Below, one piece after another: positions 1-37,537 of a stretch of DNA of 37,537 bases (positions are counted from its first letter, which is position 1; every line of letters begins with the position of its first letter). The stretch is from IMG/VR virus record IMGVR_UViG_3300046003_003813, positions 1 through 37,537 of that record. The stretch is one strand, 5' to 3'. This DNA comes from a virus. Position numbers and translations under genes: made by a program. The notes beneath the pieces were generated by a model. It saw only the letters and a list, made by a program, of their open reading frames with translations, made no database searches and had not been told where the DNA came from.

Positions 1-218
1 AGAGAAGAAGGTACGCATTTGTAAGAGACTACAACGGTAATGTAATTGTTTGCGGTATTGATTCAGGAATGGATGCAACAGTACTAAACAAATCAACAGA
101 TACACAAGGGTATTCTATTACATTAGAAGCGTTAGATAAAGTGGTTTCTCCATCTTTGTCATCTACAGCTAAAACAGCCTTAGAAGTATTAGTTTCCGTA
201 ACTAACGTAGCACCGTAA
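1..218 (+). CDS. Virion structural protein, 3' part (gene continues from 37080)
   Basis: This is the C-terminal part of a gene that starts at 37080 and is cut by the window ends. From base 12 on, the sequence equals 37392 onward, and the frame continues to a TAA at 216-218. The joined protein is 172 residues. The first 11 bases differ from the copy at 37381-37391 and are probably a contig-end artefact. The protein lies directly after the major capsid gene and is followed 2 bp later by a small helical protein. It is a soluble, beta-rich sequence with no signal peptide, as expected for a head-completion or tail-tube subunit; which of these cannot be decided here. Confidence 0.8.
   Translation, partial: RRRYAFVRDYNGNVIVCGIDSGMDATVLNKSTDTQGYSITLEALDKVVSPSLSSTAKTALEVLVSVTNVAP
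12..157 (+). repeat. Terminal redundancy, left copy (identical to 37392-37537)
   Basis: These 146 bases are repeated exactly at the right end of the window. Because a single open reading frame runs through the joined ends, this is best read as overlap from a circular or circularly permuted genome (unit length about 37,380 bp), not as a biological duplication. Confidence 0.93.
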
Positions 219-220
219 TT

Positions 221-538
221 ATGGGAAGTATAAAAGGAATTAAAAGCGTAAAAGTTGAACTTTCGTTAATTGAGGATTTAAGAAAGTCTTTAGATGCTAC
301 GTTTAAATTTTCAACTGAATTTGCTACTTCTGCTTTAGAGGTAGATAATTGGAAAAAGAAAGCTTTATCTAATTTTAAATCATTTGAAAGTTCTGTAAAT
401 GAAGCTAAAAAAAATTATGATGCAACAAGCAAAGCATCCAGTAATTTAGGTGTTGAAATACCATCTAATGTATCTTCGTTATATTCTGAAATGTTAAAAG
501 CATATCAAGAGGATAAATCACAATTATCTAAACTTTAA
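221..538 (+). CDS. Small helical protein downstream of capsid genes
   Basis: 105 residues, predicted mostly alpha-helical from its charged and hydrophobic heptad-like pattern (residues 10-65), with no signal peptide or known motif. It starts 2 bp after the stop of the structural gene that wraps around the contig end and is the last gene before a rho-independent terminator at 562. It is therefore the final gene of the protease-capsid operon. Function not recognised; a minor head protein or chaperone would suit the position. Confidence 0.75.
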   Translation: MGSIKGIKSVKVELSLIEDLRKSLDATFKFSTEFATSALEVDNWKKKALSNFKSFESSVNEAKKNYDATSKASSNLGVEIPSNVSSLYSEMLKAYQEDKSQLSKL

Positions 539-561
539 TTTTAACAATAACTTTATTAAAC

Positions 562-592
562 AAGCCACTATTTAAGTATAGTGGCTTTTTTA
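562..592 (+). terminator. Rho-independent terminator ending the capsid operon
   Basis: A perfect 10-bp stem (AAGCCACTAT at 562-571, ATAGTGGCTT at 578-587) with a 6-nt loop is followed by a T run. It separates the capsid operon from the portal operon, which then needs its own promoter at 595-628. Confidence 0.9.
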
Positions 593-594
593 TT

Positions 595-628
595 TGATAC
601 AAAAGGCAATAGTTACGTTATTATATTA
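595..628 (+). promoter_or_regulatory. Late promoter candidate, copy 1 (TGATACA-N11-TTACGTT)
   Basis: TGATACA (595-601), exactly 11 bp, then TTACGTTATTATATTA (613-628). The same bipartite element with identical spacing occurs at 27244 and 34836. Written as TGATAC-N15-CGTT it resembles ECF-sigma promoters (for example TGAAAC-N16-CGTA for B. subtilis SigW). The start codon at 628 lies 8 nt after the CGTT core, so the transcript would be leaderless or nearly so. It directly follows a terminator, which supports a promoter role. Confidence 0.72.
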
Positions 629-2319
629 TGAGTATAGAAGTTATCCAATTATCAAATTATATTAGACCACAAGTAAAAGAGGTGCAGTCTAAAGAGTGGG
701 TATTAAATGGGGATAAAAATTCATTTTATCAATACATTATAGACCGTTACAACGGTAGCCCTACTAACAGAGCGATTATAGATTCTTACAGTCAGTTTAT
801 TTATGGCAAGGGTTTAATGTCTACGCAACAAAATAGCAAAGCCTTACAATTTGCCACAATCAAAACCATTTTAGGAAAGAATGATTTACGGGCAATTTGT
901 CAAGACTACGCTTTGTTTGGCGAAGCTGCAATAGAATTAATCTACAAAAAAGGCGAGTTAAAACAAGCAAAACACATACCTAAGAATAAAGTAGTTCCTC
1001 AAAAAATGGATGAGAACGGGGATATTACAGGTTATTGGTTTAGTCAGGATTTTAACAACACCCGAAAATACGAGCCTTTATTTATAGAATCGTTTGACTT
1101 TAAGAAAAAAAGCGAGGGTTCGTTTATTTATGTTATATCCGATTACCAAGTAGGGAAAACTTATTTTACAGACCCAACTTATCTAGCAGGTTTACCTTAT
1201 GCAGAGTTAGAAGAAGAAATAGCCAACTACTGTATCAATCATATTAAGAATGGTTTGTCTTTCGGTCACATCGTAAATATGAACAACGGTACACCAGAGA
1301 GCGAAGATGTTAAAAGAGAAATCCAAAAAGACATTAAAGACAAATTAACAGGTTCACAAGGAGCAGGGAAATTTGTTTTAAACTTTAACGATAACAAAGA
1401 AAACGCTATCACAGTCGAAGCGTTAGAAGTTTCCGAAGCGCACAAGCAATACGAATTTTTAAGTGCTGAATCAGGGCAAAAGATTATGATTTCTCATAGA
1501 GTTACTTCTCCTATTCTTTTTGGTATTAAAGACAATACCGGAATGGGGAACAATGCCAACGAAATGGAGAGCGCATTTAACGAATTAATGATTAATGTTA
1601 TTGCACCAAAGAAAGAAGTAATCTTAGATGCTTTAATGGAAATCTTTACCGATGCAGGTCTTGTTATCGATTTGGACTTTATCCCACTTAGAAAGGTCGC
1701 ACAAGAAGCAACACAATTAAGCGCACACGTTCAATGCAATCACGACCATACAGACGATATGTTTGCCGATGCTTTGTTAGAGTTAGGCGAACAAATTGAC
1801 TTAAACGAATGGGAAGCAATAGACGAAAGCGAGTACAACGCAGATTCTAAAGTAACAGAAACAGCTTTAAATATGTCCTCTTTACAACTTGCTTATGCTC
1901 CTAGTGCTTTTGCAGAACGTACAAGCGAACAAGACACTAAACTATTCAAGATTAGATACGAATATAAAGGAAGTATGACACCCGAAAGATCCTTTTGTCG
2001 TAAAATGATGGGTGCAAATCTACTTTTTAGAAAGGAAGATATAGAAAACGCAAGTCGAAAAGGGGTAAATAAAGGTTTTGGACCACACGGAGCAGACACT
2101 TACAACCTATTTTTATACAAAGGAGGGGTTAATTGTAAACACTTTTGGCAACGTAGTATCTTTTTGAAGAAAAATAACGACAGATTAACAAGCGCACAAG
2201 CACGAAAAATGCTAAATGACCTTGACCCAAGCCTCAGAAAAGAAGCAAACTTCGAGCAAAACCCTCCAGAGGTTGCAAAATGGACTTATGATTTACCTAA
2301 TCACGGAGCGTTAAGCTAA
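628..2319 (+). CDS. Portal protein with C-terminal head-morphogenesis-like extension
   Basis: 563 residues. The N-terminal about 400 residues look like a Bacteroidetes-phage portal protein (conserved stretch around the N-terminal NSFYQYIIDRYNG and the middle ISHRVTSPILFGI, residues about 290-305). The last about 110 residues hold a separate unit with FCRKMM, YN-rich and GGVNCKHFW motifs (about residues 455-515), similar to the Cys/His C-terminal region of SPP1 gp7-like minor head proteins. The dodecameric portal forms the DNA entry/exit vertex. It is the first gene of its operon, immediately behind late promoter copy 1. It is separated from the terminase by the whole tail module, an unusual position. 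Confidence 0.85.
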   Translation: MSIEVIQLSNYIRPQVKEVQSKEWVLNGDKNSFYQYIIDRYNGSPTNRAIIDSYSQFIYGKGLMSTQQNSKALQFATIKTILGKNDLRAICQDYALFGEAAIELIYKKGELKQAKHIPKNKVVPQKMDENGDITGYWFSQDFNNTRKYEPLFIESFDFKKKSEGSFIYVISDYQVGKTYFTDPTYLAGLPYAELEEEIANYCINHIKNGLSFGHIVNMNNGTPESEDVKREIQKDIKDKLTGSQGAGKFVLNFNDNKENAITVEALEVSEAHKQYEFLSAESGQKIMISHRVTSPILFGIKDNTGMGNNANEMESAFNELMINVIAPKKEVILDALMEIFTDAGLVIDLDFIPLRKVAQEATQLSAHVQCNHDHTDDMFADALLELGEQIDLNEWEAIDESEYNADSKVTETALNMSSLQLAYAPSAFAERTSEQDTKLFKIRYEYKGSMTPERSFCRKMMGANLLFRKEDIENASRKGVNKGFGPHGADTYNLFLYKGGVNCKHFWQRSIFLKKNNDRLTSAQARKMLNDLDPSLRKEANFEQNPPEVAKWTYDLPNHGALS

Positions 2320-2325
2320 TATATT

Positions 2326-2886
2326 ATGGAAGCACTACTATTAAACGACATAGATATAACCGAAAATACTCCTTTAGGGGGGAATATTGATGTAGATAAA
2401 TTTAGATTTTGTATCGCAGATGCTCAAGTATCTAAACTTGAAGAAATCTTAGGCGAAACATTATACGAAAAGATTAAAACAGAATACACAGCAAACACTT
2501 TAAGCGGTCTTTATGCTATTTTGTACGACAAGTATATCAAACCTTTTTTAATACACCAGAGCGCAGTAGAATACCTTTTAGTAGGTGCGTATATGGTTAG
2601 TAATGGGGGGATATTTAAGAACACTCCACAAAACGGAACACCAATAGAGAAAAACGAAGTTGATTTCTTAGTACAAAACCAACGTAGCAAAGCAGAAATG
2701 TATCAGGCACGACTTGAAAAGTGGTTAGTTAGAAATAATTTGCCAGAGTATTTAGTCTATCTAAGCACTACCATCGTACCGGCATCACGTCAAAGTTATG
2801 GCGGTTGGTATTTCGGACAATCAGGAAACGATAACACACCTAATAAATCATATAACGACTATGAAAGAGACTTCCCAAACGGATAA
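2326..2886 (+). CDS. Probable head-tail connector protein
   Basis: 186 residues, starting 6 bp after the portal stop. The helical pattern in the first 130 residues (FCIADAQVSKLEEILGETLY, then paired helices around residues 60-95) resembles small connector/adaptor proteins that follow portals in Bacteroidetes prophages. The C terminus is Gly/Asn/Tyr rich. A role in joining portal and tail is inferred from position and fold type; no catalytic motif is visible. Confidence 0.55.
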   Translation: MEALLLNDIDITENTPLGGNIDVDKFRFCIADAQVSKLEEILGETLYEKIKTEYTANTLSGLYAILYDKYIKPFLIHQSAVEYLLVGAYMVSNGGIFKNTPQNGTPIEKNEVDFLVQNQRSKAEMYQARLEKWLVRNNLPEYLVYLSTTIVPASRQSYGGWYFGQSGNDNTPNKSYNDYERDFPNG

Positions 2887-2974
2887 AGTAGATCACGTAA
2901 AAGTAGCAAAATTGATTAAAAAAATAGAATTGTACTTATCAAAACAAAAAGAAAATAAATGCCACAACAAGTAA
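2861..2974 (+). CDS. Possible small overlapping gene
   Basis: A 37-residue Lys-rich frame (starts MKETSQTDKVDHVKVAKLIK) that overlaps the preceding gene by 26 nt and the spike gene by 16 nt. It fills an otherwise empty 72-bp gap in this tightly packed operon and has a plausible amphipathic helix. It has no recognised relatives; it could equally be untranslated spacer. Confidence 0.4.
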   Translation: MKETSQTDKVDHVKVAKLIKKIELYLSKQKENKCHNK

Positions 2975-5496
2975 TAAATATAGGTACAGTAGCAGGAGAT
3001 GGAACGGGCGATACTTTAAGAGAATCACAAAGAAAAGCAAACGAAAACTTTAGCGAAATTTACACTCGTTACGCTCCTAATTTAGGGGTAGTAGTTCCAA
3101 CCGATACACCAGCAGGAACAGGTATCAACTATTGGGAATGTATTGTAGCAGGTACTTACACCAATTTTGGTGGTGTTGTTTTAGGTGCTAATAGCAGAGG
3201 GGTTATATTTAGAAATTCATCAGGGGTTTTTAGTATTAGCGCAGTATCTTATGACATCACTTCAAAAGTAAACGTTTCTGATGTAATCAATACTTTAGTA
3301 TCTACTGAAACTGCAAAACCATTGAGTGCTGCACAAGGGAAAGCATTAAATGATAAATTTGCAAACTATCCTTTAACATCAAGCCTTACAAGTAAAGTAA
3401 ATGTTTCTGATATTGTAAACACATTATCATCCATAGAAACAACAAAGCCTTTAAGCGCAGCGCAAGGTAAAGCGTTAAACGATAAGTTTAATGATTATGC
3501 TTCCGATGCAGAAATAGCAATTATAGAAAGCGATTTATACACAGCTATTACTGCGGTTGCTTCGGGTTCTCCTAAAGGGGTTTTCGCAAACTTAGCAGCT
3601 TTAGAGGGTGCTTATCCATTAGGACACGGAAACGATATTTATGTAACATTAGATAACGGTCATTGGTATTATTATAATGTAGATTGGCAAGATGGGGGAT
3701 TATATCAAGCACCAATTACAGGCACAATAAAATCAAACGAATCACTTTCTTTAGCACAAAGAAAAGGAGATGTATTATATGGTATTTTAGACCAGTACAC
3801 AGGCGAAGAGATTACTTTATCTAAAGTTACAGGAACACCAACGGTTGATGGAATTATGATTTTTCAATTAGGTAGTGAGTATTTTAAAAGGAATTTCACT
3901 AAAATAAATTCGGAATGGTTTGGATTAGATAAAACAGGAACTGCTGATTGTGCGGTTAAGATTCAAAACTTATTTAATGCAATAATGTTGCATAGTGTAG
4001 ATGGTTATTTTGCCGATGGTACGTATTTAATTAATTCTACTTTGAATTTTTATGCGGACAATTTAAACACAAAATTAACTTTAAAAGGTTCTGGAAATGT
4101 AATTTTTAAAAATGGATTTTCAGGGGATATGTTAGTTATTGGTAAGGCAGGATATGAAAATGTGCAAGATGGTTATGGTTTTATCACTTTAGAGGGTATA
4201 AATTTTAATAATAACATTCAAATCGGCGCAACAGCAATTCGTGTAAGAAGTCAGAAGCATATTACTTTTAATAATTTACACATTTACGGCAGTTGGAGCG
4301 TTGGTATTTCACTAAAAGGGGTTTATTCAACTCCAAAACTTTCAAATGTCCGAATTAACGGCAGTACACACGGTATAGTTTCACACGGACAAGTTAACAA
4401 CATTGTTTATGATAGAGTTTCTTTATTGGCTTGTACTATTGGATTTTATGCTCATCCTGATAGTGGAACGGGCTTAATAAGTGGAGAGCTCGATACCAAT
4501 ACTTTTACAAATTGCGACTTTGAGGGAAATGCCAATTCTATTTTAATTGATAGTCCGCACGGCTGTACGGCTTTAAGAATTCAAAACAATCATTTTGAAA
4601 ACAATACAGGTCCAGAAATTATTATAAACAATTATACTTCAACAAATGTACCGTGTACTTTACAGGCTATTAATATTTCGGAAAATATGGTTTATCAGGC
4701 TCACGAAATTAAAGTTGGCAATAGTTTATTAGGCGGTAATATTTATAATGTTGATTTTTCGGGAAATAAGATAAACACATTTACAGTTAATGCGGTTAAA
4801 ATTTGCACCGAAGCTGCTGCTATTTCTTATAATTATGCTGCTTACAATAATTATTATGAAAATGATGGAACTGTACAAGTAGAAAAATCTTCCACTCATC
4901 CTTTAGTTTTAGAAAAATCTATAAAAGGTGTTGCTGGTAAAATGCCTATATACCCATTTGAGCCTGTTTTACCTTTTGGAAACGAAGACGAAAAAGGAAT
5001 GAATGGAGAAATAAGATGGGATAATACTAATTTATACTTTAAAACTAGAACAGCGGGTTGGAAATATATTCCAATGAAAACAAATGCCGTTTATCCTCAA
5101 ACTGCACATATTGACCTAAATACCATATTTAATGTAGATGAAAATGGAAATATAGGTGTTAACACAACTCCAGAAACCGTTGGGGGGCATACTGGAATAT
5201 TCACAATATTTGGAGATAATGCAACAGGCGTTGTTTTAAAAGATGCTGCTGGATTAAGAAGAATATTATATAATGATGGTGTAATTAGAATTACAAATGC
5301 TAGTGGGGATAATTTATTGGTAATTAGCGCCACCGGAGGTATTACAGGTCCTTCTATAAATATTTCAGATTTAAACACAGCTCCATCATCAGCAACAGCC
5401 ACAGGCACTTTAGGAGAAATAAGATATACTTCTGATCATATATATGTATGCGTAGCAACAAACACTTGGAAGCGTTCAGCAATAACAACTTGGTAA
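2959..5496 (+). CDS. Tail spike / fibre with beta-helix domain
   Basis: 845 residues. The start is a typical virion-anchor sequence of Bacteroidetes tail fibres (INIGTVAGDGTGDTLRESQ, NENFSEIY). Residues 102-137 and 145-180 form a tandem repeat containing LSAAQGKALNDKF, a motif common in fibre shafts. From about residue 320 to 640 there are short N/G/I-rich turns typical of a right-handed parallel beta-helix (pectate-lyase fold), which suggests a receptor-binding or polysaccharide-degrading spike. The last about 150 residues carry short repeats (GMNGEIRWDNTNLYFKT and GTLGEIRYTSDHIYVCV), likely a trimerisation or tip region. It has the same orientation as, and nearly abuts, the next gene. Confidence 0.8.
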   Translation: MPQQVINIGTVAGDGTGDTLRESQRKANENFSEIYTRYAPNLGVVVPTDTPAGTGINYWECIVAGTYTNFGGVVLGANSRGVIFRNSSGVFSISAVSYDITSKVNVSDVINTLVSTETAKPLSAAQGKALNDKFANYPLTSSLTSKVNVSDIVNTLSSIETTKPLSAAQGKALNDKFNDYASDAEIAIIESDLYTAITAVASGSPKGVFANLAALEGAYPLGHGNDIYVTLDNGHWYYYNVDWQDGGLYQAPITGTIKSNESLSLAQRKGDVLYGILDQYTGEEITLSKVTGTPTVDGIMIFQLGSEYFKRNFTKINSEWFGLDKTGTADCAVKIQNLFNAIMLHSVDGYFADGTYLINSTLNFYADNLNTKLTLKGSGNVIFKNGFSGDMLVIGKAGYENVQDGYGFITLEGINFNNNIQIGATAIRVRSQKHITFNNLHIYGSWSVGISLKGVYSTPKLSNVRINGSTHGIVSHGQVNNIVYDRVSLLACTIGFYAHPDSGTGLISGELDTNTFTNCDFEGNANSILIDSPHGCTALRIQNNHFENNTGPEIIINNYTSTNVPCTLQAINISENMVYQAHEIKVGNSLLGGNIYNVDFSGNKINTFTVNAVKICTEAAAISYNYAAYNNYYENDGTVQVEKSSTHPLVLEKSIKGVAGKMPIYPFEPVLPFGNEDEKGMNGEIRWDNTNLYFKTRTAGWKYIPMKTNAVYPQTAHIDLNTIFNVDENGNIGVNTTPETVGGHTGIFTIFGDNATGVVLKDAAGLRRILYNDGVIRITNASGDNLLVISATGGITGPSINISDLNTAPSSATATGTLGEIRYTSDHIYVCVATNTWKRSAITTW
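3262..3498 (+). repeat. Tandem 36-residue coding repeat in the spike shaft
   Basis: Codons 102-137 (3262-3369) and 145-180 (3391-3498) encode two near-identical units, both starting SKVNVSD and ending with LSAAQGKALNDKF plus two to three residues. Synonymous differences show an old duplication. Confidence 0.85.
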
Positions 5497-5751
5497 ATGA
5501 AAACATTAATCCTTCTACTATTCGTAAACCTTTCAATTGCACAAAGCAGCATCGTTGCTTCAGGAAATGACACCTACACAGTAGGAGAAACATTCCCAAT
5601 AATGCAAAGTGTTGATACTATAGTAGAAGAAGTGAGTTTAGGAGTGCCAAAATGGGAAGTGCCAACAGAAATAAAAACAACACCAAAGAAGAAAGTTTCT
5701 TTTTTGCAAAGTATAATTAATTTTTTAAAAACAATTTTTAAACAGAAATAA
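5497..5751 (+). CDS. Small secreted protein of the lysis region
   Basis: 84 residues with a clear Sec signal peptide (MKTLILLLFVNLSIAQS) and a basic, amphipathic C terminus (SFLQSIINFLKTIFKQK). It begins right after the spike stop codon and precedes the holin-like genes by 1 bp. The fold is not recognised. A periplasmic accessory of lysis or of the spike is possible; the basic C-terminal helix could bind membrane. Confidence 0.65.
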   Translation: MKTLILLLFVNLSIAQSSIVASGNDTYTVGETFPIMQSVDTIVEEVSLGVPKWEVPTEIKTTPKKKVSFLQSIINFLKTIFKQK

Positions 5752-5752
5752 A

Positions 5753-5926
5753 ATGACAGATTTAAAAACAACAGTATTAGGATTTTTAGGAGCGTTTTGG
5801 TTTTTAGCACAGCCGATAATTACAAACGGAAACTTTGACTTTGCTAGAGATTGGAAAAGTTTAGTTTTTGCAGGATTAACAGCCGCTTTTGGATATTTTG
5901 TAGGAGATAAAAAACCGACTGAATAA
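5753..5926 (+). CDS. Holin-like small membrane protein
   Basis: 57 residues with two hydrophobic segments (about residues 7-22 and 36-50) joined by a short polar stretch and ending in a charged tail (GDKKPTE). The size and topology fit a class II holin. The start codon follows the previous stop by 1 bp, and the stop overlaps the next start (TAATG). Together with the next two genes it forms the lysis cassette: holin, XhlA-like protein, endolysin. Confidence 0.7.
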   Translation: MTDLKTTVLGFLGAFWFLAQPIITNGNFDFARDWKSLVFAGLTAAFGYFVGDKKPTE

Positions 5927-6219
5927 TGACCAAGTTAGAATCCGAAAGAATAGACCGTGTAGAAAATCATTTAAAGTTCATTAAAAGCGATGTAAACGAT
6001 GTTTTAGCGGCTTTGATAGGTACAGATGCAAACGGTAAAAAGGGAATCGTTCCAGAGGTTGCCATAATTCAATCAGAAATCAAATTAATAAAATTAGAAA
6101 TTGAAGCGATTAAACTTGCCAACGGTAAAAAAGAAATAGTTTTCGAGCAGTTGAAATATGGTGTTGGTGTTGTGTTTGTTGGATTTGTGGGGATAATTTT
6201 AAAATTACTTTTTGGATGA
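5926..6219 (+). CDS. XhlA-like holin accessory protein
   Basis: 97 residues: an N-terminal coiled coil (ERIDRVENHLKFIKSDV, then IIQSEIKLIKLEIEAIK) and one C-terminal membrane helix (residues 77-95, GVGVVFVGFVGIILKLLF). This matches the architecture of haemolysin XhlA-type proteins that work with holins. It overlaps the holin-like gene by 1 nt and the endolysin gene by 4 nt, which indicates translational coupling. Confidence 0.7.
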   Translation: MTKLESERIDRVENHLKFIKSDVNDVLAALIGTDANGKKGIVPEVAIIQSEIKLIKLEIEAIKLANGKKEIVFEQLKYGVGVVFVGFVGIILKLLFG

Positions 6220-6662
6220 AATTAGACGAAAACGGTTATAAATTAATAACAGGGTTTGAGGGTTTGAAACTTAAACCTTATTTGTGTAGTGCAAGAATAC
6301 CTACTATCGGGTACGGTAACACCTATTACAGCAACGGGAAACACGTAACTTTATTAGATGATGCAATTACACAAGTACAAGCCTTTGAAATGTTTAAAGA
6401 GATTGCAGACCGTTTCGCTTTAGCAGTCAATCGACAATTAAAAAAAACCGTTACACAAAATCAATTTAACAGTTTGGTTTCTTTCGCTTACAATGTAGGA
6501 ACGGGAGCATTTATAAGTAGTACTTTATTAAAGAAAGTCAATAGTAACCCAAACGATCCGAGCATTAAAACCGAGTTTTTAAAATGGAATAAAGCAGGGG
6601 GCAAGATTGTAAACGGATTAACAATAAGAAGAAATCAGGAACAAATAAATTATTATTTATGA
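6216..6662 (+). CDS. GH24 lysozyme (endolysin)
   Basis: 148 residues, T4-lysozyme-like muramidase that hydrolyses the MurNAc-GlcNAc bond of peptidoglycan. The catalytic region reads E15 ... C24 ... T30 in the E-8-(D/C)-5-T spacing, followed by IGYGNT; the usual Asp is replaced by Cys. Later motifs (QNQFNSLVSFAYNVG, FLKWNKAGGK, GLTIRRNQE) are typical of the family. There is no signal peptide, so release depends on the holin genes just upstream. It overlaps both neighbours by 4 nt. Confidence 0.93.
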   Translation: MKLDENGYKLITGFEGLKLKPYLCSARIPTIGYGNTYYSNGKHVTLLDDAITQVQAFEMFKEIADRFALAVNRQLKKTVTQNQFNSLVSFAYNVGTGAFISSTLLKKVNSNPNDPSIKTEFLKWNKAGGKIVNGLTIRRNQEQINYYL

Positions 6663-6982
6663 CAACATATAATTTTCCAAACCACAGAAAAGGCGATACT
6701 TTCAAAGCGCGCCAGATAGTTTTAGGATTTGATATTACGGGCGCAACTATTAAAATGCAGTTTAGATTGGCAGGTGCTTCTAATGTATCTTTTGAATGGT
6801 CAACAGTTGGTAGCACATTTGTAGTAACCAATGCAGCAACGGGAACAATCACAATGAATAAAAGAATATTAGATTTCAAACCTGCTACTTATGTTTATGA
6901 TTTTCAAATCACAGATAGCAACGGAGATGTAACCACTTATTTTGAGGGTTCAATTTTAATAGAACAAGACAAAACAGTATGA
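6659..6982 (+). CDS. Baseplate upper protein-like (BppU N-terminal-like) protein
   Basis: 107 residues, all-beta pattern, starting with NFPNHRKGDTFKA and containing ITGATIKMQFR and a YVYDFQITDSNG strand. This is the pattern of BppU N-terminal-like domains found beside phage fibre genes. It overlaps the endolysin stop and the collagen-like gene by 4 nt each. Likely a virion adaptor for the following fibre; the functional call rests on motif resemblance and context. Confidence 0.6.
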   Translation: MTTYNFPNHRKGDTFKARQIVLGFDITGATIKMQFRLAGASNVSFEWSTVGSTFVVTNAATGTITMNKRILDFKPATYVYDFQITDSNGDVTTYFEGSILIEQDKTV

Positions 6983-7773
6983 TAACCATTAACGAAATAG
7001 TAGAGAATGTAGCTATTACTGTAAATGAAATTACGGATAATATAACGGTTGCTATTACTGAAAACACAACACCCGTAACGATTGCGGTTGCAGAATCAGG
7101 CTCAGGTAGTCAAGGAATACAAGGAGTAAAAGGTGACACGGGCGCAACGGGTGCAGCAGGAACAAACGGAACGAATGGAACAAATGGCACACAAGGAGTA
7201 AAAGGCGATACAGGAAATCAAGGCATTCAGGGCATTCAAGGGGAGCAGGGCATTCAAGGGGAGCAAGGAGTGCAAGGTATTCAAGGAGTTGCAGGAGTTA
7301 ATGCTCCAACTCCATTAGTCTTAACATTAGCAAGTAATTTTTCTACAACTTCTACCACAAGAGCCAATGTTACCGGAATGAGTTTTGCTGTGACAGCAGG
7401 AAAAAAATATAAAATCACATTATTAGGCGACCATCAAACAGATAATACTACAACAGGGGGGAGTATTGGTTTTGTATTACCATCAGGAACTGGAAATATA
7501 AAAGGATTTATGAGAATGTCAGTATCAACTTCAATAGTAAGCACTGACAATAGTACATCGATACGGAATATTAATTCTATTAATACAACAGCTGGTAGTT
7601 TTATAACATCCACAAGTGTTACCCCTATAAATACCCCACACTATTTTACTGGTTTGTTAATCTTTGATTGTTTAACTACTGGCGTTTTTCAACTGCAATA
7701 TGGTACAGAAATCGCTGCAAGTGCGGCTCAAATGAACGCAGGAAGTGTTATGATTGTAGAAACTTTAAATTAA
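6979..7773 (+). CDS. Collagen-like tail fibre
   Basis: 264 residues. Residues about 48-105 are Gly-X-Y repeats (GIQGVKGDTGATGAAG, then GIQGEQGIQGEQG), expected to form a trimeric collagen helix. The N-terminal 45 residues are an anchor rich in I/V/T/N, and the C-terminal about 155 residues form a beta-rich head domain (TPLVLTLASNFSTTSTTRANVTG), probably the receptor-facing part. Last gene of the spike-lysis-fibre operon. Confidence 0.85.
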   Translation: MITINEIVENVAITVNEITDNITVAITENTTPVTIAVAESGSGSQGIQGVKGDTGATGAAGTNGTNGTNGTQGVKGDTGNQGIQGIQGEQGIQGEQGVQGIQGVAGVNAPTPLVLTLASNFSTTSTTRANVTGMSFAVTAGKKYKITLLGDHQTDNTTTGGSIGFVLPSGTGNIKGFMRMSVSTSIVSTDNSTSIRNINSINTTAGSFITSTSVTPINTPHYFTGLLIFDCLTTGVFQLQYGTEIAASAAQMNAGSVMIVETLN

Positions 7774-7792
7774 AATAAAAATAAATCATTTA

Positions 7793-7827
7793 TTACGTTA
7801 TTATATTAGTTTTTATTTGTAAGTTTG
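7793..7827 (+). promoter_or_regulatory. Motif-type promoter (TTACGTTATTATATTAG ... TAAGTTTG)
   Basis: The recurring motif TTACGTTATTATATTAG (7793-7809) is followed by a perfect Bacteroidetes -7 element TAAGTTTG (7820-7827), 27 nt after the motif start. It serves the genes from 7847 onward. Confidence 0.75.
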
Positions 7828-7846
7828 ACAAACTAAAACGCTTAAA

Positions 7847-8062
7847 ATGAGAACCTATTTTTTAGCAAAAGAGAATCCTTACAATATTCGTCAACAATTC
7901 ACTACGATTGACGCATTTAAAAAACACTTATTTACCCTTTCTATTTTAGAAATAAGACACTTATTAGTAAACTTTGAAGATGCCGAGTTTTACGAAGATT
8001 GTGTTATAGTTCAAAGTGTATTAACTGAAAAAATTAACTGTATAGTAACCCGTAATGATTAG
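7847..8062 (+). CDS. Hypothetical protein
   Basis: 71 residues, acidic, no signal peptide, membrane helix or known motif. First gene after a motif-type promoter whose -7 element lies 19 nt upstream, so the leader is only about 13 nt. Begins the operon that includes the spanin candidate. Function not recognised. Confidence 0.7.
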   Translation: MRTYFLAKENPYNIRQQFTTIDAFKKHLFTLSILEIRHLLVNFEDAEFYEDCVIVQSVLTEKINCIVTRND

Positions 8063-8065
8063 ACT

Positions 8066-8143
8066 ATGATACAATCACTTTTTTTATTAGGACTTATAAT
8101 GCTTTTATTAATAAACGCCACAGACGAAAATAACAATCTATGA
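8066..8143 (+). CDS. Tiny membrane peptide
   Basis: 25 residues, one hydrophobic helix (MIQSLFLLGLIMLLLINATDENNNL). Its stop overlaps the start of the spanin-like gene (ATGA). A regulatory or lysis-related membrane peptide is possible; the short length keeps confidence low. Confidence 0.45.
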   Translation: MIQSLFLLGLIMLLLINATDENNNL

Positions 8144-8604
8144 AAAAAATAATCTTATTATCAATACTTGTAATTTTTGCAAGTTGTGGCAGTCGCAAAG
8201 TTCAAAAATCAGTTGTCAAGGAAAACACGACTACTGAAAAAACAGAAACCGAAAAGAAAGATTTAGTTATCGATAACCAAAATAAAACAGTTATCAATGA
8301 AGATGCAGACGAAATAGAAGTAAAACCTATCGATACTGCAAAAGCTATAATCGTAAACGGAAAAGAGTATAAAAACGCTATTGTAACGCTTCGTAAAAAG
8401 AAAGTCAACACAGTAATCGAAAACAAAGAAATCGTTAAGGATAACAGCGTAAAAACGGTTAAGGCAGTTGCTACAACTAAAAAAGATAATAAAGTAATTG
8501 CAATAGAAAGAAAATCTAATCCTTTCCTGCCTTTGTTGTGGTTGTTAATTCCTGCTATTGGTTATTTGATTTGGAAGTATAAATATAAATTGATAGGATT
8601 ATGA
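8140..8604 (+). CDS. Candidate unimolecular spanin (lipoprotein with C-terminal membrane anchor)
   Basis: 154 residues. The N terminus is a lipoprotein signal with lipobox FASC (Cys16), and residues about 127-146 form a C-terminal transmembrane helix (PLLWLLIPAIGYLIW) followed by a basic cytoplasmic tail. The region between is Lys/Glu/Thr-rich and would cross the periplasm. This is the topology of a u-spanin (as in phage T1 gp11), which links and fuses the outer and inner membranes after endolysin action. It lies 1.5 kb after the lysozyme gene. The function is inferred from topology only; a general lipoprotein is the alternative. Confidence 0.6.
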   Translation: MKKIILLSILVIFASCGSRKVQKSVVKENTTTEKTETEKKDLVIDNQNKTVINEDADEIEVKPIDTAKAIIVNGKEYKNAIVTLRKKKVNTVIENKEIVKDNSVKTVKAVATTKKDNKVIAIERKSNPFLPLLWLLIPAIGYLIWKYKYKLIGL

Positions 8605-8984
8605 ATTTAGAAACTCAACAAAAACACTTCTTAGAAATAACCGAGCAAATGAAATCTATAATGTTTGCAAAAGGGAACGACTACGCAAATAAAGACAGAC
8701 TTTCAAACTTTAAATTAGCTGGTAATATATCAGGATTAACTCCAGAGTTAAACTGTCTTTCGTTAATCGCTACAAAGGTGGCACGTTTAGGAGTGCTTTT
8801 AAACAACGATAAAACACCAAACAACGAAAGCATACAAGATAGTTTATTAGACTTAGCAAACTACACCGTATTACTTACAATGTTATTAAAAGACAAAGAA
8901 AGTAAAGGTATTTTAAAAGATTACCCACAAACACAAAACCAACCCTATATCCCAATAATTGGGAAATATAACCAAACCTATTAA
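8601..8984 (+). CDS. DUF1599 / Nmad1-like protein
   Basis: 127 residues. The pattern KGNDYANKDRLSNFK, then LIATKVARL and DSLLDLANYTVLL is that of the DUF1599 family, also called nucleotide-modification-associated domain 1, an all-alpha MazG-related group. Members are proposed to act in nucleotide pools or modified-base metabolism; no activity can be read directly. It overlaps the spanin candidate by 4 nt and precedes the metallophosphoesterase by 2 bp. Confidence 0.65.
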   Translation: MNLETQQKHFLEITEQMKSIMFAKGNDYANKDRLSNFKLAGNISGLTPELNCLSLIATKVARLGVLLNNDKTPNNESIQDSLLDLANYTVLLTMLLKDKESKGILKDYPQTQNQPYIPIIGKYNQTY

Positions 8985-8986
8985 TT

Positions 8987-10117
8987 ATGGCTTACAATCA
9001 ATGGAGTGACTACACGAACATTATTTTAAAAGCATTATCAGAACCAAAAAACGCAGTAATAGCAAGAAATATCTATCCAAATGCAACTCATTTAGAGTTT
9101 GATAGTTTACGAAAGTACATTGGCAAAATTAGAAACAATCAAGGAGTAGCAAACGCTTGTAGTAATTTAGGTGTAGATGCTTCAACAACCCCGATGTTAT
9201 GGCTTAAATCTAAAAACGAAAGTATAAGAGTTACAAATCCGTTATTCATCAAACCAGAAGAAAAACAATTTTCAGATTTAACAGAAACTTTAATAGCAGA
9301 TTTACAAGATTATGCTCCTAAATTTATTGAGTTAAAAAGAGTAGAAAATAAAGATTCTTATTTGCTTGTTTTAGATCCTGCCGACATTCACATTGGTAAA
9401 CTATGTAGTTCATTTGAAAGTGGCGAAACGTACAACAATCAAATAGCAGTACAAAGAGTATTAGAGGGTGTAAGAGGGATATTAAGCAAAGTTAGTTCAT
9501 TCCATATTGATAAGATATTATTCATCGGGGGAAACGATATTTTACACATCGACAATCCAAGTAGAACAACTACAAGCGGAACACCACAAGACACAGACGG
9601 AATGTGGCACTCTAATTTTTTAATCGCAAAACAACTTTATGTTGATGTATTAGAAATGCTTTTAACGGTTGCTGATGTTCATTTTACTTTTAATCCAAGT
9701 AATCACGATTATACAAACGGTTTCTTTTTATCTCAGGTAATTGAAACGTATTTTAAAAACTGTACTAATATAACTTTCGATTGCTCAATAGCACATAGAA
9801 AGGGGTACAAATATCATAACAATTTAATAGGAACAACACACGGAGATGGGGCGAAACAACAAGATTTGCCCTTATTAATGGCGGTTGAATTTAGTAAGTA
9901 CTGGGCAGAAACAACACACCGTTATATCTATACACATCACGTACACCATAAAACAAGTAAAGATTATGCAGGGATTACGGTTGAAAGTTTAAGAAGTCCG
10001 AGCGGTACAGATAGTTGGCATCATCGTAACGGTTACCAACACGCACCGAAAGCAGTTGAGGGTTTTTTACATTCAAAAGAACACGGCCAAATAATGCGTT
10101 TAACACATATTTTTTAA
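8987..10117 (+). CDS. Calcineurin-like metallophosphoesterase (Mre11/SbcD-type fold)
   Basis: 376 residues with the complete metal-binding motif set in order: D133-x-H135, GGND (181-184), NHD (239-241), HGD (285-287) and HHVHH (317-321). This binds two metal ions and hydrolyses phosphodiesters; the DNA exonuclease branch is the closest resemblance. The N-terminal about 120 residues are a separate helical region with HTH-like spacing, possibly DNA binding. The substrate is not known. Genes of this type are frequent in Bacteroidetes prophages near the end of the late region. Confidence 0.82.
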   Translation: MAYNQWSDYTNIILKALSEPKNAVIARNIYPNATHLEFDSLRKYIGKIRNNQGVANACSNLGVDASTTPMLWLKSKNESIRVTNPLFIKPEEKQFSDLTETLIADLQDYAPKFIELKRVENKDSYLLVLDPADIHIGKLCSSFESGETYNNQIAVQRVLEGVRGILSKVSSFHIDKILFIGGNDILHIDNPSRTTTSGTPQDTDGMWHSNFLIAKQLYVDVLEMLLTVADVHFTFNPSNHDYTNGFFLSQVIETYFKNCTNITFDCSIAHRKGYKYHNNLIGTTHGDGAKQQDLPLLMAVEFSKYWAETTHRYIYTHHVHHKTSKDYAGITVESLRSPSGTDSWHHRNGYQHAPKAVEGFLHSKEHGQIMRLTHIF

Positions 10118-10155
10118 AGCTAAACATTGAAAATTAAAGTAAGTTTTTAAAGGTA

Positions 10156-10222
10156 TAAGTTTAAATATTGTCGCACATTTAGGATATAATTGCGACAAGA
10201 AAAACCCTAAAAATTGGGGTTT
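10156..10222 (+). ncRNA. Structured leader with possible pseudoknot before the GIY-YIG gene
   Basis: A -7-like TAAGTTTA (10156-10163) is followed by stem TTGTCGCA/TGCGACAA (10168-10175 with 10191-10198). Its loop holds TTTAGG (10178-10183), complementary to CCTAAA (10206-10211). That CCTAAA overlaps a second hairpin AAACCC/GGGTTT (10202-10207 with 10217-10222), giving mutually exclusive folds. The topology equals the leaders at 18171 and 23586, but the second helix is short and A+T rich, so this copy is weaker. A terminator of the preceding gene is an alternative. Confidence 0.4.
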
Positions 10223-10244
10223 ATATTACGTTAAAAGGTAATAC

Positions 10245-10299
10245 GTAAAAGCATATAATGTACAGTATTTTGTACAAATAACGAGTAAAAGCATATAAT
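10245..10299 (+). repeat. 15-bp direct repeat before the GIY-YIG gene
   Basis: GTAAAAGCATATAAT occurs exactly at 10245-10259 and 10285-10299 (40-bp period). Between them lies a small hairpin made of two TGTACA palindromes. Just upstream, TTACGT (10226) and ACGTAA (10243) form an inverted repeat. The arrangement suggests an operator or an insertion scar. Confidence 0.65.
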
Positions 10300-10309
10300 A
10301 ACAAACATT

Positions 10310-10972
10310 ATGAGGGCGAAAAAATATATCTTAAACGAAAAAATTAATAAATATGATATACTGTATGTTTCAGATGAGCCTTCTATTATAGAGAACACAA
10401 GAAAAAGACGTGTTTGTTTATTTAAATGTCATTGTGGAGAAATTTTTACTTCAAGATTAGGGGATGTTATTGGTAATAAAAGAAAAAGTTGCGGATGTAG
10501 AAAAGGAAATGAAATAAAAAATTACAATAATGGAGATTTAATAAATGGTATTAAATTTATAAAGTCCTGTGGTGCTACTAATTATGCTCAAAGAGCAATA
10601 TTTGAATGTCCTTCTTGTAAAAAAGAATGGGAAAGCCTAATATCAAATATACAACAAGGTCATACAAAATCCTGTTGCGGTATTAAAAGAGGTTGGTCAA
10701 GGTCTAAATGGATAGCTATATCAAAAGTAGCTATTTTGTATAAGGTTAGAGTTTATAATGAAATAGAGTCTTTTATAAAAATAGGAATAACAACTAATAG
10801 TGTAGAAAAAAGATTTAAGAGTATCCCATATAAATATGAGATATTAAAGACAGTAGAGGGAGATTCTGGGTATATTTTTGATTTAGAAAACAAAACAAAA
10901 AGATTATTTAAAAAATGGAAGTACATTCCATTAATAAATTTTAAAGGAGAAACAGAGTGTTATAATTTTTAA
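10310..10972 (+). CDS. GIY-YIG family endonuclease with zinc-finger-like N terminus
   Basis: 220 residues, lower G+C than its neighbours. The N-terminal half has two Cys clusters (CHCGE...CGC around 38-61; CPSC...CCG around 100-122) that probably bind zinc. The C-terminal about 90 residues have the T5orf172-like GIY-YIG pattern: LYKVRVYNE, FIKIGITTNSVEKRF, PYKYEIL and the terminal G-E-T-E-C. Such genes are free-standing homing-type nucleases of phages. It sits alone between two conserved-looking genes behind a long structured leader, consistent with a mobile insertion. Confidence 0.72.
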   Translation: MRAKKYILNEKINKYDILYVSDEPSIIENTRKRRVCLFKCHCGEIFTSRLGDVIGNKRKSCGCRKGNEIKNYNNGDLINGIKFIKSCGATNYAQRAIFECPSCKKEWESLISNIQQGHTKSCCGIKRGWSRSKWIAISKVAILYKVRVYNEIESFIKIGITTNSVEKRFKSIPYKYEILKTVEGDSGYIFDLENKTKRLFKKWKYIPLINFKGETECYNF

Positions 10973-10983
10973 AAATATAAAAT

Positions 10984-11178
10984 ATGGATATAACAAAATG
11001 CGTGGGTACAGATTGTCCTCACAAAGAAAAGTGTTACAGATACACAGCACCAGTAAGCGACTTTCGTCAATCTTGGTTTTGTGAGTGTCCTTTAAAAGAC
11101 AGTAAATGTGATATGTATTGGGGTGAAAATGCAGAAAGCATTTACAGTATGTTACAAGATATCGTACAGCCTAAATAA
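10984..11178 (+). CDS. Small Cys-rich (zinc-binding-like) protein
   Basis: 64 residues with at least six cysteines (CVGTDCPHKEKCYRY ... CECPLKDSKCDMYW), an arrangement that would bind metal. Small proteins with this CpHkekCyRy start are common in Bacteroidetes phages; their role is not established. Last gene before the terminator at 11242. Confidence 0.7.
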   Translation: MDITKCVGTDCPHKEKCYRYTAPVSDFRQSWFCECPLKDSKCDMYWGENAESIYSMLQDIVQPK

Positions 11179-11241
11179 TAGTTAGTTTAAAGTTTCATAA
11201 TTTTGGTTTTTTTAGTTGCGAATTGGTTACTCGCTATCAAA

Positions 11242-11266
11242 AGCACTCGTAATGGGTGCTTTTTTT
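11242..11266 (+). terminator. Rho-independent terminator between late genes and integrase
   Basis: AGCACTC (11242-11248) pairs with GGGTGCT (11254-11260, one G-T pair), 5-nt loop, then seven T. It ends rightward transcription before the convergent integrase gene. Confidence 0.85.
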
Positions 11267-11345
11267 ATACCCGTATAGGTATAATTTAATCTATTTAAAA
11301 CTATTTTATACCCTATCGGTTTATTTTAAACCCGTCGAAATCGAC
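11264..11345. other. Candidate attP region with direct repeats
   Basis: The space between the terminator and the 3' end of the integrase is where attP usually lies. It holds two copies of TTTATACCC (11264-11272 and 11305-11313), each followed by a TAT-GG-like tail, and a palindrome GTCGAAATCGAC (11333-11344). These could be integrase core or arm sites. No host sequence is present to confirm the core. Confidence 0.35.
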
Positions 11346-11349
11346 ACCT

Positions 11350-12501
11350 TTAAAAATCAGTTCCCTTTTCTAATATCTCTTTCCTGTTTACTTCTTTTAA
11401 ATTCGTGATATAAATTTGAGTGGTTACTTCGCTTGTATGCCCGAATAAATCTTTAATTGCATTGATAGAAACCCCTGCTAAAATTAAAGCATTTGCACCT
11501 GCTTTTTTCATTGCATACATTGACATAGGTATTTTTAGTTTCTTCTTGACTATCGCTTCCCATCGTCTCGTGGCAGTATCTCTATTGATATGAGTTGGTC
11601 CAGGAATGAAATCTTCAAACTTTCCAAGATTACCTTTGCCGGGTTCTCTAAAGCTGCCAAATAAATAATAACTTTTCGGTAAGTTTCCGAATTGCATACT
11701 CTCGTAATACGGTAAAAGAAAATGGGATATAGGTACAATCCTTTTTTTATTGGTTTTTGTTATTTCGGGCGGTAAAGTAATGGTACTATCTTTTAAGTTT
11801 ACCATCGATAATTTAATCTTTAAAATTTCCTCTGGTCTTATTCCTGTAAAGAATATCGTTATACAAAATATGTAAAAATTATAATGATTGGTTTCAAGTT
11901 CTGTCCTGATTCTTTGCATATCGGTTTTACTTGCCGGGTGGTTTGCATCGGGAGCGGAAACCTTTAAATTTTTAACGTTATAAGCTGGACTAACTTCTAT
12001 TATATCAAACTGTAATAACTCGCTTAAAATAGCCTTAAAATGGTTTAAATGTTTATTGTGCGCTTTGTTGCTCCAAGTGTTTAATTCCTTTGCACTCTCC
12101 ATTATCAATTTTATATGGATTCTTTTACAGTCTACTATGCAAAGATTGGTTAACCCTATATTTTTAATGGCAGTTTCTAAAAAGTTTAATGAGCCATTAT
12201 ACCCGGAATAGGTTTTAGGCGATATATTAGGTTTCTTTTTTTCAAGTGCAAATTTCAACGCTTCTATTAAAGTCAATTCTGATTTAGGTGTAGATATTCC
12301 TTTTATATTTGGATTCCAACCAGCTTTTAAATCGGTCAATATTTCTCTACAAAGATCCTCGAAGTACATTTGTCTTTCTTTTAAGTCCTCGATTTTGTTG
12401 TAGTGGAGTTTATATCTAAACTGTTTACCCTCATATCGAAAATGAACGTACCATAAAGAAGTGGTTTTAGATATTTTAGGGAGTGTGTATTTAACTTTCA
12501 T
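11350..12501 (-). CDS. int: Tyrosine recombinase (phage integrase)
   Basis: 383 residues from the first ATG (12501); a longer frame to a TTG at 12576 is possible but less likely. The N-terminal part (1-60) resembles an arm-binding domain, and residues 75-175 are a SAM-like core-binding domain. The catalytic domain shows R222 (TGIRPEE), K251/K252, Y329-x-x-K332 in place of the usual H-x-x-R, H355 (FGHTS) and the nucleophile Y364 (TQIYI). The Y/K box is typical of Bacteroidetes integrases. It integrates and excises the prophage at attP/attB. No additional IntI-type insertion is evident, so it is not an integron integrase. Confidence 0.92.
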   Translation of the reverse strand: MKVKYTLPKISKTTSLWYVHFRYEGKQFRYKLHYNKIEDLKERQMYFEDLCREILTDLKAGWNPNIKGISTPKSELTLIEALKFALEKKKPNISPKTYSGYNGSLNFLETAIKNIGLTNLCIVDCKRIHIKLIMESAKELNTWSNKAHNKHLNHFKAILSELLQFDIIEVSPAYNVKNLKVSAPDANHPASKTDMQRIRTELETNHYNFYIFCITIFFTGIRPEEILKIKLSMVNLKDSTITLPPEITKTNKKRIVPISHFLLPYYESMQFGNLPKSYYLFGSFREPGKGNLGKFEDFIPGPTHINRDTATRRWEAIVKKKLKIPMSMYAMKKAGANALILAGVSINAIKDLFGHTSEVTTQIYITNLKEVNRKEILEKGTDF

Positions 12502-12693
12502 TTTGTGTACTATTTGTGTATTGAAAGGTAAAAAAAAATTGGGAAAGCCTTTGTTTATTAGCGTTTCCCAATTCAAGCGGAGAAAGAGGGAAACGGGGAT
12601 AGCCTTTTTTTAAAAATTAATACCAGTGTTTTCGGGGGGTGGCATTTTCTAAATTGCCTCTTTTAACGTGTTTTTGTGTACTGTTTGTGTACT
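12502..12693. repeat. Near-identical 21-bp repeats flanking the integrase start
   Basis: On the minus strand two copies of TACACAAA-N-AGTACACAAA lie at 12502-12522 (directly upstream of the integrase ATG) and 12673-12693 (inside the 3' end of the upstream HTH gene). They match at 19 of 21 bases. Each copy itself contains two TACACAAA units. They look like binding sites for the integrase arm domain, an excisionase or a repressor. Confidence 0.65.
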
Positions 12694-12942
12694 ACTTTTT
12701 TTTTGAATGAATAGATTACTTTCAGTTTCTAATATCCAATTTGCATTGATAGAGTAGAACTCGCAAATCTTTGCAACGTGTATTAAGTTGAAGTGGTTTC
12801 TTTTCTGGGATATGTTATAAAAGTTTTGCTCAGGCAATCCACAAGCATTAGCGAAATCCCTTTTGTATTTAATTACCCCTCTTAGTTTAAGTTCCTCGAA
12901 TAACTCAAACATTCTTTCGTCTAATCTTTCTATCGTAGTCAT
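12649..12942 (-). CDS. HTH transcription regulator
   Basis: 97 residues with a helix-turn-helix region (about residues 20-75: KRDFANACGLPEQNFYNISQKR, then VAKICEFYSINANWIL), the pattern of small Bacteroidetes phage cI/XRE-like proteins. It lies upstream of the integrase gene in the same direction and ends in a Lys/Thr-rich tail. Probably regulates lysogeny or integrase; specificity unknown. Confidence 0.72.
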   Translation of the reverse strand: MTTIERLDERMFELFEELKLRGVIKYKRDFANACGLPEQNFYNISQKRNHFNLIHVAKICEFYSINANWILETESNLFIQKKSSTQTVHKNTLKEAI

Positions 12943-13165
12943 TTATTTATTTTGTTAAAATGAGGTTTCCCGTAATGTTTATAATTAATGTTAATTTAAT
13001 GATAATTGTCAGTTTTGTTAATTGTAAGTTTATTTACATTTGCAAAAAAGTTATTACTCATAACTTAAAAAAAATTACTCATAATTTAAAATATAAAAAT
13101 ATGTTAATTCCCGTATTATTTTTAAAAATTACAAAAACATTATTTTTGTTTTTTAAAGCAAGTAT
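12943..13165. promoter_or_regulatory. Intergenic control region with tandem operators and a rightward promoter
   Basis: ATTACTCATAA-Y-TTAAA occurs at 13053-13069 and 13074-13090 (16 of 17 identical, 21-bp period, two helical turns), a typical operator spacing. Just upstream on the plus strand, TTTG (13014-13017), 17 bp and TACATTTG (13035-13042) form a good Bacteroidetes promoter pointing right, against the downstream repressor gene. A short hydrophobic frame starting at 13101 could be its product, or the transcript could be antisense to the repressor's 3' end. Confidence 0.5.
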
Positions 13166-13534
13166 TCATTTATTTTTTATTCGATCTATTTCTTCATTGG
13201 CTCGATCTAAAGCATTTTCTAATCTACGGAGTTGATTCTCTAAAACCTCAATTAATTTATCCTTTAAACTGTCATCATTTTGTTGGGGGTTTTTCGTTTC
13301 TATTCTTTCTAATCCTTTAGTATATCCAAACTGTTTTAAATCGATTTTAAACGATTCGCTAAAAGTTTGCAGGAAAGAATCAGACACGGGCTTCTTATCG
13401 TTTAAAAAGTTGCTAATATCCCCTTTGCCGTACTTTGTTGCTCGTTCAATTTCCGCAACAGGGAATCTTAAATGCAAGGATTTAACAGCATCTTTTAATA
13501 TTTGGTTGTTTATATCTGTTTTAAAATCAGTCAT
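13166..13534 (-). CDS. XRE-like repressor with C-terminal coiled coil
   Basis: 122 residues. Residues about 10-75 form an HTH of the XRE type (RFPVAEIERATKYGKGDISNFLNDKKPVSDSF), and residues 90-120 are a coiled coil (LKDKLIEVLENQLRRLENALDRANEEIDRI) for oligomerisation. It is divergent from the early genes, with repeated operator-like sequences in the shared promoter region, so it is the best candidate for the lysogeny repressor. No LexA-like peptidase domain is present, so induction would not be by self-cleavage. Confidence 0.78.
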   Translation of the reverse strand: MTDFKTDINNQILKDAVKSLHLRFPVAEIERATKYGKGDISNFLNDKKPVSDSFLQTFSESFKIDLKQFGYTKGLERIETKNPQQNDDSLKDKLIEVLENQLRRLENALDRANEEIDRIKNK

Positions 13535-13544
13535 TTAAAAAATA

Positions 13545-13589
13545 GTTAGAATAAAGTTTGGTTAATTGGAAAAAAGTTTGTTATATTTG
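13545..13589 (+). promoter_or_regulatory. Early promoter 1 with operator direct repeats
   Basis: TTTG (13557-13560), 21 bp, TATATTTG (13582-13589) form a rightward promoter. It is embedded in two AAAGTTTG-type direct repeats (ending at 13560 and 13580) and preceded by GTTAGAATA. Nearly the same 40-bp arrangement recurs at 14111. Downstream a palindrome GTTATAAC lies at 13604-13611. Probably repressed by one of the HTH proteins. Confidence 0.75.
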
Positions 13590-13649
13590 TACTCGTTATA
13601 AAAGTTATAACAAAATTAAACTATAATCTTTTAATAAATAAAATAAATT

Positions 13650-13847
13650 ATGATAAAAGAGCAAATTTTTAACATTTTAAGAGGAAATTACCAATTACGT
13701 AAAGTAATTTCTGATGAATTAGACACAAGAATTGTGAATGTCGAAAGATGGGCGCAAAGAAAAAGCGTTCCGAGTTGGTACAAAGATGATTTTATCCAAC
13801 TAATTGAGCAAGAATTAAAACTAACTAAAAAAGAAATCGAATGTTAA
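13650..13847 (+). CDS. Small Cro-like HTH protein
   Basis: 65 residues. The pattern QLRKVISDELDTRIVNVERWAQRKSVPSWYKDDFIQLI is a compact HTH in which NVERWAQ is the recognition helix, as in small Cro-like proteins of Bacteroidetes phages. First gene rightward of the repressor, behind early promoter 1. It likely opposes the repressor or shuts off early genes; inferred from position. Confidence 0.62.
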   Translation: MIKEQIFNILRGNYQLRKVISDELDTRIVNVERWAQRKSVPSWYKDDFIQLIEQELKLTKKEIEC

Positions 13848-13954
13848 GAAGTGAAAAAGAAGAAATGGATATTATATTAAGTCGTGCCGGTTATGTATTG
13901 ACTTGTTGCGCTGCATTAGCGGTTATGGTTGTATTAATATTAATCTTTAAGTAA
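13841..13954 (+). CDS. Small single-pass membrane protein
   Basis: 37 residues: a charged start (MLRSEKEEMDIILSRAG) then one hydrophobic helix (YVLTCCAALAVMVVLILIF). It overlaps the preceding stop by 7 nt. Function unknown; tiny early membrane proteins often affect the host envelope or superinfection. Confidence 0.55.
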   Translation: MLRSEKEEMDIILSRAGYVLTCCAALAVMVVLILIFK

Positions 13955-13955
13955 T

Positions 13956-14108
13956 ATGATAACCAAAGAAGAAAACGCATTACTTAACCTGATCCGTTTA
14001 ATGAACGTTTCAAAGGTAGAGCCAGAGCGAAGAAAAACCCGAAACGATATTCGTTTAGAAGTGCATAAAGACTGGGTTTATTTCAAAACTAAAAAAAATT
14101 TGTGTTAA
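13956..14108 (+). CDS. Small hypothetical protein
   Basis: 50 residues, basic, begins 1 bp after the preceding stop; sequence MITKEENALLNLIRLMNVSK then an Arg-rich stretch. No recognised domain. Its stop lies 3 bp upstream of the second early promoter/operator. Confidence 0.6.
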   Translation: MITKEENALLNLIRLMNVSKVEPERRKTRNDIRLEVHKDWVYFKTKKNLC

Positions 14109-14110
14109 AA

Positions 14111-14161
14111 GTTAGAATAAAGTTTGCACAGTTGGAAATAAGTTTGTAGATTTGTTCTAAC
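14111..14161 (+). promoter_or_regulatory. Early promoter 2 with the same operator set
   Basis: TTTG (14123-14126), 20 bp, TAGATTTG (14147-14154). It shares GTTAGAATAAAGTTTG and TTGGAAA-N-AAGTTTGT with early promoter 1. The whole site is bracketed by GTTAGAA (14111-14117) and TTCTAAC (14155-14161), an inverted repeat that could be the target of a dimeric repressor. Confidence 0.75.
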
Positions 14162-14191
14162 AAAATAAGATAACAACTAAAAAATATTATT

Positions 14192-14440
14192 ATGACACTT
14201 ACAAAAACAGATTTATTCAACTTGACAAGTCCTAAAGGAATGTTTACTCCTGATTCAATCAACGAAGTGACTTCTTATACAGGTGTTAAAAGAATGGTTT
14301 ACACTAAAAATGTAAAAGGTGGCACTATCTCTAGTGATTCACTTGAAAGATTAGAAGCAATGGTTATGGCTCACAAACCATTAAACAACGACAACGCTAG
14401 ACACGACTACAACAACGGTACAAACTTTAACAACGACTAA
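14192..14440 (+). CDS. Hypothetical early protein
   Basis: 82 residues, Asn/Thr/Asp-rich C terminus (NNDNARHDYNNGTNFNND). First gene after early promoter 2, with a leader of about 30 nt. No known domain visible. The stop overlaps the next start (TAATG). Confidence 0.68.
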   Translation: MTLTKTDLFNLTSPKGMFTPDSINEVTSYTGVKRMVYTKNVKGGTISSDSLERLEAMVMAHKPLNNDNARHDYNNGTNFNND

Positions 14441-14577
14441 TGAAAGCCTTTTTAATGGTAGTGTCAAACTACCCAATTAAGAAAAGAACAGTATTAGAAC
14501 CCTACGAAAGCAGAAAACAAATAAACAAAGACTCCTTTATGATAGGAGTCTGGAAACTAAAAACCTTTAAAAAATAA
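14440..14577 (+). CDS. Small basic hypothetical protein
   Basis: 45 residues, Lys-rich (MKAFLMVVSNYPIKKRTVLE ...), coupled to the preceding gene by a 1-nt stop/start overlap. Function unknown. Confidence 0.58.
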   Translation: MKAFLMVVSNYPIKKRTVLEPYESRKQINKDSFMIGVWKLKTFKK

Positions 14578-14581
14578 AATT

Positions 14582-14806
14582 ATGACAACAGCATTAGAAT
14601 TTTTGATTAAGAGAATAGAAAGCGACACAGTCCAATACTATTCCTGTGAAGAAGTTTTAGAACTTCTAAAAGATTACGAGTTGATTCAAGAGGAAAATAT
14701 CAAAACAGCCTTTTTACACGGTAAAATAAACGCAAGACAATACCCGGCAGGAAGTGAATTTAACTTAGGGAGTGACGAGTATTTTATTAACGAATGGAAT
14801 AACTGA
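14582..14806 (+). CDS. Hypothetical protein, relative of the 20369 gene
   Basis: 74 residues, acidic. It contains YYSCEEVLELLKDY and IKTAFLHGKINARQ. The second stretch resembles YSEEEVKTAFLDGWQLRDGD in the 80-residue protein at 20369, so both may belong to a small phage family seen repeatedly in Bacteroidetes prophages. Function unknown. Confidence 0.65.
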   Translation: MTTALEFLIKRIESDTVQYYSCEEVLELLKDYELIQEENIKTAFLHGKINARQYPAGSEFNLGSDEYFINEWNN

Positions 14807-14807
14807 A

Positions 14808-14912
14808 ATGAATAATTGGATCTACGCAACACCAGCACAACACAAGGCAATCGCATTAATAGCCTTAGCAAAAGCAAAAGAATTAGAAAACCTAAAAAAC
14901 CTAAAAAAATGA
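14808..14912 (+). CDS. Short hypothetical peptide
   Basis: 34 residues (MNNWIYATPAQHKAIALIAL ...), Ala/Lys/Leu-rich helix. It starts 1 bp after the preceding stop and its stop overlaps the next start (ATGA). Its packing supports translation, but it is short. Confidence 0.5.
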   Translation: MNNWIYATPAQHKAIALIALAKAKELENLKNLKK

Positions 14913-15166
14913 AAAACACAATAGACAGATCAATGTTCGACTTAGACACACAAAGATTGTTACACAGTCTAAACATCGAACCAGCACCGTTATTCGACAT
15001 TGAAGTTAACGATGCCGAAATAGTAGAACCCAACAACGTTTTAGGATTTTACGCTTGGATGGATAACATCAACAGTAACTTCTTAAACGATGCACACGCA
15101 ATGTCAAGAGGTGCGTTAATCGTAGCAAATCACAAAATCAATCAAAACATTAGAAATTATGAATGA
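14909..15166 (+). CDS. Hypothetical early protein
   Basis: 85 residues from the ATG at 14909 (MKNTIDRSMFDLDTQRLLHS). A longer frame would need a TTG at 14816 inside the preceding peptide gene and is rejected. Acidic, helical; no recognised domain. Overlaps both neighbours by a few nucleotides. Confidence 0.66.
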   Translation: MKNTIDRSMFDLDTQRLLHSLNIEPAPLFDIEVNDAEIVEPNNVLGFYAWMDNINSNFLNDAHAMSRGALIVANHKINQNIRNYE

Positions 15167-15260
15167 TTCAACCCTAGAGAAAATCGGAGCAGTAATAATC
15201 TACTCTTTTTTCGCAGCATTATTAATACTCGTCATTATGTACGGGGATATGAAAGGATAA
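15159..15260 (+). CDS. Small single-pass membrane protein
   Basis: 33 residues with one hydrophobic helix (IGAVIIYSFFAALLILVIMY). Overlaps the previous gene by 8 nt. Function unknown. Confidence 0.52.
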   Translation: MNDSTLEKIGAVIIYSFFAALLILVIMYGDMKG

Positions 15261-15285
15261 AAACAACCAATAAAAAAACAAGATT

Positions 15286-15897
15286 ATGAAAACGATTTAC
15301 CAAAAATTACTAACCATTCAACAACGTGTTAATGGATTAGGGAAAGACAAAGCAACTTATAACTATAAGTATGTGACAGGCGATAAACTTCTTGGAGAGG
15401 TTAAGCCAATGATGAATGAGTTAGGATTACTTCTAAAACAAGAGGTATTAAGCATCGAAAACACCCGACAAGATTATGTTACTAAAGCTGGTAATAAGTC
15501 TGAAATCTTATCTAAAGTAATGATGAAATTTACTTGGATTGATACAGAAAGCGGAGAGAAAGACGAAAATCTTTTCGGGGCAAATGGTCAAAACGATTGG
15601 GAGAAAGGATTAGGTAGTGCCTTAACGTATGCAGAAAGATACTTCTTACTTAAATACTTCCACATCGCAACCGATGAAGATGATATTGATAATGATAAAA
15701 GAGTTACAACTCCAGCTGTTCCAATTGTAGAGCCTGTTAAAATAGATATTGAAAGACTTGAAAAGAGATTAGAAGCGTGTGTGGATGTTGCAAATCTTGA
15801 AACAACTTACAAATCACTTTCTCCTGCAGAACAAAAAGCAATAGCAGGATTTACGATTAAATTAAAAGAAAAACTAACCAATAAAACAGCAGCGTAA
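15286..15897 (+). CDS. erf: ERF family single-strand annealing protein
   Basis: 203 residues. The start (IYQKLLTIQQRVNGLGKDKATYNYKYVTGDKLL) and the block GSALTYAERYFLLKYFHIATDEDD are hallmarks of the ERF family of phage recombinases, which anneal complementary single strands at breaks and help circularise or concatenate phage DNA. The C-terminal about 60 residues are a linker and helical tail. It sits with SSB-like, NinB and nuclease genes in a recombination block. Confidence 0.9.
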   Translation: MKTIYQKLLTIQQRVNGLGKDKATYNYKYVTGDKLLGEVKPMMNELGLLLKQEVLSIENTRQDYVTKAGNKSEILSKVMMKFTWIDTESGEKDENLFGANGQNDWEKGLGSALTYAERYFLLKYFHIATDEDDIDNDKRVTTPAVPIVEPVKIDIERLEKRLEACVDVANLETTYKSLSPAEQKAIAGFTIKLKEKLTNKTAA

Positions 15898-16343
15898 TGG
15901 GAGCAACAAGCGAAATGTATTTACAGATGAGAGCAGACGAAATCGTACAAATGTATGATTCAACTTTCACGAAAAAAGAAGCGATTAAAACGGGTACAGA
16001 TTTAGCCTTAAATGTGTTTGAAAGTGGGGAAGTTTCCCCAGCCGAAGTAATGGCGAACCTATCCCGTTTAAAATGGGTTATCGATGCAGCAGAAACCACA
16101 ATGAGAAGTAAACTTGAAATCTATGACAAGCAAATAATTCTAGGTTTAGAGTTCAATTATGTAAACGGTGGTAATACTATCAACTATGCAGACGATGAAG
16201 TTTATTCAACGATCAAAGCGGATTTAGATGCAAGGGTAGAACTTTTGAAACTTGCACAGAAACAAGAGATTTTAGACTTGTACGGGAATTTAGTTCCAAA
16301 GGTTTCAACAACACCGAGAAAAAGTAGTATAACAATTAAATAA
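15897..16343 (+). CDS. Hypothetical protein of the recombination block
   Basis: 148 residues, mainly helical, no catalytic motif seen. It overlaps the erf stop by 1 nt (TAATG) and precedes the SSB-like gene by 12 bp, so it probably acts in recombination or replication. Proteins of this kind recur beside erf in Bacteroidetes prophages. Confidence 0.68.
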   Translation: MGATSEMYLQMRADEIVQMYDSTFTKKEAIKTGTDLALNVFESGEVSPAEVMANLSRLKWVIDAAETTMRSKLEIYDKQIILGLEFNYVNGGNTINYADDEVYSTIKADLDARVELLKLAQKQEILDLYGNLVPKVSTTPRKSSITIK

Positions 16344-16355
16344 ATAAAAACAATT

Positions 16356-16712
16356 ATGAGTGAATTAGTAGGTAAGATTATCGTAATCGGGAACACCGAA
16401 ACAGTAGGAAGTGCAGGAACTTTCCAAAAAAGATTAATCGTTATTGAGACAGATGAGAAGTACAGTCAAAAAGTGCCTTTAGATTTTGTTCAAGATAAAT
16501 GCGATTTACTTGACAAGTTTACAATCGGTCAAGAGGTTACAATCGGTTATAATATCAGGGGTAATGAGTACAATAATAAGTACTATGTAAGTCTTAACGG
16601 TTGGCAGATTAAAGCGAATGACACTTCAAAACAATCGCCAGAGCCAAACACTCAAAAGTTTGAAACCGTAACGGTATTGAATGAAGAACCGGCAGACGAT
16701 TTGCCCTTTTAA
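16356..16712 (+). CDS. SSB-like OB-fold protein (DUF3127-like)
   Basis: 118 residues. The first about 85 residues have the beta-barrel pattern of DUF3127 (LVGKIIVIGNTETVG, KRLIVIETDEKYSQKVPLDF, YYVSLNGWQI). The end DDLPF is the acidic tip typical of single-stranded DNA-binding proteins that recruits partner proteins. Likely protects ssDNA and works with Erf. Confidence 0.82.
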   Translation: MSELVGKIIVIGNTETVGSAGTFQKRLIVIETDEKYSQKVPLDFVQDKCDLLDKFTIGQEVTIGYNIRGNEYNNKYYVSLNGWQIKANDTSKQSPEPNTQKFETVTVLNEEPADDLPF

Positions 16713-16757
16713 AGAGCAGATGCTCGAATTATTAATAAGCACATTTGATTTACAAGT

Positions 16758-17192
16758 ATGAAAAAAGTCGAAATCACAACATCGGTTAAAAACGGAAAAT
16801 TTACACGCAATAGGACAATAGTTTTACAAGCCATTAATTCCTTTAATAATGCCGATGTTGTTTTGACTTTTGACAAACCAAAAAAGAAACGTAGTAACAA
16901 CCAAAACAGTTTCTATTGGGGTGTATTAATCCCTTTAATGCAATCAGGAGCGAAAGACTTATGGGGCGAAGTTTGGAGCATAGACAAAGCACACAAACAC
17001 CTTTCAAATAAATTCGTGTTTCACGAAAGCATAAACGAAAAAACGGGCGAAGTTACCCAAACACCAAAATCAACAACTGAATTAACAACAACAGGATGGG
17101 AGGTATTTATGACTGAAATTAGAATTTATCTTTTAGAGGATTTTGATATAAATGCACCAGAACCAAATCAGGAAATAAAATTAGAAATTTAG
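16758..17192 (+). CDS. NinB-like recombination protein
   Basis: 144 residues. The region KPKKKRSNNQNSFYWGVLI followed by LWGEVWSIDKAHKHLSNKF and a C-terminal TTELTTTGWEVFMTEI is the NinB (lambda Orf-like) pattern. NinB-like proteins promote phage recombination by interacting with SSB and ssDNA. Placement directly after the SSB-like gene fits this. A small GAGCA/TGCTC hairpin lies in the gap upstream. Confidence 0.82.
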   Translation: MKKVEITTSVKNGKFTRNRTIVLQAINSFNNADVVLTFDKPKKKRSNNQNSFYWGVLIPLMQSGAKDLWGEVWSIDKAHKHLSNKFVFHESINEKTGEVTQTPKSTTELTTTGWEVFMTEIRIYLLEDFDINAPEPNQEIKLEI

Positions 17193-17224
17193 TAACGTTA
17201 ATGTATTAGTTTTTAGTATATTTA
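17193..17224 (+). promoter_or_regulatory. Motif-type promoter (TAACGTTAATGTATTAG ... TATATTTA)
   Basis: The motif at 17193 (second base A instead of T) and the -7-like TATATTTA at 17217-17224, 24 nt after the motif start. The next ATG lies only 5 nt after the -7 element, so the transcript would be leaderless. Confidence 0.68.
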
Positions 17225-17228
17225 CGGA

Positions 17229-17618
17229 ATGAAACACAACGAATATAATTTACAGAAAGCAGTTTGTCAGTATCTAAACTATCAACACCCGGAAGTTTTT
17301 TATTTGTCAGATACTATTGCAAGTTTAAAATTGAGTATTCCTCAACAGGTCAGAAACAATGCGATCCAAAAAAAGAATTTTCATTGTCCTGATTTATTGA
17401 TTTTAGAGCCAAATAGCACTTATAAAGGCTTGTTTATTGAATTAAAAACAGCAACACCATACAAACTAAACGGGGAAATAAAAGCGAGTTCTAAAGACCA
17501 TTTATTAAACCAACAAAACACCATCTTAAAACTCAATGAAAAGGGTTATAAATCTTTTTTCGCTTGGGAGTTTGAAACGATAATCAATGAAATCGATAAA
17601 TATTTAAAAGACAAATGA
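17229..17618 (+). CDS. VRR-NUC domain nuclease
   Basis: 129 residues. PDLLILEPNS, then YKGLFIELK, and HLLNQQNTILKLNEKGYKSFFAW form the PD-(D/E)xK core of VRR-NUC enzymes, which often cut branched DNA. It is the size of the stand-alone phage version. It probably resolves recombination or replication intermediates. Start chosen at the ATG immediately following the leaderless promoter. Confidence 0.88.
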   Translation: MKHNEYNLQKAVCQYLNYQHPEVFYLSDTIASLKLSIPQQVRNNAIQKKNFHCPDLLILEPNSTYKGLFIELKTATPYKLNGEIKASSKDHLLNQQNTILKLNEKGYKSFFAWEFETIINEIDKYLKDK

Positions 17619-17746
17619 AATACACGCCAGAACAAGCTAAAAGATTAAAAGATAAAGGAATGAATGGTTACACAAAACACGACAGACCTTTAACGCCTGT
17701 TATAATAATTGGAGAATATTACATAATCGAATCAAAACTAAACTAA
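17615..17746 (+). CDS. Small hypothetical protein
   Basis: 43 residues (MKYTPEQAKRLKDKGMNGYT ...), overlaps the nuclease stop by 4 nt and is directly followed by the next start. No known domain. Confidence 0.58.
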   Translation: MKYTPEQAKRLKDKGMNGYTKHDRPLTPVIIIGEYYIIESKLN

Positions 17747-17998
17747 ATGAATCCAAAAAGAAAACATACACAGATGCACAAGCTATTCTGCTTGTCAAGT
17801 TTACTACTCGAAAACCTTGACGAACTAAAACCAACAACACAAAGAATGATAACCTTTAAAAGCGATTTAACAGGGTTTTGCGAGGAACTTAACAACTCGG
17901 TAGCTGATACTGCCACTATACAAAAATCGACTTACTTCTCCGAGATAAGCAATAAGATAGATACGATTTTAAGAAAAGAATTTAATCCAGAAATGTAA
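17747..17998 (+). CDS. Hypothetical protein
   Basis: 83 residues, helical, starting at the base after the previous stop. Pattern HKLFCLSSLLLENLDELKP and a C-terminal helix; no motif recognised. Its stop overlaps the next start (TAATG). Confidence 0.66.
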   Translation: MNPKRKHTQMHKLFCLSSLLLENLDELKPTTQRMITFKSDLTGFCEELNNSVADTATIQKSTYFSEISNKIDTILRKEFNPEM

Positions 17999-18147
17999 TG
18001 ACAAAGCAAGTTAATAAATTATCTAACTTACAGAGAATCAATAGAATAATGAAATGGAATTACAATCGTGGAATTTGTAAGGAATCAGTCGTAGATGTGT
18101 ATAGAAAAATAATTAAAAATAAATTAAAAATTACGTTGTTGTATTAG
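17998..18147 (+). CDS. Small basic protein whose 3' end lies in a promoter motif
   Basis: 49 residues, Lys/Arg/Asn-rich. Its last codons (I-T-L-L-Y-stop) are read from the promoter motif TTACGTTGTTGTATTAG itself. The broken gene at 23417 ends the same way, so the present C terminus may come from insertion of a promoter module into an originally longer gene. Function unknown; a DNA-binding helix pair is possible. Confidence 0.6.
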   Translation: MTKQVNKLSNLQRINRIMKWNYNRGICKESVVDVYRKIIKNKLKITLLY

Positions 18148-18164
18148 TTTTATTTGTATATTTG
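18131..18164 (+). promoter_or_regulatory. Motif-type promoter of the replication operon
   Basis: TTACGTTGTTGTATTAG (18131-18147) and a perfect TATATTTG (18157-18164), 26 nt from the motif start. The predicted transcript start (about 18171) falls on an ATG and about 5 nt before the first strand of a pseudoknot. Confidence 0.8.
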
Positions 18165-18170
18165 TAATCA

Positions 18171-18248
18171 ATGGAGTGGAAGCCATTAGAAAAATATTAT
18201 CAAACCCTTTTCAGGTAAGCGACTTCCACCGCACCTGAAAGGGGTTTT
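18171..18248 (+). ncRNA. 5'-end pseudoknot leader with a 15-codon leader frame
   Basis: Helix 1: GTGGAAG (18176-18182) with CTTCCAC (18223-18229). Helix 2: 15 consecutive pairs, 18202-18216 with 18233-18247 (one G-T). The order 1-2-1'-2' makes an H-type pseudoknot. Helix 2 is followed by T-rich sequence, so it could terminate or attenuate. A leaderless frame of 15 codons (MEWKPLEKYYQTLFR, 18171-18218) ends within helix 2, so translation would compete with folding. It precedes the replisome organiser gene by 21 nt. Cis-acting regulation is inferred; no known riboswitch class is recognised. Confidence 0.7.
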
Positions 18249-18268
18249 ACTTTTTAAATCAATTATTT

Positions 18269-18928
18269 ATGGCTAAAGACTTGCCTTACTTTAAATTCTT
18301 CTGTTCTGAATGGAGCGATGGAGATATAACATTAGAAACCTACGAAACACAAGGATTATTTATAAACATTTGCGCCTATTATTGGAGTAATGAATGTGTT
18401 TTAGAACTATCTAAACTTAAAAAGAGGTTTAGAAATGATGCTGAATTAGTTGATTTACTGATTGAAAATAACTTGATAAAGGTAAATGATGGTTATGTAA
18501 TTATTAATTTCTTAAACGAACAGAAATTTGAACGTAACGAGCAATCAAAAGTAAAAAGTATTGGAGGTAAAGCCAGTGCAGAAGCTAAAAGATTAGCGAA
18601 ACTTCAACAAGAAATCAACAGAAGTTCAACAGAAAATCAACACGTGTTGAAATCCTGTTCAACAGAAAGTCAAGTATTAAGAGAAGATAAGAGAAGAGAA
18701 GATAATACTAATACAACGAAGCATCAAACTTTTACAAATCAATGTTTAGAACAATCTTCTTGGTGTGAATCAATTTCAATGAGAGAAAAGATAGCACCAG
18801 ATAAAATACAATTAGCATTAAAAGACTTTAACGGTCATTTAACATCGATAGGCGATGAGAAGCAGTATTTAAAAGATTATCAATATCATTTTGTAATGTG
18901 GGTTAAGAAACGTAAAGCAGTAAACTAA
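18269..18928 (+). CDS. Phage replisome organiser (DUF4373 / Lin1244-like)
   Basis: 219 residues. The start (LPYFKFFCSEWSDGDITLET, then QGLFINICAYYW) is the winged-helix N-terminal domain of Lin1244/Lin1753-type replication initiators. Residues about 95-150 form a polar linker with REDKRRED, a low-complexity stretch commonly seen in this family. The C-terminal 60 residues are a second helical domain. The linker DNA carries iteron-like repeats, so the origin may lie inside the gene. First gene of a three-gene replication operon behind the pseudoknot leader. Confidence 0.82.
   Translation: MAKDLPYFKFFCSEWSDGDITLETYETQGLFINICAYYWSNECVLELSKLKKRFRNDAELVDLLIENNLIKVNDGYVIINFLNEQKFERNEQSKVKSIGGKASAEAKRLAKLQQEINRSSTENQHVLKSCSTESQVLREDKRREDNTNTTKHQTFTNQCLEQSSWCESISMREKIAPDKIQLALKDFNGHLTSIGDEKQYLKDYQYHFVMWVKKRKAVN
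18602..18712. other. Candidate replication origin inside the organiser gene
   Basis: Three related repeats with core TTCAACARAAA-N-TCAA lie at about 18603, 18625 and 18658. The last two match exactly over GTTCAACAGAAA (18624 and 18657). Between them is a 14-bp palindrome TCAACACGTGTTGA (18637-18650). An almost pure purine tract (18679-18703) follows. Iterons, palindrome and strand-asymmetric tract in an initiator gene recall lambda O. Confidence 0.5.
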
Positions 18929-19425
18929 TGAGCTGGTCAACAGATAACGCAGTAAAAAGGATTTTTAACTCTTTTAAACGATTAAAAAACCAAATCTTCG
19001 AGCAAGATATAGAAGCACTTAAATTATTGAATGAGGAGTTAATAAACAATCAAAAAAACTATGTGAATGATAATATCCTATTTGCTAAACTTCTTAACTA
19101 CGCTTTAAGAAATGAACTCAAACATCAGGGTAGTATGAAAATGGCAATTAAAAGCATCGATAGTATTTTAAAAACACCTATCGCACATCACACCGAGTTT
19201 TTAAGATTAGAATTAAACCACAAAGATTTTTTAGATTATGCAGAAAGTTTAGGAATAGAAACCGATCACTTAAACCACAAAGAAAATAACAACGATTTAA
19301 TACTAACCAAAAATCAAAAAGAGGTTCAAGATAAATTGCTCAACTTCTGGAACTTCGACAAAGTAGAAAAGAGTTTTTACAACAGCGCAAACGAATTTTT
19401 AAAAGACTTAAATAATTACCAATGA
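18928..19425 (+). CDS. Probable helicase-loader or replication accessory protein
   Basis: 165 residues, helical, with no nucleotide-binding motif. The stop of the organiser gene and this start overlap by 1 nt, and the next gene's start overlaps its stop by 4 nt. The position between a replisome organiser and a RecA-fold ATPase suggests a replication partner; the family is not recognised. Confidence 0.62.
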   Translation: MSWSTDNAVKRIFNSFKRLKNQIFEQDIEALKLLNEELINNQKNYVNDNILFAKLLNYALRNELKHQGSMKMAIKSIDSILKTPIAHHTEFLRLELNHKDFLDYAESLGIETDHLNHKENNNDLILTKNQKEVQDKLLNFWNFDKVEKSFYNSANEFLKDLNNYQ

Positions 19426-20279
19426 TAGACTTCAACGAACTTAAAAAAGATTTTCAATCCGAAACGGTTTTAGACTTTAAATCAATACACGAAAAAGCAT
19501 TGATTGATTTAGATTTAATCTATGATAGACCTCCTTTAGTTATTTCAATAGGGCGAGATGATAAAGCATACAACGGAACGCATTACCCTTTACGTTTTGG
19601 AACAGCTGGAAATATATCAATGATAAAAGGCGAAGAAAAAGCAAGGAAATCATTTTTAAAATCTTTGATACTGGGTTGTTCTTTCGGGGGTAATTCAAAT
19701 CTATACACAAACAGCATCGATATTTTAGGACACGATTTAAAAGATAAATATATTGTAGATATAGATACTGAACAAGATGACTACGATAGTTGGTTAAATG
19801 CTATTAGAATCCCAAAATTAGTAGGGGTTAAACCTGATAACTATATGGCTATAAAGCTAAGGGATAAAACACCAAGCGAAAGACTGCAATATGTTGAATG
19901 GTTATTTTTAGAAAGTGAGTACAGAAATAACTTAGGGGTTGTTTCTATCGATGGCTATGTAGATTTAATTAGTGATTTTAATAATCAAGTTGAAAGTTCA
20001 GAACTAACGCAAAAGTTAATGAAATGGAGTAGTATTTCAAAAGCACACATTACAGGGGTATTGCACTTAAACCCAAACAGCGACAAAGCGAGAGGGCATT
20101 TAGGCACAATCTTACAACAGAAATGCGAAACCGTTGTAATCATAGCAGATAAAGGCGATTATAGTTTGGTTACGTGCCAACGTGGCAGAGGTAAAAAGTT
20201 TAGAGAGTTTTGTATCTCGGTAAATAATGAATGGCTGCCGGAGATAGTTGACAATCCAGATGGCGAAAGCTGGGTATAA
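19422..20279 (+). CDS. RecA-fold ATPase, probable replicative helicase-like protein
   Basis: 285 residues. P-loop GEEKARKS (70-77) keeps K76/S77 but has Arg in place of the usual last Gly. A Walker B-like strand NLGVVSIDGYVDLI and a later ITGVLHLNPNSDKARGHLG complete a RepA/DnaB-type RecA fold. The protein is shorter than a full DnaB (no N-terminal domain), as in phage RepA-like helicases. Third gene of the replication operon. Confidence 0.75.
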   Translation: MIDFNELKKDFQSETVLDFKSIHEKALIDLDLIYDRPPLVISIGRDDKAYNGTHYPLRFGTAGNISMIKGEEKARKSFLKSLILGCSFGGNSNLYTNSIDILGHDLKDKYIVDIDTEQDDYDSWLNAIRIPKLVGVKPDNYMAIKLRDKTPSERLQYVEWLFLESEYRNNLGVVSIDGYVDLISDFNNQVESSELTQKLMKWSSISKAHITGVLHLNPNSDKARGHLGTILQQKCETVVIIADKGDYSLVTCQRGRGKKFREFCISVNNEWLPEIVDNPDGESWV

Positions 20280-20294
20280 AACTTTAAGATAAAA

Positions 20295-20328
20295 TTACGT
20301 TAATGTATTAGTTTTTTACTTACATTTA
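20295..20328 (+). promoter_or_regulatory. Motif-type promoter (TTACGTTAATGTATTAG ... TACATTTA)
   Basis: Motif at 20295-20311 and -7-like TACATTTA at 20321-20328 (26 nt from motif start). It precedes the 80-residue protein gene and lies 0.3 kb before the cassette array, so it may also express the first cassettes. Confidence 0.75.
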
Positions 20329-20368
20329 CAAAAGAAATCCGGTATAGAACAATTTAAAAAGAAATAAT

Positions 20369-20611
20369 ATGAAGCAAACAGTATTAGAGTGGTTTATTCA
20401 AGAATTTGAAAAAGAACCAACAAAAGCTAATCTTGACAGATTAAATGAACAAGCTAAAGAAATGGAAAAGCAACAGCAATGTTATAGTGAGGAAGAAGTA
20501 AAAACTGCTTTTCTTGATGGGTGGCAATTAAGAGATGGAGATTTACCTTTTTCTAAAGCAATGAAAAAATGGTTTGAACAATTTAAAAAGAATATCGAGT
20601 CTAAATCGTAG
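20369..20611 (+). CDS. Hypothetical protein at the edge of the cassette array
   Basis: 80 residues, acidic, with YSEEEVKTAFLDGWQLRDGD and a helical C terminus; related in style to the 14582 protein. Its stop lies just before the first attC-like site, the usual position of a cassette gene, but no cassette start is visible upstream, so it is more likely phage core. Function unknown. Confidence 0.68.
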   Translation: MKQTVLEWFIQEFEKEPTKANLDRLNEQAKEMEKQQQCYSEEEVKTAFLDGWQLRDGDLPFSKAMKKWFEQFKKNIESKS

Positions 20612-20612
20612 T

Positions 20613-20698
20613 GTTAGGCATAACGTTTGTCGCTTGTACTAGGCGGCTATACGGTTGCGTATATTCTGCCGCTTAGTACAAACGATTGTTAGGGTGCG
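20613..20698 (+). other. attC-like site 1
   Basis: R''-like GCATAAC (20618-20624) and R'-like GTTAGGG (20688-20694) bracket a strong hairpin: 14 pairs (20634-20647 with 20668-20681, one G-T) topped by TATACG/CGTATA (20648-20653 with 20658-20663) and a 4-nt tip. AAC pairs with GTT at the outer end. It is clearly richer in G+C than its surroundings. The R' side starts cassette 1. Confidence 0.65.
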
Positions 20699-20726
20699 TA
20701 GTGGGTAATTAAATAAAAAAGAAGTT

Positions 20727-20879
20727 ATGAAAACAGAATTAAATCAATCATTACCCATTTTTTGGAAAGGTAAACTTTGCAAACTTATTAAATGGGAAAC
20801 CTTAAATTTTGGAGGTAAATTAAAAATTAAAATCGATAAAAAGTTTATCGAGGCTGATATTGACGAATTAAAAAACTAA
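20727..20879 (+). CDS. Cassette 1 small protein
   Basis: 50 residues, Lys-rich beta pattern (MKTELNQSLPIFWKGKLCKL ...). First gene after the R' box of attC-like site 1; followed 2 bp later by a zinc-ribbon-like gene. Function unknown. Confidence 0.6.
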   Translation: MKTELNQSLPIFWKGKLCKLIKWETLNFGGKLKIKIDKKFIEADIDELKN

Positions 20880-20881
20880 TT

Positions 20882-21091
20882 ATGGAAGAATGTAAATGCC
20901 CTCATTGTGGCTCAAAAGATTTTTATGTTCACGAATTTGAATACTGGAAAGCTCACGTTGACAAAGATGAACCAAATACAATTAATTGTTTTCACAAGTC
21001 AAGCGGAATTGATCTTGTAGAATGTGCAAAATGTGAAGCAGATATTACAGAAATAAGTACTAACCCTGATTTTAAATTTAATTTCCAATGA
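20882..21091 (+). CDS. Cassette 1 zinc-ribbon-like protein
   Basis: 69 residues with CKCPHCGSKDFYVHEFEY near the N terminus and CAKCEAD about 35 residues later, the two knuckles of a zinc ribbon. The stop overlaps the start of the methyltransferase gene by 4 nt, so the two are coupled; a regulatory or partner role is possible. Confidence 0.68.
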   Translation: MEECKCPHCGSKDFYVHEFEYWKAHVDKDEPNTINCFHKSSGIDLVECAKCEADITEISTNPDFKFNFQ

Positions 21092-21762
21092 TACAGCTAA
21101 ATAAACAAGATGCTTTCTCTTTTTTATCAGGACTAGAAAATAATAGTGTTGATATGGTATTTACCGACCCACCTTATTGGACTTTAAATAAATGGAGAAA
21201 CGTAGGAACTACAACAAGATTAGGTGGTAATTCAGATAAAGACAAGCAAACAGGATGGTTTGAAACTATTGACAGTGAAGAATTGTGGCAGTTGATGTGC
21301 GAATTGTACCGAGTTTTGAAAAAAGATAGACATTGTTTCGTTATGTGTGACGGACAGACTTTAAAATGGGTTTTAGGATATGCAGAAGAAGCGGGTTTTA
21401 GTTATTTTAAGCCACTTATTTGGGACAAAGTTAGTCTTGGAATGGGCTATCATTTTAGAAGCCGACACGAATTTATTGTAATGCTCGATAAAGGTAAAAA
21501 TAGAAAACCAAAAAGTTTATCTATACCTGATATTTTTGAAGTTCCAATGATAAAAGGCGGTTATCCAACTGAAAAACCACAAGGATTGATTGATATTTTT
21601 ATTGACCAATTTACAGAAGAAAACGAAGTTGTTGTTGATCCTTTCTTTGGAAGTGGAACAGTTCCTTTAAGTTGTAAACAAAAAAACAGAATTTTCAAAG
21701 GCTCTGATATTAGCGATGAATCACATAGATATTCAGAATCACGCTTGAATACGCTCTTTTGA
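21088..21762 (+). CDS. Cassette 1 DNA methyltransferase (N4/N6 type, DPPYW first)
   Basis: 224 residues. The catalytic motif TDPPYW (residues about 26-31) comes first and the SAM-binding motif VVDPFFGSGTV (about 189-199) last, the permuted order of the beta class of DNA amino-methyltransferases. RSRHEFIVMLDKG and KGGYPTEKPQGLIDIFI are typical of the family. No restriction gene lies beside it, so it is an orphan enzyme that probably masks phage DNA or alters gene regulation. It ends 18 bp before attC-like site 2. Confidence 0.88.
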   Translation: MIQLNKQDAFSFLSGLENNSVDMVFTDPPYWTLNKWRNVGTTTRLGGNSDKDKQTGWFETIDSEELWQLMCELYRVLKKDRHCFVMCDGQTLKWVLGYAEEAGFSYFKPLIWDKVSLGMGYHFRSRHEFIVMLDKGKNRKPKSLSIPDIFEVPMIKGGYPTEKPQGLIDIFIDQFTEENEVVVDPFFGSGTVPLSCKQKNRIFKGSDISDESHRYSESRLNTLF

Positions 21763-21778
21763 ATGATAATCGAACTAT

Positions 21779-21860
21779 GCACCCTAACGTTATGGTGCTT
21801 GTAGATGCCAGCCTACACGCAAACCATATTTCGGCTGGTAGCTACAAACACCTGTTATAA
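21779..21860 (+). other. attC-like site 2
   Basis: R'' side GCACCCTAAC (21779-21788) is the exact reverse complement of GTTAGGGTGC (20688-20697) at the start of cassette 1, as expected for an integron cassette. Hairpin arms 21794-21813 and 21833-21852 pair over 20 positions (17 standard pairs, one G-T, two mismatches). R'-like GTTATAA at 21854-21860 starts cassette 2. Confidence 0.68.
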
Positions 21861-21869
21861 TTCGTTTTT

Positions 21870-22010
21870 ATGAGAACACACAAAAGTAAAATAATTCAGA
21901 AAATGCTCGATGATATGGCAAAAGACCATTGGTGGGTAAAACTAAAAAGATGGTATCGTTTAAAACTTTGGGTTTTACGATGTTTTCTTTTTAACCGCAA
22001 TCGTGATTAA
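21870..22010 (+). CDS. Cassette 2 small basic protein
   Basis: 46 residues, very basic with several Trp (HWWVKLKRWYRLKLWVLRCF), possibly membrane-active or nucleic-acid binding. It is the only gene of cassette 2, with its stop 5 bp before the R'' box of site 3. Function unknown. Confidence 0.55.
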   Translation: MRTHKSKIIQKMLDDMAKDHWWVKLKRWYRLKLWVLRCFLFNRNRD

Positions 22011-22015
22011 AATGA

Positions 22016-22151
22016 GTTATAACGTTCCGTGTGTTTATTTCAGTTGTGGAATGGCATAAAACTAACTTTCGATTAATAACTAAAAACAAAAGTACAAACT
22101 AAACATTGAATTAAACCAAAAGCCACAATTGAATAAACACGCTGTTATGCG
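22016..22151 (+). other. attC-like site 3
   Basis: R''-like GTTATAAC (22016-22023) matches R' GTTATAA of site 2. Arms about 22031-22049 and 22123-22140 pair over 18 positions with one bulge and one G-T, closing a 73-nt variable loop. R'-like GTTATGC (22144-22150) begins cassette 3. The long loop resembles larger attC sites. Confidence 0.62.
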
Positions 22152-22216
22152 TTCGGCTTTTTTTAGTGTTGATTTTCAGGTTATTAAAAAATAAATTAAA
22201 AATACTTTGAAAAATG

Positions 22217-22247
22217 TTTGCAGAAATCAAAATAAGTATTATATTTG
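22217..22247 (+). promoter_or_regulatory. Cassette 3 internal promoter
   Basis: TTTG (22217-22220), exactly 19 bp, TATATTTG (22240-22247): a textbook Bacteroidetes promoter without the phage motif. It gives cassette 3 its own expression and forces the downstream start to 22296. Confidence 0.8.
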
Positions 22248-22295
22248 TACTCAGATAACAACAACGAAGTTTTTATCACTAAAAAAATAGAAATT

Positions 22296-22490
22296 ATGAC
22301 AACTACAAACGAAACATTAAGACAAGCATTTGAAAACGGAAATTTAGTAACTTTTAGAACTGCAACATCAAGAGAAACAAATGTAAAAATTGTGAAATTA
22401 AATACTGATGATGTAGGAAATAAAGAATTTACATTTGAAACATCAAAAGGCGAAAGATACACAAGATTTTCAAATAACATTTGGTTCTAA
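22296..22490 (+). CDS. Cassette 3 small protein
   Basis: 64 residues from the ATG at 22296; a longer frame from a TTG at 22245 overlaps the promoter and is rejected. Thr/Asn-rich beta pattern (TVKIVKLNTDD-like middle, FTFETSKGERYTRFSNN end). The stop overlaps the next start by 1 nt. The pair with the following RHH-like gene resembles a two-gene toxin-antitoxin layout, but no toxin family is recognised. Confidence 0.66.
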   Translation: MTTTNETLRQAFENGNLVTFRTATSRETNVKIVKLNTDDVGNKEFTFETSKGERYTRFSNNIWF

Positions 22491-22657
22491 TGAAAAACAA
22501 AAAAGAAACGAGAGGGGGCAAACGCTCCTTCTCTGGTCGTAAAAAAGCCGATTATGAAACTAAAACTATTTCCTTTCGTGTTCGTGTCGAATTTGTCGAA
22601 CCGATTAAACAAATGGTCAAAGATTACGTTTCGGCTCGTTTGCAAGCTGACGCATAA
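22490..22657 (+). CDS. Cassette 3 ribbon-helix-helix-like protein
   Basis: 55 residues: Arg/Lys/Gly-rich start (RGGKRSFSGRKKAD), then TKTISFRVRVEFVEPIKQMV, the beta strand and first helix expected of a ribbon-helix-helix DNA-binding protein. Its stop codon lies inside the R'' box (GCATAAC) of attC-like site 4, a common feature of real integron cassettes. Confidence 0.66.
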   Translation: MKNKKETRGGKRSFSGRKKADYETKTISFRVRVEFVEPIKQMVKDYVSARLQADA

Positions 22658-22785
22658 CGTAAAAGCATTGGCGAAGTAGCCGTATTTGAAAAACAAATCT
22701 TTAATAAAGCACAAAAGATGATAGAAGAACAAAAGCCCAATAACAGCACTGAAACGGCTATTTTGCCAATGCAGTGTTATGTGCA
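22651..22785 (+). other. attC-like site 4
   Basis: R'' CGCATAAC (22651-22658) is the reverse complement of GTTATGCG at the start of cassette 3 (22144-22151). Arms 22665-22683 and 22754-22772 pair over all 19 positions (17 standard, two G-T), with a 70-nt loop. R'-like GTTATGT (22776-22782) starts cassette 4. The MT-A70 reading frame begins within the loop. Confidence 0.68.
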
Positions 22786-23350
22786 GGGCGGTTTAAAGAA
22801 GTATTCAGTTATTTACGCTGACCCTGCTTGGAGTTACGATTTTAAAGAGCCTACTGCATCAAAAGGTGGAGCAAAGGGAAGTGGTTATTCCGCAGGGGTT
22901 AATTACTATTATGGAACAATGACTACAAAACAGATACTTGAATTGCCTGTTAAAAACATTTGCGAAAAGGATTGTGTGCTTTTTCTATGGGCAACAAATC
23001 CGCTTTTACCCGAAGCATTAGAAACAATGAAGGCTTGGGGATTTAAGTATAAGACAATGATAACTTGGCACAAAGAACGATGCAAGGGAATGGGATATTG
23101 GTTTCGTGGACATACCGAACATATTTTAGTAGGTGTAAAAGGGAATGTAAAAGCGTTTCGTTCTTTGGAACACAATATAAAAAAGTTGCCCGTAGAAAAG
23201 CATAGCAAAAAGCCTGATGAATTTCGTCAAATGATTGAAGCAGTTACAGGCAATTTAGGCAATAGAATAGAATTGTTTGCAAGGAATAACCACGAGGGAT
23301 GGGATGCTTGGGGAAATGAAGTAGGTTCGTCTGTCGAAGTAGGATGGTAG
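22718..23350 (+). CDS. Cassette 4 MT-A70 family adenine methyltransferase
   Basis: 210 residues. YADPAWSYDF (about 31-40) is the catalytic (D)PPW-type motif with Ala for the second Pro. LFLWATNPLLPEALETMKAWGF, then WHKERCKGMGYWFRGHTEHILVGV and GNLGNRIELFAR complete the MT-A70 pattern. Likely an N6-adenine DNA methyltransferase without restriction partner. The first about 18 residues are encoded inside attC-like site 4; an internal ATG at 22769 is also within it. It ends immediately before an R''-like box. Confidence 0.88.
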   Translation: MIEEQKPNNSTETAILPMQCYVQGGLKKYSVIYADPAWSYDFKEPTASKGGAKGSGYSAGVNYYYGTMTTKQILELPVKNICEKDCVLFLWATNPLLPEALETMKAWGFKYKTMITWHKERCKGMGYWFRGHTEHILVGVKGNVKAFRSLEHNIKKLPVEKHSKKPDEFRQMIEAVTGNLGNRIELFARNNHEGWDAWGNEVGSSVEVGW

Positions 23351-23363
23351 CCTTGCACATAAC
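23351..23363 (+). other. R''-like half site ending the cassette array
   Basis: TGCACATAAC (23354-23363) is the exact reverse complement of GTTATGTGCA (22776-22785) at the start of cassette 4. No matching second arm or R' box follows, so the last site looks truncated at the border to phage sequence. Confidence 0.6.
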
Positions 23364-23386
23364 TACTTGCTACACGCATAAAAAGT

Positions 23387-23445
23387 ATTACTTTTACTTC
23401 TTAACTATCTAAAAATATGGTAAAATATACAAAAGTAAAAGTAAT
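23387..23445 (+). promoter_or_regulatory. 13-bp inverted repeat around a start codon
   Basis: ATTACTTTTACTT (23387-23399) and AAGTAAAAGTAAT (23433-23445) pair perfectly; the ATG at 23417 lies in the loop. This could be an autoregulatory operator or an mRNA hairpin of the small DNA-binding gene that starts there. Confidence 0.5.
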
Positions 23446-23560
23446 TAAGATTACAGAGCAACAACATCAAACGTTAAAAAAATTAGATTCCTATCAAATC
23501 AATGTAGCGCAGTTCATCAGGGATGCAATTTTTATTAAATTTATTACGTTATTATATTAA
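23417..23560 (+). pseudogene. Small RHH-like gene broken by an HNH endonuclease module (5' part)
   Basis: The frame starts MVKYTKVKVIKITEQQHQTL and runs to NVAQFIRDAI, the pattern of a small Bacteroidetes phage DNA-binding protein. It then continues FIKFITLLY-stop, read from the promoter motif of the inserted element. The expected C terminus is found 0.6 kb downstream at 24171-24227 (KREYGDLIPKVKKEYCPF). Joining the two parts would give a coherent protein of about 60 residues. The 5' part may still make a shortened protein. Confidence 0.72.
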
Positions 23561-23575
23561 TTTTTTGTATCTTTA
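23544..23575 (+). promoter_or_regulatory. Motif-type promoter of the HNH module
   Basis: TTACGTTATTATATTAA (23544-23560) and -7-like TATCTTTA (23568-23575), 24 nt from motif start. The predicted transcript start (about 23582) lies about 4 nt before the first strand of the pseudoknot. Confidence 0.72.
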
Positions 23576-23585
23576 CTGAGTCGAA

Positions 23586-23661
23586 ATTCAGGAAGTCGAT
23601 ATTTAAAAATTTAATTTAAAGTTTAGTGAGTACCCGCCTGAATCGGAGAAAGCTAAACTTT
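23586..23661 (+). ncRNA. 5'-end pseudoknot leader of the HNH gene
   Basis: Helix 1: ATTCAGG (23586-23592) with CCTGAAT (23637-23643). Helix 2: AAAGTTTAGT (23618-23627) with GCTAAACTTT (23652-23661, one G-T). Order 1-2-1'-2', an H-type pseudoknot. Helix 2 is followed by T residues and the ATG 7 nt later, so it could terminate transcription or hide the start. It has the same layout as the leader at 18171 without sharing its stem sequences, which supports conserved structure over conserved sequence. Confidence 0.7.
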
Positions 23662-23668
23662 TTTTATT

Positions 23669-24172
23669 ATGGAAAACTGGATAGATATTAAAGGATTTGA
23701 AGGGTTGTATCAAGTTAGTGATTTAGGCAATGTTAAAAGTTTGGGTAATAACAAACTTAGAAAAGAAAAAATACTAAAACAAGGTTTATCGCATTGCGGA
23801 TATAAAACTGTTTGTTTATCAAAAAACAATAAATGTAAAACATATACTACACATAGATTAGTAGCAATGTCTTTTATCCTAAATAATGAAAATAAGCGCA
23901 CGGTAAATCACCGTAATGGTATTAAAATAAATAATAATGCTATAAATTTAGAATGGTGTACTACTTCCGAAAATACCAAACACGCATACGATAATGGATT
24001 GATAAAAGTTTCTAAAGCAGAATGTCACGTTAATTCAAAATTAACTAATTTACAAGTTTTAGAAATAAGAAAAATAGGTAGAACTTTAAAACAAAGAGTT
24101 ATAGCTGATATGTTTGGAGTTAGACAAGTTTTAATAAGTAATGTTTTAAATAATATAAGTTATAATTTTTAA
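23669..24172 (+). CDS. HNH homing endonuclease (NUMOD4-HNH-HTH)
   Basis: 167 residues. Residues 3-45 are a NUMOD4 motif (WIDIKGFEGLYQVSDLGNVKS). Residues about 60-105 carry the HNH core: THRLVAMSF, VNHRNGIKINNNAINLEW, then TSENTKHAY. Residues 115-165 form a DNA-binding HTH (LTNLQVLEIRKIGRTL, VIADMFGVRQVLISNVL). It is inserted, with its own promoter and leader, into the small RHH-like gene. Lower G+C than the surroundings fits a mobile origin. Confidence 0.9.
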   Translation: MENWIDIKGFEGLYQVSDLGNVKSLGNNKLRKEKILKQGLSHCGYKTVCLSKNNKCKTYTTHRLVAMSFILNNENKRTVNHRNGIKINNNAINLEWCTTSENTKHAYDNGLIKVSKAECHVNSKLTNLQVLEIRKIGRTLKQRVIADMFGVRQVLISNVLNNISYNF

Positions 24173-24227
24173 AAGAGAATACGGCGATCTAATCCCGAAA
24201 GTTAAAAAAGAATATTGCCCGTTTTGA
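24171..24227 (+). pseudogene. Detached C-terminal fragment of the RHH-like gene
   Basis: Frame KREYGDLIPKVKKEYCPF-stop begins at the last bases of the HNH gene and has no start codon. The YCPF ending is typical of the small phage protein whose 5' part is at 23417. It marks the right border of the HNH insertion. Confidence 0.65.
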
Positions 24228-24236
24228 AATAATATT

Positions 24237-24578
24237 ATGAAACGTAAACCCAAACCAATTAGACATAAATGCGATCTTTGTAGAAGAATTGCCACCGTTA
24301 AGATATTTGGCGAGTGGCTTTGTGATATTCACTATGATAAAAAATACAGTAAAATGAAAACAGCAATCAATCAGTTAATAAAATGGATTTGGCTTGACTT
24401 CTTTACCAGCGAGTTAATAGATACGGAAACGGTCAATAAGATAGATTTAAAGGCAAAAGAACTCAAAGAGGTAGAAAAGGAATCTATTATAAAAGCGTTT
24501 AATTCTGGGAGATTAGCAGAAGAAATGGGAATGGATAAAAGCGCAGAGGAATATTTTGATGAAACTTTTGAAAAATAA
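24237..24578 (+). CDS. Hypothetical protein with N-terminal zinc knuckle
   Basis: 113 residues. CDLCRR ... WLCDIHYD (residues about 12-35) gives a CxxC...CxxH metal site; the rest is helical and acidic with SIIKAFNSGRLAEEMGM, similar in style to the 14582 and 20369 proteins. Located just before the sigma gene; possibly regulatory. Confidence 0.66.
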   Translation: MKRKPKPIRHKCDLCRRIATVKIFGEWLCDIHYDKKYSKMKTAINQLIKWIWLDFFTSELIDTETVNKIDLKAKELKEVEKESIIKAFNSGRLAEEMGMDKSAEEYFDETFEK

Positions 24579-24587
24579 TTGAATTAA

Positions 24588-24621
24588 TTACGTTGTTGTA
24601 TTAGTTTTTTGTTTATATTTG
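24588..24621 (+). promoter_or_regulatory. Motif-type promoter of the sigma factor gene
   Basis: TTACGTTGTTGTATTAG (24588-24604) and a perfect TATATTTG (24614-24621), 26 nt from motif start, the same spacing as at 18131 and 20295. It makes the sigma gene part of the group controlled by this motif. Confidence 0.82.
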
Positions 24622-24638
24622 AAGCAAATTAATTCTGA

Positions 24639-25172
24639 ATGTTAGAAGAACTTTGCAAATCTCACGATAAATGGTTACGAATGGCGATGTCAATTTGTGG
24701 AAATCGTGACAAAGCAAACGACTTAACGCAGGATATGTATATCAAATTACATAATTCAACACAAGAGATCAACGAATGGTATATTTATAGAACGATTAAA
24801 TCTATATTCATTGATGAGATACGAGCAAACAAAAATAACACGTTTATTGAAATTGATAATCTGGCAGTAATAGACGAAACAGCAGACCATTATCAAAATA
24901 ACATTAACTACGAAATAGTTAAACACGAGTTCGATAATTTAAAGTGGCACGAAAAAACAATAATAAAACATAGTTACAACGATGGGTTAAGAGAATGCGC
25001 TTTAAGAATGCAAATATCTCCCACAACCGTTTTAAATTACAGAAACAAACTAAAACATAACGTATGGCAAAAGTTAAAAAATCCAACGGGATTGGAGATG
25101 TTATCGCAAAGTTTACAGAAGCAGTCGGAATTGAACCGTGCGCAGGGTGTACAGGTAGAAAGGCTGTTTTAA
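24639..25172 (+). CDS. ECF-like sigma factor, probable late-gene activator
   Basis: 177 residues. Residues 11-37 (WLRMAMSICGNRDKANDLTQDMY) match sigma region 2, and residues 50-62 continue it (YRTIKSIFIDEIR). Residues about 100-148 match region 4 with its HTH (LKWHEKTIIKHSYNDGLREC, then ISPTTVLNYRNKLK). The gene lies directly upstream of the terminase and late genes, whose three operons start with an ECF-like promoter. It would direct host RNA polymerase to those promoters. The last about 30 residues are read from DNA that also encodes the start of the next gene and may be non-essential. Confidence 0.78.
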   Translation: MLEELCKSHDKWLRMAMSICGNRDKANDLTQDMYIKLHNSTQEINEWYIYRTIKSIFIDEIRANKNNTFIEIDNLAVIDETADHYQNNINYEIVKHEFDNLKWHEKTIIKHSYNDGLRECALRMQISPTTVLNYRNKLKHNVWQKLKNPTGLEMLSQSLQKQSELNRAQGVQVERLF

Positions 25173-25375
25173 ACGATTGGTTTCCTTTTAAAAATGTAAT
25201 TGAACTTACAGACGAACAGAAAACAAAAGTCGCTAATATCAAAGATTTAGAAGATGAGGAAGTATTAGCCATTTACAACGATGCTTTTAATACTGATTTG
25301 ATTTTAGAACATTACAACGGAAGTGTTAAAGATGCGGTTATTAATTCATTATTAAGATTGAGTACTTATGAATAA
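25064..25375 (+). CDS. Conserved-type small phage protein with CxxC
   Basis: 103 residues, start MAKVKKSNGIGDVIAKFTEA followed by GIEPCAGCTGRK, a pattern frequent in Bacteroidetes prophages just before terminase genes. It overlaps the sigma gene by 109 nt in another frame, an unusually long overlap. A role in packaging or late control is guessed from position only. Confidence 0.7.
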   Translation: MAKVKKSNGIGDVIAKFTEAVGIEPCAGCTGRKAVLNDWFPFKNVIELTDEQKTKVANIKDLEDEEVLAIYNDAFNTDLILEHYNGSVKDAVINSLLRLSTYE

Positions 25376-25469
25376 AGCTTCAATAATAATTAAATATTTT
25401 TCAATAGGCTTTTTTATGGGTTATGGATTTTGGCGTTTGATAATAGATATAGTTATGCACTTTAAATAA
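25368..25469 (+). CDS. Small membrane protein
   Basis: 33 residues, one hydrophobic segment (IKYFSIGFFMGYGFWRLIIDIV). Overlaps the preceding gene by 8 nt. Function unknown. Confidence 0.5.
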   Translation: MNKASIIIKYFSIGFFMGYGFWRLIIDIVMHFK

Positions 25470-25509
25470 AATTAAAGATTAACTTTACAAAATAACTAAA
25501 TGTAAAATT

Positions 25510-25749
25510 ATGAAAAAATCAGTAGTATTATTAGCGAGTTTATTTTTAATGAGTTGTTCAAGTGATAGCGATACACCAGCAGTTAGATGTAATTGTGGAC
25601 CTATAACAAAGATTGTAGTAGGTGGGACAATAAACGGAAATACAATGATGACTTACAGCATTAAAAGTGATTGTACAGGCGAAATATTAACTATACAAAA
25701 GTTTAATACAGACTATATTGTTGGACAAACAATATGTAAAATTGATTAA
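25510..25749 (+). CDS. Small lipoprotein
   Basis: 79 residues with a lipoprotein signal (MKKSVVLLASLFLMSC, lipobox LMSC, Cys16) followed by SSDSD and a 55-residue Cys-containing beta-rich domain (CNCGPITKIVVGG). A TAACTTTA -7-like element lies about 35 bp upstream, so it may be transcribed independently, including in the prophage. Phage lipoproteins of this size often block superinfection; this is an inference. Confidence 0.72.
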   Translation: MKKSVVLLASLFLMSCSSDSDTPAVRCNCGPITKIVVGGTINGNTMMTYSIKSDCTGEILTIQKFNTDYIVGQTICKID

Positions 25750-25763
25750 TCAAACTTTTTTCA

Positions 25764-26057
25764 ATGGAAGAAAAGAAAGTAAAAGGAGGGGCAAGAGTAG
25801 GAGCGGGTAGAAAGTCTTTAGTAGATGAAGAAAGTGTAAACTTTGTTTTACTATCTACATTAAAAGAATTGCATAAAACGGATAATGATTTAGATGCAAA
25901 GAAAGGATTTGTTAAGGACTTATTAGAATCGCAAAGAGGACAGTTATTTGTAGCTGAGCATATTTTTGGTAAGCCAAAAGAAACAATAGACCAGAATGTT
26001 AATCTAAATAGTTTTGAGTTGAAAGACATAGTTAAATTTGATAACGCTAAATCCTAA
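25764..26057 (+). CDS. terS: Small terminase subunit
   Basis: 97 residues. GGARVGAGRK near the N terminus is typical of small terminase or terminase-associated proteins of this group, followed by a helical region with GKPKETIDQNVNL. It recognises packaging sites and regulates the large subunit. Its 3' end overlaps the large subunit gene by 20 nt. Confidence 0.78.
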   Translation: MEEKKVKGGARVGAGRKSLVDEESVNFVLLSTLKELHKTDNDLDAKKGFVKDLLESQRGQLFVAEHIFGKPKETIDQNVNLNSFELKDIVKFDNAKS

Positions 26058-27246
26058 ATATAAATCTTTATTCGCAAACGACACCCGTTTCTTTATAATT
26101 ACAGGAGGCAGGGGAAGTTCAAAATCTTTCGGGGTTGGCACATTTGCCAGCCTTTTGTCGTTTGAAACAGGGCATAAGATATTATTCACTCGTCAAACTA
26201 TGACAAGTGCGCACCTTTCAATTATTCCAGAGTTTCAAGAGAAAATAGATTTAATGGAAGCTAACCAATTCTTTGACATTAATAAGTCCGAGATAGTAAA
26301 CAAGCAAACTAAAAGCGAAATAATATTTCGAGGTATCAAATCTTCAAGCGGAGACCAAACCGCAAACCTTAAATCCTTACAAGGAGTTACAACTTGGATA
26401 TTAGACGAAGCGGAAGAACTTACAGACGAAAAGACTTTCGATAAGATTAACCTATCTATTCGACAAAAAGGAATACAGAACCGGGTAATACTTATTCTTA
26501 ATCCTGCCACTAAAGAACATTGGATTTATAAACGTTTCTTTGAAAGTGCAGGAGTTGAAACGGGATTCAATGGAATTAAAGGGAATACTACCTACATTCA
26601 TACCACTTACTTAGATAACATTCAAAACTTAGACCAGTCTTTTATAGATGAAGTTTTAAACATTGAAGCATCAAACCCAACGAAATACAAACACGTTATT
26701 CTTGGAGGTTGGTTAGATAAGTCAGAGGGTGCAGTCTTTACGAATTGGAAGCTAGGAAAGTTTGAGGAAGTAGGACAATCTATTTACGGTCAGGATTACG
26801 GTTTTAGTATTGATCCAACGACATTGATTCAAACCTCAATAGACAAAACAAATAAACGCATTTACGTTAAGGAATTACTGTATCAAACTAAACTAACCAC
26901 TACAGAAATAGCAATCATTAACGCTCGTTATTGTGACAATCGTTTAATAGTTGCGGATAGCGCAGAGCCTAGACTGATTCACGAACTACGAAGTAGGGGA
27001 AACAATGTAAGAGAAACGATTAAAGGACCAGGTTCTGTTAGTGCAGGAATTGCCTTGATGCAAGATTACGAATTGATAATAGACAACGATTCGATTAACA
27101 TAATCAAAGAATTAAACAACTACTCTTGGAGCGATAAGAAAAGCAACACAGCGATAGATGCTTTTAATCACGCTATCGATGCAATGCGTTACGCTATTTA
27201 CTTTCAACTTGCCAAACCCAACGCAGGAAAATACAATATAGGCTGA
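26038..27246 (+). CDS. terL: Large terminase subunit (Terminase_3 type)
   Basis: 402 residues. Walker A GGRGSSKS (23-30), Walker B ILDEAE (121-126), coupling region after LILNPA, and RNase H-like nuclease acidic residues D253/D259 (GQDYGFSIDP), D307 (VADSAE) and D374/D381 (DAFNHAIDAMRYAI). It translocates DNA into the prohead and cuts it. No ATG exists near the expected N terminus; the frame begins with TTG at 26038 inside terS, suggesting coupled initiation. It ends just inside late promoter copy 2. Confidence 0.93.
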   Translation: MITLNPKYKSLFANDTRFFIITGGRGSSKSFGVGTFASLLSFETGHKILFTRQTMTSAHLSIIPEFQEKIDLMEANQFFDINKSEIVNKQTKSEIIFRGIKSSSGDQTANLKSLQGVTTWILDEAEELTDEKTFDKINLSIRQKGIQNRVILILNPATKEHWIYKRFFESAGVETGFNGIKGNTTYIHTTYLDNIQNLDQSFIDEVLNIEASNPTKYKHVILGGWLDKSEGAVFTNWKLGKFEEVGQSIYGQDYGFSIDPTTLIQTSIDKTNKRIYVKELLYQTKLTTTEIAIINARYCDNRLIVADSAEPRLIHELRSRGNNVRETIKGPGSVSAGIALMQDYELIIDNDSINIIKELNNYSWSDKKSNTAIDAFNHAIDAMRYAIYFQLAKPNAGKYNIG

Positions 27247-27276
27247 TACAAAATAACATACTTACGTTATTAAGGT
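27244..27276 (+). promoter_or_regulatory. Late promoter candidate, copy 2
   Basis: TGATACA (27244-27250), 11 bp, TTACGTTATTA (27262-27272), then ATG at 27277. Identical spacing to copies 1 and 3. The element begins at the stop codon of the large terminase gene. Confidence 0.7.
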
Positions 27277-27945
27277 ATGAAGATAACCATACCTACCAAC
27301 CTAAACGAAATCACTTTAAAACAGTATCTAAGTTTTAAAGCTGCCATACTTAACAATCAAGATGAGGACTTTATAAAGTTAGCCTTAATCACTATCTTTT
27401 GTAATGTAAGTCTTGAAGATGCTATTAAAATAAGTATCAAAGAATTTAACGAAATAGCGTTGCAAGTTTCTCAAACACTACAGCAAGAGCCAAAATTTAC
27501 CCAACGTTTTAAATTGAACGGTAAAGAGTTTGGCTTCATTCCCAACTTAGACAAGATTACAGCAGGAGAATACATCGACTTAGACAAGTATTTACAGAAC
27601 GAGGATACTTATGACCGTGCTATGTCCGTACTATTCAGACCCGTTGCCAACTCATTTAAAGACCTATACAACATCGAGCCTTATGTAAGTTCCGAAACAT
27701 ACAGAAAGGAACTTGAAGATATGCCGCTCGATGTTGCTTTAGGTTCATTGGTTTTTTTTTACAATTTAAGCAACGAATTATTGAAAGCTACGAGGGATTA
27801 TTTCAGTCAACAGACACCGGAAATAAAACTTTTGGAGGAGGTTTTGCAGAAAAATGGGGTTGGTATCAATCAATTTATACAGTTGCTGGAAACAGCATCT
27901 TTAAGTTTGGAGAAACTACAGCACTCGACATACATACATTCTTAA
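27277..27945 (+). CDS. Tail assembly chaperone, zero-frame product
   Basis: 222 residues, helical, first gene of the tail operon. It corresponds to the G-like product of phage tail chaperone pairs. The conserved-looking end (VFFYNLSNELLKATRDY ... VLQKNGVGINQF) is followed by a short tail to the stop. A second product with a different C terminus can be made by a -1 shift (see 27855). Such chaperones coat the tape measure during tail assembly. Confidence 0.78.
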   Translation: MKITIPTNLNEITLKQYLSFKAAILNNQDEDFIKLALITIFCNVSLEDAIKISIKEFNEIALQVSQTLQQEPKFTQRFKLNGKEFGFIPNLDKITAGEYIDLDKYLQNEDTYDRAMSVLFRPVANSFKDLYNIEPYVSSETYRKELEDMPLDVALGSLVFFYNLSNELLKATRDYFSQQTPEIKLLEEVLQKNGVGINQFIQLLETASLSLEKLQHSTYIHS

Positions 27946-28010
27946 CATTCTTAGAGTTTAAAATAGATTTAGCCAACGAGGAAAACAAACACATCAACAA
28001 AAATGAATAG
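27855..28010 (+). CDS. -1 frame extension of the tail chaperone (GT-like)
   Basis: In the -1 frame the sequence reads WGWYQSIYTVAGNSIFKFGE and continues to ENKHINKNE-stop at 28010, with no start codon of its own. This is the T-type domain found fused to tail chaperones by programmed frameshift. The zero frame passes G-AAA-AAT (27849-27855) immediately before it. The -1 frame is also open back to the nine-T run at 27752-27760, which offers an ideal T-TTT-TTT slip site. Either would give a fused protein. The extension overlaps the next start by 8 nt. Confidence 0.72.
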   Translation, partial: WGWYQSIYTVAGNSIFKFGETTALDIHTFLTFLEFKIDLANEENKHINKNE

Positions 28011-28461
28011 TCTTTTAACATCATTAACCTACTTAAAATCCCTCTTTGAATTAGACACCAGAGTTACGACTGTAATCGAGGGCGAGGGCGAAGAAATAGA
28101 TACGTATAAAACAAACCAATACCCATTGGTTAATCTTTCAATAGGAACAAGTACAGTAGGAATTGGCGAGGTAAAACACCAATTTGTAGCACACGTATTA
28201 ATGCAAAGAAGTTTTAGCAAGGTGGCAAGTAGTGACCGTTTTAATAAGAACGATAACAAACTCACAAACTTAGATTTAACAAGCGACATTCTAATTAAGG
28301 CAATCACAAATCTAAAGTTAAAAAATAATACAAGCGATATAGAATTATCTAACGAGCCAACACTCGAAGCGATAAAGTTTGATTTTCTAAATACTCTCGA
28401 TGGGTATTCCTGCACGTTTGAGTTATCAGTTACTAATAACGATGATGTATGTTCTTACTAA
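28003..28461 (+). CDS. Probable tail terminator / neck protein
   Basis: 152 residues, mixed alpha-beta (NQYPLVNLSIGTSTVG; a C-terminal GYSCTFELSVTNND). Size and place before an HK97 gp10-like gene suit a tail terminator or neck protein; no specific motif decides. Confidence 0.55.
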   Translation: MNSLLTSLTYLKSLFELDTRVTTVIEGEGEEIDTYKTNQYPLVNLSIGTSTVGIGEVKHQFVAHVLMQRSFSKVASSDRFNKNDNKLTNLDLTSDILIKAITNLKLKNNTSDIELSNEPTLEAIKFDFLNTLDGYSCTFELSVTNNDDVCSY

Positions 28462-28988
28462 ACACGCAAGTTGTTACTAAAGCCTTTGCGGATTATGTGG
28501 TCCAACAGGCAAGGACCAACCTAACCAAAGGAGGGAAGAATGTTTCAAAGGATTTATACAACAGTATTACAAAAGAGGTAGTTAGTGACAATGACAACAA
28601 CTATACTATTATCGGGTTTTCAATGGATGGTTACGGTCAATTTGTGGATCAGGGTGTAAGGGGTAAAAGTTCAAGTAGTAAAGCCCCTAACAGTCCGTTT
28701 AAGTTTGGAAGTGGCACGGGTAAAAAAGGCGGTTTAAGTAAAGGAATATTAAATTGGGTAACAGCGAGAAGATTTCAATTTCAAGATAAAAAATCAGGTA
28801 AATTTTTATCCTATCAAAGTACAGCCTTTTTAATCTCACGTTCGATATATCACAAAGGAATGAAACCGAGTAACTTTTTTACAAGACCGTTAGAACTAGG
28901 ATTCAAAAAATATGTAGATACCGATTTAATGAAAGCCTTTTCGCAGGATGTGGATATAATGATAGACTATAATTTAATAAAAAAATAA
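28449..28988 (+). CDS. HK97 gp10-like tail completion protein
   Basis: 179 residues. Pattern AFADYVVQQARTNLTKGGKN, then IIGFSMDGYGQFVDQGVRG and a C-terminal YHKGMKPSNFFTRPLE matches HK97 gp10-like head-tail/tail completion proteins, where the basic FxxP region is typical. Overlaps both neighbours. Confidence 0.65.
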   Translation: MFLLNTQVVTKAFADYVVQQARTNLTKGGKNVSKDLYNSITKEVVSDNDNNYTIIGFSMDGYGQFVDQGVRGKSSSSKAPNSPFKFGSGTGKKGGLSKGILNWVTARRFQFQDKKSGKFLSYQSTAFLISRSIYHKGMKPSNFFTRPLELGFKKYVDTDLMKAFSQDVDIMIDYNLIKK

Positions 28989-30457
28989 TGGCATTTTCAA
29001 CACTAACAATCAATTTTACTTCTATTCCGAATGAGAATGAAGTTATCAATATAAGTGAATCTACAAACGGGTTAAACTTAAATCAAATATTTAAGGTCGC
29101 ACGTTATGGCGCAGGGAATACAGAGATTCCAGAGTATGACGATTTACTAGATCGTTACATTGGTTATATCTCAACGTACTATAAACAAGCCTTTGACTTA
29201 GATTATAACGCATCGAGTTTGTTTACAGTTGTAGCGACTAACGGAGCATTATATTCCGGGTTAGGTTCGGTTACTATTACAGCCAATTATGATAATGCTG
29301 TCTTTGCGGTTTCACTAAACAATACCGATGCAGAGATAACCTTTACTAATCATTACGTTGCTCCCACGATTCCCGACCCAATTATTCCCGTAGTGCTTCC
29401 TGATGCTACAATCTTATCGAGGTCTCCTTATAATGTTGCAGTAACTCCTACGGTATTGTTCGACCAAATTATAATGAATCTTTATTTATACAAAGGACAT
29501 AAGACAACCGACAAGCCTATACTACCAAACTATACTTTGTCTAAAATTGTAGTGTATGCAGGACAGCCAAAAATAGCGATTGAAATATCTAAGATAGTAA
29601 ACGATTTTATTAAAAATAACTATACCCCAACATTAGGAGGGGGAAGCAATACCACATCTTCAAAAGACAGTACTTGGATTTATGCAGAAATGACGATGAA
29701 GTATTTAGGCGAACCCGTTTATTATATCAATCAAACACTTCACGCATTAGATGGGTTCGGGTATCATACAGAATTAGCCAACCCAACCATTAACACAAAC
29801 GTTTTAAGCAGTATTACAAAGCATACTTTTTATAATGGTAGTGCTTATCCACTTTACTTTAAAACAAAGAACTTAACGACTATTACAGTCAATGGGGTAA
29901 GCGTTCCTTTCACGTACAGTCAAAACTATTCCAATCAAATTATAGGAATGGTTAATATCGGAGCCTATGCAAGTACTACGGGAACATTTAACGCTGTATT
30001 TGTGTACTCAACAGGTACAGAAACGCACACTTTCGAGGTAAAAGAGGAGTGCAAATACCCAGTTATTAACTGTATTTTTAAAAATAAGTTTGGTTTCTGG
30101 CAAAATATACCCTTTAACAAACTATCAAAGAAAACTATCGACTTTGAAAGTCAGGATTTTATGCCTATTGTTTCAAGTTTTGGAACGTACAATCTTAACT
30201 CCCACAATAAAAAGACCTTTTTAAACAACGGAAAAGAGAAAGTAACAGTTAATACTGACTTTATAGAGGAGCATTATAACGAATTATTCAAGGAATTAAT
30301 GCTATCGGAGTTCGTTTATCTGGAAGAAAACGGGCAAGTACTCCCGGTTAACTTAGTTAAAAAATCATTTGAAAAGAAAACTAAACTAATTAATAAATTG
30401 ATTCAGTACTCAATGGATTTTGAGTATAGTTTTGACTTAATGAATACTGTAATTTAA
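28988..30457 (+). CDS. Tail structural protein
   Basis: 489 residues, beta-rich (SVTITANYDNAVFAVSLNN, NVAVTPTVLFDQIIMNLYLY). Not recognised at family level, but located between the tail completion and hub genes. A conserved C-terminal region (NLVKKSFEKKTKLINKLIQY) suggests interaction with the next, larger protein. Probably a distal tail or baseplate component. Confidence 0.65.
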   Translation: MAFSTLTINFTSIPNENEVINISESTNGLNLNQIFKVARYGAGNTEIPEYDDLLDRYIGYISTYYKQAFDLDYNASSLFTVVATNGALYSGLGSVTITANYDNAVFAVSLNNTDAEITFTNHYVAPTIPDPIIPVVLPDATILSRSPYNVAVTPTVLFDQIIMNLYLYKGHKTTDKPILPNYTLSKIVVYAGQPKIAIEISKIVNDFIKNNYTPTLGGGSNTTSSKDSTWIYAEMTMKYLGEPVYYINQTLHALDGFGYHTELANPTINTNVLSSITKHTFYNGSAYPLYFKTKNLTTITVNGVSVPFTYSQNYSNQIIGMVNIGAYASTTGTFNAVFVYSTGTETHTFEVKEECKYPVINCIFKNKFGFWQNIPFNKLSKKTIDFESQDFMPIVSSFGTYNLNSHNKKTFLNNGKEKVTVNTDFIEEHYNELFKELMLSEFVYLEENGQVLPVNLVKKSFEKKTKLINKLIQYSMDFEYSFDLMNTVI

Positions 30458-32799
30458 TGAACGTATCAATTTACATACAAGGGAAACAGCTTGACTTATT
30501 CAAGGATGAGAACATTGAAATTAATCTTTCAGTTAAAAACATATCCGATATTTCAAAGGTAGTAACTGACTTTACACAAGGGTTTACTATTCCAGCTTCC
30601 CCAACGAATAACCAAATATTAACGTATTGGTTCGATGCCGATGTAGATGGAACATTTAACGGAAACCTTAGAGTAGATGCTTATCTCGAAGTAAACAGCC
30701 TACCTTATAAATCGGGAGTAATACAGTTAGATAATTGCAAGTTAAAGAAAGGTTTGCCTTATTCGTATTCGATTACTTTTTTTAGCAATGCAGTAAGTTT
30801 AACCGATAGGTTTGCGGATAATATGTTAAGTGGAAATATAGATCCGTTAATGAATTTGAATTTAACAGACTACAATCATAATTACAATGCTGCAACCGTA
30901 ACCGATGCAATGCACAAGGACACTCTTTCAGGTGGCGATGTTTACTATCCTTTAATTTCAGCAACGGGCGATTTAAACTATGGCGATAACTCGACACGGG
31001 ATATAATCTACGCTTCTAATACTTTAAAATTCACCGACTTTAAACCAGCCATACGATTAATTAGAATCATTGAAGCGTTAGAGGTTGTTTATGGGATTAC
31101 CTTTTCCCGTGATTTCTTTGACCGTGCTTTATTTTATAATTTGTTTATGTGGTTGCACAAAGATTCAGCCAATGTAGATAACGGAGGGCAAAGTTTATTA
31201 ATTGATTTTACAAGCGCAGGGAATATTACAGACTTAACCGGGTGCTTAATGAATTTAGAGACAAACCAATTTACACAAGGCACATCGACAAACTCGTCAA
31301 TATTCACGACTATTACACCTAGCGCAGGATATGAGACAGTACCTTATGGTGTTGAGCGTTTTTTAGATGGGGAAAGTTGGGGAACTAGAACAGGATTAAT
31401 AGGAACAACTACAACGAAATGGAAAACCGACAAAGACGAAAAGAAACACACTTGGAGAATATTAAGTACAGAGGAGTTTAAGTTCACAACAATTCTTACA
31501 GTTAAAACGCTTACCCTTTTTGGATTTCCCGAAGTTACCAAGACAGCCACTTTTTCAGAGCAAACCGTATTAGGGGATTTAGTTTTAGCGGATAACCTAC
31601 CACAAATAAAAGTTAAGGATTTTATTAATAGTCTAATTGCTCAATTCAATCTAATCATCAAGCCTACAAGTGCAACCTCTTTTTATGTAGACACATTAGA
31701 TAATTGGTACAGCAAAGGCAAGACTTATGATATAACGGGATTAGTAGACATAAAAGAAATAACAGTTGCTAAACCCGATATAAAAAAACAGATTGATTTT
31801 ACCTATCAAAAAACCGATGCGATAATTGGCAAACAATATTTCGACACTTATCAAATAGGGTACGGAGATTTAAGGGCAAAGTATGAAGTAAGCGGTTCAG
31901 ATTTAAAAATAGAGAGTCAGTTCGAAAATATGATGTTTGAATTATTGGTAAACCCAACTACAAAAACACCTACTAATATTCAATGTGGTTTATCAGTTGA
32001 CAAAGAATTAGCACCCTACAAATCAAAGCCTTTTATTTTTTATAAAAACGGGCGGTTAGATTTAGCCACAAGTTTAAAAGTGTCTGGGGTTTCTGTTCCT
32101 AAATTAACGCATACAGCAACAGAGGATAATTTAGATTTTAATCAGGTTACAAACTCGTTAAACTTTGGAGACGAAAACTCAACTTATTTTTACACCCCAA
32201 TATCAAAAGGGTTGTATTATAACTTTTGGAAAACCTACATAGAGGATTTGTTTAATCGTAAGTGTAGAGTGCTAACTTTTAAATGTAAAATACCTGTAGG
32301 TATATTATACAATTTAGGGTTAAACGATAGGTTTATAATCGGAGATAAAAAATATAAAATATCTACTGCCAAAGTAAACCTTATCAATGCCGATGCAACG
32401 ATAGAAGTATTTACAGACTTTTCAGCACCCGTAGACAGCGCAAGTGTAATCTCCTTTGTAACGGTAGATAGTGGAGTAGTAACCGTAGATAGTCCTATGA
32501 CAGTCGATGGTGTTATTTCTACAGCACCTACAACATCATACATTACAAACGGAATAAGCGCAACGGAATATTTAAGCACCAGAGCAAAAGAACATTTTGA
32601 GATAGGAATAAAAGCCAATACGGGTTGGATAATTACAACAGCTTCCGCTTGGATTACTATTAATAAAATGGCAGGAAAACAAAGCGACTATGTAAGAATA
32701 TCAACAGCCGAAAACGTAACAGGAGCAAACAGAACAGGAACAGTAGTATTTACAATCGGAGTAACAGCATACACACTAACAGTAACACAATTATTATGA
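30457..32799 (+). CDS. Tail hub/tip protein with C-terminal BACON-like domain
   Basis: 780 residues. The N terminus (MNVSIYIQGKQLDLFKDENI, then KNISDISKVVTDFTQGFTIP) is typical of a large tail protein of Bacteroidetes phages placed before the tape measure. Residues about 690-780 read as a BACON domain: GWIITTASAWITINKMAG, GANRTGTVVFTIG, and the terminal YTLTVTQLL. BACON domains are linked to glycan or mucin binding, so the tip may touch surface polysaccharides. It overlaps the start of the next small gene. Confidence 0.76.
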   Translation: MNVSIYIQGKQLDLFKDENIEINLSVKNISDISKVVTDFTQGFTIPASPTNNQILTYWFDADVDGTFNGNLRVDAYLEVNSLPYKSGVIQLDNCKLKKGLPYSYSITFFSNAVSLTDRFADNMLSGNIDPLMNLNLTDYNHNYNAATVTDAMHKDTLSGGDVYYPLISATGDLNYGDNSTRDIIYASNTLKFTDFKPAIRLIRIIEALEVVYGITFSRDFFDRALFYNLFMWLHKDSANVDNGGQSLLIDFTSAGNITDLTGCLMNLETNQFTQGTSTNSSIFTTITPSAGYETVPYGVERFLDGESWGTRTGLIGTTTTKWKTDKDEKKHTWRILSTEEFKFTTILTVKTLTLFGFPEVTKTATFSEQTVLGDLVLADNLPQIKVKDFINSLIAQFNLIIKPTSATSFYVDTLDNWYSKGKTYDITGLVDIKEITVAKPDIKKQIDFTYQKTDAIIGKQYFDTYQIGYGDLRAKYEVSGSDLKIESQFENMMFELLVNPTTKTPTNIQCGLSVDKELAPYKSKPFIFYKNGRLDLATSLKVSGVSVPKLTHTATEDNLDFNQVTNSLNFGDENSTYFYTPISKGLYYNFWKTYIEDLFNRKCRVLTFKCKIPVGILYNLGLNDRFIIGDKKYKISTAKVNLINADATIEVFTDFSAPVDSASVISFVTVDSGVVTVDSPMTVDGVISTAPTTSYITNGISATEYLSTRAKEHFEIGIKANTGWIITTASAWITINKMAGKQSDYVRISTAENVTGANRTGTVVFTIGVTAYTLTVTQLL

Positions 32800-32942
32800 T
32801 AAAGTTAGTCATTGACCTGCTCACTTCTAGCGAGTGGTACGGTACGAAAAGCGAGGTTATAGAGATAGCAAAAGGGAAGTATGAACTACCAACAAATTTT
32901 AAAGGAACGGTTACAAAAATAAAAAGGATATTATGGCAATAG
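32796..32942 (+). CDS. Small protein between hub and tape measure
   Basis: 48 residues, basic (MIKLVIDLLTSSEWYGTKSE ...). It overlaps the hub stop by 4 nt and the tape-measure start by 10 nt. The tight overlaps support translation. Function unknown. Confidence 0.6.
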   Translation: MIKLVIDLLTSSEWYGTKSEVIEIAKGKYELPTNFKGTVTKIKRILWQ

Positions 32943-34561
32943 AGAAAGTAGTAAATATTGTAATCAAAGATAATATTTCAGTTACAGATAAACACGTTAA
33001 GGATTTAGACAAATCTTTAAATAGTTTACAAGGCGCATCAAATGGAGTGACTGGGTCAATGAAAGAATCTTCTCTATCTGTATTAGATAATGGAGGGGCA
33101 ATGGGATTGCTTAACGATGCAACGGGTGGACTTGCTATGACTGTAAAAGATGCAGTTGAAGCAACAGCGTTATTTGCAAAACAAAGTAAAATATCTACAG
33201 CGATACAAGCGGCTTATGCTACAGTAGTTGGTGCTTCTACAGGTGCGATGAAAGTCTTTAGACTTGCATTAGTAGGAACGGGGATAGGTGCAATAGTTGT
33301 AGGATTGGGTTTATTGATTGCAAACTTTGACAAGGTTAAAAAAGCAGTTATGAATCTTGTTCCGGGTCTTGCGGTTATAGGTGCTATATTTAATTCATTA
33401 GTAGAAGCTGTCACTGACTTTATAGGAGTTACTTCTGATGCTTCCCGTGAATTAGACAGATTAGGAGAACAAGCAGATAAAACATTATCGAAAAATAAAT
33501 TTGCATTAGAAGCCTACGGAGATACTTATGATGAGTTTACAAAAAGAAAAATTGAAGCAAACTCAAAATATGCTCAACACGTTAAAGATATTAATGAAGA
33601 TGAAACACTAAGCGAACAGCAAAAACTTGCTAAATTAAAAATACTTAGAGAAACAGCCAATAGGGAAATTGATAAATCGGAAGCAGATAGACAAGCCGCA
33701 AAAGAAAAGAAAGCGAAAGAAGATGCGGATAAAATAAAAACTGATAACGAAAAATCAGCAGCAGATAAAAAGAAGAAAGAAGAAGAAGCTAAGGCATTAT
33801 TATTAGAAAAAATTAAAACAGAAGCCGAAACAAGACACGATGCGCTTCAAGATGAATTAGAAGAAGAAAAAGAAAGGCAAATACAAAGGGATAAGGATTG
33901 GGAGGAAAAAAATGATAAAGAAAATCAAAGGAGCGCAAACGCATACGCTCGTATGGTTGCCGATGCAGACGAAAAGAAAGCCTTTGAAGATGAGCAAAGA
34001 GATTACAAGAAAAAAGTAGAGCAACAACTACACGATTCTTTATTTTCAATGGCAGACAGTACAGCAACGCTAATTGAAAATATGGAGCAGTTAGGAATGA
34101 AAAAATCCAAAGCAGCCACTACATTACGCAAAGGAATGGCACTTGCTCAAATAGCAATCGATACGGGGAAAGCAATATCTTCTGCAATACCTATGGCGAT
34201 AGATGCAGGAAAAGGGGCGGCAAGTGTTGGAGGACCAGCGGCAGGAATTTTAGGGGCAATAGCAATGGCATCTTCTTACGCAGGTTCACTTGCAATGATT
34301 ACCTCAAACGTAGTAAGAGCAAAAAGCATACTATCTGGAGGAGGTGCGGCAGGTGGAGGTTCAGCAGGTGGTAACGATGGAGGTAGACAAAGCGCACCCC
34401 CACAATTCAACATAGTAGGGCAAAACTCAAACAATCAACTTGCTCAAAGTATTGGCAAAAGTCAAAACAGACCCGTAGAAGCGTTTGTAGTATCAGGCAA
34501 TATGACTACAGCACAAAGTTTAGACCGTAATAGAATAGCAACAGCCACTTTTAATAGTTAA
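32933..34561 (+). CDS. Tail tape measure protein
   Basis: 542 residues. Residues about 85-165 are hydrophobic, with membrane-like segments (LALVGTGIGAIVVGLGLLIA and LVPGLAVIGAIFNSLV). Residues 170-370 are a charged coiled coil (EADRQAAKEKKAKEDADKI). The C-terminal part is Ala/Gly rich with SGGGAAGGGSAGG. This composition and its place after the hub gene mark the tape measure, which sets tail length and helps DNA entry. Its length would predict a short tail of roughly 80 nm. Confidence 0.85.
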   Translation: MAIEKVVNIVIKDNISVTDKHVKDLDKSLNSLQGASNGVTGSMKESSLSVLDNGGAMGLLNDATGGLAMTVKDAVEATALFAKQSKISTAIQAAYATVVGASTGAMKVFRLALVGTGIGAIVVGLGLLIANFDKVKKAVMNLVPGLAVIGAIFNSLVEAVTDFIGVTSDASRELDRLGEQADKTLSKNKFALEAYGDTYDEFTKRKIEANSKYAQHVKDINEDETLSEQQKLAKLKILRETANREIDKSEADRQAAKEKKAKEDADKIKTDNEKSAADKKKKEEEAKALLLEKIKTEAETRHDALQDELEEEKERQIQRDKDWEEKNDKENQRSANAYARMVADADEKKAFEDEQRDYKKKVEQQLHDSLFSMADSTATLIENMEQLGMKKSKAATTLRKGMALAQIAIDTGKAISSAIPMAIDAGKGAASVGGPAAGILGAIAMASSYAGSLAMITSNVVRAKSILSGGGAAGGGSAGGNDGGRQSAPPQFNIVGQNSNNQLAQSIGKSQNRPVEAFVVSGNMTTAQSLDRNRIATATFNS

Positions 34562-34563
34562 TT

Positions 34564-34785
34564 ATGGAAGAACAAGACGATCCTATCTATGACGATATGG
34601 AATACGAGCAAAGCGATACCCGTTACGAAGTAGTTTCTATTTGCAATCAGGCTTTAAACGCAGTCGATGGTTTTGATTCTTATTTAGAAGATGATAAAAT
34701 CAGGGTAAACGAGATAAAAAGAAAGGCTTTACGACTAATAGAACATCAAATAAATATGATGTATGACGAACACTTCGAGGATTAA
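34564..34785 (+). CDS. Small acidic protein at the end of the tail operon
   Basis: 73 residues, strongly acidic (EEQDDPIYDDMEYEQSD), helical C terminus. Starts 2 bp after the tape measure and precedes a terminator. Function not recognised. Confidence 0.68.
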   Translation: MEEQDDPIYDDMEYEQSDTRYEVVSICNQALNAVDGFDSYLEDDKIRVNEIKRKALRLIEHQINMMYDEHFED

Positions 34786-34793
34786 TTAAAACG

Positions 34794-34817
34794 ACCACTT
34801 TAACGAGTGGTTTTTTT
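34794..34817 (+). terminator. Rho-independent terminator of the tail operon
   Basis: ACCACT (34794-34799) with AGTGGT (34806-34811), 6-nt loop, then seven T. It separates the tail operon from the protease-capsid operon, which has late promoter copy 3. Confidence 0.85.
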
Positions 34818-34835
34818 ATGCCTTTTAAATAAATG

Positions 34836-34869
34836 TGATACACTTTGTAAAAGTTACGTTATTATATTA
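34836..34869 (+). promoter_or_regulatory. Late promoter candidate, copy 3
   Basis: TGATACA (34836-34842), 11 bp, TTACGTTATTATATTA (34854-34869), then ATG at 34870. The same bipartite element as at 595 and 27244, again directly downstream of a terminator and directly upstream of a start codon. Confidence 0.73.
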
Positions 34870-35979
34870 ATGGAAACATACAAAGTAATATTTAAAGAGG
34901 GCGAGACTACAGGAGTGTATGGAATTTCTTTAGTAGAAAATCCTGCAATGGATTCTATGTTTATTGCACTCAAAGAAGATACTAAACTACAATTAAAAGC
35001 AATCGACACCGAAAAAAGAATACTACTCGGAGCGGTGCTTATTCCAGAAAAACCAATATACAGAAATCAAAACGGTAAGGAGTTCAACATCGTATTTCCT
35101 GCCGAAACAATATTACTTGCTTCTCAAAATTTCTTAAAACAAAACTATCAAAGCAGTTCGACATTAGAGCATAACGAAGATATGAAGTTATCCGATGTAA
35201 CATTTGTTGAAAGTTGGATTAAGGAAGATATGGTAAATGACAAGTCCGTACTACACGGATTCGATGAGCCAATAGGAACGTGGTTTGCTTCAATGAAAGT
35301 GGATAACGAGCAAGTATGGAATGACTATATCAAAACAGGAAAAGTAACGGGATTTTCAATAGATGGATTTTTCGACTTAGAGCAAATTAATTTAAACAAA
35401 CAAGAAATGAATGTAAACGAAATCGTAGACGCGATTAAACAAGGGTTTGCTTCTTTGTCTTTGAAAAAAGAAACAGAGGTAAATCTTGGAAGTATTGCCA
35501 ACGAAGATGGTAGTATCACTTTCAACTTTGAGGGCGATACCATAGCAGTTGGTACACTTATGAGTATGACAGGAGCGGATGGAGAATTACCCGTACCTGA
35601 TGGCGATTACACTCTTGCAGATGGTATGATGGTAACCGTAGTAGGTTCTACAGTTTCAGAAATTGGAACACCAGAAGCAGAGGTAGAAGAAGAAAACGCA
35701 CCTGCACCAATGGCAGCAGCACCAACTACAGCACCCGTAGTTAAAAGCGAGAAATCTACACAAGAAGTTTTTTATCAACTTTCTAAAGAAGATTTAAACG
35801 CAATGACCTTAGAGTTCGCTAGTCAATTAGAAACTAAAATTTCAGAATTGAGAAACGAATTTAAAACAGAATTAAGCAAAGAGGAAGTAGTGAGTTTGAC
35901 TAAAAACAAACCAGCAGTTAACAAGCCTTTTGAGCAAATGACAAATTTGGAAAAATTAAAATTTAACAGAAACAATTAA
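34870..35979 (+). CDS. Prohead protease (XkdF-like) fused to scaffold
   Basis: 369 residues from the ATG at 34870; a longer frame from a GTG in the terminator region is rejected because it would read through the promoter. The N-terminal about 200 residues match XkdF-like phage proteases: YGISLVENPAMDSMFIAL, SSTLEHNED, FVESWIKEDMVNDKS, GTWFASMKVDNEQVWNDY and GFSIDGFFDLE. The rest is an acidic, Ala/Glu-rich and coiled-coil region, as expected of a fused scaffolding domain removed during capsid maturation. Confidence 0.8.
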   Translation: METYKVIFKEGETTGVYGISLVENPAMDSMFIALKEDTKLQLKAIDTEKRILLGAVLIPEKPIYRNQNGKEFNIVFPAETILLASQNFLKQNYQSSSTLEHNEDMKLSDVTFVESWIKEDMVNDKSVLHGFDEPIGTWFASMKVDNEQVWNDYIKTGKVTGFSIDGFFDLEQINLNKQEMNVNEIVDAIKQGFASLSLKKETEVNLGSIANEDGSITFNFEGDTIAVGTLMSMTGADGELPVPDGDYTLADGMMVTVVGSTVSEIGTPEAEVEEENAPAPMAAAPTTAPVVKSEKSTQEVFYQLSKEDLNAMTLEFASQLETKISELRNEFKTELSKEEVVSLTKNKPAVNKPFEQMTNLEKLKFNRNN

Positions 35980-35992
35980 AAAATAAAACAAA

Positions 35993-37027
35993 ATGGCAGT
36001 AACATTTACAGGTGCAAAAAGCGCACAATCAGAATACCCAGAAATTATCCAAGAGATATATTCTGACTCCCCAACCTTTAGAGGGGAAACTATTGAAATC
36101 GTAGAGGGGCATAAATCAGGAATGGACATTTACGAAAGTTCAGCAGCCGTGACTTTTTCAGCAGCTAATTACGGTTCAGTAACAGCAGATAACGTGGCTT
36201 TAGCTACTCAAAAATCCGTAGTAAATCTTAAAACTTTCAATGTTGAAGGTATTATAGATGAAAGTTCTTTATTGAACACACGTTTTCAAAAATCTATGAA
36301 AGCAGGTGCTTTTGAAGTAGTATCTGACGAATTTGACAAAGCGGTTTTAGTACAAGTACAACCGGCTACAAGTGCTAAATTAGAGAATGGAGTTTGGAAT
36401 GGTGCAACAGTAGCAACAAAAGCAGCTATTGCAGCATTAGTACCTGGAGCTCCACAAGGTTCAGTTTCAGCAGGAGCGCAAGCATTAGTAGCAGCAATGC
36501 CAACTACTTTGTTTGACTCTATCCCAGCTACAATGATTTACAATGATTCACAATCAAAAGCAGTACCGGGAGCAGGTTTAGGAGATTACAAAAAAGTATT
36601 AACTATTGCAGCCGTTACAAGTGCTTCAATCGTTGCTGAATATGTAAAAATCTACAATGTAATTCCTGATGAAGTATTAGTATTAACAGGCGAAGATGCT
36701 CCTGTAATTTTTGCACCTAAAGGAGATTACAAGTTAATCAAAGCGGCTAACAGAGTTCAAGGCGCAGCATTACAAGAAAACTTTGTAGGTACTTCATTTA
36801 ATGATATGTACTTCAATGATATTAAAATTGTATTTGTTGACTTGATTGGGTTTAGAATTGCAGCACAAAAATTCAACTTGAAATTAGTAGTTGATTTACT
36901 TTCTGATTCTTCTCAGTTGATTATCGAAAAAGAAGCAAACGCTTCAACTCGTAGAATAATCAAGATCATAAACACTATGACTACTTGGGTTGTTAAACAG
37001 AAATGGAACGTATTGTACGCAGGATAA
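35993..37027 (+). CDS. Major capsid protein
   Basis: 344 residues, located between the protease/scaffold gene and the next structural gene. It has an acidic N-terminal stretch, an Ala/Val-rich middle and a C-terminal beta region (NFVGTSFNDMYFNDIKIVFV) like HK97-fold capsid proteins of Bacteroidetes phages. Codons are the more regular, abundant-protein type. No protein data are available here, so the call rests on position, size and fold pattern. Confidence 0.75.
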   Translation: MAVTFTGAKSAQSEYPEIIQEIYSDSPTFRGETIEIVEGHKSGMDIYESSAAVTFSAANYGSVTADNVALATQKSVVNLKTFNVEGIIDESSLLNTRFQKSMKAGAFEVVSDEFDKAVLVQVQPATSAKLENGVWNGATVATKAAIAALVPGAPQGSVSAGAQALVAAMPTTLFDSIPATMIYNDSQSKAVPGAGLGDYKKVLTIAAVTSASIVAEYVKIYNVIPDEVLVLTGEDAPVIFAPKGDYKLIKAANRVQGAALQENFVGTSFNDMYFNDIKIVFVDLIGFRIAAQKFNLKLVVDLLSDSSQLIIEKEANASTRRIIKIINTMTTWVVKQKWNVLYAG

Positions 37028-37039
37028 GAACAAGTAACG

Positions 37040-37066
37040 AGGGGAGATTAGTTTCTCCCCTTATTT
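37040..37066 (+). terminator. Hairpin after the capsid gene
   Basis: AGGGGAGA (37040-37047) with TCTCCCCT (37054-37061), 6-nt loop, followed by a T-rich but interrupted tail. Probably a partial terminator that lowers expression of the two genes beyond, since no promoter follows. Confidence 0.7.
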
Positions 37067-37079
37067 TAAACTAAAATAA

Positions 37080-37537
37080 ATGGCTTGTGATATAACAAAA
37101 GGCAGGGCGTTACCCTGTAAAGATTCAAGAATAGGAATTAAGAGCGTAGACTTCGCAGTCTATAACGATGCAGTATTTACGGTTACATCTGGCGAGGTTA
37201 CATCGATACCTGCAAGTATTACAGCGGTGTTTAGATACCAAGTAAAAGGCACGGGAAATAAGTTTGAAGATGTAGGAACGATTAACACTGAAAACAGAAC
37301 GGTAGAGTTTAAAAAATCGTTGTCTTTAGTACTTCCAAAATTAGGAGTAACAAGTGATGTAGAACTTTCTGCTTTATTGTATGGTAGAGTTTACGCATTT
37401 GTAAGAGACTACAACGGTAATGTAATTGTTTGCGGTATTGATTCAGGAATGGATGCAACAGTACTAAACAAATCAACAGATACACAAGGGTATTCTATTA
37501 CATTAGAAGCGTTAGATAAAGTGGTTTCTCCATCTTT
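37080..37537 (+). CDS. Virion structural protein, 5' part (continues at window start)
   Basis: Starts MACDITKGRALPCKDSRIGI; 152 full codons plus two bases are present before the window ends, and the remaining frame is at 158-218. It is beta-rich, with a C-terminal part (LLYGRVYAFVRDYNGNVIVC, then GYSITLEALDK) that resembles tail-tube or head-tail joining proteins placed after capsid genes in Bacteroidetes phages. Tail tube is the more attractive option because no other tube gene is evident. Confidence 0.75.
   Translation, partial: MACDITKGRALPCKDSRIGIKSVDFAVYNDAVFTVTSGEVTSIPASITAVFRYQVKGTGNKFEDVGTINTENRTVEFKKSLSLVLPKLGVTSDVELSALLYGRVYAFVRDYNGNVIVCGIDSGMDATVLNKSTDTQGYSITLEALDKVVSPS
37392..37537 (+). 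repeat. Terminal redundancy, right copy
   Basis: Identical over 146 bases to 12-157. See the left copy: it shows that the window closes into a circle with an offset of 37,380 bases. Confidence 0.93.

Follow-up and report, generated by a model that had tools for sequence, protein, structure and literature searches.

Arrays of attC-type sites that lack an integrase (CALINs) have already been described in phages. Qi et al. (2023, PMC9892861) found 17 phage CALINs, which they reported as infrequent, among them arrays of virulent phages such as Polaribacter phage P12002L that carry methyltransferases, and five of the six phage sites that they tested recombined with IntI1. Single-strand cassette capture is held to require the I2 region of integron integrases, although neither a direct causal proof nor a natural precursor is available (PMC7790495).

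The window analysed here is a complete stretch of 37,537 nucleotides of viral DNA, of which a 2.7-kb block contains four hairpins in a row, at least two attC-type hairpins being the criterion for a CALIN. The original prediction of an integron-like cassette array inside a phage genome is supported, as is the gain and loss of units at the box between related phages. The positions of the four hairpins and of all box pairs were confirmed. The features are as follows.

11350 to 12576, - strand: phage tyrosine integrase, ordinary (PF00589, phrog_1); the sole tyrosine recombinase in the record
20369 to 20611, + strand: 80-aa gene beside the left end of the array, without a family match; probably part of the fixed flank
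20614 to 20697, + strand: attC-like site 1; left box TTAGGCATAAC (20614-20624), hairpin (20625-20687), right box GTTAGGGTGC (20688-20697)
20727 to 20879, + strand: cassette A gene 1, 50 aa, no assigned function
20882 to 21091, + strand: cassette A gene 2, 69 aa; matches the restriction alleviation protein Lar weakly, below curated cut-offs
21088 to 21762, + strand: cassette A gene 3, N6/N4 DNA methyltransferase (PF01555, E 8.7e-29)
21779 to 21860, + strand: attC-like site 2; left box GCACCCTAAC (21779-21788), right box GTTATAA (21854-21860)
21870 to 22010, + strand: cassette B small ORF, 46 aa, no assigned function
22017 to 22151, + strand: attC-like site 3; left box TTATAAC (22017-22023), right box GTTATGCG (22144-22151)
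22296 to 22490, + strand: cassette C gene 1, 64 aa, no assigned function
22490 to 22657, + strand: cassette C gene 2, 55 aa, no assigned function; stop codon inside box CGCATAAC
22651 to 22785, + strand: attC-like site 4; left box CGCATAAC (22651-22658), right box GTTATGTGCA (22776-22785)
22718 to 23350, + strand: cassette D gene, MT-A70-type DNA methyltransferase (PF05063, E 1.2e-30)
23354 to 23363, + strand: end box TGCACATAAC, without hairpin; fixed (attI-like) array end

In each unit the two boxes are exact reverse complements of each other (GTTAGGGTGC/GCACCCTAAC, GTTATAA/TTATAAC, GTTATGCG/CGCATAAC and GTTATGTGCA/TGCACATAAC). The last box of the series lacks a hairpin and forms the fixed array end. 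At two other loci (L009 and L026), the backbone 3' of this end box is conserved and follows other boxes. A reading of the gene at 20369-20611 as a cassette was rejected, since no start box (GTTATGCC) is present upstream; it is probably flank. The cassette D gene probably has its true start at the right edge of the hairpin, with the ATG at 22769 or the GTG at 22781. Among phage cassettes, methyltransferases make up about a fifth of the proteins (~30 of 148), and the cassette methyltransferase had no match in the genomes searched.

The probability that the four box matches extend beyond GTT by chance was ~2e-15 as a product under the window composition, a value that applies to single pre-chosen places and is indicative only. 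A hairpin scanner with a score threshold of 28 recovered three sites of the window, compared to 0.0 per composition-shuffled window, and missed site 3. A covariance model (R2), built from other phages only and containing no window sequence, matched sites 1 (40.0 bits, E 4.7e-6), 2 (49.1 bits, E 4.0e-8) and 3 (30.2 bits, E 7.8e-4) on the + strand. It gave no match to site 4 at E <= 1; this site has spacers that are 1-2 bases longer, and its stem obtained the top scanner score among the window sites. Each method thus found three sites, and both together found all four. Over 15 loci with at least two sites each, the right box matched the left box of the next site over a mean of 7.8 nt, compared to 4.7 nt after shuffling, and 22 of the 34 box pairs matched over at least 8 nt, with ~1.3 expected. 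The covariation score was 0.467 versus 0.175 after shuffling, in a set of 34 sites that had been chosen for pairing. Searches of Rfam gave no match, and neither did a narrow model made from seven class 1 attC sites (R3), which matched none of these sites and none outside class 1. The stems are mostly fully paired, with a conserved G-T pair at columns 26/47 close to where class 1 sites have their extrahelical T, and they show no evident extrahelical bases of the classical attC kind. Two of the hairpins, taken alone, have relatives in cultured Flavobacterium phages: that of site 2 is ~88% identical to one in phages 6H, 23T and 1H, and that of site 3 is 81-86% identical to ones in phages 2A and hemulen.

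As suggested in the original prediction, related phages were compared for cassette gain and loss, and clean unit changes at the box were found in cultured Flavobacterium phages. Among near-identical Unahavirus phages with a backbone identity above 99.5%, FPSV-D35 has one extra unit compared to FPSV-D15, which in turn has an extra block compared to phage 2A. The junctions of both pairs lie inside TAACG, to the left of the hairpin, and the hairpin precedes the gene. Gain and loss of single units at the box were seen in both cultured and uncultured relatives of the phage studied here. Over 173 phage loci with sites, alignments ended on the left box in both sequences in 94 cases, versus 3 on the right box, which indicates that the hairpin travels with the downstream gene; 116 of 219 alignment ends in phage arrays were at neither box. 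The breakpoints cluster on a shared stretch of ~5-6 bases. Identical hairpins sometimes differ in both of their boxes, as between site 1 of the window and a hairpin of locus L097, or between L006 and L009, and hairpins are therefore also exchanged by other routes. One hairpin of phage 2A is a hybrid that arose inside the loop, probably by homologous recombination.

These breakpoints bear on the picture given by both the original prediction and the published work, in which the array is a standard CALIN of ordinary host-integron cassettes, with each gene followed by its attC site and recombination cutting the right-hand box. The boxes, the hairpins, the missing integrase and the published phage CALINs (PMC9892861) all agree with it, and host integrons carry the same site family. 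However, the 94 to 3 distribution favours the other box, the units exchanged between FPSV-D35, FPSV-D15 and 2A have the hairpin ahead of the gene, and the genes point in the direction opposite to those of chromosomal arrays, so that we consider standard cassettes very unlikely. In the classical arrangement, a gene precedes its own attC and the cut falls, in gene sense, in the R' box beyond the hairpin; the phage units do not show this.

The strand polarity of the sites is deduced from three pointers: the breakpoints, the near-invariant letters and the bias in mispairs. The letters TAACG...T-GTTA are near-invariant in the phage sites, as they are on the bottom strand in most of the class 1 attC sites that were inspected. 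G-T mispairs were favoured over A-C mispairs on the coding strand in 281 phage hairpins versus 20, and on the matching strand in 69 chromosomal hairpins versus 5. The site letters, the G-T strand bias and the site polarity are common to phage and chromosomal sites, whereas the gene direction is opposite. Genes lie on the better-folding strand at 356 of 376 pattern-found phage sites but at only 3 of 99 chromosomal sites. The sites are sense to the genes in cultured phages (18/18) and in IMG/VR relatives (21/22), and antisense to them in chromosomes (90/99). A prophage-like locus (L220) has the phage-type direction within a genome (G332) whose own integron is classical.

The better folding of the coding strand in phages, together with the hybrid 2A hairpin that arose inside the loop, could also be expected if the hairpins were coding-strand RNA elements, such as terminators or processing or translation signals, exchanged by homologous recombination at homology islands. 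This is very improbable, as the better-folding strand in chromosomes is antisense to the genes, a breakpoint stretch of ~5-6 bases is too short for homologous recombination, and the box complementarity within units would be left unexplained.

The phage-built model R2 also found integron-like arrays in Flavobacteriaceae chromosomes (G271, G264, G266 and others). They are headed by a divergent tyrosine recombinase, homologues of which are present in 81 of 247 genomes. In 19 of 22 neighbourhoods, its gene adjoins and diverges from the attC-type array, with the sites on the recombinase's own strand and upstream side and the nearest within 4.2 kb. The recombinase lacks the IntI-specific I2 region, ~40 residues being missing there in the alignment with IntI1, and scores 178.5 bits on TIGR02249, for which the cut-off is 265; a search of 321 genomes for canonical IntI in Flavobacteriaceae found none above the cut-off. 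Recombinases of this host type occur in seven viral contigs, only one of them at 54% identity. Such chromosomal systems may be missed by current tools, since Salinibacter ruber was the only member of Bacteroidetes proper for which a complete integron was reported with IntegronFinder 2.0 (PMC9024848).

The absence of an integron integrase from the phage, as predicted, was borne out by its sole PF00589 match, which reaches 28.7 bits on TIGR02249 against the same cut-off. The phage's own integrase was rejected as the cassette enzyme, because the lytic phages hemulen and P12002L carry arrays and have no PF00589 recombinase. The most likely candidate for the enzyme is a host integrase that would act in trans. 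The cassettes had also been thought to be filled in trans from a host integron; as their source this is doubtful, because the hairpin moves with the downstream gene and the gene direction is inverted. IS200/IS605 elements are cut 5' of a hairpin, with pairing to a guide-like box. A similar cut in the phage arrays would fit a different mover, namely a Y1/HUH single-strand nuclease guided by box pairing, host XerCD or a phage integrase, such as the window phage has. We regard this as unlikely, since the arrays of P12002L and hemulen occur without a tyrosine recombinase and the recombinase beside chromosomal arrays of the same type is the obvious candidate.

The block is therefore best explained, with good confidence, as four mobile cassettes in a Flavobacterium-type phage, each unit consisting of a hairpin site and its gene or genes, cut 5' of the hairpin and presumably moved by a host recombinase in trans. 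The coding strand would fold as single-stranded DNA, and an integron-type tyrosine recombinase encoded by the host would cut it at the box 5' of the hairpin (in the xxxTAAC|G region of the coding strand), so that the unit would bring the hairpin in front of its gene. New units may enter at the fixed downstream end, at 23363, and would thus be read by phage transcription from the left. The phages would share a pool of inverted cassettes, many with DNA methyltransferases and other small proteins, and the cassette proteins may counter host restriction.

Two narrow patterns alone matched well over a hundred viral stretches, and cassette exchange therefore appears to be a common means of gene swapping in Flavobacteriaceae phages, with methyltransferases among the genes swapped. 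To judge by the inverted polarity, cassettes are not merely copied by phages from their hosts, and each pool would have the wrong direction for the platform of the other. On balance, we lean slightly towards a widespread Flavobacteriaceae integron lineage whose integrase would recombine single-stranded hairpins without an I2 helix, the phages keeping a separate, inverted, methyltransferase-enriched anti-restriction pool exchanged in trans by the same enzyme. With a natural recombinase that lacks I2 next to hairpin arrays, the question of I2 necessity becomes directly testable. No description of inverted phage cassettes or of I2-less Flavobacteriaceae integrons was found in the journal literature searched, which was mainly open access.

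Compared to known systems, the array shares with Vibrio-type sedentary chromosomal and class 1 integrons the R''/R' hairpin sites, the box complementarity within cassettes, mostly one gene per cassette, a fixed array end and a single-strand crossover in the GTT/AAC core. It differs from them in that the gene direction relative to the site is reversed in phages, the phage arrays have no integrase, the stem is mostly pairable in full with G-T pairs instead of having clear extrahelical bases, and one spacer is of only 1-3 nt, the class 1 model missing these sites. The Flavobacteriaceae chromosomal arrays have the same site family as the phage arrays, but with an I2-less tyrosine recombinase at their head and genes in the classical direction. 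The phage CALINs of PMC9892861 are likewise integrase-less attC arrays with DNA methyltransferase cassettes, and the P12002L sites have the architecture and gene direction of the window array. An inverted polarity as a rule, the cut box, cassette exchange among sibling phages and host integrons of Flavobacteriaceae that carry these sites were not described there. The array is thus an integrase-less CALIN, as already known from published phages, whose inverted cassettes form a phage-specific pool.

The original prediction of four hairpins with paired boxes was borne out, as all were found again at their exact positions in the window, each hairpin being flanked by a left and a right box:

20614-20697, + strand: attC-like hairpin, site 1
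21779-21860, + strand: attC-like hairpin, site 2
22017-22151, + strand: attC-like hairpin, site 3
22651-22785, + strand: attC-like hairpin, site 4

Folding of the antisense-strand DNA gave z-scores of -5.9, -2.2, -0.3 and -1.9 for sites 1 to 4, respectively, and an Rfam search returned no match. Fold energy by itself does not decide the case for sites 3 and 4; box pairing and the comparative evidence do. The boxes of consecutive sites match over a mean of 7.8 nucleotides, compared to 4.7 after shuffling. As the backbone directly after the last box is conserved in the viral relatives L009 and L026 with different boxes preceding it there, position 23363 is the fixed end of the array. L026 (IMG/VR contig 3300005581_000175, terminase 97% identical) begins where the array ends, which fits with assemblies breaking off at cassette arrays and so concealing many of them. 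A NUMOD4/HNH homing-type endonuclease gene lies directly downstream of this end (23669-24172), and the protein predicted at 24639-25172 has, by reading, the look of a sigma-70-type factor. In the window, the units encode two methyltransferases, one of the N6/N4 and one of the MT-A70 type, and a protein with a weak likeness to Lar; the 148 proteins encoded by phage units whose boxes match gave hits to N6_N4 methyltransferase (21), C5 methylase (4), MT-A70 (3) and Dam (1), most of the others having no match.

A search of cultured phages returned single hairpins and not the whole block. Site 3 alone (22019-22147) is found in Flavobacterium phages 2A, hemulen and stinky (81-86% identity) and site 2 alone (21785-21860) in 6H, 23T and 1H (~88%), with different gene neighbours each time and in arrays that obey the same box rule. 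The Unahavirus phages 6H, 2A, 23T, 1H, FPSV-D15 and FPSV-D35 are near-identical outside the array and show clean unit differences inside. FPSV-D15 reads GTTTCCGCTAAC-GTATAG and FPSV-D35, at the same place, GTTTCCGCTAAC-[hairpin, GTTATCACT, gene, AGTGATAAC]-GTATAG, which shows that the unit is a hairpin plus the following gene, with the crossover in the left box. Alignment ends in 173 phage loci fell, for both partners, in the left box in 94 cases and in the right box in 3; in 116 cases they fell in neither box. The window's relatives L006 and L009 have arrays with other cassettes, and one viral contig of 169.7 kb (IMGVR_UViG_3300043411_001575; L342, L277, L299 and L296) contains many units in several places.

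Homologous recombination seems to reshape the arrays as well: in phage 2A (L110, 7180-7350), a hybrid hairpin combines the left half of one site type with the right half of another, joined through a shared loop stretch, the intervening units being deleted. Hairpins are almost identical between window 20621-20690 and L097 8459-8528, and between L006 11743 and L009 1591, with both boxes different, and hairpin cores therefore pass between cassettes by some further route.

R2, a covariance model built from phage sites, matches Flavobacteriaceae chromosomes, which shows a common site family. It led to an array in genome G271 with more than 20 sites over ~25 kb, mostly with one gene per cassette, adjoining a divergent tyrosine recombinase of 364 residues. 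A duplicated cassette of this array (L216 plus L217, 14329-14803 and 19529-20000), its first copy on the recombinase side, spans from GTT through the hairpin into the next GTT, the layout of classical cassettes. In 19 of the 22 neighbourhoods examined, there were sites upstream of the recombinase gene and on the same strand as it, the nearest within 4.2 kb. Several contigs stop a few kb from the recombinase gene (L216:13102-14196 and homologues in L245-L267), as expected from repeat arrays. In 34 aligned sites, none from the window, TAACG and T-GTTA are near-invariant and covariation is strong, the share of paired cells being biased upward by their selection with a pairing scanner. Two patterns matched at least 120 and 77 stretches in IMG/VR.

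Only sequence letters and spacers were used to set the direction of a site. On this basis, genes are sense at 18/18 cultured-phage sites, 21/22 sites of IMG/VR relatives and 356/376 pattern hits, and antisense at 90/99 chromosomal sites; these counts include neighbouring cassettes and related phages, which are not independent cases. The bias of G-T pairs towards one site strand is the same in both groups (281 vs 20 phage and 69 vs 5 chromosomal hairpins); site polarity is therefore common to phages and chromosomes, and it is the genes that run the opposite way in phages. Genome G332 has both types: its prophage-like locus L220, with a methyltransferase between sites and primase-like and replisome-organizer-like genes, has phage-type polarity, and its integron L267 the classical one.

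The window's own integrase is ordinary and the array-bearing phages hemulen and P12002L have none, so that the phage itself lacks the cassette enzyme. The coding strand would fold as single-stranded DNA and be cut in trans by a host integron-type recombinase; new units would enter at the fixed downstream end, and the cassettes would be transcribed from the phage side. The viral contig L466 (IMGVR_UViG_3300006226_000974) encodes a related protein with 54% identity to the chromosomal recombinase and is possibly host DNA, or a phage with the enzyme.

At E <= 1e-60, the chromosomal recombinase has homologues in 81 of the 247 genomes sampled. It resembles both IntI and XerA, scores below the IntI cut-off and is without the ~40 residues that hold the IntI-specific region I2 in the class 1 integrase IntI1. 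The protein of L216:13102-14196 and its homologues (L245-L267), which head hairpin cassette arrays, carry ~90 additional residues at the N-terminus and have no I2 region. According to PMC7790495, cassette capture depends on I2, the region that enables single-strand recombination, although direct proof of cause is missing. The Flavobacteriaceae recombinase arrays are like integrons by anatomy, but their recombinase departs from them in I2. Phage CALINs (clusters of attC sites lacking integrase) with methyltransferases and IntI1-active sites have already been published (PMC9892861), and the window array is of the same kind by anatomy. It lacks, however, the gene-to-attC direction that defines integron cassettes, and is therefore set apart as a variant of the phage CALIN.
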